64,000 nucleotides of DNA, taken from the NCBI GenBank assembly GCA_027488835.1, contig JAIYAW010000006.1, forward strand, positions 64,556 through 128,555, given 5' to 3'. Positions 1 to 64,000 of this stretch are shown here, piece by piece. Under the pieces are notes generated by a model. It saw only the letters and a list, made by a program, of their open reading frames with translations, did no database searches and had not been told where the DNA came from. Each line of letters begins with the position of its first letter. Within the stretch, counting starts at the first letter, position 1. The position numbers and the translations under genes are program-made. This DNA is from Bacteroidota bacterium. GTDB lineage: Bacteria; Bacteroidota; Bacteroidia; NS11-12g; UBA955.

Positions 1-156
1 TACTGCATTCGCCCATGAATCACCATGTTTTTCTATGTTTGCAGTAAATTCTTTGAAACTACCTGTAACTGTTGAAATTACTAAATGTTTTACTTTGAAC
101 TGAACTTCTGAATGCGTAGCATCTAAGTTCCATTTTGAAATTGCTTGGGTTGTCAT
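1..156 (-). CDS. YceI family protein (5' part only)
   Basis: Only the first 52 codons lie in the window; the gene continues beyond base 1. The visible N-terminus contains WNLDATHSEVQFKVKHL, the opening strands of the YceI lipocalin-like barrel that binds isoprenoid or amphiphilic lipids. No signal peptide is visible, so this copy is probably cytoplasmic, as is common for Bacteroidota YceI proteins. The gene is read leftward, divergent from fabD. A TAAATTTG -7 box and an overlapping inverted repeat lie 13-31 bases upstream of the ATG. The family call rests on a short stretch but the motif is characteristic. Confidence 0.8.
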   Translation of the reverse strand, partial: MTTQAISKWNLDATHSEVQFKVKHLVISTVTGSFKEFTANIEKHGDSWANAV

Positions 157-168
157 AATTGATATAAT

Positions 169-187
169 ATTTGTTCAAACAAATTTA
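169..187 (-). promoter_or_regulatory. Promoter -7 box with overlapping inverted repeat (YceI gene)
   Basis: On the minus strand bases 187-180 read TAAATTTG, a perfect match to the Bacteroidota -7 consensus TAnnTTTG, 23 nt before the YceI ATG. Bases 169-184 form ATTTGTT-CA-AACAAAT, a perfect 7-bp inverted repeat with a 2-nt centre that overlaps the box. This is a natural position for a repressor site. The box is seen; the operator role is inferred. Confidence 0.5.
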
Positions 188-305
188 ATGCAAGCAAACT
201 TGTTAAATGTTAATTTTAAGTTAATCTGTTAAAAAAATTGCACAAAGTCGATAGGATTGATATTTTGTGGGTTCAAAGAAATTTTTTAGTTGTTATTTTG
301 CCGCC

Positions 306-1190
306 ATGAGTAAAAATGCATTTATATTTCCTGGCCAAGGAAGTCAGTTTGTTGGAATGGGAAAAGATCTTTATGAAAGCAATGAAATTGCAAAAGATAT
401 GTTTGAAAGAGCCAATGAAATATTGGGATTTAGAATAACAGATTTAATGTTTGCTGGCACGGATGAAGATTTACGTCAAACAAACGTTACACAACCTGCC
501 ATTTTTTTACATAGTGTTATTCGTGCAAAATTGATGGGTTCTGAATTTAATGCAGATATGGTTGCCGGTCACAGTTTAGGCGAATTCAGTGCATTGGTAG
601 CGGCTGGAGTTTTGGATTTTGAAGTTGGATTGAAATTGGTTTATCAACGTGCAGTGGCCATGCAAGAAGCATGTGAAATTGAATCTGGAACAATGGCGGC
701 AGTATTGGCATTAGCCGACGACAAAGTAGAAGAGATTTGTGAAAGTACACCTGGTATCGTTGTTCCTGCAAATTATAATTGTCCCGGTCAGTTGGTGATT
801 TCTGGCTCTTATGCTGCAGTTGAAACGGCTTGTGAAGCAATGAAAGTAGCAGGAGCGAAACGTGCTTTGATTTTGCCAGTTGGTGGAGCTTTTCACTCTC
901 CTTTAATGGAGCCAGCCCGAGAAAAATTAGCGACAGCCATAGAAAATACAATTTTTAATGATCCTAGTTGTCCAATTTATCAAAACGTAACAGCAAAAGC
1001 TGAAACTGATAAAACTATTATCAAACAGAACTTGGTTTCTCAATTAACTGCTCCAGTTAGATGGACACAATCTGTTCAACAAATGTTCAACGATGGAGCA
1101 ACCCAATTCACCGAAGTAGGTCCAGGTAAGGTATTACAAGGTTTGGTAAAGAAAATTGCACCGGAAACAGCGGTTGCTGGTTTACAATAA
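306..1190 (+). CDS. fabD: Malonyl-CoA:ACP transacylase (FabD)
   Basis: Transfers malonyl from CoA to acyl carrier protein, supplying type II fatty acid synthesis in the cytoplasm. The 294-residue protein has the normal family length. It opens with FPGQGSQ (GQGSQ at residues 10-14), carries the nucleophile elbow GHSLG with Ser90, and the catalytic His197 in GGAFHSPLM. I chose ATG 306 over an in-frame GTG at 267: the GTG would add 13 residues without homology and overlaps a possible TATTTTG promoter element at 261-267. It stands apart from other fatty-acid genes here, divergent from YceI and ending 1 nt before the convergent T9SS substrate gene. Confidence 0.97.
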   Translation: MSKNAFIFPGQGSQFVGMGKDLYESNEIAKDMFERANEILGFRITDLMFAGTDEDLRQTNVTQPAIFLHSVIRAKLMGSEFNADMVAGHSLGEFSALVAAGVLDFEVGLKLVYQRAVAMQEACEIESGTMAAVLALADDKVEEICESTPGIVVPANYNCPGQLVISGSYAAVETACEAMKVAGAKRALILPVGGAFHSPLMEPAREKLATAIENTIFNDPSCPIYQNVTAKAETDKTIIKQNLVSQLTAPVRWTQSVQQMFNDGATQFTEVGPGKVLQGLVKKIAPETAVAGLQ

Positions 1191-1191
1191 A

Positions 1192-4100
1192 TTATTGTGT
1201 GCGAATTAAATTCACAGATCCATGTATTTCTTTAGGTACATTTGGATTGTTCGTTTTAATCACTGTAATGATATAGAAATAAGTTCCGGAAGGGGCATCG
1301 GGACCCGTATTTTCTATTTTCCCATTCCAACAATTATCTAAGCTTGCATAATAAATTCTTTCGCCCCAGCGATTAAAGATTTTCATTTCAGCAAATTCGC
1401 AACTTGGTGAATATCCAACCACGCCAAAACAATCATTTTTACGATCATTATTTGGGGTGAAAACATTGGCTATTGACCAATTTGAAATACTATCATTTAC
1501 CGCCGATAAGGGTTTTGATAATGTATCTGTGCAACCTGAAACGCTATTTTTGAATATAATGGTGGCTATAAAATCACCTTTTTCATAAATATGTGTTATG
1601 GGGTTTTCATTTTTCTTTATTTCTGAATTATCTCCAAAATTCCAAAAAATACTGTCGTATTGGGTTCCCAATGCGGTAAACTTAATTCCTGGCACACAGC
1701 TTTCAGACAATAAAGTTACATTGGGTGCTGGTGCCTCAATGACATCAATAGTTTGATTGAATGTTGCTTTTTGATTACAACTGTTGGTATCAATAATAGT
1801 TAACGTAACCTTGTATTTGCCAATTTTATTAAACAAGTGGGTTGTGATTTTTTTACTTGAAGTATCTCCATCTCCGAATTGCCATAAGTATTTGGCGTTG
1901 TATAAATTTCTGGGGGTGAACGTATTTGTTTTACCCAAGCAAATAACCATAGGATTTACGTTGAATATGGCATCAACGGAATAACCCAAACGGAAATCTA
2001 GTTTGAAACTGGCATTGCTACACCTAACGCTTATATTATTTTTGAATGCGGCATTTGCGGTGGTTGGGAAATCATTCAATCCTGGAGGATTATTTGGGCA
2101 TGATGAACAAACAGACTGATAAATCACACCTCGTTTATCAAAACGGCTAGTTCCACCATCCACATGGTCATCGCTTAAATTTCCCCCAAAATAAGAAGCA
2201 TAGATCAGGCTTTTGGCATCTTTTTTCAATGCAAGAAGATAGAAATCATTTCCATCTGTTGATTTTTGATGGGCATCATTGGTTATCTCTAATCCGTCGG
2301 TGGTTCCATTATTTCCAACTCCTATTGCGGATCCCCAACCGCTGAAATAAATGTTATAACAATCATCAACCATGAATGCCGATGGGCAAAGTTCAGGTTT
2401 TCCAGTTTGCCTGTTACCAAAAGTGGTAATAAAGTCAATTGATGATAAATCATTGCTCATTCTTCCAATAAATTGGTGGGTACTATCTTTTCCATAAACA
2501 CCAGCGCTTCTTTTGATGTATCCTTCAGTTTGACCCGTAAAATAAATCTGCCCCAATGGGTCAATGTCTAAGAAGTAAATTTGATCGTAAGCATTAGATC
2601 CCCAATATGTGCCCGTTTGGTATTTTCCATTGTCCTTATTTATTTTCAAAATAAATCCATCTGTTACACCGCCAAATGTTTTTTGAGCAACTGCGTTTGC
2701 TGTTAAAGGGAAATCTGAGCTTTTTGTACCACCGCCAATAAATAAATGTGCGGAATCGTCAAATCGACAAGAATATCCGGCATCGTCTCCAGTGCCACCA
2801 AAAAAGGATGCCCATCTCATTTTGCTCATAAGTGGCGTTAATGAAAATACCAAAGCATCTGTTCTTCCTTGGATTGAAGTTTGAAAGGCTCCCGCAGTTG
2901 TAGGGAAATCATTTGAATGAGAACATGTTGAAACGAAAATATTTCCTTTGTGATCGGTTGTAATATCACCTCTGTAATTGTCGGCGTAATTATAAAGTAG
3001 TTGGCTTTTTTGACCTCCTGTGTTCAGTTGAAAACCGTCTGCTGAACTTCCACCGATGTATGTTCCTGCCAGCATTTTGTCACCCGAGGCTGATAATTTG
3101 GTTACAATTAAATCGTAATTGCCTTTATAAGCATTGCTAAAGAATGAATCTTGATGCACTGGAAAATCATTGGACAACGTTGTTCCAAAAACCAGCAAAT
3201 TATTATCTGGGTCAATGCATAAGCTATGCGGATATTCATCGTCTGTTCCCCCGAGGTAAGTTGCAAACAATAATTTTTTGCCGTCCGGGCTATACTTACT
3301 GATAGTAATATCACATGGTAATCCAACAGGACCCGCCCCATTCACGCTTCCACCATAAGTTGTTTGAAATGCCCCTGTTGTAACCGGATAGTCTAATGAT
3401 TCAGCATCGGCAATACCTCCGGCATATAGACAACCTGAGGTATCATAGGTCGCTGTAAATCCAAAATTGTCGGCAGTTGAGCCACTGTAGGTGCTGAATA
3501 CTAGAATTGGATCTATTATTAACGGCTCATTTTTATTGTATTTACGCGTAATTAATTGGAAAGTGCCCTTGTTAATCTGAGAATACTTGCAAGGAACTCT
3601 TTTTAAACTCGAAAATCTTGAAAGTTTGCGCTGAAAAGCCTTTGGTTGTCCAATTGTAAAGTTCCCACATGTGCTTTGAATTTCAATGCCCGTCTTCGAT
3701 AAATTTACACCGGTATTTCCAACAAGATTTAATTGAATTTGACTTGGATCACCACCCTTGTTTACAATCCAGTCGAACTCGATTCCATTGTCAGTTGCGT
3801 AAATCAGGAAATCAATATTTTTATAAATATTTGATAATTTTATTGTTTTTGAGGGATAAATTTTCGTTTTCCAATTGTTTGGGTTATTGCCTAAAAAGTA
3901 ATTTACGTAATACGGTGCCTGTTGTAAAAAATCAATTTTTGAAGGAATTAGGGATTGATTAAAATTGATATCGATAACATGTTTATTAATTGTAAACGAA
4001 GTATCCAATCCCTTATAATGGAATGATTTGTGAATTTTTGGAATATCTTTCGGGTTAGTTAATACTACCCTAAGTCCTGTGTTGTTTAAATAAACTGTTG

Positions 4101-4248
4101 CTGTTTTTAATTCGCAAAGGGCAATTGGGGTTTCCTCATTTTCCTGGACATTAATTTGGCCAACATTGGGTTGAAAGTATAGATCATTACTTTGCGCAGA
4201 AGCAGTGAAAGAAATTAGGCAAATGATTGATATGAGAATTTTGCGCAT
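1192..4248 (-). CDS. T9SS-secreted beta-propeller/PKD protein with gliding-motility-type C-terminal domain
   Basis: A 1018-residue secreted protein. Residues 1-19 are a signal peptide ending FTASAQ. Residues about 20-250 resemble the DUF7948 N-terminal domain (PNVGQ start, YYVNYFLGNNPNNW). Residues about 250-770 hold SBBP-type beta-propeller repeats of the form FSTYxGGS..D.......D..GN...G.T.S.DFPVT..AFQ. Two PKD domains follow, with WQFGDGD near 788 and WNFGDNS near 869. The last ~90 residues (FTPNNDRKND, IFNRWGERIY, SGTYFYIITV) are the CHU_C/type B T9SS sorting domain. It is therefore expected to cross the outer membrane by T9SS and be surface-attached or released. The ligand or substrate is unknown. 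A TAAATTTG box lies 11 nt upstream of the ATG. Confidence 0.9.
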   Translation of the reverse strand: MRKILISIICLISFTASAQSNDLYFQPNVGQINVQENEETPIALCELKTATVYLNNTGLRVVLTNPKDIPKIHKSFHYKGLDTSFTINKHVIDINFNQSLIPSKIDFLQQAPYYVNYFLGNNPNNWKTKIYPSKTIKLSNIYKNIDFLIYATDNGIEFDWIVNKGGDPSQIQLNLVGNTGVNLSKTGIEIQSTCGNFTIGQPKAFQRKLSRFSSLKRVPCKYSQINKGTFQLITRKYNKNEPLIIDPILVFSTYSGSTADNFGFTATYDTSGCLYAGGIADAESLDYPVTTGAFQTTYGGSVNGAGPVGLPCDITISKYSPDGKKLLFATYLGGTDDEYPHSLCIDPDNNLLVFGTTLSNDFPVHQDSFFSNAYKGNYDLIVTKLSASGDKMLAGTYIGGSSADGFQLNTGGQKSQLLYNYADNYRGDITTDHKGNIFVSTCSHSNDFPTTAGAFQTSIQGRTDALVFSLTPLMSKMRWASFFGGTGDDAGYSCRFDDSAHLFIGGGTKSSDFPLTANAVAQKTFGGVTDGFILKINKDNGKYQTGTYWGSNAYDQIYFLDIDPLGQIYFTGQTEGYIKRSAGVYGKDSTHQFIGRMSNDLSSIDFITTFGNRQTGKPELCPSAFMVDDCYNIYFSGWGSAIGVGNNGTTDGLEITNDAHQKSTDGNDFYLLALKKDAKSLIYASYFGGNLSDDHVDGGTSRFDKRGVIYQSVCSSCPNNPPGLNDFPTTANAAFKNNISVRCSNASFKLDFRLGYSVDAIFNVNPMVICLGKTNTFTPRNLYNAKYLWQFGDGDTSSKKITTHLFNKIGKYKVTLTIIDTNSCNQKATFNQTIDVIEAPAPNVTLLSESCVPGIKFTALGTQYDSIFWNFGDNSEIKKNENPITHIYEKGDFIATIIFKNSVSGCTDTLSKPLSAVNDSISNWSIANVFTPNNDRKNDCFGVVGYSPSCEFAEMKIFNRWGERIYYASLDNCWNGKIENTGPDAPSGTYFYIITVIKTNNPNVPKEIHGSVNLIRTQ

Positions 4249-4259
4249 TGAGATATTAA

Positions 4260-4267
4260 CAAATTTA
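4260..4267 (-). promoter_or_regulatory. Promoter -7 box of the beta-propeller/PKD gene
   Basis: TAAATTTG on the minus strand matches TAnnTTTG exactly and ends 11 nt before the ATG at 4248. No clear -33 TTG is seen at the usual distance. Confidence 0.55.
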
Positions 4268-4363
4268 AATATAAAATGGATGAAATATGTGTTATAAAAT
4301 GAAAGTCATTGTAATATGACTCAGTAATAGGATAAAACGTTGTATAGTTCATGATTTAACAAC

Positions 4364-4393
4364 AAAAAAGAGGCCAATTTAAAAATTGGCCTC
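4364..4393 (-). terminator. Rho-independent terminator after the FecR gene
   Basis: Bases 4370-4393 form an 11-bp stem (GAGGCCAATTT / AAATTGGCCTC) with a 2-base loop. Read on the minus strand it is followed by TTTTTTG. It lies 52 bp downstream of the fecR stop. Confidence 0.85.
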
Positions 4394-4445
4394 GGTGCAA
4401 AAAAACAATATAAAAGATTAAATTTTCCCGACTATGTGTCAGAGA

Positions 4446-5306
4446 TTATTTAGCTGGTTTGCGGGTTAAGTTAATTTTTAGTGCGGTATTGATTACGTTA
4501 CATATTTCACCAAGAGACGCATTTTGTTTGAATTTACCTGTGAATTGGAGGTTTTGAGTATTTGAATTTTCAAACTGAACATTGTATTTGTTCTCTAACG
4601 TGGTGCAAACTTTTGAAAGATTGGCATTGTTAAATTCAATAAATTCACCTCTCCAAACTACCGAAGTTGAATCCATTTCAACCTTATTTAAGTCCAATTT
4701 ATTTGTAATTGCACACATTCCTTTGGTTAAGATAACTTCTTTATTATCGTGTTGGACTTTTACTTTTCCGTGATTTACAGAAACTGACATTTCTTTATTT
4801 GGATAAGCAATTACGTCAAATCCTGTTCCCAATACTGTAACAGTACCTTTAGGCGTAACAATTGAAAAAGGTGCTGATTTGTTGGGTGCAACTTCAAAAT
4901 GTGCTTGTCCAGATAATTTAATTTTACGCGCATTTGCGGTTAATTCATAAGAAACGGAACTTGCCCCGTTCATTGTAATTATACTACCATCTGGAAGTTT
5001 GAATTCTTTGAATTCGCCAGCCGTTGTGTTTTGCGTTGAAGCTAGTGGGTGTTCTTTGCTGTATTGATTCATATTATATAGAACAATACCCGAGAGTAAA
5101 AATATTGATACCACAGCAGCATAAGCCAATAAGCGCGAATATGAAACTCTTAATTTGGCTTTTGGCTGAATTTCTGCTTTGAATTTAGACCAAGCTTGAT
5201 CATTTTGGTCTGATTCTGTGTATGTATAATTTGCTGATAAATCCCAAATTTCTTTGAATTCAGGATCGTTATGCAATTCGTTTTTGTTAATTTCTTCGTT
5301 CCTCAT
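4446..5306 (-). CDS. FecR family anti-sigma factor (lacks usual N-terminal domain)
   Basis: A 286-residue inner-membrane protein of the FecR class, which couples an outer-membrane signal to an ECF sigma factor. Residues 1-60 are cytoplasmic (DPEFKEIWDLS, then an AWSKFKAEI segment). Residues about 62-82 are the single membrane span. Residues about 95-195 are the FecR domain (EFKLPDGSIITMNGASSVSY, GQAHFEVAPNKSAPFSIVTPKGTVTVLGTGFDV). The C-terminal ~75 residues match the DUF4974 secretin/TonB-plug-like domain. The usual YLAGE-like sigma-binding helices are missing from its N-terminus; a similar segment is encoded by the small gene 4 nt upstream. No sigma-factor or SusCD genes adjoin it. It ends before a strong terminator. 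Confidence 0.92.
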   Translation of the reverse strand: MRNEEINKNELHNDPEFKEIWDLSANYTYTESDQNDQAWSKFKAEIQPKAKLRVSYSRLLAYAAVVSIFLLSGIVLYNMNQYSKEHPLASTQNTTAGEFKEFKLPDGSIITMNGASSVSYELTANARKIKLSGQAHFEVAPNKSAPFSIVTPKGTVTVLGTGFDVIAYPNKEMSVSVNHGKVKVQHDNKEVILTKGMCAITNKLDLNKVEMDSTSVVWRGEFIEFNNANLSKVCTTLENKYNVQFENSNTQNLQFTGKFKQNASLGEICNVINTALKINLTRKPAK

Positions 5307-5310
5307 AAAA

Positions 5311-5490
5311 TTACTTTCTAACCAAGTTCATTTGCATAGTCATAGCCATCACATTTTGTTGAATGAGGGCAAGCGTTGTGCGGAATTGAGGATTTTGTTT
5401 TAACCAATCCTCGAGCTTACTTAATTCTTCGGCTTCCATTAATCCGGCCGCATATTTAGTAAGAATGTTTGACTCTAATTGTTCTTTCAT
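5311..5490 (-). CDS. Small protein resembling the N-terminal domain of FecR anti-sigma factors
   Basis: 59 residues from ATG 5490. The sequence ILTKYAAGLMEAEELSKLEDWLKQNPQFRTTLALIQ has the pattern of the cytoplasmic N-terminal helices of Bacteroidota FecR proteins (Y-x-A-G-x-[hydrophobic]-x-x-x-E-x-x-x-[hydrophobic]-x-x-W-L). It ends 4 nt before the fecR ATG in a different frame, so the two look translationally coupled. The open frame extends further upstream to 5598, but that part is hydrophobic and AT-rich and precedes the natural start. It probably works with the FecR protein as a detached sigma-binding module. That is an inference; it could also be the relic of an older full-length gene. 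Confidence 0.6.
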   Translation of the reverse strand: MKEQLESNILTKYAAGLMEAEELSKLEDWLKQNPQFRTTLALIQQNVMAMTMQMNLVRK

Positions 5491-5615
5491 GGGAGTATTC
5501 CTTGTGCTTGAATACAACAAACGCGCAACCATCCCCCAAGAAAAAATAAAAAAATATTGAAAAAGTTTTGAATATTTATATAACTGATATAAAATCAATA
5601 AAATATAATAAAAAA

Positions 5616-6614
5616 TTATTTTCTGAATTTGTAAATTTCTTCAATAATTTTAACCACCGCCATGCCTTCAGACAATTGGGTATGGGGTTTTGATTTGTTG
5701 TTCAGCGTTTCAATTATATTTTGAATGACATATGGATGATTTGAAGCGCTTCCCTGATAGTTTCCATAGTTGTTTGGAGGATTACTCTTTTCTAGAGCAG
5801 GCATTTCATAATTATTGATATGGCAATAGCTAATTTCATTCATGTATTGACCACCAAGTTTTACTGTTCCATTTTCACCAATAATTGAAATGCTGCTTTC
5901 AAAATTTTTATCGAAGACAGATGTAGAATAATTGATACTACCTACACCACCGGAATTAATTGAAAACGTAACAATGCCACTATCTTCGAATTGTGTAGAT
6001 TGTTTGTGGTTGAAGTTTTCAAATTGGGCATAGTTGATGTTTATTTCTCCAAAAACCCAATACAATAAATCGATAAAATGAGAAAATTGAGTAAACAATG
6101 GTCCCCCGTCTAATGACATAGTTCCATGCCAATGATTTGGGGTATAATATCGATCATCACGATTCCAAAAGCAATTGATTTGAATGGAAAATATATTGCC
6201 GAGTGTTTTTGAAAGAATTAAATTTTTCAACCATTGACTCGGTGGTGAAAAGCGATTTTGCATTACACAAAAAACAAATTTATTATTTTTGTCTGATGCA
6301 ACTTGAATTGCCTCGCAATCTTTAGAAGATAGTGCCAAAGGTTTTTCTATAACAACATGCTTTTGTGCATTTAAGCATTGAATTGCTTGCTGCGCATGCA
6401 GTCCATTTGGAGTGCAAATATGGACAACATCGATTTGATTATAATTCAATAAATTATCAATGTTTATTTCGTTTTTGTAATGCCCAAATATCAAATTTGC
6501 ATTGATATCAGCGGTGGCAATCAATGCAGCTTCTGGGTTTTCGGAAATATGTATGCAGTGTTTCTGTCCAATATGACCTAACCCCAAAACCGCGAAACCA
6601 ATTTTATTTAACAT
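5616..6614 (-). CDS. Gfo/Idh/MocA family NAD(P)-dependent oxidoreductase
   Basis: A 332-residue cytoplasmic dehydrogenase, probably acting on a sugar, sugar nucleotide or inositol-like substrate. The N-terminal Rossmann fold begins KIGFAVLGLGHIGQKHC. The conserved EKPLALSSKDC motif (catalytic-site Lys in EKP) follows near residue 90, and a C-terminal beta-sheet domain contains DGGPLFTQFSHFIDLLYWVFG. I chose ATG 6614 rather than the upstream ATG 6635, because 6635 falls inside the promoter-like CATTTTTG at 6633-6640 and the fold starts right after 6614. No pathway neighbours indicate the substrate; LPS or capsule sugar synthesis is possible. Confidence 0.88.
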   Translation of the reverse strand: MLNKIGFAVLGLGHIGQKHCIHISENPEAALIATADINANLIFGHYKNEINIDNLLNYNQIDVVHICTPNGLHAQQAIQCLNAQKHVVIEKPLALSSKDCEAIQVASDKNNKFVFCVMQNRFSPPSQWLKNLILSKTLGNIFSIQINCFWNRDDRYYTPNHWHGTMSLDGGPLFTQFSHFIDLLYWVFGEININYAQFENFNHKQSTQFEDSGIVTFSINSGGVGSINYSTSVFDKNFESSISIIGENGTVKLGGQYMNEISYCHINNYEMPALEKSNPPNNYGNYQGSASNHPYVIQNIIETLNNKSKPHTQLSEGMAVVKIIEEIYKFRK

Positions 6615-6632
6615 TGAAGAATTATAGAACGG

Positions 6633-6645
6633 CAAAAATGCGAAA
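6633..6645 (-). promoter_or_regulatory. Promoter-like TTTCGCATTTTTG element (Gfo/Idh gene)
   Basis: On the minus strand this reads TTTCG then CATTTTTG, one base off the TAnnTTTG box, 18 nt upstream of ATG 6614. The same TTCGCATnTTTGC word precedes two other genes in the window (9662 and 62754). Confidence 0.45.
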
Positions 6646-6689
6646 CATATTCTGATTTACAATTGATTTTTTTTATTCTGTGAATTGAT

Positions 6690-6721
6690 TTTGATTATTC
6701 GAAGAATAGTTGCAAAATTTG
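6690..6721 (+). promoter_or_regulatory. Promoter of threonine dehydrogenase gene
   Basis: TTTG at 6690-6693 and AAAATTTG at 6714-6721 are separated by 20 nt, the usual -33/-7 spacing. The -7 box has one mismatch to TAnnTTTG. The ATG follows 13 nt later. Confidence 0.45.
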
Positions 6722-6734
6722 CAGTTAGAAAATT

Positions 6735-7694
6735 ATGAGTACGGAAAAAATATTGGTAGTAGGATCGTGCGGTCAATTGGGAACCGAATTGGTTGAGGCA
6801 TTACGCGGCATTTATGGAGATTCTAACGTAATTGCTTCAGATGTAAAGGTTTCTGATAATCCTGTTTTTGAAGCTGGTCCATTTGAGACACTAGATATTT
6901 TAGACGAAAAGGCTTTCCGTGGAGTAATTGAAAAATATAAACCAACGCAAGTGTATCACTTAGCTGCTTTGTTGAGTGCTACTGCAGAAAAACACCCTGA
7001 ATTTGGGTGGGAATTAAACATGGATGGCTTATTCAATGTTTTGAATGCCGCCCGTGACATGGGAATTGTAAAAAGAGTTTATTGGCCTAGTAGTATTGCA
7101 GCTTTTGGACCAAATACCCCGCGTTTTAATACACCTCAATTTGGTCCTATGGATCCTACAACTGTTTATGGAATAAGTAAATTGTCAGGTGAATTGTATG
7201 CCCAATATTACTACAATCGTTGGGGAGTAGATACAAGAAGTTTAAGATATCCAGGTTTAATTGGTTATAAATCTGCTCCTGGTGGGGGAACTACTGATTA
7301 TGCAGTATCAATTTATCACGATGCGTTACAAACCCAAACTCATGAATGTTTCTTGAAGGAAGGAACCGTATTGCCAATGTTGTATATGCCAGATGCTTTG
7401 AAGGCAACTTTGGATATCATGCATGCACCTGCGGAACAAATAAAAATTAGAAGTAGTTATAATTTGGCTGGAATGAGTTTTGGTCCTGAGGAAATTGCAG
7501 CGGCAATTCAAAAATATATTCCAGATTTTGATATTACTTACAAAATTGATTCGCGTCAGCAAATTGCAGAGTCATGGCCAGCGGTAATTGACGATTCAAG
7601 GGCCCGTGAAGACTGGGGTTGGAAGCCAAATTATGATTTGGATAAGATGACAGTTGACATGCTAGAAAATTTAAAAATTCAATACAACAAATAA
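6735..7694 (+). CDS. tdh: L-threonine 3-dehydrogenase, SDR (epimerase-like) type
   Basis: Oxidises L-threonine to 2-amino-3-ketobutyrate with NAD+, normally feeding glycine formation through 2-amino-3-ketobutyrate CoA ligase. The 319-residue protein is an extended SDR. It has the NAD-binding GSCGQLG near residue 10, VYHLAALLSATAE, the catalytic serine region PSSIAAFGP, and YGISKLSGE with the Tyr/Lys pair. The segment SLRYPGLIGYKSAPGGGTTDYAVSIYHDAL is typical of the threonine dehydrogenases known from Flavobacterium and Cytophaga, as distinct from UDP-glucose epimerases. It is unrelated to the zinc-dependent Tdh of E. coli. No kbl gene adjoins it. Confidence 0.88.
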   Translation: MSTEKILVVGSCGQLGTELVEALRGIYGDSNVIASDVKVSDNPVFEAGPFETLDILDEKAFRGVIEKYKPTQVYHLAALLSATAEKHPEFGWELNMDGLFNVLNAARDMGIVKRVYWPSSIAAFGPNTPRFNTPQFGPMDPTTVYGISKLSGELYAQYYYNRWGVDTRSLRYPGLIGYKSAPGGGTTDYAVSIYHDALQTQTHECFLKEGTVLPMLYMPDALKATLDIMHAPAEQIKIRSSYNLAGMSFGPEEIAAAIQKYIPDFDITYKIDSRQQIAESWPAVIDDSRAREDWGWKPNYDLDKMTVDMLENLKIQYNK

Positions 7695-7788
7695 TTAAAT
7701 TTTCGTTTTTGGCTTTTTATTTTAGTTACAAGCAATTATTGGCAAGATTTTTGTTTTTGCTTTTTATGGATTCTAATCTTTACATCAA

Positions 7789-8193
7789 ATGACCAATTCT
7801 GATATTATTACCGAAAATAGAAAACGGAAATCGTTTTGGATTAGAATGGTTCATTTTTTCAAATTTGATAAAACTACTCATATTCCATCTTGGTTAAAAG
7901 ATAGAAAAAATGGAAATAATTTCATCAAAGCGAATGCGGCTTCGAAAATATTGAAATTTGCAAAAGAAGTGAATTTAACTCAGTCAAAATTATTGGAAAT
8001 TTACCACATTGAGTGTGAATATGAACAGAAGAAGCAAGAAGCATTGGAGCAATTTCCACATTTGCCAAAAATATTGAAAAAAGAAATAAGTGGATTTCGT
8101 TCTATTAAAATGGATAGAATGCAAAGTAAGTTAACTCGAAGTCAATTTGCCATTTACTCAAAGTTATTCAGAAAAAGCAATCAACACTATTAA
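7789..8193 (+). CDS. Hypothetical basic protein
   Basis: 134 residues, strongly basic (Lys/Arg-rich), with no signal peptide and no clear membrane span. The middle ([38 protein letters not shown]) looks alpha-helical. I do not recognise the family. The start ATG at 7789 is the only reasonable one. The stop overlaps the miaB stop (shared TTAA), so it is tightly convergent with miaB. Base composition matches the neighbours. It could be a nucleic-acid-binding protein from its charge, but nothing specific supports this. Confidence 0.6.
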
Positions 8194-9584
8194 ATGATTG
8201 AAATTCCAATCAATGTAGTCACTGTTGCTCTCTCTACCAATACTTTTACGATATCTCCCTTTTTGTGATTTTCCTTAGGAAAAACCACCACAATATTTTC
8301 ATCGCTGCGTCCCATCCAATCATTTTCACTTTTCTTGCTGCTACCTTCAACAAGTACTTCTACGATATTTCCAATTCGAGCAGTGTTTTTAGATAAACTC
8401 GTTTTATTTTGAACTTTAATAATTTCAGTTAATCTTCTGCCTTTAATTTCTTCAGGAACATCATCAGTAAGTTTTTTAGCGGCAGGAGTTCCAGGGCGTT
8501 CACTATACATATACATGTAGCTAAAATCAAATTGAGCTTCCTCGATTAATGTAATTGTATCTTGGTGTTCTTCCTCTGTTTCAGTGCAGAAACCTGAAAT
8601 TATATCGCAGGAAATACCACAATTTGGAATGATTTGTCGGATCATTTTAATTTTATTCAAATACCATTCTCTGGTATAATTGCGGCTCATGATATCTAAA
8701 ATTCTTGAGTTTCCACTTTGGGCAGGTAAATGAATATTATTGCAAATATTTGAATATTTTGCCATGATATTTACTACCTTTTCATTGATATCTCTTGGGT
8801 GGCTAGTGCTGTAGCGAATACGCATATTTGGAACGGATAAAGCAACCAATTCCAGTAAATCTGCAAAGTCAATGGCAGTTTCTTGTTCTTTATCAGTAAG
8901 TTTTTTGAATTCTTTTTTTTGTCCCCCACCAAACCATAAATAGCTATTTACATTTTGCCCAAGCATGGTAATTTCTTTATATCCTTTAGATTGGAGTTCA
9001 AGAACTTCGTTTACAATGCTTTGAGAATCGCGGCTGCGTTCACGGCCGCGTGTGTATGGAACAACACAAAAACTGCACATATTGTCGCAACCTCGCATAA
9101 TACTCACAAATGCTGTAACTCCGTTGCTGTTTAATCGAACGGGATTTAGGTCTCCATAGGTTTCTTCGCGAGATAAAAGAACATTAATGGCTCTACCTCC
9201 TCCATCAACCTCAGCAACCAATTTTGGTAAGTCGCGGTAGCTATCTGGGCCAGCAACCACATCGACTAGTTTTTCTTCCTCTAATAATTTATCTTTCAAC
9301 CGCTCGGCCATGCAGCCTAAAACTCCAATAATTAAATCTTTATTGGATCTTTTGTTCATTCGAAGATGTTTGAGCCTTTCTCTAATTCTGGTTTCGGCAT
9401 TATCGCGAATTGCGCAAGTATTTAAAAAGATGACATCTGCATCAAGTTCGTCGGTTGTGTTTTCAAAACCGTGTTCGTGCATGATACTTGCAATGATTTC
9501 GCTATCTGAAAAATTCATTGCACAACCATAACTCTCAATATAGAGTTTGCGGGTATTAATAATTGGTGTTACGTTGGTTGTCAT
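8190..9584 (-). CDS. miaB: tRNA-2-methylthio-N6-dimethylallyladenosine synthase (MiaB)
   Basis: A radical-SAM methylthiotransferase that converts i6A37 to ms2i6A37 in tRNAs reading UNN codons. The 464-residue protein has the family layout: an N-terminal UPF0004 domain with three cluster cysteines ([27 protein letters not shown]), the radical-SAM motif [22 protein letters not shown] (CxxxCxxC), and a C-terminal TRAM domain ([30 protein letters not shown]). [10 protein letters not shown] and the YTRGRERSR segment fit MiaB better than MtaB or RimO. A TATTTTTG box lies 8 nt upstream of the ATG, implying a very short mRNA leader. Confidence 0.96.
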
Positions 9585-9592
9585 TTAATGTA

Positions 9593-9600
9593 CAAAAATA
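9593..9600 (-). promoter_or_regulatory. Promoter -7 box of miaB
   Basis: TATTTTTG on the minus strand, a perfect TAnnTTTG, ends 8 nt before the miaB ATG. A TTTG lies 15 nt further upstream, slightly closer than the usual -33 spacing. Confidence 0.55.
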
Positions 9601-9660
9601 GCAGTAAAAGTTGGACAAATGAATGAACAATATATGAAATGAATTAGGGTTTGAATCCTT

Positions 9661-9675
9661 TTTCGCATATTTGCA
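9661..9675 (+). promoter_or_regulatory. Promoter-like TTTCGCATATTTGCA element
   Basis: Contains CATATTTG (9666-9673), one base off TAnnTTTG, 8 nt before the ATG at 9682. It is embedded in the TTCGCATnTTTGC word shared with the elements at 6633 and 62753. Confidence 0.45.
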
Positions 9676-9681
9676 GTAAAT

Positions 9682-11424
9682 ATGGCATTTAAAAGAGGTG
9701 TTTTTTTGTTCTTATTTCCACTTTTAGTCGGAAATATGTATGCACAAAATTCGGATAAAGATAAGGGACAATTCACAGGCAATTTATTGGCGAATTATCA
9801 AAAATATTTGCGCGATGATGATATTGGTGCGACTACAAAAGCATATCGTCAAAACACGGCAAGCACCGATGCTTGGTTGTTTATGCAGTACCGCATCAAA
9901 GATTATAGTTTTATTTTGAGATATGATGGGTTTAATAACTCACCATTACTGGATCCTCAGGATATTTACACAAACCATGGCATTGGGTTTTGGCAAATTA
10001 GTAAAAAAGTAAACGATTTAGAAATTACAGCCGGCTCATTTTACGATCAATTTGGTTCGGGAGTTTTATTCAGGGCCTATGAGCAAAGGCAGATTGGGAT
10101 TGATTATGCCATTCAAGGTTTAAGATTGGCTTATAATTTTAAGGACAAGTGGAACAATGACTGGAGAATAAAAGGGTTCTCTGGAAATCAAAAAGGAACA
10201 AACAAAAGTAGATTTGATTATGCACCGCAAGTAATTAGTGGCATTAATTTGGAGGGAAGCATAGCAATGAAAACAGATTCAAAAGACTTGGGTAATTTGC
10301 AAGTTGGAACTTCTGCAATCAATCGTACTTTAGACGGAACATCTATGGATTGGTTGGTTTCAAATATCAACACTTACGATCGTGATAATCAATTTTTTCC
10401 AAAATATAATGTGTATGGATTTAATGGATATTTCACCTACAATATTGGCAATTTATCTTGGAATGTAGAAGGGAATTATAAAACCAAGGAAGCTGTTGTA
10501 GGTATGGATAATCGATTATCTAACAAAGATGGTAAGGTATTTTATTCATCATTAAGTTGGGGTAAAAGTAAAATGAAAGTGGGCGATTCTTCTCAAGTCT
10601 CAATTGGTTTGAATGTTCAAGGCAGACATGTAGATCATTTTACTTTCAAAACTTCGCCACGCGCAATTTTATTAGATGGGCTGGTTTCATATTTACCATC
10701 TTTGACTAAGCAAAATACCTATCGATTAATGGCCAGGTATAATGCTCCGGGGCAGGATTTGGGAGAAGATGGGGTACAAGGTGAAATTGAATGTAAAATT
10801 GGTAGCAAAAAGAAAATTAAGAGATTTTTTGGTGAAACAAGAATTTCATTTAATGCAAGTTACGTTCAATCTTTGGCGAGTAATGGAAAATATGATTCAA
10901 GTAGTGCGACTATGAAACCGATTCAGTTGTTTAGAGAGTATAATTTGGAAATTGTTCAAAATTTAGGCAAAGACAAATTGAAATTGGGTGTTCAAAGTAT
11001 CTTTTATAACCAAGCCAGATACGAACAAGAGCCAGAATATGATGCGGTTCAAACAATTACTCCATTTTTTGAATGGTTACATAAAACACATACAGGAAAA
11101 AGCTTACGCGTGGAAGGTCAGTTTTTGTATACCAAACAAGATCAAGGTTCATTTGCTAATATTGTTTTGGAATATTACCTATCGAAGAATTTTTCAGTAT
11201 CTGCTGGCGATATGTTGAATGTAATTCCTCATAGATATCCAAACATGGCAATCAGCAATAAAATCATCCATTATCCATCCTTTTTTATGGGATATGTTCA
11301 TAATAACAGTGTATACACATTGGCATTCATTAAACAGCAATCAGGGGTAAATTGTAGTGGTGGTATTTGTCGTTTGGAACCTGCTTTTAGCGGCGTAAGA
11401 TTTACCGTAAGCAGTAATTTCTAA
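9682..11424 (+). CDS. Predicted outer-membrane beta-rich protein (DUF6029-like)
   Basis: 580 residues with an N-terminal signal peptide (MAFKRGVFLFLFPLLVGNMYA, cleavage before QNSDK). The mature part is rich in alternating aromatic/polar strands, with no transmembrane helices, and ends in an aromatic residue (RFTVSSNF), as outer-membrane barrels often do. The segment LEITAGSFYDQFGSGVLFRAYEQRQIGIDYAIQGLRL is the conserved core I associate with Bacteroidota DUF6029 proteins. The function is unknown; an outer-membrane porin-like or structural role is inferred. It is divergent from miaB and convergent with the PspC gene. Confidence 0.7.
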   Translation: MAFKRGVFLFLFPLLVGNMYAQNSDKDKGQFTGNLLANYQKYLRDDDIGATTKAYRQNTASTDAWLFMQYRIKDYSFILRYDGFNNSPLLDPQDIYTNHGIGFWQISKKVNDLEITAGSFYDQFGSGVLFRAYEQRQIGIDYAIQGLRLAYNFKDKWNNDWRIKGFSGNQKGTNKSRFDYAPQVISGINLEGSIAMKTDSKDLGNLQVGTSAINRTLDGTSMDWLVSNINTYDRDNQFFPKYNVYGFNGYFTYNIGNLSWNVEGNYKTKEAVVGMDNRLSNKDGKVFYSSLSWGKSKMKVGDSSQVSIGLNVQGRHVDHFTFKTSPRAILLDGLVSYLPSLTKQNTYRLMARYNAPGQDLGEDGVQGEIECKIGSKKKIKRFFGETRISFNASYVQSLASNGKYDSSSATMKPIQLFREYNLEIVQNLGKDKLKLGVQSIFYNQARYEQEPEYDAVQTITPFFEWLHKTHTGKSLRVEGQFLYTKQDQGSFANIVLEYYLSKNFSVSAGDMLNVIPHRYPNMAISNKIIHYPSFFMGYVHNNSVYTLAFIKQQSGVNCSGGICRLEPAFSGVRFTVSSNF

Positions 11425-11435
11425 GAATTAGGATT

Positions 11436-11654
11436 TTATAAATCCCAAATTCTGGTTCTTCCTTCTCTGTTATATTTTTTAACATTAAGCCAAAAAGCTG
11501 CAATTAGATAAAATATAATGGGTGAGCCCAAGGTGAAGAAACTTGCGTAAATAAAAGACATTCTAACACTTCTGGTAGAAATATGCATTTTGTCGGCCAG
11601 CTGCGAGCAAACCCCAAATAATGATTTTTCCAAAGGGTATTTAATGAATTTCAT
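11436..11654 (-). CDS. PspC domain protein
   Basis: 72 residues, a single-domain PspC protein. The N-terminal segment YPLEKSLFGVCSQLADKMHISTRSVRMSFI is the PspC signature (G-V-C-x-x-[hydrophobic]-A, then V-R). One hydrophobic span follows (ASFFTLGSPIIFYLIAAFWL), then a short basic tail. Family members sit in the inner membrane and take part in envelope-stress responses with PspA-like partners. No pspA-like gene is visible here. It lies 72 bp downstream of trmN6 on the same strand and may be cotranscribed. Confidence 0.85.
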   Translation of the reverse strand: MKFIKYPLEKSLFGVCSQLADKMHISTRSVRMSFIYASFFTLGSPIIFYLIAAFWLNVKKYNREGRTRIWDL

Positions 11655-11726
11655 TTAAACGAAGGTATGTAAAATTTTCGACAAATTTTGGGCGCTGATA
11701 ATAATTCACTTCTAATTATATTTCAA

Positions 11727-12452
11727 TCAAATGGTTAGTGCTTCAATTTTGTAAAATGGATGAAGAATTTTATAACTTTCGGGAGTGAATTTATTTTGTT
11801 TGTTGCGGACAAAAATTAATTTCTTTTCTAATTGAGTTGGAAGAATTTTTGCAAATTGAATAAAAATCAAATGGGCACTTTTGTCTGAATTCGGAGCAAT
11901 TTCAACAATTGTATGGATATGTAAATCCGTAGTTTTTAAATATTTATGAATATCAATTAATGCAGAATGCGGTAGTAATATCCAAGCAGTTCCCCTATTA
12001 TCTAATATATTGTTAATGAGATTGAAAAAATCTACAAAATTGTAATTTTGAAAATGTCGTGCTTGATTTCTTGCGATTTCATCAGATTCCAATTGGTTAA
12101 CAAAAAATGGAGGATTGCATATAATGGCATCGAAAGTTGATTCAAATTGATATTTAAACATATCAGATTGAACAATTTGGATGTTTGAACCAACATTGTT
12201 TTCATCTATATTTTTTTGAGCTTGAATTGCTGTTTCTTGATGTTGTTCAATTCCCAAAATATGTGAAGTAGGGTACTTTTGATGCATCATAAGTGCGAGC
12301 AGTCCAGTTCCTGTTCCTAAATCTAAAATTCTTTTTGGATTATTAAAAGTGCAAAAGGCTCCAAACAAACAAGCATCTGTTGTTACGGGGAGTGTAACTT
12401 GCTCTTGATGGATTGTGAAGTTTTTAAACTCGAAAGGACTACGTTTTTTCAC
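11727..12452 (-). CDS. trmN6: tRNA1(Val) (adenine-37-N6)-methyltransferase (TrmN6/YfiC)
   Basis: An SAM-dependent methylase that makes m6A37 in tRNA-Val. The 241-residue protein starts FEFKNFTIHQEQVTLPVTTDACLFGAF, typical of the YfiC family. The SAM-binding motif ILDLGTGTGLLALMM lies near residue 40 and the N6-adenine methylase motif NPPFF near residue 112. The N-terminus overlaps the 3' end of the ABC ATPase gene by 14 bp, so the two are translationally coupled although their roles look unrelated. Confidence 0.92.
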   Translation of the reverse strand: MKKRSPFEFKNFTIHQEQVTLPVTTDACLFGAFCTFNNPKRILDLGTGTGLLALMMHQKYPTSHILGIEQHQETAIQAQKNIDENNVGSNIQIVQSDMFKYQFESTFDAIICNPPFFVNQLESDEIARNQARHFQNYNFVDFFNLINNILDNRGTAWILLPHSALIDIHKYLKTTDLHIHTIVEIAPNSDKSAHLIFIQFAKILPTQLEKKLIFVRNKQNKFTPESYKILHPFYKIEALTI

Positions 12453-13158
12453 TAAAAATTAAATCAGTAGAGAAAATCTTTGGATCATTGAAAAATTGAT
12501 ATCCATTTTTTGTAAACGCCAAAATATGGTTGGCATAAGGCAGAGAAATATCAAGGTCGTGGGTGCTAATGATGATGTATTTGCCTTGTTCTGTGGCAAT
12601 TTTTTTAACGAGGGATAAAAACTGTGTTCGGCTTGGGTAATCAAGAAATGCCATGGGTTCATCGAGCAATAAAATAGGCGTTTCCTGAGAAAGGCATCGA
12701 ACGAGCATCACTTTTTGCTTTTCTCCATCGGAGAGTTGGGCGAAATTTTTTTGTTTCAGGTTTTCTATTCCACAAATTTTAAAATAAGAATTTATTATGC
12801 CTTTATTCTCATCGTTGTTCAATTGCCAAGACTTTGTAAATCTTTGACGACCACTCATTGCAATATCCATTGCTGACATCAATTCAATGTTGGGTGGAGT
12901 TGGCAACATGAGAGAAATATATGAGGCAAGTTCATCGTTTGGCATATTTGAAAGTTGTTTGCCATTCAAAGTTACAAATCCGTGTAAAGGCTCGTAAATA
13001 TTGAGCAATGTTTTTAAAAATACGGATTTCCCTATACCATTTGCACCAAGTAATAGGGTAATAGAACCTGATTCTAAATGGAATGAAATCTTTGAATGAA
13101 TTTCAGTCAATTTATTTTTGATTTTAAACCCTGTTGATATTTCGTGAATGGCAAGCAT
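12439..13158 (-). CDS. ABC transporter ATPase, iron/hemin/cobalamin-import type, orphan
   Basis: 239 residues with a complete nucleotide-binding domain: Walker A GANGIGKS near residue 40, signature LSDGEKQK, Walker B ILLLDEPMAFLD, and H-loop STHD. LDEPMAFLDYPSR and the overall layout resemble FecE/HmuV/BtuD ATPases of siderophore, heme or B12 importers. No permease or binding protein lies nearby, so its partner must be elsewhere. A minus-strand CATTTTTG (13171-13178) sits 12 nt before the ATG and may be its -7 box. It overlaps trmN6 by 14 bp. The substrate cannot be told from the sequence. Confidence 0.9.
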   Translation of the reverse strand: MLAIHEISTGFKIKNKLTEIHSKISFHLESGSITLLLGANGIGKSVFLKTLLNIYEPLHGFVTLNGKQLSNMPNDELASYISLMLPTPPNIELMSAMDIAMSGRQRFTKSWQLNNDENKGIINSYFKICGIENLKQKNFAQLSDGEKQKVMLVRCLSQETPILLLDEPMAFLDYPSRTQFLSLVKKIATEQGKYIIISTHDLDISLPYANHILAFTKNGYQFFNDPKIFSTDLIFSEKT

Positions 13159-13175
13159 TGTTATTGACTACAAAA

Positions 13176-13709
13176 ATGAGATATTCGTACGACTATATGC
13201 AATTTATTCAAGCAAGTTATCAAGAAATTGACAAAATAATTGAATTGGCTCAAAAAATTTGGCGCGACCATTATCCTTCAATCATTGGATATGAGCAAGT
13301 TGAATTCATGCTGGCTAAAATGTATGATAAAGCGTCTTTGGAAAAGCAGATTCAAACGGGTGATGCGTTTTATTTGGCTTTTGATGAGAGAGTAAATCGT
13401 TATTTGGGATTTGTTTCGGTTAGAAATGAGGGAGAATCAAAACTTTTCATTAATAAATTTTACATTGATACAGATCAACAGCGTTCTGGAATTGGTTTGC
13501 ACTTTTTTGATTTTATTTTGCGTGAATATCTCCCTCAAGAAATTAGATTACAAGTGAATAGACAAAATTATAAGGCAATTAATTTTTATTTTAAGGCAGG
13601 ATTTAAAATTGAAAAAGTTGCTGATTTTGATATTGGCGACGGTTATTTTATGAATGATTTCATCATGATTTGGGAAAGTTTGGAAAAGCGTTCGGTAAAA
13701 CGGGTTTGA
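13176..13709 (+). CDS. GNAT family N-acetyltransferase
   Basis: A 177-residue acetyl-CoA-dependent acyltransferase. Visible family features are FINKFYIDTDQQRSGIGLHFFDFIL (motif A with the acetyl-CoA pyrophosphate loop Q-R-S-G-I-G) and LQVNRQNYKAINFYFKAGFKI (motif B). The substrate is unknown. Candidate starts are ATG 13176 and ATG 13197 (MQFIQASYQEIDK); the longer frame from 13134 would overlap the divergent ABC ATPase gene and is unlikely. The stop is 17 nt before the ABC-F start, so it probably leads an operon with ABC-F and the T9SS Plug gene. Confidence 0.88.
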   Translation: MRYSYDYMQFIQASYQEIDKIIELAQKIWRDHYPSIIGYEQVEFMLAKMYDKASLEKQIQTGDAFYLAFDERVNRYLGFVSVRNEGESKLFINKFYIDTDQQRSGIGLHFFDFILREYLPQEIRLQVNRQNYKAINFYFKAGFKIEKVADFDIGDGYFMNDFIMIWESLEKRSVKRV

Positions 13710-13726
13710 GGGGTTAATTTTGCACC

Positions 13727-15646
13727 GTGCTCGCATTAGTTGACTTTTCATTCGAATTCGCTGGAAGATATTTATATAAAAACGCCGGATGGCATATTAA
13801 ACCTAGCGAAAAAATTGGTTTGGTAGGATTAAACGGTACCGGTAAATCTACATTATTACGTGTAGTTGCTGGTGAATTTGATTTGAGGGAAGGAAGCTTG
13901 TCTAAATCTTCGAGCTTGAAAATTGGATTCCTTAACCAAGATTTGTTGAGTTTGGAGTTTCAAGAAAGTGTGCGTGATGTTGTAATGGCGGGACGAGATG
14001 ATTTGGTAATTATTGATAATGAAATTAACCAATTATTGCACGAATTAGAAACTGAATATGACGATAAGCGTATCAACCGATTGACCGATTTACAAGATCA
14101 GTTTGGACAATTGGGTGGATACGATTGGCAGAGTCAGGGTGACAAAATTCTTGAGGGACTTGGTTTTACAACAGAAATGTTGGAAAAACCGTTGAAGGAA
14201 TTTAGTGGTGGATGGCGTATGCGTGCAATGTTGGGTAGATTGTTGTTGCAAGCTCCTGATTTGTTACTTTTAGATGAGCCTACGAACCATTTAGATTTGC
14301 CAACAATTGAGTGGTTAGAAAACTATTTGAGCGATTATCAAGGAACGTACGTGATTGTTTCACATGATCGTTTTTTCTTGGATAAAACGGTAAATAGAAT
14401 AGCGGAAGTTGCTCATCAACAATTATATCACTACAAAGGGAATTTTTCCGATTATTTGGATCAAAAAGATGAGCGCGATGAAATGTTACAGCGCCGATTT
14501 GAGAACCAACAAACCTATATCAAGCAGCAAATGCAATTTATTTCTCGTTTTAGATATAAAGCAAGTAAATCAACAGCAGTTCAGAGTAGGGTAAAAATGT
14601 TGAATAAAATTGATCGCATTGAATTGAAAGATAAGGAGCGCGGTGATTTTGATATAAAATTCAACATTCGAGTAAATCCGGGAAAGCAAATTGTTGACAT
14701 GGATGGTGTGAGTAAAAGCTATGGCGATTTACACATTTTGCATGATACTAGGGGTCAAATCATGCGAGGTGACAAAATTGCCATTGTTGGAGCCAATGGA
14801 AAGGGTAAATCTACCTTACTCCGTATGATGCATGGAAGCGAGCCCCATGAAGGTAATATTGAATTGGGTTGGAATGTGGAATCTGCATTTTTTGCTCAGC
14901 ATCAATTAGAAGCCTTGAATTTAAAGAATGACTTATTGAATGAACTTGGTACGGTGAGTGCTGAATATACTGAAAAAGAATTGCGTACTGTTTTGGGATG
15001 TTTTTTGTTTACAGGGCAAGAAGTGTTCAAAAAGGTAAAAGTTTTATCAGGTGGTGAGAAATCTCGGTTGGCCTTAGCAAAAACGTTAATTACACAATCG
15101 AATTTCTTGTTATTGGATGAGCCTACGAATCACTTAGATATGTTTTCAACTTCGGTGTTGGCGGAAGCATTAGAAAACTATGAAGGTACAATCATCTTTG
15201 TTTCTCACGATAGGACTTTTATTAGTAGGGTCGCCAATAAAATTTGGTGGATTGAAAATGGGCAAATAAAAGAATATTTAGGCACATTTGATGAATTTAA
15301 TGAATGGAATGCAAACAGGGTGGTTGAACATATTCCAATTGTTAAAACAGTTCCAACGCAAAAGTTAGAAATTAAGGTTGATGAACCAAATGTAAAAAAA
15401 TCAACTCTTTCTAAGAATCAAATTCAAAGACTTGAGCAAGATATGGAGAAATTCGAATCCGAAATTAAGGAAATTGAAGCCAAGAATAATAAATTAACCG
15501 CGTTAATGCAGAGTTCTGAGGTTTCATCAAATTCAGAGAAATTGATGGAGGTTATGGGAACGCACAAAGCCAATTTGGAATTGATGATTCAACTACAAGC
15601 TAAATATGATGAAACCATGGAAGCATGGTTGTTGTCGCAAGAATAG
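13727..15646 (+). CDS. ABC-F family ATPase (ribosome-associated)
   Basis: 639 residues with two ABC domains on one chain and no membrane domain, the ABC-F arrangement of EttA/Uup/YheS-type translation factors. The first domain has GLNGTGKS, FSGGWRMR and LLLLDEPTNHLD; the second has GANGKGKS, LSGGEKSR and LLLDEPTNHLD. Between them is the charged helical P-site linker region (YIKQQMQFISRFRYKASKSTAVQSRVKMLNKI). A coiled-coil tail (residues about 560-639) suits Uup- or YheS-like members. Translation starts at GTG 13727; no ATG precedes the first Walker A. The plausible role is resolving stalled ribosomes; antibiotic resistance is possible but not indicated. Confidence 0.93.
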   Translation: MLALVDFSFEFAGRYLYKNAGWHIKPSEKIGLVGLNGTGKSTLLRVVAGEFDLREGSLSKSSSLKIGFLNQDLLSLEFQESVRDVVMAGRDDLVIIDNEINQLLHELETEYDDKRINRLTDLQDQFGQLGGYDWQSQGDKILEGLGFTTEMLEKPLKEFSGGWRMRAMLGRLLLQAPDLLLLDEPTNHLDLPTIEWLENYLSDYQGTYVIVSHDRFFLDKTVNRIAEVAHQQLYHYKGNFSDYLDQKDERDEMLQRRFENQQTYIKQQMQFISRFRYKASKSTAVQSRVKMLNKIDRIELKDKERGDFDIKFNIRVNPGKQIVDMDGVSKSYGDLHILHDTRGQIMRGDKIAIVGANGKGKSTLLRMMHGSEPHEGNIELGWNVESAFFAQHQLEALNLKNDLLNELGTVSAEYTEKELRTVLGCFLFTGQEVFKKVKVLSGGEKSRLALAKTLITQSNFLLLDEPTNHLDMFSTSVLAEALENYEGTIIFVSHDRTFISRVANKIWWIENGQIKEYLGTFDEFNEWNANRVVEHIPIVKTVPTQKLEIKVDEPNVKKSTLSKNQIQRLEQDMEKFESEIKEIEAKNNKLTALMQSSEVSSNSEKLMEVMGTHKANLELMIQLQAKYDETMEAWLLSQE

Positions 15647-15666
15647 TCAATTGGCATTTTTTTTGT

Positions 15667-15674
15667 TATGTTTG
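15667..15674 (+). promoter_or_regulatory. Possible -7 box before the T9SS Plug gene
   Basis: TATGTTTG matches TAnnTTTG exactly but ends only 4 nt before the ATG at 15679. If it is used, the mRNA would be leaderless or nearly so. The gene may instead be read through from ABC-F. Confidence 0.3.
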
Positions 15675-15678
15675 AGAA

Positions 15679-16980
15679 ATGAAACACATTGTACTTATAT
15701 TTTTTCTGTTTTTAGGTGGAGAAAAACTTCACGCGAATTTAGACAGTACATTGCGTTTTACCAATGCCATTTATGAAGGTGATATCAGAACGGTAAGGGT
15801 AACTCAAACCCAAAGCGGATTTGGTTTTCCAATTGCAACGTTAGAAAACGCTTTGGAGAATTTAAAACTTGAATTTGATCAGCTAACTGCAGAAAGAGAT
15901 TTTTATCAGTTTACATTAATTTTATGCGATGCCCAATGGAACAAGGTTTCAATGGCAAAAACTCAATATTTGGAAGGCACTGGATTTGAAAATCTGGAAA
16001 ATTATGTATTTTCAAATTCAACATTGACGCAGTATGTACATTATTCTCAAAATTTCCCTACTGAAAATACATTGCCTAAGTATGCCGGTAATTATTTGCT
16101 CGTAGTTTATAGAAATTTTAATGAAGCTGATATTGTTTTATCTAGGAGAGTTATGTTTTTAAGTTCTAAAGGAAATGTTGATGTAACCATAAATCAGAGT
16201 AATCAAGTCGAATTTAGACAAGAAAATCAACAAGTTAATTTTACATTTAGTACATTAAAAGATTATTATATTCCCAATCCATATCAAGATTTGTCCGCGG
16301 TAATTTTACAGAATGGGGAATGGGTTTCTGCAATAGATAATTTAAAGCCTCAGTTTATCCAAAGTCAATCGTATGCCTATAAGCAAATTCAAGGCACCCA
16401 ATTCAGTGGTGTAAACGAATATCGATCTTTTGACATTAGAAGTTTAAGGTCGAGTCAAGCTTGGGTCAAAAAAAGAATGAATATTGGAAACCAAAAGCAT
16501 GTTTGGTTGGTAACTGATCAAAGCCGAGGTTATGATAGATATATGCCTTGGAGTGATTATAATGGTCGGGTTTTTTATGACAATAAAGATATCATTAAGG
16601 ATACGATGACCAAGAGCAACGGTGTTTCATTTGAAAGTGATTATGTATTTGTGCATTTTTCGTTGGCCGCTGATTTACAAGAAAGTGATGTTTATTTATT
16701 CGGTGAATTGAGTGATTGGCGTATCAATGAAAATTTGAAAATGTATTATAATGCGGATTTGAAAAATTATGAAGCGGTTGTTCCGTTAAAACAAGGTTAT
16801 TATAATTACATGTATGGTGTTTTGAATAAAACCACCAATAAATTGGAATTTAAGCCTCTAGAAGGTGCTAATTCGGCTACTGAGAATAATTACATGGTTT
16901 TGATGTACCACAGAAATCAAGCAATGCCGTTTGATGAATTGATTGGGTATGGACTAAAGAATTCACAAGGTAAAAAATAA
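15679..16980 (+). CDS. Type IX secretion system Plug protein (DUF5103)
   Basis: 433 residues with signal peptide MKHIVLIFFLFLGGEKLHA. The sequence matches the DUF5103 family, identified as the Plug that closes the periplasmic side of the SprA translocon in Flavobacterium johnsoniae. Matching parts are the N-terminal domain (YEGDIRTVRVTQ, FPIATLENALENLKLEFDQL), the middle YAGNYLLVVYRNFNEADIVLSRRVMF, and the C-terminal VPLKQGYYNYMYGV..EGANSATENNYMVLMYHRN. The length is normal. It fits the T9SS cargo encoded elsewhere in the window. Upstream are ABC-F and GNAT genes; downstream the glycosyltransferase gene converges with no gap. Confidence 0.88.
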   Translation: MKHIVLIFFLFLGGEKLHANLDSTLRFTNAIYEGDIRTVRVTQTQSGFGFPIATLENALENLKLEFDQLTAERDFYQFTLILCDAQWNKVSMAKTQYLEGTGFENLENYVFSNSTLTQYVHYSQNFPTENTLPKYAGNYLLVVYRNFNEADIVLSRRVMFLSSKGNVDVTINQSNQVEFRQENQQVNFTFSTLKDYYIPNPYQDLSAVILQNGEWVSAIDNLKPQFIQSQSYAYKQIQGTQFSGVNEYRSFDIRSLRSSQAWVKKRMNIGNQKHVWLVTDQSRGYDRYMPWSDYNGRVFYDNKDIIKDTMTKSNGVSFESDYVFVHFSLAADLQESDVYLFGELSDWRINENLKMYYNADLKNYEAVVPLKQGYYNYMYGVLNKTTNKLEFKPLEGANSATENNYMVLMYHRNQAMPFDELIGYGLKNSQGKK

Positions 16981-18453
16981 CTAATAATTTAAATAAGGTT
17001 GCCTAATTCTATTGAATTCAAGTTCTGATTCAACCTTCCATAAAATCGTATTTGAATAGGTTCCACCTTTTGCAAATTTTGATACAATTGAGGGAATATT
17101 GTTCTGAATTGGATTGTATGTGCCAATTTTTTTGCAATTTAAATATGGAATGCTGTCTTTTGATAGATAGTAAACATTTTCATATTCTGCATATTGGAAG
17201 TGTACTGGATGAAAGTTTAATCCGTAATCGCATAATTTGTGCGTGGCAGCGTAATATTCGCCGATTGATTCGCCTAGAATAAGGGTCTTTTTATTTTGAG
17301 GGATATTTTGTTCTAAAAACGAAAGAATTGGTTCTGGAACTCTTTCATTTCTTTGATAAATGGCGGTTACATGTCGGGCAGTAAAAGATAAAAATCCATT
17401 CAAAACGACAATTAGAATAAACATATTTAAAAACTTATTTTTTGCATTTATTTCAGTGGAAAATGTGATAATTCCAATCAGTAAAAATGCAGGTAAATAC
17501 CTGTATTGCGCCGACATGGCACCAAAAATAGTGATGCTTAACAATAAAAGTTCTAATAGATATCCATTGAGTAGTGCTGATTTAATGTTGGATCTTTGTT
17601 TAATCAATAGGTTAATTGCTAGAAATAGGATACCTAAGTAAATCAGCCACATGAAGGGTTGCTCGTTGTAATAAGGGAAAAATCTTCTCCAAAAACTGTC
17701 CCTCAAAATAAAAAAAAAACCAGTTGATTGAGGGGTGTGTTTCGTTGCTTGCAATCCTAGCTGAGAAATTATCTCTTTAACATTAAAATTAATTAGCCAT
17801 AAACTGAATAGCGTTGGGAGAATCAATGATATTCCATATTTAATTTTGAACAGGTTGGTATTTTTGACAATAGTTTTTATTATCCAAGCCAATACAATTG
17901 GTAAGGTGTACAAATGTGCAATAAGTAATAATCCTGAAATTAAACCCTGTAAATATGGATTGTTTGATTTTGTTTGGAAGAAGTAATACAATGAAATTAG
18001 CAAGAGAATCAGTACTTCTACACGAACGCTCCTAGAAAGTTCGAAAACACTTTTGTCGAATGCAAAAAAAAGTACAAATAGGAGTGATAAATAATTGTTA
18101 TTAAATGATTTGAAAAGTATAAAGTATATTAAAGTTAGCGTAATTAAATGAAAAATTAGGAAAGGCAATCGAACATTAAAAACAGTTGGATTCGCTATTT
18201 TAAGCCAAAGAATATGCCAGATTTCAATGAGTGGGGGATAGCTAGCAAATACTTTTTCTGCACCTGGATTGGGCCAAAGTTTAGAGTAAAAATTACCAAA
18301 TTTATGGAATTGAAGGGCCGGATCTAAATTCATCACTTCATCTGTCCAAGCTACAGGCAATGTATCAAGATTTGTTAATCCTAATAAGGCATAACAAAGA
18401 ATAAAGATAAAGAAAGGTAAGTGATTGCGATATGTAAACCGCGTTAGAGTCAA
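16981..18453 (-). CDS. GT-C fold (PMT/ArnT-like) membrane glycosyltransferase
   Basis: 490 residues with many hydrophobic spans and, in the first periplasmic loop, the acidic motif AWTDEVMNLDPA, as in the GT39/GT83 group that uses polyprenyl-phosphate sugars. A second conserved element is ELSRSVRVEVLILLLISL. The C-terminal ~100 residues are soluble. It is the last gene of an operon with a polyprenyl diphosphate synthase and a biotin carrier protein, and lies 1 nt after the latter. A role in transferring a sugar to lipid A, glycan or protein from a polyprenyl carrier is plausible; acceptor and sugar are unknown. Confidence 0.85.
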   Translation of the reverse strand: MTLTRFTYRNHLPFFIFILCYALLGLTNLDTLPVAWTDEVMNLDPALQFHKFGNFYSKLWPNPGAEKVFASYPPLIEIWHILWLKIANPTVFNVRLPFLIFHLITLTLIYFILFKSFNNNYLSLLFVLFFAFDKSVFELSRSVRVEVLILLLISLYYFFQTKSNNPYLQGLISGLLLIAHLYTLPIVLAWIIKTIVKNTNLFKIKYGISLILPTLFSLWLINFNVKEIISQLGLQATKHTPQSTGFFFILRDSFWRRFFPYYNEQPFMWLIYLGILFLAINLLIKQRSNIKSALLNGYLLELLLLSITIFGAMSAQYRYLPAFLLIGIITFSTEINAKNKFLNMFILIVVLNGFLSFTARHVTAIYQRNERVPEPILSFLEQNIPQNKKTLILGESIGEYYAATHKLCDYGLNFHPVHFQYAEYENVYYLSKDSIPYLNCKKIGTYNPIQNNIPSIVSKFAKGGTYSNTILWKVESELEFNRIRQPYLNY

Positions 18454-18454
18454 T

Positions 18455-18946
18455 TTACTTAAAAGTAATTAATATTTGATTTTTGTCAACCGCTAAACCT
18501 TGTTTGGCAAAGACATCGGCAATGATTCCATCTGTTGGAGATTTGATGGCGTTTTCCATTTTCATGGCTTCCAAAACAAGAATTTTGTCGCCTTTGGCTA
18601 CCGTATCCCCAGGATTAACAAGCACTTGCAATACCAATCCTGGCATTGGAGCTTTTAAGTCTGAAATTTTTGGAGTTAAGGCGTTTTCAAGTCCCATTGA
18701 TTTTAAGATTTCATCAATAGGTTCAGTAATTTTCGCTTCAAATTTATTTCCGTTATATAACAGTGTAAGTGTTTTGGTTTCTTGGTTTACATTTATGCAA
18801 CGGATTGTATACACTTTATTAGGGGTAATGAGTAATAAAGTTTCATCATTGTGTTTAACAATACGAATTTCTTGGTTCTCATTTTGAACCCAAATGTTAT
18901 TTTCATTAACTAGAGAAATTTCTGTTTCTTGAATGTTTACTTTCAT
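18455..18946 (-). CDS. Biotin carboxyl carrier protein of an acyl-CoA carboxylase
   Basis: A 163-residue biotin carrier. The biotinyl domain covers about residues 95-163 (APMPGLVLQVLVNPGDTVAKGDKILVLEAMKMENAIKSPTDGII), with the biotinylated lysine at K129 in EAMKMEN. The N-terminal half is a beta-rich region like that before the carrier domain in propionyl/acetyl-CoA carboxylase alpha chains. The biotin carboxylase and carboxyltransferase genes are not in the window, so this is an orphan subunit locus. It lies 3 nt after the prenyl synthase and 1 nt before the glycosyltransferase on the same strand. Confidence 0.93.
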   Translation of the reverse strand: MKVNIQETEISLVNENNIWVQNENQEIRIVKHNDETLLLITPNKVYTIRCINVNQETKTLTLLYNGNKFEAKITEPIDEILKSMGLENALTPKISDLKAPMPGLVLQVLVNPGDTVAKGDKILVLEAMKMENAIKSPTDGIIADVFAKQGLAVDKNQILITFK

Positions 18947-18949
18947 GGC

Positions 18950-19927
18950 TTAAACGTTTCTATCGATTACAAAATTAACCAAAAGAATCAATTGGTTTTT
19001 TTGGGAAATATTGGTTTCTAATGAATCTAGGATTTGGAATGCTTGATTTCTAAATTCATTCATTTTGGAAGTGGCATATTTGATGCCATCGTATTTTTTG
19101 ATAAATTCAACTACCTGCTTCATTTTTTGGTTGTCAGGCAGTTTGCCTTTTATTACTTGTCTCATCCCTTTTGTTTCATTGCTAGGAGCTTGAGACATAG
19201 CGTAAATGATAGGCAATGTTAGTTTTTTCTCTTTGATATCAAGTCCTGCTGGTTTGCCACTTTTGTTTTCCCCAAAGTCAAAAAGGTCATCGCGTATTTG
19301 AAAAGCCAAACCAATGAGTTCTCCAAATTGTCTCATTTTTTCTTGAATTTCGATGTTTGGTTGTGTTGATGCAGCACCAATTTGGCAGCAAGAAGCGATT
19401 AAAGAAGCGGTTTTTTTGCGAATAATCTCAAAATATACTTCTTCGGTAGCATTCATGAATTTGGCTCTTTCAAGCTGTAATAATTCACCTTCGCTCATTT
19501 CTTGAACTGCAACACTCAACATTTCGAGTAAATCAAAATCTTTATTTTGAACACTTAATAATAATCCTTTTGAAAGCAGAAAATCGCCTACCAAAACAGC
19601 AATTTTGTTTTTCCAAAGCGCATTAATACTAAAGAAACCTCTTCTTTTGTAGCTTTCGTCTACTACATCATCGTGAACCAATGTTGCTGTATGTAAAAGT
19701 TCAACCAGAGAAGCTCCTCGCAAGGTTTTATCGTTGATTTCACCAAACAAAGCTGCACTGTACAAGACAAAAATTGGACGAATTTGTTTGCCCTTCCTCT
19801 TCACAATATAGGTCATGATTGTGTCGAGCAGAGGAACTTTCGTTTTCATGCTCTGTCTGAACTGGATTTCGAAATTTTCCAGTTCCTTCAGAATGGGTTT
19901 TTTTATTTGCTCTATGCTTGAGCTCAT
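18950..19927 (-). CDS. Polyprenyl (octaprenyl/solanesyl-type) diphosphate synthase
   Basis: A 325-residue trans-prenyltransferase that condenses IPP onto allylic diphosphates to make the long chain of menaquinone or a related carrier. Motifs are GKQIRP, the first Asp-rich motif LVHDDVVDES, KIAVLVGDFLLSKG and the second Asp-rich motif QIRDDLFDF. Length and the spacing before DDVVD suit long-chain synthases (IspB/HepT-like). I chose ATG 19927 (MSSSIEQIKKPILKELENFE) over ATG 19981, whose extra 18 residues are not family-like. It heads the operon with the biotin carrier and GT-C transferase genes. Confidence 0.92.
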   Translation of the reverse strand: MSSSIEQIKKPILKELENFEIQFRQSMKTKVPLLDTIMTYIVKRKGKQIRPIFVLYSAALFGEINDKTLRGASLVELLHTATLVHDDVVDESYKRRGFFSINALWKNKIAVLVGDFLLSKGLLLSVQNKDFDLLEMLSVAVQEMSEGELLQLERAKFMNATEEVYFEIIRKKTASLIASCCQIGAASTQPNIEIQEKMRQFGELIGLAFQIRDDLFDFGENKSGKPAGLDIKEKKLTLPIIYAMSQAPSNETKGMRQVIKGKLPDNQKMKQVVEFIKKYDGIKYATSKMNEFRNQAFQILDSLETNISQKNQLILLVNFVIDRNV

Positions 19928-19984
19928 GGGCTTTGCGAAGGTAACCAAAAAATTAAGTATTTGTTTAAACGGATTTGACAATAT

Positions 19985-20019
19985 TTTGGCTTAAAATTGG
20001 CTTAATTCTGTTAAATTTG
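19985..20019 (+). promoter_or_regulatory. Promoter of the thioredoxin-like lipoprotein gene
   Basis: TTTG at 19985-19988, a 23-nt spacer, then TAAATTTG at 20012-20019 (perfect TAnnTTTG). The ATG follows 13 nt later. Confidence 0.6.
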
Positions 20020-20032
20020 GAAAGATTTTACG

Positions 20033-20656
20033 ATGCAAATTTTTATAATTTTTTCCAATCAGTTAAAATGGAATTTTTTCTATTCAATTGTGGTTTTAAC
20101 TTTTATTTTTTCTTGTAGTACTATGAAAATGAATAAATTGAAACAGGTGAATGTGCCTAAAAATAAATTGAATATGAGAGATTCAGGAAATAAGTATTTT
20201 ACTTTTCATCAATTGGATGAAACCCTAAGTGTCCATTTTTCGAATTCAACAGGAGTGGAGAAAGAAGATGCAAGTGTTTTTTTAGGGTCGTTGCAAAGTG
20301 ATTATTTGGCTTATATACCCATTAAATTGGTGATTGACACCATTCATGATATTCTCTTAGGTGGTAAAATATTAAAGGTTGATGTTTATGGAGGAAATTG
20401 GTGTTCCGATACCCGTTATGGTATGGGTGGCTTAACTCATGTTTTGGATGATTTGGGATTATCGAAAAATGATTTTCGTTATATTAGGGTTGATAAAGAC
20501 AAGAAAATTGTTGATTTTAAAGCTGAAGGAATTGAAATTAGTAAGGTTCCTCTAGTTATTTTCCATGACGGTAAGAAAGAAATCGGTAGGATTATTGAAA
20601 ATCCATCTGAGAATTGGGAAAAGAACTTACTGCAATTATTGCAGGCGAAACACTAA
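20033..20656 (+). CDS. Thioredoxin-like lipoprotein
   Basis: 207 residues. The N-terminal hydrophobic stretch YSIVVLTFIFSC ends in a lipobox-like cysteine, so it is probably a periplasmic-facing lipoprotein. The region KILKVDVYGGNWCSDTRYGMGGLTHVLDDLGL places WCSDT where thioredoxins have WCxxC, and KVPLVIFHDGKKEIGRI carries the cis-proline element. The second redox cysteine is missing, as in a group of Bacteroidota thioredoxin-fold proteins, so simple disulfide reductase activity is doubtful. The 3' end overlaps the convergent membrane-protein gene by 21 bp. Confidence 0.75.
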   Translation: MQIFIIFSNQLKWNFFYSIVVLTFIFSCSTMKMNKLKQVNVPKNKLNMRDSGNKYFTFHQLDETLSVHFSNSTGVEKEDASVFLGSLQSDYLAYIPIKLVIDTIHDILLGGKILKVDVYGGNWCSDTRYGMGGLTHVLDDLGLSKNDFRYIRVDKDKKIVDFKAEGIEISKVPLVIFHDGKKEIGRIIENPSENWEKNLLQLLQAKH

Positions 20657-21187
20657 AGGTACGTCTTCTTTTGTGATTTCTTTTGCTGACCAAATATCAA
20701 ACAAAAACTCTTTTGTTGTTTGAAGATTTTTCTTGAAAGATCTGTATTTTGTATAGATGATTAAAAACAATATTGCTTCTATAACTAGCATTGTTGTTTT
20801 CATAGGGTCGCTAAAAAAATTAGGAGCATAGTAATTTGAAGATTTGTACAAAGCTTCCAAAAGGAAAGCTGTACATACTCCAAAAACAGCAATGAATAGT
20901 GCGTATATGCGTTGATGTTCTAATGATCCAAGTCTTGCAATGATGTATATTTCGTTGTCGATTCCTTTTATTTCACCATGGATAAAGTTGACAAGTGGCT
21001 TTTTCTTTATTATTGTTTCCAATTTAAAATCTTGACTACTTACTTCTCCATAAAAAGATTTTACATTTTTTTCTGTGTTTTTGTAATTTGCATCACTCAG
21101 AAAGGTATGTAATTCAATTGCAGATTGAATTTGTTGTCTGTTTTGATCTGATTTGAAAAAGATTGTTTTAAAGGGATATCCAAACAT
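20636..21187 (-). CDS. Hypothetical two-span membrane protein
   Basis: 183 residues, family not recognised. A soluble N-terminal half (residues 1-90, containing KNVKSFYGEVSSQDFKLETIIKKKPLVNFIHGEI) is followed by two hydrophobic spans near residues 94-113 and 131-148 and a short basic/acidic tail. It starts 4 nt after the GGGP synthase stop, suggesting one transcript, and overlaps the convergent thioredoxin-like gene by 21 bp. Any link to lipid synthesis is only from position. Confidence 0.7.
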   Translation of the reverse strand: MFGYPFKTIFFKSDQNRQQIQSAIELHTFLSDANYKNTEKNVKSFYGEVSSQDFKLETIIKKKPLVNFIHGEIKGIDNEIYIIARLGSLEHQRIYALFIAVFGVCTAFLLEALYKSSNYYAPNFFSDPMKTTMLVIEAILFLIIYTKYRSFKKNLQTTKEFLFDIWSAKEITKEDVPLVFRLQ

Positions 21188-21191
21188 TTTT

Positions 21192-21944
21192 TTATGAATT
21201 ACTAATTGTTGAATTTATTTGATTCATTTCAAGGCAAAGATCGCTTAATAACTGGGTATTATCGAAAATTCCATTTCCTACAACGATATAATCTGCCCCA
21301 TTGTGCCAAGCATTCTTTGCATCACTCGTAGATTTGATGCCACCACCAACGAAGATAATGCAATTTGTATTTTCTTTTACTGCTTTAATTATAGATTGAG
21401 GCACAGGATTTTGAGCTCCTGAGCCGGCGTCAAGATACATCACTTTCATGCCTAAGAATTCTCCGGCCATTGCAGTAGCGGCAGCAATATCGGGTTTGTC
21501 GTTTGGCATTGGTATTGTATTACTCATGTATAAAGCAGAGGTGATTTTACCAGATTCAACGAGCATATATCCTGTAGGGATTGCTTCAACACCGTGTTTT
21601 TTAATCCAAGGTGCTGCAGTAACATGTTTTCCAATAAGAAATTCCGGATTTCTACCTGAAATTAAACTCAAGAATAAAATGGCATCGGCGTTTTCCACGA
21701 GTTGCATTTCATGTCCAGGAAATAGCACAACATTTTTTGCGCCGAGTTGTTTTAGTTGGGTAACACAATCTTTGGCAATTCCGGATGATACAAGTGAACC
21801 TCCTACCAAAAATAAATCAACTTGAAACTTTTGTGCAATTTTAAAAATTTCATTTGTTTTTGAACCATGTTGATCTGGATCAATTAGAACTGCAATGCAT
21901 TTTTTAGAGTTGCTTTTTTGGGAAAATAGGTGATTGAGAACCAT
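21192..21944 (-). CDS. Geranylgeranylglyceryl/heptaprenylglyceryl phosphate synthase (group II)
   Basis: Forms the ether bond between glycerol-1-phosphate and a polyprenyl diphosphate. The 250-residue TIM barrel shows AVLIDPDQ near the start, DLFLVGGSLV, VLFPGHEMQL, AILFLSLISGRNPEFLIGKHV, IPTGYMLVESG, VMYLDAGSGA and the C-terminal phosphate site IIFVGGGIKSTSDA, all diagnostic of GGGPS. SLISGRNPEFLIG and the length fit the Bacteroidota group II enzymes. I chose ATG 21944 (MVLNHLFSQ) over the open frame from 22061, whose 39 extra residues are not part of the fold. The membrane-protein gene 4 nt downstream is probably cotranscribed. Confidence 0.9.
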   Translation of the reverse strand: MVLNHLFSQKSNSKKCIAVLIDPDQHGSKTNEIFKIAQKFQVDLFLVGGSLVSSGIAKDCVTQLKQLGAKNVVLFPGHEMQLVENADAILFLSLISGRNPEFLIGKHVTAAPWIKKHGVEAIPTGYMLVESGKITSALYMSNTIPMPNDKPDIAAATAMAGEFLGMKVMYLDAGSGAQNPVPQSIIKAVKENTNCIIFVGGGIKSTSDAKNAWHNGADYIVVGNGIFDNTQLLSDLCLEMNQINSTISNS

Positions 21945-22182
21945 CAAATAAATTAACGCAAAGAAAGTGAAAAATGCTCTTTTTTTAATTTTTATTTTGT
22001 TAAATTCATTTAAACTGAGTGCCAATGCACATTGGTAAGAAAATGGGCTTAAAAAAGACACGAAATGACTACTTTTACTATAGTTTTGATTATCAGTATA
22101 TTACGTATAAGTTATTGATAGGTAAATAAATAAACTATTTCCACAGCCTAAACCCTGTTGGACATTGGTTTTTTTCATTTTA

Positions 22183-22191
22183 TGTGGATAA
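22183..22191 (-). promoter_or_regulatory. DnaA box upstream of nrdJ
   Basis: The minus strand reads TTATCCACA, the exact consensus 9-mer bound by DnaA, 29 nt upstream of the nrdJ -7 box. It overlaps where the -33 region would be, so bound DnaA could affect nrdJ transcription. DnaA control of ribonucleotide reductase is known for E. coli nrdAB; here it is inferred. Confidence 0.5.
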
Positions 22192-22220
22192 ACGAATCAC
22201 GATTCTTATTTTCGGATTGA

Positions 22221-22228
22221 TATTTTTG
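22221..22228 (+). promoter_or_regulatory. Promoter -7 box of nrdJ
   Basis: TATTTTTG, perfect TAnnTTTG, 61 nt upstream of the ATG. This gives a longer leader (about 55 nt) than most genes in the window. No TTG is found at -33. Confidence 0.5.
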
Positions 22229-22289
22229 TTCCTCCTAGAATGATTTCTTACTATAAACAAAACCAAAAGTAAATAGATATTTAAACCAA

Positions 22290-25200
22290 ATGACCAATAA
22301 AACCATGAACCAGCAAACAGTAAACACCAGCGGATTAGAATTTGCCCGCCAAAACACAAAAGAAGGAGTTTCTCCTTTTGATTTATTTGAATATGATTAC
22401 AGAACTTCGGTAATTAAAAAGCCCGATGGTAGTGTTGTATTTGAAATGTTAAATGTGGAAGTTCCTGATGGTTGGAGTCAGGTAGCAACGGATATTTTGG
22501 CACAGAAATATTTCCGTAAAGCTGGAGTGCCTCAGGCCGATGGTTCGTTGGGATGTGAAACATCTGTGAAACAAGTAGTACATAGATTGGCTGAATGTTG
22601 GCGTTTTTGGGGTGAGAAACATGGTTATTTTGCATCAGCAACTGATGCACAAGTATTTTATGACGAGTTGGTTTACTCGTTGTTGAATCAGGAATCAGCG
22701 CCAAATTCTCCTCAGTGGTTTAATACAGGTTTGCATAATAGTTATGGTATTGCAGGAAAGCCTCAAGGTCATTATTTTGTTGATCCAGCAACTGAAAAAT
22801 TAATGAAATCAACGAGCGCTTATGAGCGTCCACAACCACATGCTTGTTTCATTTTATCGGTAGATGATGATTTGGTAAATGAAGGTGGTATTATGGATCT
22901 TTGGGTTCGTGAAGCGCGAATTTTCAAATATGGTTCTGGTGTTGGAACTAACTTCTCAAAAATACGTGGTGCAGGTGAAAAATTGTCTGGTGGTGGAACA
23001 AGTAGTGGTTTGATGAGTTTCTTACGCATTGGTGACCGCGCTGCAGGTGCTATCAAGAGCGGTGGAACAACCCGTCGTGCTGCCAAAATGGTTTGTCTAG
23101 ATTTGGATCACCCAGAAGCAATGGAATTTATTGCTTGGAAAAAAGGTGAAGAGAAAAAAGTGGCTGCTTTAATTGCCGGCGGATACGCAAGCGATTATGA
23201 AGGTGAAGCTTACAACACGGTTTCAGGTCAAAATAGTAACAACTCTTTACGTATCCCTCATAAATTCTTTGATAAATTGCAAAAGGGTGAAGATTGGGAT
23301 TTTACAGCTCGTTCAACCGGAGAGGTTATGAAATCTTTACCAGCACAACAAGTTTGGGATACCATTGGTGATGCTGCATGGGCTTGTGCTGATCCAGGGG
23401 TTCAATACGACGATACAATTAACGAATGGCACACTTGCCCTGAAGGTGGAAGAATCAATGCTTCTAATCCATGTTCAGAATATATGTTCTTAGACAATAC
23501 TGCTTGTAACTTGGCATCTTTGAATTTGAGAAAATTCTTCGATGAAAATGAGTGTACATTTGACGTTAATAGCCTAGAATATGCTGCGAGATTATGGACA
23601 ACTGTACTTGAGATTTCTGTGTTAATGGCACAATTCCCAAGTAAGGAAGTTGCCCAATTGAGTTATGATTACAGAACCTTAGGATTGGGTTATGCCAACT
23701 TAGGTTCAGTATTAATGTCAGCTGGTATTCCTTACGATAGCAAAGAAGCTGTAGCAATTTGTGGATCTGTAACTGCAATATTAACTGGTACATCGTATGC
23801 TACAAGTGCTGAAATGGCTGCTGTTAAAGGCACATTCAGCAAGTATGAGAAGAATAAGAAAAACATGTTGCGTGTAATTCGTAACCACCGTTACGCTGCT
23901 TATAACACTCCTTTGGCTTTTGAGGGATTGGGAATTAAGCCTGTGTGTATTGATGAAAAATATTGTCCTGATTATTTATTGAAATCTGCATGTAATTCTT
24001 GGGATAAAGCAGTTCAATGGGGTGAGAAATATGGATTTAGAAATGCACAATCAACTGTAATTGCACCAACTGGAACAATTGGTTTGTTAATGGATTGTGA
24101 TACAACAGGAATTGAGCCTGATTTTGCTTTGGTGAAGTACAAAAAATTATCAGGTGGTGGATATTTTAAAATTGTAAACAATACTGTTCCACTTGCCTTG
24201 AAAAATTTAGGTTATTCTGAAGCTGATGTAACTGCGATTGTAAATTATGCAAAAGGACACCAAACTTTCAAAGGTGCTCCATTTATCAATCATGAAACGT
24301 TAAAAGCAAAAGGATTTACAGATGCTGATTTGGAAAAAATAGAATCAGAAGCTGTTATGGCATTTGAAATTGGCTTTATCTTTAACAAATATAGCTTGGG
24401 TGAAGAAACAATGAAAAACTTGGGAATTACTCCTGAGCAATACAATCATCCAAAATTCAATATGTTGCAAACTTTAGGTTTCGACAGAAAAGAAATTGCT
24501 GCAGCCAATAACTTTGTAGTAGGAACAATGACTGTTGAAGGTGCTCCAAATTTAAAAGAAGAGCATTTGCCTGTGTTTGATTGTGCTAACAAATGTGGTA
24601 ACATTGGTGTAAGATACATTCATCCATTTGCACATATTAGAATGATGGCTGCTGCGCAACCATTTATTTCAGGCGCAATTAGTAAAACAATTAACTTGCC
24701 ACATGAAGCGTCAGTTGAAGATATCAAAGCTTGTTATGAATTGAGTTGGAAACTTGGTTTGAAAGCCAATGCTTTATATCGTGATGGTTGCAAATTGAGC
24801 CAACCTTTGAGCAACAAATCTGAAAGCCAAGAAGAAGCTGACAAAGAAGACAAAGAAACAGCAGACAGAGAAACAGCTGCTATGGCTAGTGATGCAACAG
24901 GAAAAGAAAAAGTAATTCGTATTGCTGAAGAATTAACACCAGATATCGTTTTAGAAGCTGCTAAACGCATTTTGAGTGAAAGTCCTGATACGAAGTTCAA
25001 ACGTCAGCTTTCTAATATCGTAGAGAAGAAGCGTTTGCCAAACCGTAGAAATGGATTTACACAAAAAGGAAGAGTAGGAGGCCAAACCATATTTGTTCGT
25101 ACCGGAGAATATGATGATGGTACATTGGGTGAAATCTTTATTGATATGCACAAAGAAGGTGCAAGTTTCCGTTCATTAATGAACTGTTTCTCAATTGCTA

Positions 25201-25649
25201 TTTCTGTTGGCTTGCAATACGGTGTTCCTTTGGAAGAGTTTGTAGATAAATTTGCATTTACTCGTTTTGAACCAAGTGGAATGGTTGAAGGTCATCAGAA
25301 TGTAAAAAATGCAACCTCTATTGTAGATTATATTTTTAGATTATTAGGTTTTGAATATTTGAATCGCGAAGATTTGGTTCAAGTAAAACCAAGTGATTTA
25401 TTGCCTATGGAAAAGTCTCCAGAAGCACCAATTATTTCTGAATTTAAGCCTGTATTTAATCCAGAACCTATTTCTTTAGATATGGCTCGTGCCGCTAAAG
25501 CAGAGGCTTCAGGAGCAAAAGACATGCAAGATCATTTAAGAGAAGTTCAAAGTGATGCACCAGCTTGTAATGTTTGTGGACATATCACTGTAAGAAGTGG
25601 TACATGTTACAAATGTTTGAATTGTGGCAATAGCTTAGGTTGTAGTTAA
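22290..25649 (+). CDS. nrdJ: Adenosylcobalamin-dependent (class II) ribonucleotide reductase
   Basis: Reduces ribonucleotides to deoxyribonucleotides using a B12-derived radical. At 1119 residues it has the long architecture common in Bacteroidota. The RNR barrel starts near residue 60 ([11 protein letters not shown]) and continues with [20 protein letters not shown] with the first active-site Cys, [16 protein letters not shown], and [21 protein letters not shown] with the Cys/Glu pair. [23 protein letters not shown] follows. A TSCPD-type domain ([28 protein letters not shown]) lies near residues 930-1020, and the tail [21 protein letters not shown] is a zinc-ribbon carrying the redox cysteines. 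It is free-standing, with its own promoter, a DnaA box upstream and a strong terminator. Confidence 0.96.
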
Positions 25650-25676
25650 GAGGTTAATATTTACAATTTTAAGTAT

Positions 25677-25709
25677 AAAAAAAGGCTTTCTAACGAGAGC
25701 CTTTTTTTT
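25677..25709 (+). terminator. Rho-independent terminator after nrdJ
   Basis: A GGCTTTC/GAGAGCC stem (7 bp with one G-T pair) with a TAAC loop, flanked by an A-run and followed by eight T's, 28 bp after the nrdJ stop. Confidence 0.85.
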
Positions 25710-25757
25710 ATTTTAGTTAATTAATGTTATCTTAGCATTTAAATAAAAGTTTCATAA

Positions 25758-28700
25758 GTGTTTGAAGTTCTTAAATATCGTCATCATTTTGTATGCTACC
25801 GTCTGTGGGTAATGGCTTTGATTACAATATTTTCAGTGAATTTATTAAACGCACAAGCAAAATTTACAGCGAGTAATACCAGGGGATGTACCCCTTTAAC
25901 TATAGCTTTTACGGATTTATCGGCTGGGGCTGTTAGTTGGAGTTGGGATTTGGGAAATGGCAATACAAGTGTCCTTCAAAATCCTTCTGCGATTTATTAT
26001 AATCCCGGAAAATACACAATTAAATTAATTGCTACAGATTCCAAAGGAAATAAAACAACCTTCACGCAAACCAATTTTATAACCGCATATAAGTCGCCTA
26101 AAGCGAATTTTATATATACCCCAGCATCAATTTGCGCGGGTAAATCAATTAGTTTTACAGAAAGCTGCACCGCCGGAGATACCGCTATCGTAAAATATAG
26201 TTGGGATATGGGTGATGGTACTGTTTTAAATACCAAAAATCCCAATCATCAATATAAATCAAGTGGACAATTTTCGGTTTCGTTGGTAGTTACTGATGGA
26301 CATGGTTGTCAAGATAAAATACAACTCAACAATATAATAAAAGTTAATCCAAATCCGGTTGCAGCATTTGGTATTGATTCTGGTTATGATTGCGTTGTGC
26401 CAACTTGGATACCGTTTGTGAATAAAAGCATCGGAACAGGGCTAACCTATAAATGGTATTTTGGTGATGGAACTACAAGTAATTTGAGAAATCCACGTCA
26501 CAAATATTCAGCATTAGGCACTTACACTGTTTCATTAAAAGTAATGGATGCTTCGGGTTGCTCTGATTCATTTGCCTTTGTGAATGGTTTATATTTGGGA
26601 CCTTTAAAAGCAGATTTCTTGGCTGATAAAACTATATTTTGTGGTCCAGGTTTGGTGAATTTTGACAATAAAAGTACGTTTAACGGTGGATTAAAATTTG
26701 AATGGGATTTTGGAGATGGCATAAAATCAACCAAGGCTTTTCCTTCGCATATTTATAACAATGCGGGTATTTATGCTGTTAGTCTGAAAGTTCAATCTAT
26801 TTTTAGATCTTGTTCGGCACAATTAACTAAAAACAATTATATCAGAATTAATCCAAAACCCAATGGTAAAATAGTATTGAAAGATTCATTTCCTTGTCCT
26901 ATTCCATTTGATATTGAAGCTACATATTTAGATACAGCTAAAATTAAGTCAATTCAATGGTTTGCCAAAGTAGATATGGGTTCTTATACCGCGCGGTATT
27001 ATTTGGGAAATACAAATCCCTTAAAAACCAAAATTGGAAATAAGGCAATCAACGATATAGTTGCAGTTGTTACTAATGAATATGGTTGTACCGATTCAAT
27101 AGTATACGAGAATTTACAAACCAACATTACATCAATTACGCCAATTGGGGTTGTGTCTGGATGTGTGCCATTCTTATTTGTTGGGGACATGAATGTTTCA
27201 ACAAACCGTCAAATTATGGGCTATGGTTGGGACTTTGGAAACAACGATATTTATTATACAAAAAAGGTAAAACGGTTATTTTTAGACACTGGCACATTTA
27301 TAGTGAAGGCATTTGTTAAAACCTATAAGAATTGTATAACTGAAAGGAATTTTACGGTTAAAGTGGGCATGAAAACAAATCCGCGGTTTTTTACAGATAG
27401 GCATGGATTAATTTGTAACAACACGGATCCAATCAAATTTGTAAATGCCACCAAATATCCGGGTTTTACCATTGATAGTTTTCGTTGGGTATTTGATGAT
27501 TCTTCTAATAAATCATCAGTGGCCATGATTAAGCCATGGGGAAAATTGCCAACTCCATATTCCAAAACCAATATTAAACATACCTATGACAGAGATACAG
27601 GATGGGTAGTTCCCCAGCTTATTTCTTATCACAATGGATGTCCTGATACTGCCTTTCAGATTGATTCATTTAAAGTAGTTGCGGCTTATGCCAAAGTTTT
27701 ATATAGTTACGATATTTGTAATACTAAAAAGCTTTATGTAACAAATGTTTCTTCTAAATATACGGATTTTAAATGGTTCATCGATGGTAAATCGTATTAT
27801 ACTGACTCAGTAGAATTAGATCCATCAAAATACCATAATGTTATTTTAAGGGTTTGGGATGATTCAAGTGGTTGTTGGGATACTGTGCAACCATATTTTG
27901 TAACACCGCCATCTCCAATTGGGAGAATTACAGTTCTCAATTCAAAATTATGTGCTCCTGGTTTTGCGAGTCTTTCTGTAGATGGATTTTCTGCAAACAC
28001 TGTAAGTTGGAATATCAACGGCAAGGATACCGCAATTGGAAAAACGGCATTTAATTTTAAATTTGATTCAGCTGGCGTTTATGTTATAAAACTCATTGTG
28101 AACTATACAAAGTATTGTAAACAATATGATAGTTTGACATTTGAAGTTGGCGAATCCAATTTAAAGGGTTCTGTTGTTTATCCTACAACTTGTTTGCCTG
28201 CGGAAATTACCTTAATTGACAGTAGTTTTTCATCGAATAAGAAACATTTGTGGATTTTGAGTAACGGTGACACCCTGCGAATTAATTCAACCAATACAAA
28301 ATATACCGTACAAAATTCATTTAAAGACACACTTTGGGCACGGTTAATTACTGAAGGTACTTCTATTTGTGAGCCGAGTACCTTAATTCCAATTCCAATA
28401 AAAGGTCCTGGATTTAAAACAAGACTTATTTGGGAGCATACTTGCTCTACAAGCAACTTGAAGGGGTATATTGATAAGAAGCGTTTGTCTGATGTTTACA
28501 TATATTCTTGGGACATGGGAGACGGAAAAAAGTATACAAGCCAAAACATTAATCACAAATATGCCGATTCAGGTTATTACACCGTTACAATTGTGGTTAC
28601 AGATGGATCGAACTGTTATGCAAAGCAACAATATCAAGTTTATTTTCCTGGTGAGCGTTTAAAGGTGAGGGTAAATTATACCACGGTTGGGACCAAATGT

Positions 28701-31070
28701 CCACCCATGTTGGTCAATTTTAGAGATTCTAGTTTGTCTTCAAATGTGTCTATACGGAAATGGCTTTGGGATTTTGGAGATAATAGCACTTCAGTTTTAC
28801 AACATCCAAGTCACCAATATTTGAATCCGGGGAAATATACCATTTCGTTGACCATTACTGATTCTTTGGGATGTTCAAATAGCAAAACCTTTTTGTATTT
28901 AATTTTGGTTCCTGGACCTGATGGAAAATTTACTTTTTCTCCGAATAAAGGTTGTTTGCCATTATTGGTAAATTTTAGCGACAGTGTAAATTCGCAAACT
29001 GTTTATAAAGAATGGGATTATGGAGATGGCCTAGTACTTACCGGAAATAATGCTATCCATAAATACAGTGTCCCAGGCAAATACATGCCAGCATTGATTT
29101 TGAAGGATTCATTTGGGTGTAAACGTATAATCAAACCAACAGACACCATTTTTGTATTTGATAATCCGAAAACGCAGTTTACCAAACAAGGATTGTGTTT
29201 GCGTGATTCCATTCAATTCAAATCAACGAGTACTTGTTCTGATGCGCCTATCTCCATGGTGAAATGGAATTTCTTGAATGAAAATTTCAGTGTTTTTGGT
29301 GACTCAATTAAACATAAATTTAGCAATAAAATTAACAATTTAGAGTTGGTAACTAAATCTAAAAATGGATGTTTTGATACAATAAAATTCGGAGTAAAAC
29401 TGTATCAACCTTCCGTTCAAATTGCATCTAACTCAAGTGTAGTTTGCTTGGGCCAAGATTGGTCGGCAAATGCAAAAGTATTTTCAGATACTGCCATTCA
29501 AAATTCGTATTGGTTATTCGATGGATTGCCGAGCCAAAAAGGATTGACGTTTAATTTTGTCCCTCAAAAATCAGATGTTTATCATTTACAATATTTTATT
29601 TCTGATAAATTGGGATGTTGGGACACAGCCAAATCTGAAATTAGAATTCAGGTCGGTGATACAGTTATTCCTTTTGCTCCAACATGGCGAAGGGTGAGTG
29701 TTGTGAACGATATAACGCATGAATTGGTATGGAAAAAATATCCTTCATTTGATTTTTCACAATACATTGTCTATGCCGACAAGGGGGCGGGATTTGTGCC
29801 AATCAATACCTTGTCGAATGTGACAGACACCATCGTTCAAATTGCGGGAGTTGATGCGCTTCGTCGAAGTGATTGCTATAAAATATCAACTACCAATTTG
29901 TGTAAATTTACCCAAAACGAAGTAACATTGAACAAACACTGCACGATTGAACTTCGCGGCAAAGCTGGTTTGAATGCAAGTATTTTAAATTGGGGCAGTT
30001 ATGTTGGTTGGTCAGTTGATAAATATGTAATTTATAGACAAATTGGGGCATCTAATTTTGACAGTATTGGACAAGTGGATGGATCTTATTTGAGTTACAC
30101 CGATACAAGTATCAAATGTTACAAGGTGCATCATTACAAAGTAAAGGCTTATCAAAATGGAGGGTTGAATGAGTTTAGTTGGAGTGATACTTGTCATGTG
30201 TCACCCATTTATTTGAATCAAGTTGCGCCGCCTGAAATGAAGCGTGCAACTGTTTTGAATGATCAATATGTGAGGGTAGAATGGCAACAACTTGTAAAAA
30301 ATAAAATCCCACTTGATCGTTTTGTAATTGTTGGAAAGGAAAATAAATCTAGCAATAAGAATATTTGGATAGTAAATGCCAAGTCTGATTCACTGGTGGT
30401 GAATGACAAATCATTTTCGGTAGATAATACGAATGCCATTTACAAAGTTTTGGGAATTGATGAATGTGGCGACAGTAGTGAATTCTCTTTGGTTTCGCAA
30501 TCAATTTTGTTAGATGTTTCACTGACTAATCAATATTTTCCATTATTGCAATGGAATAAATATGTTGAATGGGCAGAGGGTGTGAAAGAGTATGTTGTTG
30601 AGAGAAACAGTGGAAATGGATTGGTTGAAATTGATAGAATTCCAGCTTCTGATTCAATTTATATTGACCCTTTGCCTAGTTTAAACTGTTTGCCGAAGTT
30701 AGAATATCGAATTACTGCGTTAAGAAATAAAACAGTTGGAGCTGATAGTTCTTGGTTTAACGCCAGTTGTAGCAATGTTGATGATCCAGGTGTGAAAACG
30801 AAAGTATTTATTCCCAATGCATTTACACCTAACGGAAATAATTTAAATGAATTATTTAAGCCAGAGGGTATCTTTATTGCAAATTACACCATGAAAATAC
30901 TTAACCGTTGGGGAGAGAAGGTTTTTGAGGGACAAGGATGTGGCAGTGGTTGGGATGGTTTTTACAAGACTGAAATTGTACCTTCTGGTGTATATATTTA
31001 CATTTTAAATGTCAAAGGAACCGATGGCAAATGGTATCCATTTAGCGGCGATGTAACTGTTTTGCGCTAA
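25758..31070 (+). CDS. Giant PKD-repeat T9SS substrate with gliding-motility-type C-terminal domain
   Basis: 1770 residues. The signal peptide ends LLNAQA near residue 33. Translation most likely starts at GTG 25758, since the ATG at 25812 would leave a signal peptide without a basic n-region. At least eight PKD-type motifs are visible: WSWDLGNG near residue 62, YSWDMGDG near 149, KWYFGDG near 233, EWDFGDG near 315, GWDFGNN near 490, YSWDMGDG near 916, WLWDFGDN near 1003 and EWDYGDG near 1084. Residues about 1310-1670 look like fibronectin-III-type strands. The end ([40 protein letters not shown]) is the CHU_C/type B sorting domain. It is likely a surface adhesin or matrix protein; the ligand is unknown. 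Confidence 0.9.
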
Positions 31071-31099
31071 TAATCATTCCTTTTTATAAGTTTAAATCT

Positions 31100-31126
31100 T
31101 TTGCTTGGTTGAATTTTGTAAATTTG
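31100..31126 (+). promoter_or_regulatory. Promoter of proS
   Basis: TTTG at 31100-31103, a 15-nt spacer, then TAAATTTG at 31119-31126 (perfect TAnnTTTG). The ATG lies 15 nt downstream. The element also shows that translation cannot start at the upstream in-frame TTG 31109. Confidence 0.55.
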
Positions 31127-31141
31127 CCTCATTATATTCAA

Positions 31142-32620
31142 ATGGCTTTCGAGAAAATAAAACGCAGTGAGAATTACAGCGAGTGGTACAATAACTTGGT
31201 AAACAATGCCGATTTAGCTGAACACAGTGCTGTTAAGGGATGTATGGTAATCAAACCATATGGCTATGCAATTTGGGAAAAAATGCAACGCCAACTAGAT
31301 CAAATGTTTAAAGACACTGGTCATAGCAATGCTTATTTTCCTTTGTTCGTTCCCAAGAGTTTATTCGAGAAAGAAGAAAAGAATGCGGAAGGATTTGCCA
31401 AAGAATGTGCTATTGTTACACACTACAGATTAAAACCTGATCCTGAAAATCCAGGAAAATTAATTCCTGATCCCGATTCTAAATTAACCGAAGAGTTAAT
31501 AGTTAGACCTACCAGTGAGGCAATTATTTGGAATACCTATAAAAATTGGATCCAAAGTTACCGTGATTTACCGATTTTAATCAATCAATGGGCTAATGTA
31601 GTTCGTTGGGAAATGAGAACCCGTTTGTTTTTGAGAACAGCGGAATTTTTATGGCAGGAGGGCCATACGGCGCATGCTACTAAAACAGAGGCAATTGCAG
31701 AAACAGAACAAATGTTAGAGGTTTACGCTGAATTTGCACAAACGTTTATGGCAATTCCCGTAATCAAGGGATTGAAAACTGAAAAAGAGCGTTTTGCAGG
31801 TGCCGATGAAACTTATTGTATTGAGGGAATGATGCAAGATGGCAAAGCACTTCAAATGGGGACTTCCCACTTTTTAGGTCAGAATTTTGCAAAAGCATTT
31901 GATGTGAAATTCCAAAGCAAAGAGGGTACACTTGATTATGTTTGGGCAACCAGTTGGGGAGTTTCTACCCGCTTAATGGGTGCATTGATTATGGTTCACA
32001 GTGACGACGAAGGACTTGTGTTGCCACCAAAATTGGCTCCAATTCAAGTAGTTGCAGTACCAATTTATAAAACTGATGAAGAATACGATCAAATTTGTGA
32101 AAGATTGAATGGCATTCTTGGTGAATTGAAAAAATTGGGTATTTCTGTGAAATTAGACAATCGTGATACCTATAAGCCTGGATTTAAATTTGCGGAATGG
32201 GAATTAAAAGGAGTGCCAGTGCGTTTGGCAATGGGACCAAGAGATTTTGCGAATGGCACTGTGGAATTAGCCCGAAGAGATATCAAAACTAAAGAAGTTG
32301 TTTCAACTGAAGGTGTTGCATCTTTTATTGCGAATTTGTTAGATGAAATTCAAAATTCATTGTATCAAAAAGCCTTAGATTTCAGAAAAGAAAGATATTT
32401 TGAAGCCAATACTTGGGATGAATTTTTGGATGTAATCAATAATAAGCAAGGTTTTGCATATGCGCATTGGGATGGCACAAATGAAACTGAGGCAAAAATC
32501 AAAGAACTTACAAAGGCTACAATTCGTTGTATTCCATTAGAAAATCAATTGGAGGACGGAAAGTGTGTATTAACCGGAAACCATTCAAAACAAAGGGTGG
32601 TTTTTGCTAAATCGTATTAA
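31142..32620 (+). CDS. proS: Proline--tRNA ligase, archaeal/eukaryal-like type
   Basis: Charges tRNA-Pro. The 492-residue protein has the short ProS architecture without the editing insert. Class II motif 1 is in the N-terminal third ([17 protein letters not shown]), motif 2 is [31 protein letters not shown], and motif 3 is [29 protein letters not shown]. An anticodon-binding domain ([11 protein letters not shown]) and a C-terminal zinc-like domain ending in [11 protein letters not shown] follow. This type is normal in Bacteroidota. The start is ATG 31142 ([16 protein letters not shown]). It ends at a bidirectional terminator shared with the nitroreductase gene. Confidence 0.96.
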
Positions 32621-32640
32621 ACTAAATATTTTTTACAATT

Positions 32641-32674
32641 AAAAAGCCAATTGAATTTTCAATTGGCTTTTTTT
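32641..32674. terminator. Bidirectional terminator between proS and the nitroreductase gene
   Basis: Bases 32646-32667 form a 10-bp perfect stem (GCCAATTGAA / TTCAATTGGC) with a 2-nt loop, flanked by five A's and seven T's. It can end transcription in both directions and its right edge overlaps the nitroreductase stop codon. Confidence 0.9.
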
Positions 32675-33233
32675 ATTTCCATTCAACGCTAACGGCGTTT
32701 CTATGTGCCACAGTTCTTTTTTGGTCTAATCCACCAATAAAGAAGAATCCCAAATGTTCATGCGTTTCCTCGAGCCCTAAATAATCTCTCATTTCTTGGG
32801 TGTTCGTTGCGTTGCCGGTGGTCCAATATCCCCCAAAATCATTTTGTGTATTTAAGGTGAGATACATATTTTGAACAGCAGCGCCAATACTGCAATATTC
32901 TTCCCAAAGAGGAACTTTGAAACTTGGTTTGAGGCAAATAGAAATAATATGAGATGCTTTTTGAGGGATATTTTTGATTTTTGCGATTTTATCTGCTGCC
33001 AATTCTGGATTTTTAGTGATTTGAATTTCTAGAATTTTATTCACTAAGGAATGCATAGAATGTCCTTCGAAAACAACGAAATGCCAAGGCATTGTTAATT
33101 TATGTGAGGGAGCCCAATTTGCATTGTTTATTAAGTTTTCTATCAGAGACTTTGGAGCAATAGCTCCATTGAACTCTTTGGCAAAATGACTACGTCTTGT
33201 TTCAATGAGGTTTGTGATGTCTTCAATTTTCAT
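32673..33233 (-). CDS. Nitroreductase family protein (FMN-dependent)
   Basis: 186 residues of the NfsA/YdjA-like flavin oxidoreductase fold. It opens with ITNLIETRRSHFAKEF, where RRS binds the FMN phosphate. NANWAPSHKLTMPWHFVVFEG follows near residue 53, then GAAVQNMYLTLN and GYWTTG; the tail ends VEWK. The length and WAPSHKLTMPWHF resemble the short YdjA class. The physiological substrate is unknown. The start overlaps the end of the EamA gene by 11 bp, so both are probably made from one transcript behind the attenuator-like leader. Confidence 0.85.
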   Translation of the reverse strand: MKIEDITNLIETRRSHFAKEFNGAIAPKSLIENLINNANWAPSHKLTMPWHFVVFEGHSMHSLVNKILEIQITKNPELAADKIAKIKNIPQKASHIISICLKPSFKVPLWEEYCSIGAAVQNMYLTLNTQNDFGGYWTTGNATNTQEMRDYLGLEETHEHLGFFFIGGLDQKRTVAHRNAVSVEWK

Positions 33234-34167
33234 TTTTTCTGAGGGCTAAAATTGGATTGATAAAGATGGCACCAATAATGATGAGTGTGCCAATATAAAA
33301 CTTCATGCTGAGATCGTTGTTTTCATGGAAAATTAATATTCCTAAAATAATTCCATAGATAGGCTCCAGATTTACGGTTAGATTGGCAGTGAAGGCGCTG
33401 AGGTATTTTAACGAATATGTTCCCAAATAAAATGTAAGGTTGGTGCAAAAAATAGCGAGTACAAGAACCCAAATCAAATCGAGTGAGCCATTTTGTAAAT
33501 GCTGAGGATCAAACTTTGAAATATCTAGTTGAGGATACCATATCGTATTTTCAGTACTAAGTGGAACAACAATAGAAAGCAATATAGCTCCAGCGAGCAT
33601 CTCTATTGCGCTAATTGTCAATGGATGTGACTTCTCAATGTTTTTCTTATTTAGCGTTGTAAATAAGGCTGCCAAAGCTGCGCTGATTAATCCAGTTGCT
33701 ATAGCTGCGGGATACGAAATGTTTGCACTGGTATTTTCGGGAAGAGAAAAACTAATAAACAAAACGCCAATAATAACCACCATTCCAATAAGAATATCTT
33801 TTTTTATAAATTTCGATTTAAGAATAATGGGTTCAATAATTGCGGCAAAAAACGAAGCTGATCCCAAACAAGCGAGTGTAATTGAAACTGAATTTCCAAG
33901 TTTGATACTTCCGTAGAATGTAAGCCAATGGGCGCAAACGATAATTCCAATTCCGAAAAAGGTACGAAAATGAGCAAATGAAATGGTTTTTAATCCTTTC
34001 CAAACTGTTGGAAGAAGAAAATAAGCGATAGCGGCAATTGACATTCTGTGCCATACAAGCGTAGTAGAACCATAGGAAATAAGTTTGCCAAAAATGGCAG
34101 TAAATCCCCAAAGAAAAACTGCAATATGAAGAAAAAATAGGGCTTTAAAGTTTTGGGATTTTTTCAC
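33223..34167 (-). CDS. EamA/DMT superfamily transporter
   Basis: 314 residues with about ten hydrophobic spans in two EamA repeats (HIAVFLWGFTAIFGKLI near residue 13; AALAALFTTLNKKNIEKSHPLTISAIEMLAGAILL and NLTVNLEPIYGIILGILIFHE in the second half). Family members are inner-membrane exporters of amino acids or other metabolites. Translation starts at GTG 34167, only 11 nt after the T-run of the leader terminator, so expression probably depends on read-through. The 3' end overlaps the nitroreductase gene by 11 bp. Confidence 0.9.
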   Translation of the reverse strand: MKKSQNFKALFFLHIAVFLWGFTAIFGKLISYGSTTLVWHRMSIAAIAYFLLPTVWKGLKTISFAHFRTFFGIGIIVCAHWLTFYGSIKLGNSVSITLACLGSASFFAAIIEPIILKSKFIKKDILIGMVVIIGVLFISFSLPENTSANISYPAAIATGLISAALAALFTTLNKKNIEKSHPLTISAIEMLAGAILLSIVVPLSTENTIWYPQLDISKFDPQHLQNGSLDLIWVLVLAIFCTNLTFYLGTYSLKYLSAFTANLTVNLEPIYGIILGILIFHENNDLSMKFYIGTLIIIGAIFINPILALRKNEN

Positions 34168-34178
34168 GGTATGGCTTT

Positions 34179-34210
34179 AAAAAATCAAGGCCGCGCTAGA
34201 AGGCACGGCC
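34179..34210 (-). terminator. Intrinsic terminator in the EamA leader
   Basis: On the minus strand, GGCCGTGC and GCGCGGCC form an 8-bp stem with one G-T pair around a 6-nt loop, followed by TTGATTTTTT. It sits between the promoter box at 34274 and the EamA start at 34167. Confidence 0.8.
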
Positions 34211-34267
34211 AGGATGTTGTTGGTATTATAAAAGCGCGTAACAGTTGGCGTTACCGAATAAACGATA
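34179..34267 (-). ncRNA. Attenuator-like leader or small RNA upstream of the EamA gene
   Basis: A predicted transcript from the TATATTTG box would run leftward about 90 nt and end in a strong intrinsic terminator. Two hairpins are visible: 34238-34254 (GTAAC / GTTAC, 7-nt loop) and the GC-rich terminator stem 34189-34210. Bases 34233-34238 are perfectly complementary over 6 nt to 34192-34197, inside the terminator 3' arm, which gives a possible antiterminator. No ATG-started leader peptide is present. Its closeness to the GTG at 34167 favours attenuation; an independent sRNA is the alternative. Confidence 0.5.
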
Positions 34268-34273
34268 ACAATA

Positions 34274-34281
34274 CAAATATA
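34274..34281 (-). promoter_or_regulatory. Promoter -7 box of the EamA leader
   Basis: TATATTTG on the minus strand, a perfect TAnnTTTG, 106 nt upstream of the EamA start and about 64 nt upstream of the terminator stem. Confidence 0.55.
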
Positions 34282-34326
34282 CGGCACCAAAATTATTAAA
34301 TCAAGTAGAAATGAGTAAAAAAATAG

Positions 34327-35406
34327 TTAATTATATTTTCCTTTGAATTTGTCCTTTATTTCATTCACTATGTTTCGCAATTCTTGTTCTTTGTCTTTGT
34401 TCATGATCAGTAGCACGTCGTCTGAATCAACCACCACCACATTTTCTAAGCCGCTAATTACCAATAGTTTATCATTGTTCGAGAAAACCAAACTTTCATT
34501 TGATTGATAAGCGCGAATATTGTTGCCTATTAAACTATTATTTGAACTGTCTTTTTTAGACACATCCCACAAACTTTTCCACGTACCAAGATCACTCCAA
34601 CCAAAGTTAGAGGGCAGAACAAAAACGTTCTTGTCTTTTTCCATAATTCCATAGTCAATTGAAATGCTTGGACATTGGCCATAGGTTATTTCTAATTCAT
34701 TTGAAATATTTGGGGAATTAAAATCCAATTCACTAAAAAGTTGGTGAATTTCAGGCAACAGGAGTTCGAATCTACCGGCTATTGCCTTTAGGCTCCAAAC
34801 AAAAATACCCGCATTCCATAAAAATTCACCACTTTCAATAAAGCTCTTTGCAATTTCTTCAGTTGGTTTTTCTGTGAATGTTTTTACCTCATGAATTCCG
34901 GTAGATTTGGCTTTGGGATTGTATTGAATATAGCCATAACCGGTATCTGGGCGACTAGGTTGAATTCCCAAAGTTACCAAAGCATCATTTTCTGCAGCAA
35001 AATCTAAAGCCTTCAAAGAAGTTTCAATGAACTGATTTTCTTGGGTAATTAAATGATCTGATGGGGCAATTATACAAATTGCATTTGGATTAATCTGCTT
35101 TAACTTATAAGTTGCCAAGGCAATACAAGGTGCTGTGTTGCGGGCCAATGGTTCTTCAAGTATTTGATTTCGTTGGATAGTAGGAATATGCGTTTGAACC
35201 AATTCAACGTAATCTTTGTTTGTAACGATATAAATGTTTTCCTCAGGAATAAATTCCGCAAAACGCAAGTATGTTTGGGTAATTAATGATTGTCCCGTTC
35301 CCAAAATATCCATGAATTGTTTAGGGAAGTTCTTTTTACTTACTGGCCAAAATCGTGATCCGATTCCGCCGGCCATAATAATTACGTAATGGTTCTTGTT
35401 TTTCAT
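34327..35406 (-). CDS. Mannose-1-phosphate guanylyltransferase
   Basis: Makes GDP-mannose from mannose-1-phosphate and GTP, for glycan and O-antigen synthesis. The 359-residue protein has the nucleotidyltransferase signature MAGGIGSRFWPVSKKNFPKQFMDILG near the N-terminus, then EPLARNTAPCIALA, APSDHLI, FTEKP and SIDYGIMEKDKNVFVLPSNFGWSDLGTWKSLW. It lacks the C-terminal cupin isomerase domain of bifunctional ManC. ATG 35406 gives MKNKNHYVIIMAGG and lies 7 nt after the upstream isomerase gene; an ATG at 35442 would overlap that gene. The two form an operon for sugar-nucleotide supply. Confidence 0.93.
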   Translation of the reverse strand: MKNKNHYVIIMAGGIGSRFWPVSKKNFPKQFMDILGTGQSLITQTYLRFAEFIPEENIYIVTNKDYVELVQTHIPTIQRNQILEEPLARNTAPCIALATYKLKQINPNAICIIAPSDHLITQENQFIETSLKALDFAAENDALVTLGIQPSRPDTGYGYIQYNPKAKSTGIHEVKTFTEKPTEEIAKSFIESGEFLWNAGIFVWSLKAIAGRFELLLPEIHQLFSELDFNSPNISNELEITYGQCPSISIDYGIMEKDKNVFVLPSNFGWSDLGTWKSLWDVSKKDSSNNSLIGNNIRAYQSNESLVFSNNDKLLVISGLENVVVVDSDDVLLIMNKDKEQELRNIVNEIKDKFKGKYN

Positions 35407-35413
35407 TTTTAGA

Positions 35414-36388
35414 TTAAATAATGCCTTCAGAATATAAGTCATGCAGATGTATTAACCCTAAATATTGGTTGTTTTTAGTAACAATAAGTTGGGTTATTTT
35501 CTTGTCTTGCATAAACTGACCTGCTTTTGCGGCAAGTGAATCTGCATCAATTGATAGCGGATTCATTGACATAATATTTTGTGCGGTTAAATTAGAGAAA
35601 TTTTCAAATTTATTGAGCATTCTTCTGATGTCGCCATCGGTAATAATGCCTAATATGTTGTTTTGATTATCAATTACTGCAGTTGCGCCAAGACGGCTCT
35701 CTGTAATAGTAACAATTACTTTTTTCCAAGGATCGGTAGGTAAAACCTGAGGTTTGGCATTTTTTGTTGCAATTTCCTCACATTTTAAATATAATTTTTT
35801 TCCGAGTGCTCCTCCTGGGTGGTATTTGGAAAAATCTTGTCCTGAAAAATTTCTAAGTTGTAACAAAGAAACAGCTATAGCGTCGCCCATAATTAATTGG
35901 GCAGTGGTACTGGTGGTGGGTGCTAAATTATTTGGGCAAGCTTCTTTGTCAACAGTGGTATCGATAACCAAATCAGCCATTTTTGCCAATTCAGAATTCA
36001 TATTACCGACTATTGCCACCAATGTATTGCCAAACTGCTTCAATAAGGGAGCAAGTGCTTTAATTTCAGGTGTATTTCCACTTTTCGATATGGCAACTAT
36101 AACATCATTTTTTTGTATCATTCCCAAATCGCCATGAATGGCATCGGCTGCATGCATGAATAGGGCGGGCTGACCCGTGCTGTTCATTGTTGCGCTGATT
36201 TTTTGAGCAATGATTGCACTTTTACCAATTCCTGTCAAAACCACTCTTCCCTCAGAAGCCAATATAATTTCGATGGCTTTGATAAAGTCGTTTTGAATAA
36301 ATGAAGGCAAAACTTGCAACGATGTTAATTCGTTTTGAATTGCTTCAACTGCGACTTTTTGAATGATATGGTGTTGATTTTTATCCAA
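35414..36388 (-). CDS. kdsD: Arabinose-5-phosphate isomerase (KdsD/KpsF)
   Basis: Converts ribulose-5-phosphate to arabinose-5-phosphate, the first step to Kdo of LPS. The 324 residues comprise a SIS domain (VVLTGIGKSAIIAQKISATMNSTGQPALFMHAADAIHGDLGMI; ISKSGNTPE) and two CBS domains (about residues 205-324, ending LGLIHLHDLYSEGI). The translation start appears to be TTG 36388: the frame has a TAA 24 bases upstream and no ATG before the fold. Paired with the GDP-mannose enzyme gene, it supports a role in surface polysaccharide. Confidence 0.93.
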   Translation of the reverse strand: MDKNQHHIIQKVAVEAIQNELTSLQVLPSFIQNDFIKAIEIILASEGRVVLTGIGKSAIIAQKISATMNSTGQPALFMHAADAIHGDLGMIQKNDVIVAISKSGNTPEIKALAPLLKQFGNTLVAIVGNMNSELAKMADLVIDTTVDKEACPNNLAPTTSTTAQLIMGDAIAVSLLQLRNFSGQDFSKYHPGGALGKKLYLKCEEIATKNAKPQVLPTDPWKKVIVTITESRLGATAVIDNQNNILGIITDGDIRRMLNKFENFSNLTAQNIMSMNPLSIDADSLAAKAGQFMQDKKITQLIVTKNNQYLGLIHLHDLYSEGII

Positions 36389-36582
36389 TGTACAATTGTT
36401 TGTTTCAAATTAACTAAAAAAATGTGACTTTAAGGGTTGGAGAGGCCTATTTTGATTAAATAAATATTACCATTTCAAAAAAACGTTGTATCTTCACATC
36501 TCAAATATGGTTGTTTTATTACCATGAACGTTTTATAATAACATTTATTTTTAACATAATAAAATAGAATTTAAAGAGCAAT

Positions 36583-38787
36583 ATGCAGGCAGCATTTCAA
36601 GACGCAAAGGACCCCAAAAGATGTTTGAAGGAATTCTTTGGATTTGATGGATTTAAAGGTAATCAGGAAGTAGTAATTGATAGTATATTAAATGGTGAGG
36701 ATTGTTTCGTAATTATGCCAACCGGGGCAGGGAAATCACTTTGTTATCAATTGCCCGCTTTAATGATGGAAGGGACAGCTATTGTGATTTCTCCTCTTAT
36801 TGCTTTAATGAAAAACCAGGTAGATAATATTCGTGGTTTTTCTGATAGTAATGGATTGGCGCATTTTTTAAATAGTTCGCTGAGTAAATCTGATTTGAAT
36901 AAGGTAGTTACAGATATGTTGGCTGGGGATACTAAATTATTGTATGTTGCTCCTGAAACATTAAGAAAAGAAGATACATTAGATTTATTGAGCAAAGTTA
37001 AAATTTCATTCGTTGCAGTTGATGAAGCACATTGTATTTCAGAATGGGGGCATGATTTTAGGCCTGAATACCGCAAAATTCGTCAAATGGTGAAAGCAAT
37101 TGGTGAAGTGCCAATTTTGGCATTAACAGCTACAGCAACGCCTAAGGTACAGTACGACATTCAAAAAAATCTTGGAATGTTAGATGCCAAATTGTTTAAG
37201 AGTTCGTTTAATCGCGGAAATTTATATTATCAAGTAAAGCCTAAAGGCAGAAAAGACATTGTACATAAAGAAATGTTGTCTTTTATAAAACAACATAACG
37301 ACCAATCCGGAATTGTTTATTGTTTGTCGCGAAAGAAGGTTGAAGAAATTGCAGAAATGCTGAAAATGAATGGGATCAAAGCGCTACCTTACCATGCCGG
37401 TTTAGATGCCAAAGTGAGAGCAAATCACCAAGATGCTTTTTTAATGGAAGACTGTAACGTAATTGTTGCTACCATTGCATTTGGAATGGGTATTGATAAA
37501 CCGGATGTTCGTTTTGTTATCCATTATGATGTGCCTAAGAGTTTGGAAGGGTATTATCAAGAAACAGGAAGAGCAGGTAGAGATGGAATGACTGGTGATT
37601 GTTTGTTGTATTACAACCCCAATGATGTTGAGAAACTCGAAAAATTCATGAAAGACAAGCCTGTTGCAGAACAGGAAATTGGTGGATTGTTACTTGCTGA
37701 AACCGCAGCGTTTGCAGAGAGTTCTCAATGCAGAAGAAAATTGTTATTGCATTATTTTGGTGAAACATTCGATGAAAAAAATTGCGATAAAATGTGTGAC
37801 AATTGCGCACATCCTAAACCAAAGCAAGAAGTATCAAACGACGTTAAAATAGCGCTTGGATGTTTTGATGCATTAAAGTCAGAGTTTTCTCTGACCCATA
37901 TAGTGAATTTTATAATCGGCAATAAAAATGACAGTGCAATTAAATCATACAATCATGAACAACACCCAATGTTTGGTGTTGGAAAAGATAAAGATAAGTT
38001 GTTTTGGAAATCATTGGTGAGATTGTCTTTGGTAAATGGATATTTATTCAAGAACATTGAAAAATATGGTTTGTTAAGTATCAATGAAGCCGGTGTTGAA
38101 TATATCAAAAATCCTAAACCGCATGAAATGTCGGTTGATGATGAATATGAAAATGTAAATGAGGAAGATTTTGATAGTTTTAAACTTGAAAGTGTTTGCG
38201 ATGAAGTATTGTTTTCAGATTTAAAAGAGTTAAGACGCAAGGTTGCGAAAGAGAAGGAACTTCCTCCTTATGTTATTTTTCAAGATCCAAGTTTGGAAGA
38301 TATGGCAATAAAATTCCCAATTACAATAGAAGAATTGGCGAATATTAGTGGAGTTGGGAAAAATAAAGCACAAAAATTTGGCGAACAATTCATTGCTTAT
38401 ATTGAAAAATATGTTCAAGATAATGATATTGAACGTCCTTTAGACATTGTTTTAAAAGGCAATTCAGAAAAGTCTGCCAAAAGAGTGAGCATTATTTTAA
38501 ATATTGACAAAAAGGTAGAACTGCCAGACATTGCAAAACAATTGGGAATTTCATTCGATGATTTGATAAATGAAATGGAACAAATTGTGAACAGTGGCAC
38601 AAAAATCAACATTAAATTTTTCCTTGAACAGTTTTTAGATGACGATTTACAAGAAGAAATTGTACAATTCTTTAAATCTGCCGATGTTGAAGATATTGAT
38701 GCGGCAGTTGCATATTTTGAAGGTGAATTTTCATTTGAAGAATTAAAATTGATGCATTTACAGTTTGTTTCTGATTTGGCTAATTAA
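36583..38787 (+). CDS. recQ: ATP-dependent DNA helicase RecQ
   Basis: A 3'-5' helicase acting in recombination and replication-fork repair. The 734-residue protein has helicase motif I MPTGAGKSLCYQLPA near residue 46, motif II DEAHCISEWGHDFRPEY, motif III ALTATATPKV, motif V VATIAFGMGIDKPDVRFVIH and motif VI YYQETGRAGRDG. The zinc-binding CRRKLLLHYFGE...CDKMCDNC, the RQC winged helix and an HRDC domain (ISGVGKNKAQKFGEQFIAYI) follow. A C-terminal extension of about 100 residues beyond HRDC is common in Bacteroidota RecQ. The upstream 194 bp is AT-rich with no clear TAnnTTTG box. Confidence 0.96.
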   Translation: MQAAFQDAKDPKRCLKEFFGFDGFKGNQEVVIDSILNGEDCFVIMPTGAGKSLCYQLPALMMEGTAIVISPLIALMKNQVDNIRGFSDSNGLAHFLNSSLSKSDLNKVVTDMLAGDTKLLYVAPETLRKEDTLDLLSKVKISFVAVDEAHCISEWGHDFRPEYRKIRQMVKAIGEVPILALTATATPKVQYDIQKNLGMLDAKLFKSSFNRGNLYYQVKPKGRKDIVHKEMLSFIKQHNDQSGIVYCLSRKKVEEIAEMLKMNGIKALPYHAGLDAKVRANHQDAFLMEDCNVIVATIAFGMGIDKPDVRFVIHYDVPKSLEGYYQETGRAGRDGMTGDCLLYYNPNDVEKLEKFMKDKPVAEQEIGGLLLAETAAFAESSQCRRKLLLHYFGETFDEKNCDKMCDNCAHPKPKQEVSNDVKIALGCFDALKSEFSLTHIVNFIIGNKNDSAIKSYNHEQHPMFGVGKDKDKLFWKSLVRLSLVNGYLFKNIEKYGLLSINEAGVEYIKNPKPHEMSVDDEYENVNEEDFDSFKLESVCDEVLFSDLKELRRKVAKEKELPPYVIFQDPSLEDMAIKFPITIEELANISGVGKNKAQKFGEQFIAYIEKYVQDNDIERPLDIVLKGNSEKSAKRVSIILNIDKKVELPDIAKQLGISFDDLINEMEQIVNSGTKINIKFFLEQFLDDDLQEEIVQFFKSADVEDIDAAVAYFEGEFSFEELKLMHLQFVSDLAN

Positions 38788-38830
38788 CAATTCGGGAAAA
38801 GTTTTTTTTAGTATTTCTTAATCTTGCCGT

Positions 38831-38838
38831 TATTTTTG
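38831..38838 (+). promoter_or_regulatory. Promoter -7 box of the ECF sigma gene
   Basis: TATTTTTG, a perfect TAnnTTTG, 27 nt before the predicted TTG start. This suggests transcription by the housekeeping sigma factor. Confidence 0.5.
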
Positions 38839-38865
38839 TTGCCAATTCATTAGAAATTATCACTT

Positions 38866-39366
38866 TTGGCTCAAGATTTAGTTGCATTCGAACAATTATT
38901 TAGAAAGTTCCGACCAGGTTTGGTTGCTTTTGCTACCTCAATAATTGGTAGAAGTAACGATGCAGAAGAATTGGTGCATGATGTTTTTATTGCTATTTGG
39001 AACCGTGAAGCAAATGACTTAGACCCCAATGGTATTAAAAGTTATCTTTTCACTTCGGTTAAAAATAGATGTTTAAACTTCATTAAAAAGTCGAAATTAG
39101 ACGTTACTGATATCAATGATGAATCACCGGTTTTTGATGCCAATGTAAATGCACATACATCTATGGTTGCTAAGGAGTCAGAAAAGAGAATTCATTTGTT
39201 AATTGATCAACTTCCTAAAAAGTGCAAACAAGTCTTTTTAATGAGTCGTATTTACGAATTGAGTTATAAAGAAATAGCAGAAATTTTAGAGATTACTCCT
39301 AAAACTGTGGAGAATCAAATAAGTATTGCGTTGAAATTTCTCAAAGAAAATTTCAATAAAAATTAG
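38866..39366 (+). CDS. ECF-type RNA polymerase sigma factor
   Basis: 166 residues with region 2 (FEQLFRKFRPGLVAFATSIIGRSNDAEELVHDVFIAIWN) near residues 8-47 and region 4 (LIDQLPKKCKQVFLMSRIYELSYKEIAEILEITPKTVENQISIALKFLK) near residues 113-161. It is the Bacteroidota family-1 type that usually pairs with a FecR anti-sigma. The start appears to be TTG 38866: the frame is closed by TAG 15 nt upstream and contains no ATG before region 2. No anti-sigma gene adjoins it; the only one in the window is 33 kb away. It is tail-to-tail with bshA, stops overlapping by 4 bp. Confidence 0.9.
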   Translation: MAQDLVAFEQLFRKFRPGLVAFATSIIGRSNDAEELVHDVFIAIWNREANDLDPNGIKSYLFTSVKNRCLNFIKKSKLDVTDINDESPVFDANVNAHTSMVAKESEKRIHLLIDQLPKKCKQVFLMSRIYELSYKEIAEILEITPKTVENQISIALKFLKENFNKN

Positions 39367-40484
39367 TTGATTACTGATTGATATAAATCAACATAAATCG
39401 TTAAAATTTTACTTAAGTCAAATTCTTTCGCTTTGAGAAGTGAATTTTTTCTGAATAGTGTAAAACGCTCTTCGTCTGTGAGAATATAAAGTGCATCATT
39501 AGCCATCTTTTCATAGTCACCCACATTCGATAAAAAACCATTCACCCCATCTTCAATAACCTCTGGTAAGCCTCCTGCATTACTGCAAATAACAGGTACT
39601 TCACATGCCATTGCTTCCAAAGCAGATAGCCCAAAACTTTCCCTTTCTGAGGGGAGAAGAAATAAATCGCAAACGCTTAAAATTTCTTCAATTGCTTCTT
39701 GTTTACCAAGAAAAGTTACGCTATCAACAACGTTCAAGTCTCTGCAAATTTTTTCTATGTGCGAACGTTCAGGACCATCGCCGATCAATAGAAGTTTGGC
39801 TGGAATACTCTTTTGAACAATTTCAAACACGCGAATAACATCTTCAATTCTCTTTACTTTTCTAAAGTTAGATGTGTGTACTAATATTTTTTCGTTGTTG
39901 GGCGATAAAGCTTTCTTGAAATGTTCACGGGGTTGTTTGTTGAACCTTGTAAAGTCTATAAAATTGGGAATTACTTGAATTTCTCTACGAATGTGAAAGT
40001 GCTCAAAGGTGTCGGCCCTTAAACTTTCAGAAACTGCGGTAACTGCATCAGAATTATTGATACTCCAACTTACAACAGGTTCGTAAGATGCTTCACGACC
40101 AACCAGTGTTATATCCGTGCCATGCAGGGTGGTAACAACCGGAATATGAATGTTGTCTTCTTTGAGAATTTGCTTAGCCAATAAAGCTGCTGAAGCATGA
40201 GGAATTGCGTAATGAACATGTAGAATTTCGAGTTTAGCGGATTTAACTAAGTCTACAATCTTTCCAGCGAGTGCTGTTTCGTAAGGCGCATATTCAAATA
40301 ATGGATATTGAGGGATAATAACTTCATGGAAAAAAATATTTTCCATGAAAAAATCTAATCTTGCTGGTTGATGATAACTGATAAAGTGAACTTCATGTCC
40401 TATTTTTGAAAGCGCTTTCCCTAATTCTGTGGCTAAAACTCCACTTCCGCCGAAGGTAGGATATAGCACAATACCAATTCTCAT
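39363..40484 (-). CDS. bshA: N-acetyl-alpha-D-glucosaminyl L-malate synthase (BshA)
   Basis: A GT4 glycosyltransferase that makes GlcNAc-malate, the first step of bacillithiol synthesis. The 373-residue protein starts MRIGIVLYPTFGGSGVLATELGKAL, and HVHYAIPHASAALLAKQIL, TTLHGTDITLVG and the C-terminal donor site FLLPSERESFGLSALEAMACEVPVICSNAGGLPEVIEDG identify BshA. ATG 40484 is chosen because the open frame upstream of it (to 40745) overlaps tadA and has no homology. A minus-strand GAACTTTG (one mismatch to TAnnTTTG) lies 10 nt upstream. bshB/bshC are not in the window. Confidence 0.93.
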   Translation of the reverse strand: MRIGIVLYPTFGGSGVLATELGKALSKIGHEVHFISYHQPARLDFFMENIFFHEVIIPQYPLFEYAPYETALAGKIVDLVKSAKLEILHVHYAIPHASAALLAKQILKEDNIHIPVVTTLHGTDITLVGREASYEPVVSWSINNSDAVTAVSESLRADTFEHFHIRREIQVIPNFIDFTRFNKQPREHFKKALSPNNEKILVHTSNFRKVKRIEDVIRVFEIVQKSIPAKLLLIGDGPERSHIEKICRDLNVVDSVTFLGKQEAIEEILSVCDLFLLPSERESFGLSALEAMACEVPVICSNAGGLPEVIEDGVNGFLSNVGDYEKMANDALYILTDEERFTLFRKNSLLKAKEFDLSKILTIYVDLYQSVIN

Positions 40485-40532
40485 AATCTGATAACAAAGT
40501 TCACTAAAAAAAGGCTTAATTGCTATAAAAAA

Positions 40533-40991
40533 ATGAAAGATATTCAAGAAGAAATATTCAGTGATGCCTATTTTATGCGGAAAGCACTCGATTTGGCTCA
40601 TCAAGCATTTGTAGATGATGAGGTGCCGATTGGTGCCATTGTGGTTTGTGATAATAAAATCATAGGAAAAGGGTATAATCAAACTGAAAAATTGCTTGAT
40701 GTGACTGCGCATGCCGAAATGTTGGCCATTACGAGTGCTGCCCAATACATGAATAGTAAGTTTTTAGATGAGTGTACACTTTTTGTTACAGTTGAACCTT
40801 GTGTGATGTGCGCCGGAGCAAGTAAATGGGCAAGATTTGGAAGAATTGTTTTTGGTGCACATGAGCCCAAATTTGGATACTCAACCATTAGCAATAAGAT
40901 TATCTCTCAAAAAACGGAGATTATTGGTGGTATACTTGCTGAAGAATGTGCAGATATAATGAAGCAATTTTTTGCAACTAAGCGCAAATAA
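40533..40991 (+). CDS. tadA: tRNA-specific adenosine deaminase (TadA)
   Basis: Deaminates A34 to inosine in tRNA-Arg(ACG). The 152-residue cytidine-deaminase fold has the zinc/catalytic motif TAHAEMLAI (H-A-E) and PCVMCAGA (PCxxC), with VPIGAIVV near the N-terminus. The conserved order and length fit TadA; guanine deaminase relatives cannot be fully excluded. It is divergent from bshA with 48 bp between them, and its stop abuts the next gene on the opposite strand. Confidence 0.9.
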   Translation: MKDIQEEIFSDAYFMRKALDLAHQAFVDDEVPIGAIVVCDNKIIGKGYNQTEKLLDVTAHAEMLAITSAAQYMNSKFLDECTLFVTVEPCVMCAGASKWARFGRIVFGAHEPKFGYSTISNKIISQKTEIIGGILAEECADIMKQFFATKRK

Positions 40992-42392
40992 TTATTTTTC
41001 GTAAGCCCCAATATCACAAGGATTTTTCCTTAATTTCCCTGTAATATCCATGATGTTTATTGGACTACTCATGCCCGCTTTACTAATTCCAAAAGAAGTT
41101 GAATCAATGGCATAATTGCCAATTGATACATCTATAAATCCAGTATTTTTCTTGTTGAAATAGTTAAAAGGCGTATTAAAAAATTTCTTGGGATCTTTGG
41201 TTTTTAATATGTTGTAGTTTGAATTTATATTGAAAACGGCTTTTGAAACATTGTCTATAAAAATTTCATCAATCATGGGTCCTTCCACAATTGAATTGGT
41301 AAGCGTAAAATCTAAATCTTTCCATTTCAATAATACCCCATTTCCATCTCTTTGGGTATTTGTAATGGCCAAATGCCCTTGCTGTCTTGTATTTATGCCT
41401 GAATATTCGGCAAATGTGCAGTGATTAAATAAATACTTTCCACCCAAATATGCCAAAAATGAATAACTTCCAACATCGGCAAATAAGCAGTTTGTAGCAT
41501 TGATACTTGTACTTACACCAATTAAGCTCGCTTGTCCGCAGTATTGAATTTTACTTTGGTTGATTGTCAATGATGGGGTGTTTAATAATGAATCTACTCG
41601 GATTCCAATTGTTGCATTAAAGATGTCTGCGTAATCAATTTTACCCTTCCCTCCGGGTAAGAAAAAAATGCCGCCCCATTGATTGGGAAGTTTTTCGGTG
41701 GCATAAACAGGTTTATCCCCACGAATTTTCACTCTTTCTTGGGCAGTTCCACGAATGTTGAAATCACCCACAACATAAATTCCAGTCCTTGCAGAAGCAA
41801 AAACTTGTACACCCTTTTCAATGGTAAACGTATTTCCAGATGCAATACCTATGGACTCAACGATAACATAAGGTTTTTTTACATCATTCCAAACGGTGTT
41901 GTTGGGTAAAATTTCATTTTTTACATAATGTGCATCCCAACCATATGCAGCCAAAATAAGTTTGCTTGTTGATTGGCCTACATTGGCAATCAAGCTATCT
42001 AAAACCAATGCGGGATTGGCTGTATTATTGGCTTCTAGCGCACATTGAACAAAAATAAATACACTGTCTTTTGGGCCAATGTCTAAATCTTTAATTTCTT
42101 TTCCACCAATACCATCGATATTAATTTTGTAAGGTGAATTTTGTCCTCCTGCAACTTTGAAATTGGCTTTTACCCATGCATTTTCATTATTTTTAATACT
42201 CAACATTTTGGTTACAGAAATGGGGTAGGTAGTCCCCGGCATTCTGGTAAAAATGGTATCAAAATAAACAGTGTCCTTCGAAAACAATAATTTAGAATTT
42301 GCCGTATACTGATCACTCTTGATGCACGATTGTGTGAACAATGAAAGGATTGCCAGCCAAATAAAAATGATATTTTTGAGGGATAATTTCAT
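40992..42392 (-). CDS. Lipoprotein with beta-helix-like repeats
   Basis: 466 residues with a lipoprotein signal (MKLSLKNIIFIWLAILSLFTQSC, lipidated Cys23). Residues about 40-150 look like an immunoglobulin-like domain (VYFDTIFTRMPGTTYPISVTKMLSIKNN). Residues about 170-420 show short parallel-strand repeats (VFASARTGIYVVGDFNIRGTAQERVKIRGDKP; GKIDYADIFNATIGIRV; LTINQSKIQYCGQASLIGVSTSINATNCLFADVG), suggesting a right-handed beta-helix. It ends with a typical NPCDIGAYE motif also seen in surface beta-helix proteins. It closes the six-gene operon, 19 nt after rsgA. The function is unknown; an outer-membrane-anchored carbohydrate-binding or structural role is possible. Confidence 0.78.
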   Translation of the reverse strand: MKLSLKNIIFIWLAILSLFTQSCIKSDQYTANSKLLFSKDTVYFDTIFTRMPGTTYPISVTKMLSIKNNENAWVKANFKVAGGQNSPYKINIDGIGGKEIKDLDIGPKDSVFIFVQCALEANNTANPALVLDSLIANVGQSTSKLILAAYGWDAHYVKNEILPNNTVWNDVKKPYVIVESIGIASGNTFTIEKGVQVFASARTGIYVVGDFNIRGTAQERVKIRGDKPVYATEKLPNQWGGIFFLPGGKGKIDYADIFNATIGIRVDSLLNTPSLTINQSKIQYCGQASLIGVSTSINATNCLFADVGSYSFLAYLGGKYLFNHCTFAEYSGINTRQQGHLAITNTQRDGNGVLLKWKDLDFTLTNSIVEGPMIDEIFIDNVSKAVFNINSNYNILKTKDPKKFFNTPFNYFNKKNTGFIDVSIGNYAIDSTSFGISKAGMSSPINIMDITGKLRKNPCDIGAYEK

Positions 42393-42411
42393 TAAATATT
42401 TACAAAGATCG

Positions 42412-43338
42412 TTATTTATACATGTCTTCGTTATGTAAAATACTCAAATAGCTATAATAGCGTTCTTGAGGAACAATTCCCTCTGATACGGCTTTTAAAA
42501 CGCCACAATCTGGTTCATGTTCGTGTTTGCAATTGTTGAATCTGCATTGACTCATAACTGCTCTGAATTCAGGGAAATAATGTGCAATCTCTCCGTCGGG
42601 AATATCAACTACGCCAAAGTCACGAATACCAGGGGTATCAATAATTTGAGTGTTTTTATCAAGGATAAACATTTCGGCGAAAGTGGTGGTATGTTTCCCT
42701 TTTTCATGCGATTCTGAAATACTTCCTACTTTGGCTCTTACGCCGGGAAACAATGTATTGAGTATGGTAGATTTTCCTACCCCAGAATGTCCCGCCAATA
42801 AAATTCTTTTTCCTGAAATAAAATTCAATAAAGGTTCTAAACCTTGGTTTTTTCTTGCTGAACCGACCAGAATTGTTACTTCTGCATCTTTGTATATTCG
42901 GTTCAGTTCTTCCGTTACTTTGGTGATTTCATCTTTCAATAAATCTGTTTTATTCAAAAACAAAACAGCTGGAACATGCATTGATTGGCAGCATAAAATG
43001 AATCGATCAATAAATCCCAAAGATGTTCTAGGGGCGAATAGACTGGCTACCAAAATGGCAGCATCTAAATTGGTTGCAAGGATTTGCCTTTTGGAGCTTA
43101 GTTTGTTCGCTTTGCGAATAATCCAATTATTTCGGGGTTTTACTTCAGTAATTGAGCCCGTATTTTCATAATTAGCATCTAATTCAATATTGACAAGGTC
43201 GCCAACCGCAACGGGATTGCTTGTGTCAACAATTTGCAAACGCATTTTTCCTCTTGTTCTAGCCCGAATTATTCGCCCATCGTTGGTTCTAACAATATAC
43301 CAACTTCCGGTCGATTTAATTACGGTAGCATCTAACAT
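42412..43338 (-). CDS. rsgA: Ribosome small-subunit GTPase RsgA
   Basis: A circularly permuted GTPase that checks maturation of the 30S subunit. The 308-residue protein has an N-terminal OB fold (VRTNDGRIIRARTRGKMR), then G4 FLNKTDLL, G1 LLAGHSGVGKSTILN and G3 DTPGIRDFG in the permuted order. The C-terminal zinc-binding segment is CRFNNCKHEHEPDC. It sits in the operon between metF (3 nt upstream) and the lipoprotein gene. Confidence 0.96.
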   Translation of the reverse strand: MLDATVIKSTGSWYIVRTNDGRIIRARTRGKMRLQIVDTSNPVAVGDLVNIELDANYENTGSITEVKPRNNWIIRKANKLSSKRQILATNLDAAILVASLFAPRTSLGFIDRFILCCQSMHVPAVLFLNKTDLLKDEITKVTEELNRIYKDAEVTILVGSARKNQGLEPLLNFISGKRILLAGHSGVGKSTILNTLFPGVRAKVGSISESHEKGKHTTTFAEMFILDKNTQIIDTPGIRDFGVVDIPDGEIAHYFPEFRAVMSQCRFNNCKHEHEPDCGVLKAVSEGIVPQERYYSYLSILHNEDMYK

Positions 43339-43341
43339 TTC

Positions 43342-44295
43342 TTAAAAAATTGCTTGACAAATTGCCTCAGTTTGTGCACTTTTTCCCATAGTATAAAAAT
43401 GAAGAACTGGAACATCTGCATCCATAAGTTCTTTGCATTGTTCTATTGCCCATTGATTTCCTATTTCTACAACTTCTTTATCGGTTTTGCATTTTTCAAC
43501 TTCATTTGTTAGGGCTTCAGGTAAATCAATATTGAAAATTTTAGGTAAAGCGATAAGTTGTTTTTTTGAAGCCAGTGGTTTCAATCCAGGAATAATTGGA
43601 ACATTGATGCCGTTTTCGCGGCAACGCTCAACAAATTGAAAATAATCTTTGTTGTCAAAGAACATCTGAGTTACCAAAAAATCTGCTCCTGCTTCTACCT
43701 TTCGCTTGAGGTATTTCATATCAGTTTGGATATTTGGTGCATCTCCATGTTTTTCAGGGTAACATGCAGCCCCAATGCAGAAACTAGATTCATGCACAAT
43801 GGTGAGTTCCTCATCTAAATATATGCCGGAATTCATATTTTGGATTTGATGAATCAAATCCAAAGCATTTTTATTACCATCAACTTCAGGCTCAAAATAC
43901 ATATCTCCTTTTTTTGCGTCACCTCGCAAAGCCAAAACATTGTCAATTCCTAAGAAATTTAATTCAATTAACGCTGTTTCTGTATCGTCTTTGGTAAACC
44001 CGCCACAAATTAAGTGAGGTACTGCATCTATTTTATAATGATTTTGAATTGCTGCGCAAATTGCAACGGTTCCTGGGCGTTTTCTAGTCGAAATTCGGTC
44101 ATATGAGCCATCTGCGCGTTTTTTTAGTACGAAATCCTCTCTGTGGTAAGTAACATCGATAAAAGAGGGGTTAAACTCGAGTAAAGGGTCAATTGCATTG
44201 TAAATACTTTGTATGCCCAACCCTTTCAGAGGCGGTAATATTTCAAAGGAAAACAGGGTTGACTTTCTATTTTCTATATGTTCTATGATTTTCAT
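43342..44295 (-). CDS. metF: Methylenetetrahydrofolate reductase (MetF)
   Basis: Reduces 5,10-methylene-THF to 5-methyl-THF for methionine synthesis. The 317-residue TIM barrel starts with FSFEILPPLKG, followed by DVTYHRED, HLICGGFTKDD, LALRGDAKKGD, and DFLVTQMFFDNKDYFQFVERCRENGINVPIIPGLKP. Its first base overlaps the last base of the M28 peptidase stop, and rsgA follows after 3 nt. No S-adenosylmethionine riboswitch is seen before the operon. Confidence 0.95.
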   Translation of the reverse strand: MKIIEHIENRKSTLFSFEILPPLKGLGIQSIYNAIDPLLEFNPSFIDVTYHREDFVLKKRADGSYDRISTRKRPGTVAICAAIQNHYKIDAVPHLICGGFTKDDTETALIELNFLGIDNVLALRGDAKKGDMYFEPEVDGNKNALDLIHQIQNMNSGIYLDEELTIVHESSFCIGAACYPEKHGDAPNIQTDMKYLKRKVEAGADFLVTQMFFDNKDYFQFVERCRENGINVPIIPGLKPLASKKQLIALPKIFNIDLPEALTNEVEKCKTDKEVVEIGNQWAIEQCKELMDADVPVLHFYTMGKSAQTEAICQAIF

Positions 44296-45989
44296 TAAAA
44301 TTGAATTTCTTTTATTAGTGTTTCAGATCCTCTAATAATGGTTGCGGTTGTTTTATCACCCGCATTGAATTTACTCAATGCCACCATATAATCTTCAACG
44401 CCTGTTACTGAATTTTCTCCAAGTTTAATAATAATGTCATTTCTCATAAGTCCTGCCTTAAAAGCAGGTTTATTGTCAGAAACACCGTCAATTTTCATTC
44501 CTTTACCTGAAAAAGCATAGTCTGGCATTACACCCATTGCGATTTTAAACTTTGCTCTGCCTGGTGTGGCATCTTTTGTCTTGGTGAATTTAAGTTTTTT
44601 ACACTTATTATTTATTTTAATAAACTCTTTAATTACCTCAATGCTATGATACATTCCGTGGTAATTAATCTTGGATTCATCATCATCGGGTGTATGGTAA
44701 TCCTTGTGTTGTCCGCTGAAGAAATGCAATACAGGAATTCCCTCCAAATAAAAACTTGCATGATCACTTGGCCCCATGCCACTTTCAGTAGTTGTGATTT
44801 TCAACTGGGTTGTATCAGTTTTTACTTTCTTTAGGGTAGTTATCCAATCTGGTGAAGTTCCGATTCCATTAATCGTGAGCATTTGTTTGGTTGAATCAAT
44901 CCTACCTAACATGTCAATATTAATTACATAATTGATGCTTTTCAATGGGATTTCAGGATTTTGTATAAAGAATTTTGATCCAATTAAACCCAATTCCTCT
45001 CCGCTAAATGCCAAAAATAAATAATTGTTTTTGCGGTATTTCCAACCTTTTATTTTTCTTGAAAGTTCAAGTAGTGTAGCAACTCCACTTGCATTGTCAT
45101 CAGCACCATTGTGAATGCCAGAGATACCCTTAATTTTGCTGTTATCATATTCATTATTACCAATATGATCATGATGAGCACATATTACAACTGTTTTTTT
45201 ACGGTGGTTATTTTTAAAAGCCATCACGTTGTGACCAATAGCAGTTGGTGACCATAAAAAACTCTTCATGGTAGCAGTACATTTTGGAAAGTGATTGTTT
45301 GATTTAAAATAAAAAATCGGCAATTTAGTTGGAACAATTGTACGACTTAGTTGACCGCTAGGATCTTCGTCGGTCATTTTTGCCCTGATAAAAATAATAC
45401 CCACTACTCCTCTTTTTTCAGCTTCTTTTACTTTGGTAGTAATATCTGCAACTTCTGCCAAGGGAGAATTTGGTTTTTCATCTGAACCTAAAAATCCTAA
45501 ACGAATTACAGCAACTTTACCCGCAACATCTAAACCAGTATAATCATCTCTTTTTTCTCTTTCACTTACCAATCCATATCCTACATCTATAGTTTCTGCG
45601 CTAATACTGTCGTTATTTGATGACAAAGACAATGGGTAATAATCTTCGAATAATTTAAAGTCATTAATAAATCCATTTGATGAGTTCAATGCAAATCGGC
45701 ATTTTTCAGTTGCAATGCGTAGTTGAATGATGCTAAATTCTTGGAATCCATCTTTACCAAGTAATGTCAATTTGTTTTTCTTAAGCTCATTTCTGATATA
45801 AGTAGCACTAGCCAATTCACCAGATGAACCCGTTTGACGTCCACCCAACTGATCAGAAGCTAAAAATGATATATCTGCTTTTAGTCTGGACTTTTCTTTT
45901 TCTATTTCAGTATTTTGAGCAGAAACCGAAAATACACACCCCATAATAAATGAAAATGTGTTGAATTTTAATGTATTAGAAAATTTCAT
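44295..45989 (-). CDS. M28 family metallopeptidase with PA and PDZ domains
   Basis: 564 residues with a signal peptide ending VFSVSAQ. A PA-type insert (about residues 150-230, GLDVAGKVAVIRLG) precedes the di-zinc aminopeptidase core: VVICAHHDHIG (first zinc His), GADDNASGVATLLELS (bridging Asp), FSGEELGLIGS (catalytic Glu) and SDHASFYLEGIPVLHFFSG. The C-terminal ~85 residues form a PDZ domain (VMPDYAFSGKGMKIDGVSDNKPAFKAGLMRNDIIIKLG). It is likely a periplasmic or secreted aminopeptidase. It is coupled to the TSUP gene upstream (14-bp overlap) and metF downstream (1-bp overlap). Confidence 0.92.
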   Translation of the reverse strand: MKFSNTLKFNTFSFIMGCVFSVSAQNTEIEKEKSRLKADISFLASDQLGGRQTGSSGELASATYIRNELKKNKLTLLGKDGFQEFSIIQLRIATEKCRFALNSSNGFINDFKLFEDYYPLSLSSNNDSISAETIDVGYGLVSEREKRDDYTGLDVAGKVAVIRLGFLGSDEKPNSPLAEVADITTKVKEAEKRGVVGIIFIRAKMTDEDPSGQLSRTIVPTKLPIFYFKSNNHFPKCTATMKSFLWSPTAIGHNVMAFKNNHRKKTVVICAHHDHIGNNEYDNSKIKGISGIHNGADDNASGVATLLELSRKIKGWKYRKNNYLFLAFSGEELGLIGSKFFIQNPEIPLKSINYVINIDMLGRIDSTKQMLTINGIGTSPDWITTLKKVKTDTTQLKITTTESGMGPSDHASFYLEGIPVLHFFSGQHKDYHTPDDDESKINYHGMYHSIEVIKEFIKINNKCKKLKFTKTKDATPGRAKFKIAMGVMPDYAFSGKGMKIDGVSDNKPAFKAGLMRNDIIIKLGENSVTGVEDYMVALSKFNAGDKTTATIIRGSETLIKEIQF

Positions 45990-46809
45990 AGAGTGTTTTA
46001 AATAGAATTATGGTTGAAAGAACAGCAAATATAATCCTTAGCCATAAAACGGGCACTTTTTGTGCAGTTTTCTGACCAAAAGATGAAAAAAAGATTACCC
46101 CAATTGCGAGTGGAGTAAAATATGGCCAAATGATATATCCTGAAAGTGGAAAATTATAGCCATTTTGAATCAAATGAGGGACATTTTCGGCTGACATATT
46201 TTGGATAACAGGAACCACAGATAAAAGTGGAACAATACTCAAACTTAATGATGTAGCCTCGTGAATTGGTTTTTTAAGCAAATATCGAATGAGTGGAACC
46301 ATGATGATGCCGCCACCTAATCCGCTTAATGCAACTACTGTGCCCGCTAAAAATCCCAAAACAATTTTAGATAATATTTTCTTATCATTATCGTGTTGTG
46401 CTCGTTCGGTACTTTGTTTGCCAAAAATCATATTTAATATTGAAAGGACGAGAAATAAAAGAAAAACTTTCTGAAAATCTGATTTGACATACCAATTTCC
46501 ATTTTGTATTGCCAAGTTCATTGTTGATGCAGCAACAGCACCAGGTATGCCAATATATAAGCTGTTTTTGAAATTGTAAATTTTTAATTTTACTTGTCTT
46601 GAAATCCCGGAAATCCCGCTCAGAAAAACCAAACCAATTGAATTCGATAAAGTAAATTTGACAATTTCGGAATCTGGAATATTAGAGAAATCAGAAAGCA
46701 TGTATTGTATGAATGGAATAAAAATCATACCACCTCCAACACCTAGCAGTCCTGCCATAAAACCTCCCAAACATCCACCAATGATTAGAATAATCAGGTC
46801 TAAAATCAT
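45976..46809 (-). CDS. TSUP (TauE/SafE) family permease
   Basis: 277 residues with about eight hydrophobic spans in two related halves, each opening with a glycine-rich element (GCLGGFMAGLLGVGGGMIFIPFI near residue 13; GFLAGTVVALSGLGGGIIMVPLIRYLLKKPIHEATSLSL near residue 153), the hallmark of TSUP proteins. These export or import sulfite, sulfoacetate or other organosulfur anions; the substrate here is unknown. The start overlaps the ctp gene end by 4 bp (ATGA). Confidence 0.9.
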   Translation of the reverse strand: MILDLIILIIGGCLGGFMAGLLGVGGGMIFIPFIQYMLSDFSNIPDSEIVKFTLSNSIGLVFLSGISGISRQVKLKIYNFKNSLYIGIPGAVAASTMNLAIQNGNWYVKSDFQKVFLLFLVLSILNMIFGKQSTERAQHDNDKKILSKIVLGFLAGTVVALSGLGGGIIMVPLIRYLLKKPIHEATSLSLSIVPLLSVVPVIQNMSAENVPHLIQNGYNFPLSGYIIWPYFTPLAIGVIFFSSFGQKTAQKVPVLWLRIIFAVLSTIILFKTLYEIF

Positions 46810-48458
46810 TGTTTTAAAATCATTTTTATTCTTTCAGGTGCAATTAATATTTCAACACAATGTCCAATCTCTTTGTCAATTTTAAGTGAATTATAGAAGT
46901 ACTTTTCAGCTTTGAAGCCTCTTTTAAATAGTGCCAATTGTAATTGCGTTGCAATTTGATTTTTGTTTGAATTAAGTCCAGTAGACAAAAAATTAGTTAG
47001 CTTTTTTTCATCCAGTGTATACAATCCCATTTGCTGCGTCCAAAAGCTATCGGCTCCTTGTTTTTTCAAATAATTCTGCCAGTTGGTTTGCATTATTTTG
47101 GGACCTTTTGTTGAAATAAATTGCTCAAAATCGTTTTGAAACGGTGTGATATTTGTTTGAATCGATTCGGGATTTTTTAAATATTCTGGGTGAGATTGAA
47201 TGTACTTGTTGGACCAGTCGAAAATAAAAAATTCTTTCTCTAACCATTGAATTAATTGCGCACCATCAAATAATGGTAAATACACGTCTGGATCAATTCC
47301 ACCCGCATCATAAACCATCCTTCCATTTTTGGTTTTAAAAACTTTCTTTTGGTCGTTTGATTTCACCGTTGCTTTTCCAAATTCGTCTTTGTCGTCATAT
47401 TGAAGTTTTTGAATACATCTGCCACTTGGGGTGTAGTAACGCGCAGTAGTTATTTTCATTTGGGTTCTATAGGGTAGTGTTGAGTAATTCTGTACCAATC
47501 CTTTACCAAAGGTCGTTTGTCCCACAATTACGGCCCTATCCATATCTTGCAAACTTCCACTTACAACTTCAGAAGCTGATGCGGAGTTTTTGTTAACCAA
47601 TACCACAAGTGGCAAATTAGGAGCTACTGCAGGTGACGAAGTAATCCACTTTTTTGGTCCCTCCTGATTTTTGCCTTTTAAAGAAACAACCAGTTTATTC
47701 TCGCCTACAAACAATCCTACAATGTTTACGGCTTCGTTTAAAAGTCCCCCGCCGTTATTGCGTAAATCTAGCACCAAGCCTTTTAAATCTTGGCTGCTTT
47801 GCAGTTTTTTTAATTCAATTTCAACTTCATTAGAACATTGTTGTCCAAATTCATCGAGTTTGATATAACCAATATTATTTGAAATCATACCTGAAAATGG
47901 AACACTTTTGGTTTTTACATTTGTACGAACAATGTTTTTAGTTAGAGTTTCATTACCTCTTTTTATGACTATCACGAAACGAGACTCTGGAGCTCCTCTA
48001 AATTGTTCAAAAACAAAATCCTGATTGGTATTTTCAGTAGATTGTAGATTGTTTGCTGGGCCAACTTGTGTAATAATATCGCCAATTCTAATATCGGCTT
48101 TATCAAAAGCGTAACCTTCTATAATTTCAGAAATTACCGGGAATTTATCTCTGAAAACAACCCTGCAACCAACTCCGCCATATTCGCCTTGCCTTTCTAT
48201 GAGTGCTTCTTCAGCTTGATATTCGCTAAAAAAAACGGTATATGGATCTAGGCTTGATAGCATGGCCGAAATTGCAGTTTTTACCAATTTCCCAGGTGGT
48301 ACTTCATCTACATATTTATCACCAACTTCTTTGTATACTGCAGAAAAAATTTCGAGATTTTTAGAAAATTCAAATAAATCATTTACCAATCTGGAGCCAG
48401 AACTTAGGAAAAAAGCTACGATACACAGAATTAGCCATTTTGGTATTTTAATTGTCAT
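46806..48458 (-). CDS. S41 C-terminal processing peptidase
   Basis: 550 residues, an envelope serine protease of the Ctp/Prc group. An N-terminal hydrophobic span (WLILCIVAFFLSSG) is followed by LEIFSAVYKEVGDKYVDEV. A PDZ domain spans about residues 90-170 (GVGCRVVFRDKFPVISEIIEGYAFDKADIRIGDIITQVG). The S41 core follows, with LDLRNNGGGLLNEAV, the catalytic serine in VLVNKNSASASEVVSGSLQD and the lysine in TTFGKGLVQ. I chose ATG 48458 because a TATCTTTG box lies at 48464-48471, downstream of the alternative ATG 48482. It heads the six-gene operon that ends at 40992. Confidence 0.93.
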   Translation of the reverse strand: MTIKIPKWLILCIVAFFLSSGSRLVNDLFEFSKNLEIFSAVYKEVGDKYVDEVPPGKLVKTAISAMLSSLDPYTVFFSEYQAEEALIERQGEYGGVGCRVVFRDKFPVISEIIEGYAFDKADIRIGDIITQVGPANNLQSTENTNQDFVFEQFRGAPESRFVIVIKRGNETLTKNIVRTNVKTKSVPFSGMISNNIGYIKLDEFGQQCSNEVEIELKKLQSSQDLKGLVLDLRNNGGGLLNEAVNIVGLFVGENKLVVSLKGKNQEGPKKWITSSPAVAPNLPLVVLVNKNSASASEVVSGSLQDMDRAVIVGQTTFGKGLVQNYSTLPYRTQMKITTARYYTPSGRCIQKLQYDDKDEFGKATVKSNDQKKVFKTKNGRMVYDAGGIDPDVYLPLFDGAQLIQWLEKEFFIFDWSNKYIQSHPEYLKNPESIQTNITPFQNDFEQFISTKGPKIMQTNWQNYLKKQGADSFWTQQMGLYTLDEKKLTNFLSTGLNSNKNQIATQLQLALFKRGFKAEKYFYNSLKIDKEIGHCVEILIAPERIKMILKQ

Positions 48459-48463
48459 TGATT

Positions 48464-48491
48464 CAAAGATAATATTTGACAACTATAACAA
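48464..48491 (-). promoter_or_regulatory. Promoter of the ctp-metF-rsgA operon
   Basis: On the minus strand TTG (48491-48489), a 17-nt spacer and TATCTTTG (48471-48464, perfect TAnnTTTG) end 5 nt before ATG 48458. A very short leader is implied. Confidence 0.6.
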
Positions 48492-48524
48492 CGTTGAAAA
48501 TTACAAAATGGTTCATTTTCATAG

Positions 48525-48554
48525 TTGAAAATATGCAAACTGCACTTAATTTTG
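48525..48554 (+). promoter_or_regulatory. Promoter of the MscS-like gene
   Basis: TTG at 48525-48527, a 19-nt spacer, and TAATTTTG at 48547-48554: near-ideal Bacteroidota promoter geometry. The box ends 4 nt before ATG 48559, so the message is leaderless or starts at ATG 48565. Confidence 0.6.
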
Positions 48555-48558
48555 TGAT

Positions 48559-49860
48559 ATGGATATGAATAAAACATTCAGTTTGCAGGAAAAATTTGCA
48601 AGTTGGGTTATGGATTTGGTTGTGAAGGCAGGTGTGTCGAGAGCATCGGCTTTAACAGTTAAATTGGTTATATTAGTCGCACTCTTGGGAGTTTTGGTAG
48701 TGTTAATTGATTGGATTTCAAGGAAAGCCATACTTGCAGTAGTGAAGCAATATGCCATTAATAAGAAAAGTAAGTTTTTGGATATTTTGGTTGAAAAGAA
48801 GATTTTCAAATACCTTGGTCATTTAATTCCGGCGGTTTTTACAAAAATTACATTGCCTTTGGTTTTGACTGAATTTCCAATGGTTCGTCCTTATGCCAAT
48901 ATTTTGATAGAATTAACCATGGTAATTGTAGTGCTGGTATTTTTACAAAGTACTTTAAAAGCGCTTAAAATTATTCTTTTGGAAATTGAATCTTTAAAAG
49001 ACAAGCCAGTGGCGTCGTTTGTGCAATTATTTGGTATGTTTCTTAATATTTTTGGATTATTAATCATTATTTCAATTGTATCCGGAAAACCACTTTGGGC
49101 ATTGTTTACTGCCGTTGGGGCAATGTCTGCAGTTTTGGCACTTGCATTTAAAAATATATTAATGGGGTTTGCTGCGTCTATTCAAATTTCTAGTAATGAT
49201 TTATTGAGAAATGGTGATTGGGTGGAGTTTTCAAAATATGGCGCAGATGGTTTGGTAACAGATATCAATTTGTCTACGGTTAAGATAAAAAACTGGGACA
49301 ATACCAATACTACAATACCAACAACTGCCTTTACAACAGAGTCATTCAAAAATTGGAGAGGAATGGAAGAATCTGGAGGAAGAAGAATTAAAAGAGCAGT
49401 GTTTATTAAAATTTCGAGTATTAATTTTTGTAATGAAAAAATGCTTGAAAAATTTAGAAAAATTAATCTAATTACATCATACATTGATGAAAAATTACCT
49501 GAAATAAATGAACATAACAAAAAACTTACCGTTGATAAAAGTTTAAAAGGAAACCATAGAAATTTTACTAATTTGGGTTTATTTAGGGTATATTTAAATT
49601 TATATCTCGAGTCTTTAGATAAAGTTAACAAGGATATGGCACATGTTGTTCGTCAATTGGCGCCAACGGATAAGGGATTGCCAATTGAAATTTATTGTTT
49701 TACTTACGATAAACAATGGGCAAACTTTGAAGATGTTCAGGCAGATATTTTTGATCATGTTTTTTCAGCGGTTCGCGATTTTGAATTGGAAATGTTTGAA
49801 AGTCCAAGCAGCGAATTTACTGGTGTTTTAGATGGTGAAATTGATTTGGTTAACGAATAA
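48559..49860 (+). CDS. MscS/YbdG-family mechanosensitive channel
   Basis: 433 residues. Spans lie near residues 30-50, 70-95, 100-130 and 150-175. The pore-lining helix ALFTAVGAMSAVLALAFKNILMGFAASIQI leads into the MscS beta domain (NDLLRNGDWVEFSKYGADGLVTDINLSTVKIKNWDNTNTTIPTTAF). The C-terminal domain is large. NLGLFRVYLNLYL...LAPTDKGLPIEIYCFTYDK is the YbdG-type cytoplasmic domain. It would protect against osmotic downshock. ATG 48565 (third codon) is an equally good start given how close the promoter box is. Confidence 0.92.
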   Translation: MDMNKTFSLQEKFASWVMDLVVKAGVSRASALTVKLVILVALLGVLVVLIDWISRKAILAVVKQYAINKKSKFLDILVEKKIFKYLGHLIPAVFTKITLPLVLTEFPMVRPYANILIELTMVIVVLVFLQSTLKALKIILLEIESLKDKPVASFVQLFGMFLNIFGLLIIISIVSGKPLWALFTAVGAMSAVLALAFKNILMGFAASIQISSNDLLRNGDWVEFSKYGADGLVTDINLSTVKIKNWDNTNTTIPTTAFTTESFKNWRGMEESGGRRIKRAVFIKISSINFCNEKMLEKFRKINLITSYIDEKLPEINEHNKKLTVDKSLKGNHRNFTNLGLFRVYLNLYLESLDKVNKDMAHVVRQLAPTDKGLPIEIYCFTYDKQWANFEDVQADIFDHVFSAVRDFELEMFESPSSEFTGVLDGEIDLVNE

Positions 49861-49928
49861 AATCGTATTATTTTAAATACATATTTAATTGAAATGTTAA
49901 CTATTTAACTACTTCCCATCTTTTTTCA

Positions 49929-49936
49929 TAAATTTG
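49929..49936 (+). promoter_or_regulatory. Promoter -7 box of the beta-helix/PKD gene
   Basis: TAAATTTG, a perfect TAnnTTTG, 13 nt before the ATG at 49950. No clear -33 TTG. Confidence 0.55.
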
Positions 49937-49949
49937 TTAATTCTAAATT

Positions 49950-52900
49950 ATGAAAAATATCAAGTATTTTATTCTTGCTGGTTTTGGATTTCTTGCTAGT
50001 TTTCCAATTTTTGGTCAACTTTCCGGAAATTACACAATTGGTGGAACAACCTCAAGTACGAATTATTCCACTTGGGCGGACTTTGCAACAGCATTCAATA
50101 ATAATGGGGTCAGCGGAGCTGTGAATGTTAAGGTTATGTCAAATTTGAGTATTACTTCAACATTACAATTGACTCAGAATTCAAGCAATCCAACAACGTC
50201 AACCAATACCTTAACAATCGACGGAAATTCCAAAACGTTAAGTGGGTCTCCAACCTATGAAATGATTTGGTTGAATGGTGTTGATTTTGTAGAGATTAAA
50301 AGTTTATATTTATTGCATTCTGGATCAAATGCAATGGTGCAAGGTATTCGATTTTCTGGAGCTGCAAATGACAATGTAATTGATGGATGTACCGTTGATT
50401 TTTCGGGAATGAGTAGTTCTACTGTTCCAACGGGTGCTTATATTTCGTTTGCTTCAAGCAATTCTGCAATTAAAACTGTTTCAACTACGCACAATGGAAT
50501 GAGAAATACAATAAAAAATTGCACGTTCAAAACAAGTTCATCCAATGCGCCTGGTCCTGCCTACGCAATTATTGATCAACAAGGTTCTAGTTTTTATAGT
50601 TCAGTGGCTACCAATAATTCTTTTGTTGGAAATAGTATAAAAAATTTCTATAGCAGTGCATTTTATATCAATTACATAAATGGAGATCAAATTAACAGTA
50701 ATGATATTTCTCGAGAAACTGCAACGAGTACTTCTAAAGTGGATAGTATGATGAAGATATTTTATTTTCATGAGGGATATTCAACAAATAGAAGCAATTA
50801 TATAGGAAAAAATACCATTCATGATTTGCCATACAAAGGAGCTTCTCCCACTTATTCTGGAAACTATTTGGCAGGATTAACAGGTGTAGAAGTGGTTAAT
50901 ATTTATGGTTCATCAACTTATCCATTCACAATTGAATTGAATAAATTTAGTTCGCTATCTTTCGCGAGCTATTTTAATGGATTGGGCATTGATAATTCAG
51001 AATTAATTTCAATCAAGCAAAATGAATTATACAATATTAATGGTTTAAATGGCACTTCAACAGTGGTTTATGCTACCAATTCATCAGATATCAACGTCAT
51101 TGGAAACAAAGTAAGAAAATGCGATTTTGGTTCATTAAATGCAGGAAGTTTGGTTTCATATTATTTTATTTCGGTGGGTTGTGTTACCAATAGTGTGAAT
51201 GTAATTCAATCGAATGTTATTGATTCTGTTTTAGCTGCTTCAGAATTGTATGGCTTTGCTGCATTATATGATGGTAGTTGGTTAATAGATAGAAATTCGA
51301 TAACAAATAACAATGCGGTTGCTTCATCAAGTTCATTTTATGGAACATTTTTATATGGATTGGAAAATATTTCATTTAAGTCGAACTTGGTTGCCAACAA
51401 CAATTCGAATACTGAAAATTATTCATTTTGGGATGTAAATTATAACACCGGATATGTGTTAGATATTCATCAAAATACCATTTATACCAGAGAAAACAAT
51501 TCAAATCTGAATACTTATGGTTTTTATGTTGAAGATGAATCTTCTTTAATATTTGTAGGCAATATAATAGATATGAAAGGTGTAGGTAATGCAATACCTG
51601 CTTTTTTATATTCTACTACTGCAATCAAATTATGCAACAATAATTCATTCAATATTGGATACAGTGGCAGCCAAACTTGGAATTTAGGTACCAATAGTTT
51701 TTCTAATTTTAATGGTTGGAAATCGAGCAGCGATGTTGGTCCTGGAGAAAGTTCTGTAAATCCTGTTTTTGTCGATGTGGCTAAAAATGATTTTCGCTCA
51801 AATTGTTTTGAAACCCAGAATAATGTTACTTATGTGAAAGGAAATGACATTGATGTAGTCGCAGTAAAGAGGAATACCAAAAACAGTGATCGTGGCTCAT
51901 TTGAGAATTTCATGGATTTGCAATTGGTGAATTCAGATTTGAATGTAACTGGAAAAATTTGTGCGGGTGCCGAGAGATCCTTTTCTATTTATGTAAAAAA
52001 TAATTTTGTTGATACTGCGTATAACTTTTTTGTGGCTTATTCAGTTAATGGTAAGGTTACACGACAAAAGGTTACCCAGAAAATATTGCCAAATGATTCC
52101 CAAAAAATTACATTTACAGTACCTATGCTTTTTGTTTTTTCAGGGAAAAATGACATCAAAGTGTACATAGACCTTGGAGATGATAACACATTAAATGACA
52201 CACTAAAATATACCGCGACAATTACAGCTTCACCGGGCGGATTGGGTATGTTTGCTTCTTCAAAAGTAACTACTCCAAACACGGCAATTTATCAATACGG
52301 AAGTAGTTTCGATATCACGATTAATGGCACACCAATTTATTATGATTTGAAAGCACCAAGATTGTATTCAAATACTTCGTACGGATCTACTTCACCAAAA
52401 AATTGGTACGCCAGTGTGCAAGCGCAAACTAAAGGTGGAAAGTCCATTTCAGGTGCAACTTTAACGGCGCCAACGTCATCTGCAGATTTAGAAGTAAAGT
52501 TCACTTCAACCGATTCAACTTTGGAAGATAGTTTTATCTATATAAAAGTGAATGTTATTGATGTAAATACGGGTTGTGATACCACCTACAAACGGATGAT
52601 TTATATTTCGCCTTCACCAAGATTTAATTTTACCTATGCTTCTAAACTTTGTTCGGGCGATACAGTGAATTTTAAAAATAATTCAACATTAAAATCAGGT
52701 TATTTAAATTATACATGGAATTTTGGAACAGGAAATCCTGCCGATACTGTAAATAGTGTGGAACCATCGTTTAGGTTTTTAACAGGAGGGACATTCAACG
52801 TTTCATTTAAAGCGATTTCTTCTCCATATTATTTTGTGTTTACAAAATCATATAGCGTTGTTGTAAATACACGACCAACAGTGTCATTCACCAAAGAAAA

Positions 52901-54410
52901 TGCATGTATTGGCAACGATTTACGCATAACTAACAATACAACACCAAGCACTTCAACAATGAGTTGGGATTTTGGCGATGGAAATGGATCGGTAGTAAAT
53001 AATAAAACTTCATTTATAATGCAGTATGCAAAGCCTGCTACTTATTCAGTTAAATTATCTGCAAATAATGGAGGCTGTATTTCATCGGGTACACAAAAAA
53101 TTATTGTATTTGACAAGCCTATTCCCGATTTTACAAAACAATCAGGAAATTGTGATTATGAAAAAATAGTATTTTTAAATAATACAAGTGCAGGAGGGAG
53201 TAATTTTGGTAGCACTTGGAATTTTGACGATAATGGGAAAACCAGTGTAGATAAGAATCCAACCTATAATTTTTCTTCGGCGGGTACAAAAAATATCAAA
53301 TTGATTGTTCAGTCAGAGTTTGGATGTAGAGATTCCATTACCAAAAAAATTGGTATTAAAGAATCGCCAAAAGTGAGCTTTACAAATACCCAGTTTTGTG
53401 CCATCAGTAAAACGGATTTTTCGAATACTACGCCTGCTGTTAACGGAACTGCTGCAAATATTCTGTGGGATTTTTCTGAGGGAAATACGAGTACTTCAGA
53501 CAATGTGAGTTACAAATGGCCAACTACGGGTAAAAGGACAATTTCATTAACCGTAACATTAGATAATGGATGTGCAGTAAAATTGTCGAAAGATATTGAA
53601 GTGCTAGACGAACCAACACCAAATTTTGTTTTTCAAGACAAATGTTCAAATGATACCATTTTCTTAGACAACAGATCAACTGGCTTAGGGAAATTAGAAT
53701 ATGAATGGGATTTTGGTGATAACGATTCATCTAAATTGGAAAGACCAATTCACATATATAGTGTACTTCAAAATAAAACTTTTAATATTACATTAACTGC
53801 AAAAATTATTGGAGGCTGCAGTGCAACTTTGGTGAAACAAATTAACATTTATGAATTACCGAGAACTTGCGATTTTGAATTTACACCAGATTATGCTTCA
53901 TCTTTTTATGGAGCTAAATTGGAGCCTATGGATAAAAACGCAACTATTGGTGGCCAAAACAATATAGATTACAGTTGGAACATAGTTGGTTTAGGTAATA
54001 AAACTTCGAAAGATGTAAATGCAGCTGTTTATTTTAATTTATCTGGAGATGGTTCATATTCTGCCTCAATGAATGCCAAAACGCGCGATGGTGGCTGTTT
54101 TTGTTTTAAATCAAAACAAATTGTGATGAATAGGGCTTCCGTAAATCAGTCTAATCTTTATGGGGTTTCTATTTTTCCTAATCCTGCCGTTTCGAGGTTG
54201 AATATATCTGTCCCAAATGGGTTAGAAATTCAAAAAATAAAATTGATAAATTCAATTGGAGTGATTGTTGATTTGGTTGAATCAGATAATTTAAATGATG
54301 TGCACCATTATGACATTTCTCAATTTTCAAGTGGAATATATGTGATTTCTTATGAAATTTATGGTAAGCAATTTACCAATCAATTATACATTGGAAGTAG
54401 CAGGAAATAA
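49950..54410 (+). CDS. T9SS-secreted beta-helix/PKD protein with type A sorting domain
   Basis: 1486 residues. The signal peptide MKNIKYFILAGFGFLASFPIFG precedes QLSGNYTIGG. Residues about 25-640 are Asn/Ser-rich short repeats (LTIDGNSKTLSG, VIDGCTVDFSG, NSFVGNSIKNF, INSNDISRET) typical of a parallel beta-helix. Residues about 655-770 resemble a CARDB-type domain (NVTGKICAGAERSFSIYVKN). Five PKD-like modules follow, with cores WNFGTG near 922, WDFGDG near 1005, WNFDDN near 1088, WDFSEG near 1170 and WDFGDN near 1250. The end, VSIFPNPAVSRLNISVPNGLEIQKIKLINSIG...FSSGIYVISY, is a type A T9SS sorting domain, unlike the type B tails of the other two giants. Function is unknown; a surface adhesin or glycan-binding protein is plausible. 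Confidence 0.9.
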   Translation: MKNIKYFILAGFGFLASFPIFGQLSGNYTIGGTTSSTNYSTWADFATAFNNNGVSGAVNVKVMSNLSITSTLQLTQNSSNPTTSTNTLTIDGNSKTLSGSPTYEMIWLNGVDFVEIKSLYLLHSGSNAMVQGIRFSGAANDNVIDGCTVDFSGMSSSTVPTGAYISFASSNSAIKTVSTTHNGMRNTIKNCTFKTSSSNAPGPAYAIIDQQGSSFYSSVATNNSFVGNSIKNFYSSAFYINYINGDQINSNDISRETATSTSKVDSMMKIFYFHEGYSTNRSNYIGKNTIHDLPYKGASPTYSGNYLAGLTGVEVVNIYGSSTYPFTIELNKFSSLSFASYFNGLGIDNSELISIKQNELYNINGLNGTSTVVYATNSSDINVIGNKVRKCDFGSLNAGSLVSYYFISVGCVTNSVNVIQSNVIDSVLAASELYGFAALYDGSWLIDRNSITNNNAVASSSSFYGTFLYGLENISFKSNLVANNNSNTENYSFWDVNYNTGYVLDIHQNTIYTRENNSNLNTYGFYVEDESSLIFVGNIIDMKGVGNAIPAFLYSTTAIKLCNNNSFNIGYSGSQTWNLGTNSFSNFNGWKSSSDVGPGESSVNPVFVDVAKNDFRSNCFETQNNVTYVKGNDIDVVAVKRNTKNSDRGSFENFMDLQLVNSDLNVTGKICAGAERSFSIYVKNNFVDTAYNFFVAYSVNGKVTRQKVTQKILPNDSQKITFTVPMLFVFSGKNDIKVYIDLGDDNTLNDTLKYTATITASPGGLGMFASSKVTTPNTAIYQYGSSFDITINGTPIYYDLKAPRLYSNTSYGSTSPKNWYASVQAQTKGGKSISGATLTAPTSSADLEVKFTSTDSTLEDSFIYIKVNVIDVNTGCDTTYKRMIYISPSPRFNFTYASKLCSGDTVNFKNNSTLKSGYLNYTWNFGTGNPADTVNSVEPSFRFLTGGTFNVSFKAISSPYYFVFTKSYSVVVNTRPTVSFTKENACIGNDLRITNNTTPSTSTMSWDFGDGNGSVVNNKTSFIMQYAKPATYSVKLSANNGGCISSGTQKIIVFDKPIPDFTKQSGNCDYEKIVFLNNTSAGGSNFGSTWNFDDNGKTSVDKNPTYNFSSAGTKNIKLIVQSEFGCRDSITKKIGIKESPKVSFTNTQFCAISKTDFSNTTPAVNGTAANILWDFSEGNTSTSDNVSYKWPTTGKRTISLTVTLDNGCAVKLSKDIEVLDEPTPNFVFQDKCSNDTIFLDNRSTGLGKLEYEWDFGDNDSSKLERPIHIYSVLQNKTFNITLTAKIIGGCSATLVKQINIYELPRTCDFEFTPDYASSFYGAKLEPMDKNATIGGQNNIDYSWNIVGLGNKTSKDVNAAVYFNLSGDGSYSASMNAKTRDGGCFCFKSKQIVMNRASVNQSNLYGVSIFPNPAVSRLNISVPNGLEIQKIKLINSIGVIVDLVESDNLNDVHHYDISQFSSGIYVISYEIYGKQFTNQLYIGSSRK

Positions 54411-54413
54411 TTG

Positions 54414-55088
54414 ATGACAAAGCAGTATTTTGATGTTTCATTTTACGAGTTTTTTCTAGAATTAGCCCTTTATAACCAAAAATCTTGGTTTGATGAGAAT
54501 AGAAAAAGATATGAGAATGATGTGAAGCAACCCTTTATTGATTTTGTCTCTGACTTGCTTTTAAGTATGTCTGAGTTTGATAAAGGATATCAAGAATTGA
54601 CTGCCAAGGATTGTTTGTTTAGAATTAACAAAGACATTCGATTTTCTAAAGATAAATCGCCTTATAAATTGCATTGTTCTGCTTCATTGCATATTGGTGG
54701 TAGAAAAAAGATGTGGCCAGGTGGCATGTATATTGAATTGGGTGCAGAAAGTTGTGGAATTTATTCAGGTGTTTACATGCCAGAAAAAGAGGATCTTTTA
54801 AAATTTAGAAACAACATATCTAATAATTTACAAGATTTTGAAAGCGCCATTCATGAACCAAATTTCATTAAGTATTTTGGTGAAGTTTTAGGTAGTAAAA
54901 ATAAGATCATCGATTCATCGTTAAAAGAATCCGCAGCCAAACAACCATTGATATTTAATAAACAATTTTATGTTGCCCATTCTTTTGAACCTGAAAAAAC
55001 ATTCGAATCTGACTTCATCGAATATATCATTGATGTATGGAGATCAGCCGCATCGTTTAATGCGGTATTAGAGGGAAATATACGTTAA
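54414..55088 (+). CDS. DUF2461 family protein
   Basis: 224 residues matching the DUF2461/TIGR02453 family: NQKSWFDENRKRYENDVKQPFIDFV near the start, LFRINKDIRFSKDKSPYKLHCSASLHIGGRKKMWPGGMYIELG in the middle (the conserved F-R-I-x-x-D-x-R-F-x-x-D-K-x-P-Y-K block). The biochemical function is unknown. It begins 3 nt after the stop of the beta-helix/PKD gene (ATG 54414, overlapped by an unlikely TTG at 54411), so it is probably cotranscribed with it. Confidence 0.88.
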   Translation: MTKQYFDVSFYEFFLELALYNQKSWFDENRKRYENDVKQPFIDFVSDLLLSMSEFDKGYQELTAKDCLFRINKDIRFSKDKSPYKLHCSASLHIGGRKKMWPGGMYIELGAESCGIYSGVYMPEKEDLLKFRNNISNNLQDFESAIHEPNFIKYFGEVLGSKNKIIDSSLKESAAKQPLIFNKQFYVAHSFEPEKTFESDFIEYIIDVWRSAASFNAVLEGNIR

Positions 55089-55170
55089 TGGATTTTTAAA
55101 TCTTTTGATTTTTAATGTTGGTCAAAAGAATTTATTTTCTAAATTTAGATGTAAATCTATTTTGAATTTA

Positions 55171-55178
55171 TATCTTTG
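55171..55178 (+). promoter_or_regulatory. Promoter -7 box of the 55.2-kb lipoprotein gene
   Basis: TATCTTTG, a perfect TAnnTTTG, 5 nt before the ATG at 55184; implies a leader of only a few nucleotides at most. Confidence 0.5.
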
Positions 55179-55183
55179 GGAAT

Positions 55184-55813
55184 ATGATAAAAAATATTAA
55201 ATCGTTCTTAGTAATCTGTTTTTCAATAGTTTTGCTTCTGACTACTTGTCTCATCTCATCATGTACAAAAGATGTAATAACGCCGGCAGGAAATACCAAT
55301 GGCCAATATTTGAATTCAAACAAAGGTTCTTCATGGGATTATATCATTGATAGTGCGGGCAATTCTTCAAAGGTTGAGGTAACAGATTCAATTGTAATTG
55401 CTTTCGGTAAAAAATTTACGAATTTTCACAATACTTATCCTTCAGGAACCGTGTATAGAAATTTTTATGCATACCAAGATGGTCAATATTCCTTGATGAT
55501 TACAAGTGCCGCAGGAACTCAGCAAGAATTGATATATTTAAAGGACAATGTAAAAGAAGGAGATAAATGGAGTAATACAGTTACACCTGTTTCTACACCG
55601 TTGTTATATGAATATGAAGTAACAGGAATTGGTGGCACAAGAATGGTTAATTCTTCAACATTTACTGGGGTCGTAAGGGTTCATTGTGTTGTGGCTTCTA
55701 TCAACTATCAATCTGATGCCTACTATGCTCCGAGTATTGGTTTGATTGATTTAGAAGAAGACTATTCAACTGTTAAATATACTGCGAAACTTAAGTCTTA
55801 TATTTTAAAATAA
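55184..55813 (+). CDS. Hypothetical lipoprotein
   Basis: 209 residues with a lipoprotein signal (FLVICFSIVLLLTTCLISSC; the second Cys in LISSC is the likelier lipidation site, near residue 27). The mature part is beta-rich (SSWDYIIDSAGNSSKVEVTDSIVIAFGKKFTNFHNTY; YAPSIGLIDLEEDYSTVKYTAKLKSYIL), like the small DUF-type barrels common in Bacteroidota. I do not recognise a specific family. It is followed 4 nt later by the DUF2130 gene, with which it may share a transcript. Confidence 0.75.
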   Translation: MIKNIKSFLVICFSIVLLLTTCLISSCTKDVITPAGNTNGQYLNSNKGSSWDYIIDSAGNSSKVEVTDSIVIAFGKKFTNFHNTYPSGTVYRNFYAYQDGQYSLMITSAAGTQQELIYLKDNVKEGDKWSNTVTPVSTPLLYEYEVTGIGGTRMVNSSTFTGVVRVHCVVASINYQSDAYYAPSIGLIDLEEDYSTVKYTAKLKSYILK

Positions 55814-55817
55814 TAAA

Positions 55818-57083
55818 ATGGCAACAACAATGGTAAAATGTCCTCATTGCCTTGAGGAATTTGACGTTCAAGGAATACTTACGCAACAACTTGAATCGGA
55901 TATAAAATTAAAGTATGAGCAACAGAGCAAAGCCGATCGCAAGAAAATTGAAGCTGAGGCTGAGGTCTTTGCAAAGGCTAAAGAAGAATTTGAACTTGCG
56001 AAAAAACGAGAAAACGAATTGTTTCAGGATCGATTGAGCAAACAATTGGCTGCTGATAGGAAAAGTTTAGAAGTTGAACTTAAAACCAAGATGCTCGATG
56101 AAAATGCAGAGGTTTTGAAGTCTATGCAAGAAGAACTCAACGAAAAATCACAGCAATTAAAGGAATTAAATAGGGCAAAAGCAGATATTGAGAAATTAAA
56201 GCGCGAAAAGGATGAAATGAAGGAAACCCTAGAAGCGGAGTCTCAAACGCGCTTAAACGAGATAATATCCCTCGAAAAAGAAAAAATCAAACGCGTAGAA
56301 GAAGAACGCAATGAAATGAAAATGCGCGAACTTATGAAACAGCTCGAAGATCAGAAAAAGTTAACTTCTGAAATGAGACGTAAACAAGAGCAGGGTTCGA
56401 TGCAAATGCAGGGTGAAATTTTGGAATTGGCGATTGAAGAATGGCTTTCGAGTGAGTTTCCACTCGATACGATTGAAGAAATTAAAAAAGGTGCCAGAGG
56501 TGGAGATTGTATTCAAATTGTTAATACAAGAGATTCTGCCGATTGTGGCAAAATTTATTATGAAAGCAAACGCACCAAAGAGTTTCAGTCGAATTGGATT
56601 GAAAAGTTTAAGAACGACATGCGAGAAAAAGGCGTGGATATTGGTGTAATTGTTACCGAAGCTATGCCGGTTGGAATGGAAAGAATGGGCCAAATTAATG
56701 GAATTTGGATTTGTAAATTTGAAGACTTTAAAAGTCTAGCAGCCATTTTAAGGGAATCATTAATTCGTGTGAGTTTGGCGTTGGTTTCTCAAGAGAATAA
56801 AGGCGATAAAATGACCATGTTGTATGATTTTTTAACAAGCAGCGAATTTCGAATGAGAATTGAAGCCATTGTGGAAGGATTTACCCAAATGAAGGCTGGA
56901 CTGGAAACAGAAAAACGCGCCATGCAAAAGATTTGGAAGGAGAGAGAAAAGCAAATTGAAAAGGTTGTTATAAATACCATTGAAATGTATGGCTCAGTAA
57001 AAGGAATTGCAGGTAGTGCCGTTCAATCAGTTGCCGCTTTGGAACTTCCTACCGATGATGACATTGATAATTTAGAGTTCTAA
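55818..57083 (+). CDS. DUF2130 coiled-coil protein with nuclease-like core
   Basis: 421 residues. The N-terminus MVKCPHCLEEFDVQ has a CxxC pair. Residues about 30-205 are a long charged coiled coil (KKIEAEAEVFAKAKEEFELAKKRENELF...). Residues about 210-330 form the conserved DUF2130 core: GEILELAIEEWLSSEFPLDTIEEIKKGARGGDCIQIV, CGKIYYESKRTKEFQSNWIEKFKNDM, GVIVTEAMP. The E...GD...E-S-K pattern resembles a PD-(D/E)XK nuclease active site, an inference. The function is not established. It ends 7 nt before tRNA-Arg on the opposite strand. Confidence 0.85.
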   Translation: MATTMVKCPHCLEEFDVQGILTQQLESDIKLKYEQQSKADRKKIEAEAEVFAKAKEEFELAKKRENELFQDRLSKQLAADRKSLEVELKTKMLDENAEVLKSMQEELNEKSQQLKELNRAKADIEKLKREKDEMKETLEAESQTRLNEIISLEKEKIKRVEEERNEMKMRELMKQLEDQKKLTSEMRRKQEQGSMQMQGEILELAIEEWLSSEFPLDTIEEIKKGARGGDCIQIVNTRDSADCGKIYYESKRTKEFQSNWIEKFKNDMREKGVDIGVIVTEAMPVGMERMGQINGIWICKFEDFKSLAAILRESLIRVSLALVSQENKGDKMTMLYDFLTSSEFRMRIEAIVEGFTQMKAGLETEKRAMQKIWKEREKQIEKVVINTIEMYGSVKGIAGSAVQSVAALELPTDDDIDNLEF

Positions 57084-57090
57084 ACTTTTG

Positions 57091-57162
57091 CGGCCCCTAC
57101 AGGAATCGAACCTGTATTTTAAGTTCCGGAGACTCATGTAGTATCCATTCTACGAAGGGGCC
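57091..57162 (-). tRNA. tRNA-Arg(CCG)
   Basis: A full cloverleaf on the minus strand: acceptor GGCCCCT/AGGGGCC, D stem GTAG/CTAC, anticodon stem TGAGT/ACTTA with loop CTCCGGA (anticodon CCG, T33 present), T arm ACAGG-TTCGATT-CCTGT, discriminator G. CCA is not encoded. It reads the rare codon CGG. A TATCTTTG promoter box lies 15 nt upstream. It converges on the DUF2130 gene. Confidence 0.95.
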
Positions 57163-57177
57163 AGGCTTTTATTTCTG

Positions 57178-57185
57178 CAAAGATA
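57178..57185 (-). promoter_or_regulatory. Promoter -7 box of tRNA-Arg
   Basis: TATCTTTG on the minus strand, a perfect TAnnTTTG, ends 15 nt before the mature tRNA 5' end, leaving a short precursor leader for RNase P. Confidence 0.6.
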
Positions 57186-57214
57186 CGGTGCATTTGTGTT
57201 TTCACAGATACTTG

Positions 57215-57245
57215 TTGAAACTCCCAATAAGATTAATTAACTTTG
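57215..57245 (+). promoter_or_regulatory. Promoter of the 57.3-kb lipoprotein gene
   Basis: TTG at 57215-57217, a 20-nt spacer, and TAACTTTG at 57238-57245 (perfect TAnnTTTG). The ATG at 57260 is 14 nt downstream, which fixes the start there instead of at 57188. Confidence 0.6.
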
Positions 57246-57259
57246 TGTTCAATTTGTAT

Positions 57260-58090
57260 ATGAAATACTTGAAAATATTTTCTTTGAAGTTCTATGGTTC
57301 TTTTGCTGTTATTGCGGTAATATTTTCACTCAGCAATTGCACCTATTATGTTGAAACTTTAGAGTCTTCAGTGGGCAATAATTATTTGTCTGATTTTCAT
57401 TATTCCAAAATTCTCACTCAATTTCAAGATGCTGCCAACGTTATTTTTAGGGGTCATTCCCTGGTAAATGGTCCTTCCATTTCATTTGATACTTCTCAAG
57501 TAACTAAAACAATCACCCTAAATTACGGTGATACGCTATCAATGTATTATGATGGCGTAAATAGAAGGGGTATAACAACAGCTACTTGGCAAGGTGATTT
57601 TTATAAACCAGGCACAGAAGTAATTGTGACTTTTGAAAATGGATTTTTATGTAATGGCTGGTATTACGATGGTACCATGAAATTTACTTATCTTGATTTG
57701 AATGAATACAATCAGCCTGAATACTTAATGGAAACAACAGGTATTCAAGTTATCAATAAATCTACCCAAGAAAATTACAATTGGAATAATGTTTACACCA
57801 GAACTAAAGTTTTGGGCGATGCTACAATGAAGTCCGATGACGACGTTTGGTCAGTTTCGGGCATTATTTATGCTAGAAACGAAAAAGGCCGTTATTACAA
57901 TGCAATAATTAAAGATTCAATTTATTTTGACAACAGTTGCCAGTACGGAATTACCAAAGGTCGCATTGATATTGCACCTGTTGATGACGATCAACGTACA
58001 TTTGTCTATTATGGAGAAGTCCCCAATTGTGACGTTTGGGTAACATTTAAAAGAGGTACACGGGTTGTTACTGTTACGAAAAACAGATAA
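57260..58090 (+). CDS. Hypothetical lipoprotein
   Basis: 276 residues starting MKYLKIFSLKFYGSFAVIAVIFSLSNC, a lipoprotein signal with Cys27 as the lipidation site. The mature part is Tyr/Thr/Asp-rich and beta-predicted (ILTQFQDAANVIFRGHSLVNGPSISFDTSQVTKTITLNYGDT; CQYGITKGRIDIAPVDDDQRTFVYYGEVPNCDVWVTFKRG). Similar short lipoproteins are frequent in Bacteroidota, but I do not recognise a named family. The upstream in-frame ATG at 57188 lies before the promoter box and is rejected. It ends exactly where the WG-repeat gene ends on the other strand. Confidence 0.8.
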   Translation: MKYLKIFSLKFYGSFAVIAVIFSLSNCTYYVETLESSVGNNYLSDFHYSKILTQFQDAANVIFRGHSLVNGPSISFDTSQVTKTITLNYGDTLSMYYDGVNRRGITTATWQGDFYKPGTEVIVTFENGFLCNGWYYDGTMKFTYLDLNEYNQPEYLMETTGIQVINKSTQENYNWNNVYTRTKVLGDATMKSDDDVWSVSGIIYARNEKGRYYNAIIKDSIYFDNSCQYGITKGRIDIAPVDDDQRTFVYYGEVPNCDVWVTFKRGTRVVTVTKNR

Positions 58091-60670
58091 TTATTCGGCA
58101 AATAAATTGCCTTTTGAATCTAGCCAGGCATTCTTTTCATTATAAGGAACCAACCAATATCCACTAAAATCTTCATAGCTGATTCCATCAAAAACAGGAT
58201 CAATGATGTATTTGTTAGTCAAGCTATTGTAAACTCCCCATGTAGATTCTTCAGGGTTTCCTTGAACAGGAATTCTAACAATATATTGGTTTGGAACATC
58301 AGTAAAATTAATGTCTAAAAACTTAAAGTCTATCAACACGTTTCCTTTTTCATTAATCAATCCCCACAAACCTTTCTTTTGTGCAATAATAAAGCCTTCT
58401 TTTTCTGAAGGTGCAACTGCTTCAAAGTCCTTGAACACCGTGCCTTTGTCGTTGTTTATGTTCACCAAAGACTCATCCATGGTGTAAATATTCCAAACAC
58501 CTTTATTTAAACCGCCTAGCCAATGATCTGTTAATATTGATATTTCATCTACAGAATTCGTTGACATGGCTTTAGATTTGGGATTAAACCATTTTAATTG
58601 TTTCTTTTCTTTGGCAATAAATAACTTTTGAGCTTGGATGTTGATGTTTGGAAATGGATTTTTATTCATCACTTTCCCCGCAGTATCGTAAAGTGTAAAT
58701 CCAGTTTTTTGTTTTACTGCGTAGCCAGTAAAAAATTCGTTTACGGTATACCAAACTTCTTCGTGTATTGGAGGGATAATTTCTTTGAATTCCGCTCTCA
58801 AATTCTCCGGAGTCAATGATAAATTGAATTGAGCGCCCAATTCGTTCAATTGCTTTGAATTTGTATTCAATTGATTAATAAACCCCCGAAATGGTTTTGC
58901 CAAAATACCAATTTTCTTTTTGCCATCGATGATTTTGGTAATTTTACTGAAACCGTTTTCAAAATCTTGAATATTTTCGTATTCTTTTGAAACCACATCG
59001 CCAAAACGATTAATATAAAACCATTTCGAATCTGTAGATTCAATCAATGCCACCCCATTTTTGAAACTATAAGCCTGTTTATATTTGTAATCAATTGCAA
59101 CTTGTCCATTGGCTTCAATATATCCCCACAAATTATTTAAAGAAACCGGTATCAATAATTTTGGTAGTTCAATAATATCGGCATTTACCGTAAAAGTTAA
59201 TTTTGAAGTCAAAATGCCATTAAATTGAAGTGGGGTAATGAGCTTACCTGCAATATTGATAAATCCCCAAAATTTGCCATTGAAAACCGCACCTATCCCC
59301 ATTGAGGTATCAAAATATATTCTTTGGAATTTACAAGGTAAAACTTCATTTCCTAGTGAGTTTATGATGCCATATCGCTCAGCCTTCAGCACAAATGCCA
59401 TGTTTGGAGTAAACTGAATAATTTCATCGTAATTGTTTTTGTTTACCCGAGTTCCATCTTTTTCTACATAGTAAAACTCAGGAGTTTCAAAAGCATCTAA
59501 CTTCATCACCAAGGCACAACCTGGCATTAACATCGATCCATTGTCATACCACTTTTTATGATACTTAGATGCATATGGATAGGCAAAATCATACGAACTG
59601 TCGGACCAAGTTTCGGAACTTGCCGAATCTACAAAAACATATTTCAAGTCTTTGGTTAAATATGGCACCGGTATAACATTCAAATACCGCAATAAATATT
59701 CAACTTGTGACTTATGTATGGCTTTTGGATATCTCGAAAGATAGTAATTGTATTGCGCCTCATTATTGACAGATTTGGCCTCCAAATAAGCAATGCTTTC
59801 GGCATGATTCAAAGCACTGTCTTTTTGTGGTGCCCTTGGATATTCTTTTGCAAACAGCAAAAATGCATTTTCAGTATTCGTTCTAAGGGTATTGATATAT
59901 GCCAAATTGTATAATGAATCTTCCATGACCTTGAAAAAATTCAATTGATGGATTTGATAGTTTAACTGGGTTTCAGATTCTATATTATCCCAATAGGTCT
60001 TTAAATAATTTTTGTAAGCCAAAATGGAATTTGTTTGAATTACACTGTGGAAATTCAATGTGTCTTGCGTTAATTCTAGGTGAAAAATACAGTTCGTTAG
60101 TAATGAATTACTCTTTGGTGAAAACGATTGCGTTTGAGAGGCATCTGACTTATTTAAAATTGAATCTCTGAACTGAAAGAAAGTTAACTTCGTTTTAAAC
60201 AATCGGATATACTGTTGGTTAATCTCCCTTTGATTGAAACCACTTCCATTGGAAGTAATTTTATCAGGATTTGTACTTCGGTTACTCAAAAAAGCCTTTT
60301 CGACTTGCTGCGCAAATAAACTGTCGAAATTTTTCAATGTAAGGTGGTATCTTTTTTGAATTTGCTTCGCTTTGCCTTGATTTCGGAATTGTTGAATGGC
60401 AACAGACAAAGCTTTATCGGAAATGATAAACGCAGAATCGAATTTGTTTTCGCTCAAATAAACGCGGGTTAAGTCATACCACAAGATACATTCAGTAGAA
60501 TCTTTTTTCGATTTTAATAAAAAAATTGATTTTTTAGCTTCGCTAAATTTTTTACCTTCAACTAGTTGGTGGGTTTTGTAAAGTTTGTTGAAAAGAGGTA
60601 AAAATGGATTTCCTACAACCGTAGCCACACAAAAGAAAAAGAAATAAATAGAGAGGCGCTTTGAAATCAC
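58091..60670 (-). CDS. WG-repeat protein, probably secreted
   Basis: 859 residues from GTG 60670, with signal peptide MISKRLSIYFFFFCVATVVG. Residues about 20-330 are helical and TPR-like in appearance (EGKKFSEAKKSIFLLKSKKDSTECILWYDLTRVYLSENKFDSAFII). From about residue 340 onward come WG (KWG leptospiral-type) repeats: GKFWGFINIAGKLITPLQFNGI, NNLWGYIEANGQVAIDYKYKQAYSFKNGVALI, KKGLWGLINEKGNVLIDFKF, STWGVYNSLTNKYIIDPVFDGI. Such repeats build beta-rich scaffolds; the role is unknown. Transcription starts within a perfect palindrome shared with the divergent aldo/keto reductase gene. Confidence 0.85.
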   Translation of the reverse strand: MISKRLSIYFFFFCVATVVGNPFLPLFNKLYKTHQLVEGKKFSEAKKSIFLLKSKKDSTECILWYDLTRVYLSENKFDSAFIISDKALSVAIQQFRNQGKAKQIQKRYHLTLKNFDSLFAQQVEKAFLSNRSTNPDKITSNGSGFNQREINQQYIRLFKTKLTFFQFRDSILNKSDASQTQSFSPKSNSLLTNCIFHLELTQDTLNFHSVIQTNSILAYKNYLKTYWDNIESETQLNYQIHQLNFFKVMEDSLYNLAYINTLRTNTENAFLLFAKEYPRAPQKDSALNHAESIAYLEAKSVNNEAQYNYYLSRYPKAIHKSQVEYLLRYLNVIPVPYLTKDLKYVFVDSASSETWSDSSYDFAYPYASKYHKKWYDNGSMLMPGCALVMKLDAFETPEFYYVEKDGTRVNKNNYDEIIQFTPNMAFVLKAERYGIINSLGNEVLPCKFQRIYFDTSMGIGAVFNGKFWGFINIAGKLITPLQFNGILTSKLTFTVNADIIELPKLLIPVSLNNLWGYIEANGQVAIDYKYKQAYSFKNGVALIESTDSKWFYINRFGDVVSKEYENIQDFENGFSKITKIIDGKKKIGILAKPFRGFINQLNTNSKQLNELGAQFNLSLTPENLRAEFKEIIPPIHEEVWYTVNEFFTGYAVKQKTGFTLYDTAGKVMNKNPFPNINIQAQKLFIAKEKKQLKWFNPKSKAMSTNSVDEISILTDHWLGGLNKGVWNIYTMDESLVNINNDKGTVFKDFEAVAPSEKEGFIIAQKKGLWGLINEKGNVLIDFKFLDINFTDVPNQYIVRIPVQGNPEESTWGVYNSLTNKYIIDPVFDGISYEDFSGYWLVPYNEKNAWLDSKGNLFAE

Positions 60671-60674
60671 AATA

Positions 60675-60694
60675 CAAATTTATTAATAAATTTG
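60675..60694. promoter_or_regulatory. Perfect 20-bp palindrome with two divergent -7 boxes
   Basis: CAAATTTATTAATAAATTTG is identical on both strands. It contains TAAATTTG on the minus strand (60682-60675) and on the plus strand (60687-60694), each a perfect TAnnTTTG. Each box ends 4 nt before a start codon (GTG 60670 and ATG 60699), so the two promoters are exactly symmetric. It may also serve as an operator. Confidence 0.7.
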
Positions 60695-60698
60695 TGAA

Positions 60699-61682
60699 AT
60701 GGAATACAGAAGATTAGGTAAATCAGGTTTGCCAATTAGTGAGCTCAGTTTTGGCTCTTGGATCACGTTCGGAAATCAGATTGGCGACGACATGAGCGAG
60801 ACGTTGATGGACATTGCCTATGACGCTGGTGTCAACTTTTTCGACAATGCCGAGGTGTATGCCGCCGGTGAAAGTGAAAAAGTAATGGGTCGCATTTTAC
60901 ATAAGAAAAATTGGTCGCGCGATAGCTACATTCTTTCTAGTAAAGTCTATTTCGGTGCAGGAGCAAAAGTCCCTACACAAAGAGGACTTCACAGAAAGCA
61001 CATTTTTGAAGCTTGTGAACAAGCCCTCAAAAGATTGAAAGTAGATTATTTGGATTTGTATTTCTGCCACCGTCCCGACAAACAAACCCCCATTGAAGAA
61101 ACCGTTTGGAGCATGCACCAACTCATCATGCAGGGTAAAATTCTGTATTGGGGAACCAGCGAATGGAGTGCCCAAGAAATTATGGAAGCCCACATGGTTG
61201 CGCAACGCTATAATTTAATTGGTCCTACCATGGAACAACCGCAATACAATATGCTTCACCGTGAAAAAGTTGAAGTTGAATACAGTCAAATTTATAAAAC
61301 CGTTGGATTGGGAACCACAATTTGGAGCCCACTTGCTAGTGGTTATTTAACGGGCAAATACATTGATGCCCCTAAGAAAGACGTGCGTTTGAAGCGCGAA
61401 GAATTGGGTTGGTTGGCCGAGCGTTTGTTTACCGAACAAAACGAAAGCAGGGTTAAAGAATTAATGACATTTGCGGCAGACCATGGATTTTCATTGCCTC
61501 AATTGGGAATTGCATGGTGTTTGAAAAATGAAAATGTAAGTACCGTAATTTTGGGTGCTACCAAAGCTTCTCAATTGAAAGAAACTTTAAAAAGTAGGGA
61601 ATTGGTTCAAAAGCTAACACCTGAAATTATGAACGACATTGAACTTATTTTGAACAATAAACCTGTTCACCCTCAATTTTAA
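60699..61682 (+). CDS. Aldo/keto reductase, Kv-beta/YghZ-like
   Basis: An NADPH-dependent carbonyl reductase of 327 residues. The TIM barrel starts YRRLGKSGLPISELSFGSW; the catalytic Asp/Tyr pair is in NFFDNAEVYAAGESE, Lys in SSKVYFG and His in YFCHRPDKQTP. The NADPH-binding end has IWSPLASGYLTGKY and VSTVILGATKASQL. Sequence and length match the potassium-channel beta-subunit-like/YghZ group. The substrate is unknown; methylglyoxal or other toxic carbonyls are likely. It is divergent from the WG-repeat gene and 69 bp upstream of the tryptophan dioxygenase gene on the same strand. Confidence 0.93.
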   Translation: MEYRRLGKSGLPISELSFGSWITFGNQIGDDMSETLMDIAYDAGVNFFDNAEVYAAGESEKVMGRILHKKNWSRDSYILSSKVYFGAGAKVPTQRGLHRKHIFEACEQALKRLKVDYLDLYFCHRPDKQTPIEETVWSMHQLIMQGKILYWGTSEWSAQEIMEAHMVAQRYNLIGPTMEQPQYNMLHREKVEVEYSQIYKTVGLGTTIWSPLASGYLTGKYIDAPKKDVRLKREELGWLAERLFTEQNESRVKELMTFAADHGFSLPQLGIAWCLKNENVSTVILGATKASQLKETLKSRELVQKLTPEIMNDIELILNNKPVHPQF

Positions 61683-61737
61683 AATACAATTGGATTGTTT
61701 TTGCAGCTGCATTGTCGAATTCTTTGCAAATACAAAC

Positions 61738-61745
61738 TAAATTTG
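61738..61745 (+). promoter_or_regulatory. Possible -7 box of tryptophan dioxygenase gene
   Basis: AAAATTTG, one mismatch from TAnnTTTG, 6 nt before ATG 61752. The same AAAATTTG variant is found before the threonine dehydrogenase gene. Confidence 0.35.
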
Positions 61746-61751
61746 AAAACT

Positions 61752-62666
61752 ATGTTAGCCGATAGAGAAGAAATTTTAAGCAGAATTGATGCCAAATACC
61801 ATGCAATTAATCAAAATCCAGATGTTCATTTGGAGGGATTGTCGTGGTCTAATCCGATTACTTATTGGGATTATATTTTGCCGGAGGCGTTGTTGGGATT
61901 GCAAATTCAGAGAACCGATCAACCCGATGAAATGGTGTTTATTATGTATCACCAAATCAATGAGTTGTATTTTAAAATGATTTTGTGGGAAATCAATCAA
62001 GTGAGCAATGCCGATCAGGTTGATGCTCCCTTCTTTACCGAAAAATTGCGCAGAATTAGCCGTTACTTCGATATGCTTTCCTCTTCTTTTTCCATTATGG
62101 GGGACGGTATGGACCGCGATCAGTATATGAAGTTTAGAAATACGTTGACACCTGCCAGCGGATTTCAAAGTGAACAATACCGTTTGATTGAAATTGCGTC
62201 TACCGAATTAATCAATTTGATAGATTTCAGATTTAGGGCAACTATTGACAGAAATACGCCTTATGAGCATGCCTTTGAACACATGTATTGGCAAGCGGCT
62301 GGAAAAGACCATAAAACGGGCAAAAAGAATACCTTGCTTATGAATTTTGAGCGCAAGTATAAAACATCGTTTTTGCGCAAAATGGAGGAATGCAACACCA
62401 CCAATTTATGGACAAAGTTCAAGCAATTGCCTGAACATGTAAAATCTAATGCTGACTTAGTGGCGGCAATGCGTCATTACGACTACACAGTGAATGTAAC
62501 TTGGGTAATGGCACATTACAACGCAGCAGGCAAATACTTGGGTAATGCGGCTGCAACGGGTGGCAGCGATTGGCAAAAATACATGCACCCAAAATACCAG
62601 CGCCGCATTTTCTTCCCTGAGCTATGGAGCGAAGAGGAATTGAAAAACTGGGGCGAGGGTGTTTAA
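61752..62666 (+). CDS. kynA: Tryptophan 2,3-dioxygenase
   Basis: A heme dioxygenase that opens the indole ring of L-tryptophan to N-formylkynurenine, the entry to the kynurenine pathway. The 304-residue all-helical protein contains LSWSNPITYWDYILPEALLGLQIQRTDQPDEMVFIMYHQINELYFKMILWEI (the substrate-pocket block with the distal His), TPASGFQSEQYRLIEI, and NVTWVMAHYNAAGKYLGNAAATGGSDWQKYMHPKYQRRIFFPELW near the C-terminus. ATG 61752 (MLADREEILSRI) is chosen; the open frame from 61695 adds a non-homologous stretch before the promoter box. A strong terminator follows. No kynurenine genes adjoin it. Confidence 0.93.
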   Translation: MLADREEILSRIDAKYHAINQNPDVHLEGLSWSNPITYWDYILPEALLGLQIQRTDQPDEMVFIMYHQINELYFKMILWEINQVSNADQVDAPFFTEKLRRISRYFDMLSSSFSIMGDGMDRDQYMKFRNTLTPASGFQSEQYRLIEIASTELINLIDFRFRATIDRNTPYEHAFEHMYWQAAGKDHKTGKKNTLLMNFERKYKTSFLRKMEECNTTNLWTKFKQLPEHVKSNADLVAAMRHYDYTVNVTWVMAHYNAAGKYLGNAAATGGSDWQKYMHPKYQRRIFFPELWSEEELKNWGEGV

Positions 62667-62690
62667 GGGTATTTATTGAAGATGAATTTG

Positions 62691-62722
62691 AGCTTCTAAC
62701 AACTGAAAGAAGCTTTTTTTTT
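62691..62722 (+). terminator. Rho-independent terminator after the tryptophan dioxygenase gene
   Basis: AGCTTCT (62691-62697) pairs with AGAAGCT (62708-62714), a 7-bp stem with a 10-nt loop, followed by eight T's. Confidence 0.85.
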
Positions 62723-62752
62723 GCAAATTTCCCGAAAGCTTTTCCATGAAAG

Positions 62753-62767
62753 ATTCGCATCTTTGCT
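62753..62767 (+). promoter_or_regulatory. Promoter-like ATTCGCATCTTTGCT element
   Basis: Contains CATCTTTG (62758-62765), one base off TAnnTTTG, 6 nt before ATG 62772. It is the third copy of the TTCGCATnTTTGC word (others at 6633 minus strand and 9661). Confidence 0.45.
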
Positions 62768-62771
62768 GCCA

Positions 62772-63428
62772 ATGCAAACAAATGATTCTGTAATTATTCA
62801 AAATACCATTGCCTTTGTGCAAGATACCCTGAAAAATGCCGAAGGTGGACATGATTGGTGGCATATTTACAGGGTGCATGTGAATGCCAAACGCATTGCC
62901 GCCAATGAAAATGTAAATGGATTGGTGGTTGAACTGGCTGCCCTGCTCCACGATATTTCTGATTCGAAATTCAATGGCGGAAACGAAACCCTCGGTGCCG
63001 AAATTGCCCGTGATTTTTTAACCAATCAAAAACTAGATAGTCAAACCATTGAACACGTGGTTCAGATTATCAATCATATATCTTTTAAGGGCGGAAAAGA
63101 ATCTCGGACCTTTCATTCCAAAGAGTTTGACGTGGTTCAAGATGCCGATCGCCTCGATGCCATCGGCGCCATAGGCATTGCCAGAACCTTCAATTATGGT
63201 GGATTTAAGGGAAATGAAATTTACAACCCCAATGTCCCTCCAAATTTGAACATGACAAAAGAGGAGTACAAAAAAGGCGGGCAACCCTCTTTGAATCATT
63301 TCTATGAGAAATTATTGCTGTTGAAAGATTTGATGAACACCAAAACAGGGGCTGACCTCGCTGCCCAACGTCATGCTTTTATGGAATTGTATTTAACCCA
63401 GTTTTTTGAAGAAGTGGGTGACCGTTAA
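62772..63428 (+). CDS. HD domain phosphohydrolase
   Basis: A 218-residue metal-dependent phosphohydrolase. The HD motif is visible as GGHDWWHIYRVHVNAKRIA (first His), LAALLHDISDSKF (the HD pair) and FDVVQDADRLDAIGAIGIARTFNYGGFKGNEIYNPN (last Asp). Sequence and length fit the YpgQ/YedJ-like group that hydrolyses nucleotides or pyrophosphate. ATG 62772 is chosen, since the earlier in-frame ATG 62721 precedes the promoter element and sits in the T-run of the preceding terminator. Confidence 0.9.
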   Translation: MQTNDSVIIQNTIAFVQDTLKNAEGGHDWWHIYRVHVNAKRIAANENVNGLVVELAALLHDISDSKFNGGNETLGAEIARDFLTNQKLDSQTIEHVVQIINHISFKGGKESRTFHSKEFDVVQDADRLDAIGAIGIARTFNYGGFKGNEIYNPNVPPNLNMTKEEYKKGGQPSLNHFYEKLLLLKDLMNTKTGADLAAQRHAFMELYLTQFFEEVGDR

Positions 63429-63452
63429 TTTGCAGTTTTTGAGGGACGTCTT

Positions 63453-64000
63453 TTAAACGCTTACCCCGAAAAAGTATCCAACCAACGCGGTTAATCCCAT
63501 TGCCAAGGTACCCCAAATGGTAATTCTTAAAACAGATTTAAATGGTTTTGAACCACCAGTTTTAGAGGCAATGATTCCCAAAACAACCAAGAAAATAATG
63601 GCTGAACCGTAAAGGGCGAATTCCATGTTGGCAAGAGGGATGAATAGCGCAACCAGTAGCGGTAAAGCACCGCCTAAGGTAAAAGCAGCGCCTGAAGCCA
63701 AGGCTGCTTGTAAGGGATTGGCTTGACTTAATTGTGTAATGCCTAGTTCATCGCGCACGTGTGCAGCAAGTGCATCGTGTTCGGTAAGTTCGAGGGCCAC
63801 TTGCATGGCTGTTTCTTTTTTGAGTCCACGTTTTTCATAAATGGCTGCCAAAATTTGAAGTTCTTCTTCTGGCATTTCGGCAAGTTCTTGGGCTTCGCGT
63901 TCAATATCGGCTTTTTCGATATCGGTTTGGGAACTCACAGAAACGTATTCACCGGCAGCCATAGCCAATGCACCAGCCACCAATCCTGCTACAGATGCCA
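63453..64000 (-). CDS. VIT1/CCC1 family iron/manganese transporter (3' part)
   Basis: The C-terminal 182 residues are visible; the start lies beyond base 64000. The opening SVAGLVAGALAMAAGEYVSVSSQTDIEKADIEREAQEL is the conserved first-helix end of VIT1 proteins. The cytosolic Glu-rich insert (EMPEEELQILAAIYEKRGLKKETAMQVALELTEHDALAAHVRDELG) that binds transition metals follows, then four further spans. Family members move Fe2+ or Mn2+ out of the cytosol. It is convergent with the HD hydrolase gene. Confidence 0.92.
   Translation of the reverse strand, partial: ASVAGLVAGALAMAAGEYVSVSSQTDIEKADIEREAQELAEMPEEELQILAAIYEKRGLKKETAMQVALELTEHDALAAHVRDELGITQLSQANPLQAALASGAAFTLGGALPLLVALFIPLANMEFALYGSAIIFLVVLGIIASKTGGSKPFKSVLRITIWGTLAMGLTALVGYFFGVSV

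Follow-up and report, generated by a model that had tools for sequence, protein, structure and literature searches.

A conserved, previously undescribed RNA family beside an EamA transporter gene in uncultured Bacteroidota

What is encoded in the short intergenic stretch that precedes an EamA transporter gene in an uncultured member of the Bacteroidota: a leader that switches the transporter on and off, or a small RNA gene in its own right? The preliminary description of the 64,000-nt stretch of DNA analysed here (the window) had proposed an attenuator-like leader with mutually exclusive terminator and antiterminator pairings. Taken as a whole, that interpretation is partly supported, and the RNA resembles a small regulatory RNA more closely than the proposed on/off leader switch.

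Anatomy of the locus and the predicted transcript

Read 5' to 3' on the minus strand, the locus consists of a TTG element, 20 bp, the -7 box TATATTTG, a hairpin, a single G, the core, the terminator and, after a further 11 nt, the GTG of the EamA gene (Table 1). The -7 box had been placed correctly in the preliminary description and matches the sigma-A consensus TAnnTTTG, which in Flavobacterium psychrophilum occupies positions -12 to -5 relative to the start site (PMC9723704). Because of that position, transcription is expected to begin at G34269, 4 nt past the box, on the base that opens the 5' hairpin. The resulting predicted RNA agrees with the transcript of about 90 nt suggested earlier and measures 83-91 nt among relatives. 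Across 33 distinct upstream regions, the -7 box reads TATATTTG in 31 and TATTTTTG in one, the exception being TATATTCG in the remaining one (L102), while a TTG is spaced 17-21 bp from the box in 29 of 32 distinct promoters.

Table 1. Coordinates of the RNA locus and of its flanking genes in the window
Feature	Position	Strand	Details
ManC-like mannose-1-phosphate guanylyltransferase	34327-35442	minus	Conserved upstream neighbour
-33 element TTG	34302-34304	minus	20 bp before the -7 box of the RNA promoter
-7 box TATATTTG	34274-34281	minus	Bacteroidota sigma-A type TAnnTTTG
Predicted RNA, about 91 nt	34179-34269	minus	Promoter/terminator anatomy and covariance-model matches
5' hairpin	34250-34269	minus	7-bp stem and variable loop, GTTATCG TTTATT CGGTAAC
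Nearly invariant single-stranded core CCAACTGTTACGCGCTTTTATAATACCAACAACATCC	34212-34248	minus	37 nt in the window
Intrinsic terminator	34179-34215	minus	AUC/GAU pairs, CU/UU internal loop, GGCCGYG stem, tail UUGAUUUUUU
EamA transporter gene	33223-34167	minus	PF00892, E 3.7e-27; GTG at 34167-34165, 11 nt past the T-run

The terminator stem extends from 34210 to 34189 and is followed by the T-run TTGATTTTTT down to 34179, the letters in the window being TGGCCGTGCC TTCT AGCGCGGCC TTGATTTTTT. Both the strong terminator just before EamA and the identity of the transporter stand as previously described, and the two hairpins noted at that time are present in the minus-strand fold, which has a folding energy of -28.8 kcal/mol (z -2.75).

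With regard to the flanking genes, ManC shares the strand of the RNA and ends about 46 nt ahead of the -7 box. In all carriers with enough flanking DNA, the arrangement is KdsD-ManC-RNA-EamA(-nitroreductase), surrounded by RecQ and ProS. Since this order is fixed on both sides, the closeness of the RNA to EamA partly reflects mere gene order. The distance from the T-run to the EamA start is 6-32 nt in every distinct adjacent case examined, which leaves no room for a promoter after the terminator, so that EamA would be transcribed by read-through from the RNA promoter or from ManC, and a cis effect on EamA through such read-through is possible.

The RNA was never found apart from the EamA operon, and the association nevertheless loosens in several genomes. 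In one of them (G024), a patatin-like gene (PF01734) that starts about 60 nt past the T-run is inserted between EamA and an RNA whose core equals the consensus exactly; this makes a cis role there less likely, although the RNA still heads a same-strand patatin-EamA run. In two others (G054 and G040), ManC adjoins EamA and the RNA is missing, and in a further genome (G104, contig L102) decay has reached the -7 box (TATATTCG), core (CTTAC, ATCTA) and tail alike, beside an open EamA frame. Given these losses and this decay, EamA can do without the RNA.

Elsewhere in the window, 25758-31070 on the plus strand encodes a protein of 1770 aa in which many PKD domains are combined with a CHU_C type IX secretion signal at the C-terminus; it is probably secreted and forms a large surface protein.

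Conservation, covariation and distribution

The preliminary description had named compensatory change in related genomes as the check on its structure, and such changes are present in both the 5' hairpin and the terminator stem. In an alignment of 26 distinct sequences, set against 500 shuffled controls, 99.3% of cells hold standard pairs, and eight pairs are changed on both sides as compared with 3.5 in the shuffles, none of which (0/500) reached as high; for four of the five covariation measures, the observed level was matched by none of the 500 shuffles. The 5' hairpin is paired in 98.9% of cells, with compensatory changes on both sides in six of its seven pairs. The corresponding value for the terminator is 99.6%, with G-C replaced by A-U in a compensatory manner in five distinct sequences, and its variable pairs show compensatory or one-sided changes. 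Because it was made by fitting sequences to the model, the alignment leans towards the structure. The complementarity of the hairpin arms can be seen by eye in unaligned sequences (GTTATCG/CGATAAC, GTTACCC/GGGTAAC, GCTGCCG/CGGCAGC and GTTGTCC/GGGCAAC), and pairing drops to 26-50% in slid controls.

Between the two hairpins, conservation takes another form. Mean pairwise identity amounts to 0.95 and 1.00 in the two core blocks, whereas the terminator reaches 0.70 and the 5' hairpin 0.58. The core, which in other lineages measures 33-34 nt (CCAACUGUUACGCGCUUUUAUAUACCAACAUCC), is predicted to be mostly unpaired and overlaps the terminator foot (AUCCUGG; AUC/GAU pairs). It tolerates changes of length around UAUA-UACC-AACAUCC, with one additional base in some members of genus g1 and four in the window lineage, as well as pyrimidine swaps in CUUUUAUA. 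Insertions giving UAUAAUACCAACAACAUCC, as against UAUAUACCAACAUCC elsewhere, are confined to the window lineage (G000, G008, G010 and G013). Internal pairing cannot explain the conservation of the core, because both loops vary, the core itself is predicted to be unpaired and the alternative pairing is not kept. The near letter-for-letter retention of about 33 unpaired nucleotides is the part left unexplained.

At the DNA level, a search of 97 relatives showed that the stretch from promoter to terminator recurs within the genus and family, with 76-99% identity. Beyond the closest species this identity is 76-89%, most of the adjacent EamA proteins being only 54-63% identical. A covariance model (R1) was searched against 70 genomes of the window's own GTDB family and 38 of the sister family. 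It matched in 38 of the former, distributed over 7 of 14 genera and including the window's own genome (E 3.9e-16), whereas all 38 genomes of the order's other family were without a match. In a class-wide sample of 395, the RNA was found only in the same family, under strict filters that weak homologues could escape. A second model (R2), run with laxer filters on 30 genomes without the RNA, yielded no credible homologue; its weak matches in non-carrier genera and in the sister family were rejected, as what they align to is a GGCCGAGC terminator in AT-rich DNA that has no relation to the RNA. A sister-family genome (G059, contig L269, 1501-1628) holds a bidirectional GGCCGAGC...GCTCGGCC terminator with AT-rich flanks, weakly matched on both strands and lacking the core.

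The RNA is present in one copy per genome, except for two genomes with a second match at a contig end. A scan of contigs with a loose pattern gave mostly unrelated chance matches among the matches listed, and the core pattern was found in none of the viral contigs. The contigs of four carriers (G008, G007, G009 and G056) end in or near the RNA (L004, L025, L010, L075, L018 and L053), and the copy beside ManC in one of them (G009, L075) agrees with the family from the promoter to a point within the core, beyond which about 40 nt differ. This may reflect strain variation, or the RNA gene may be an insertion site.

The comparison with Rfam recommended in the preliminary description returned no known family. 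None of the 4227 families of Rfam 15 matched the locus or five diverse relatives at gathering or permissive thresholds, the best score being that of isrJ with 18.6 bits against a gathering cut-off of 37. Judged from sequence, this is therefore a strongly conserved, previously undescribed RNA family of an ordinary kind in uncultured Bacteroidota, whose promoter, hairpin, core and terminator are retained as one unit in 38 genomes of the family.

Function of the RNA and competing readings

Genome comparison shows a predicted promoter, a folded RNA, a terminator, a nearly invariant core and inheritance at a single locus. The features by which a bacterial intergenic sRNA is recognised, namely its own promoter, an intrinsic terminator and a conserved transcript that is non-coding, are thus all predicted here. 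We place the probability that the locus is the gene of a small non-coding RNA, about 90 nt long and recognised through a single-stranded core, at roughly 55%. The RNA would be made as a free, terminated transcript with its ends protected by the hairpins, and would act in trans, its core being recognised without Hfq by a partner, either through short base pairing with an mRNA or by an RNA-binding protein. Incomplete termination of transcripts from the RNA promoter or from the KdsD-ManC operon may supply EamA, for which the RNA would also serve as a passive leader. The sRNA reading is supported by the retention of the unit in 38 genomes with covariation of the first hairpin and the terminator, by core conservation beyond what internal pairing can account for, by the low copy number, by the separation of the RNA and EamA in G024, G054, G040 and G104, by a gene order in which the adjacency to EamA is only one part, and by the failure to find Hfq in the order together with the precedent of Bacteroides, where sRNAs made of a conserved single-stranded region and a terminator work (FopS, PMC11697453). 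It is weakened by a core that exceeds the usual seed length, by the constant position of the RNA beside the EamA operon, with 6-32 nt from terminator to start, by an RRM distribution that does not follow that of the RNA, and by target searches that gave no candidate.

In these searches, the most invariant 11 nt, GCGCGTAACAG, were represented by the 11-mer complementary to CTGTTACGCGC, which is confined to the RNA gene in 12 of 14 genomes. Longer complements of the core, with mismatches allowed, gave scattered matches and no shared site outside conserved coding sequence. One antisense match common to two genomes was rejected, since it falls within a long, conserved reading frame and is explained by protein conservation. 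A long conserved antisense target therefore seems unlikely, which leaves recognition of the core by short seeds, by G-U pairing or by a protein. Regarding the latter, Hfq (PF17209) was found in none of the 108 genomes of the order by a search that was positive in five control genomes, and RRM proteins (PF00076) were found in some carriers and not in others, including the window's genome, and do not track with the RNA.

The reading closest to the earlier proposal is a cis attenuator of EamA, in which the core would be bound by a protein or, with lower likelihood, by a small molecule or trans RNA, and termination would thereby be altered, with EamA made only when required. This we regard as possible, if rather doubtful. 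It draws on the invariable position upstream of the EamA operon, on the short distance to EamA without promoter room in all distinct adjacent cases examined, and on the contact of the invariant core with the terminator foot; adjacency is nonetheless weak evidence where gene order is fixed on both sides, the element occurs at one locus only, EamA persists where the RNA is lost, and in G024 the patatin gene intervenes. The pairing behind the proposed switch is not conserved either. The 6-nt complementarity on which it had been based (34233-34238 with 34192-34197, CGCGCT/AGCGCG) is indeed present in the window, yet a count covering this pairing revealed no compensatory change, and its six pairs are broken in 0-10 of the 26 sequences, because the 3' arm of the terminator drifts while the core stays. 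A riboswitch finds no support, as the RNA offers a 7-bp hairpin, a terminator and an unpaired core in place of a covarying multi-helix, aptamer-like fold. Thus, where the preliminary description had left the choice between a sensing element and an sRNA, the latter is favoured, and ligand sensing finds no support in a single-locus RNA without a structured aptamer. A ribosome-mediated leader-peptide attenuator is likewise unsupported: the absence of an ATG start codon reported earlier is upheld, and no reading frame could be conserved across the 1-nt and 4-nt indels in the core.

A new type of attenuator or titration RNA, whose unstructured, nearly invariant core of about 33 nt would be read by a protein independent of Hfq and RRM, setting EamA read-through or sequestering that protein, is unlikely. 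The proposal that the element is mainly the terminator and 3' end of the KdsD-ManC operon, yielding a 3'-UTR-derived RNA by-product with the core as a site for mRNA processing or a protein, fits the same-strand ManC end just before the -7 box and the presence of ManC upstream in every case with a long enough contig, G024 included; it is made improbable by the strictly conserved promoter that the RNA has of its own, placed after ManC and with a start at the hairpin base, and by an invariant 33-nt core for which a plain terminator would have no use. Conservation of the core as DNA, for instance as a repressor or roadblock site just past the promoter, or else as a very short reading frame, would agree with its location about 20-55 nt past the start site and its almost absolute nucleotide identity. 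Such an origin is very improbable, however, given the covarying hairpins on either side, the lack of an evident palindrome or a start codon, and indels that break every frame.

Relation to known systems

The locus adds a well-supported new RNA family in uncultured Bacteroidota where Hfq is not found, with a seed alignment ready for an Rfam entry and an invariant core that offers a concrete handle on Hfq-free small RNA action in these bacteria. As an RNA leader ahead of EamA transporter genes, it recalls the ykkC subtype 2d orphan riboswitch, which is found upstream of EamA and TauE genes (PMC7266159), from which it differs in having no Rfam match or structured aptamer-like domain and in its restriction to one locus and one family. 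The independent sRNAs of Flavobacterium psychrophilum such as Rfp18 (PMC9723704) are independent transcripts conserved within a lineage, in a species with TAnnTTTG promoters; they belong to another lineage, and the likeness lies in predicted independent transcription, promoter type and conservation.

The closest parallel is that of FopS/GibS in Bacteroides thetaiotaomicron (PMC11697453), likewise a member of the Hfq-less Bacteroidota, in which a conserved single-stranded stretch is followed by an intrinsic terminator; FopS, like the RNA here, has a canonical sigma-A type promoter. FopS comprises 14 paralogues, with a consensus made of a single-stranded 5' stretch and a terminator without a 5' hairpin, and has been linked to RbpB and PUL mRNAs (PMC11697453). 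In contrast, the RNA described here is single-copy, carries a covarying 5' hairpin and shows no co-occurrence with RRM proteins; the two are likened by architecture. By this analogy, the RNA would work like the Hfq-independent sRNAs of the Bacteroidota such as FopS.
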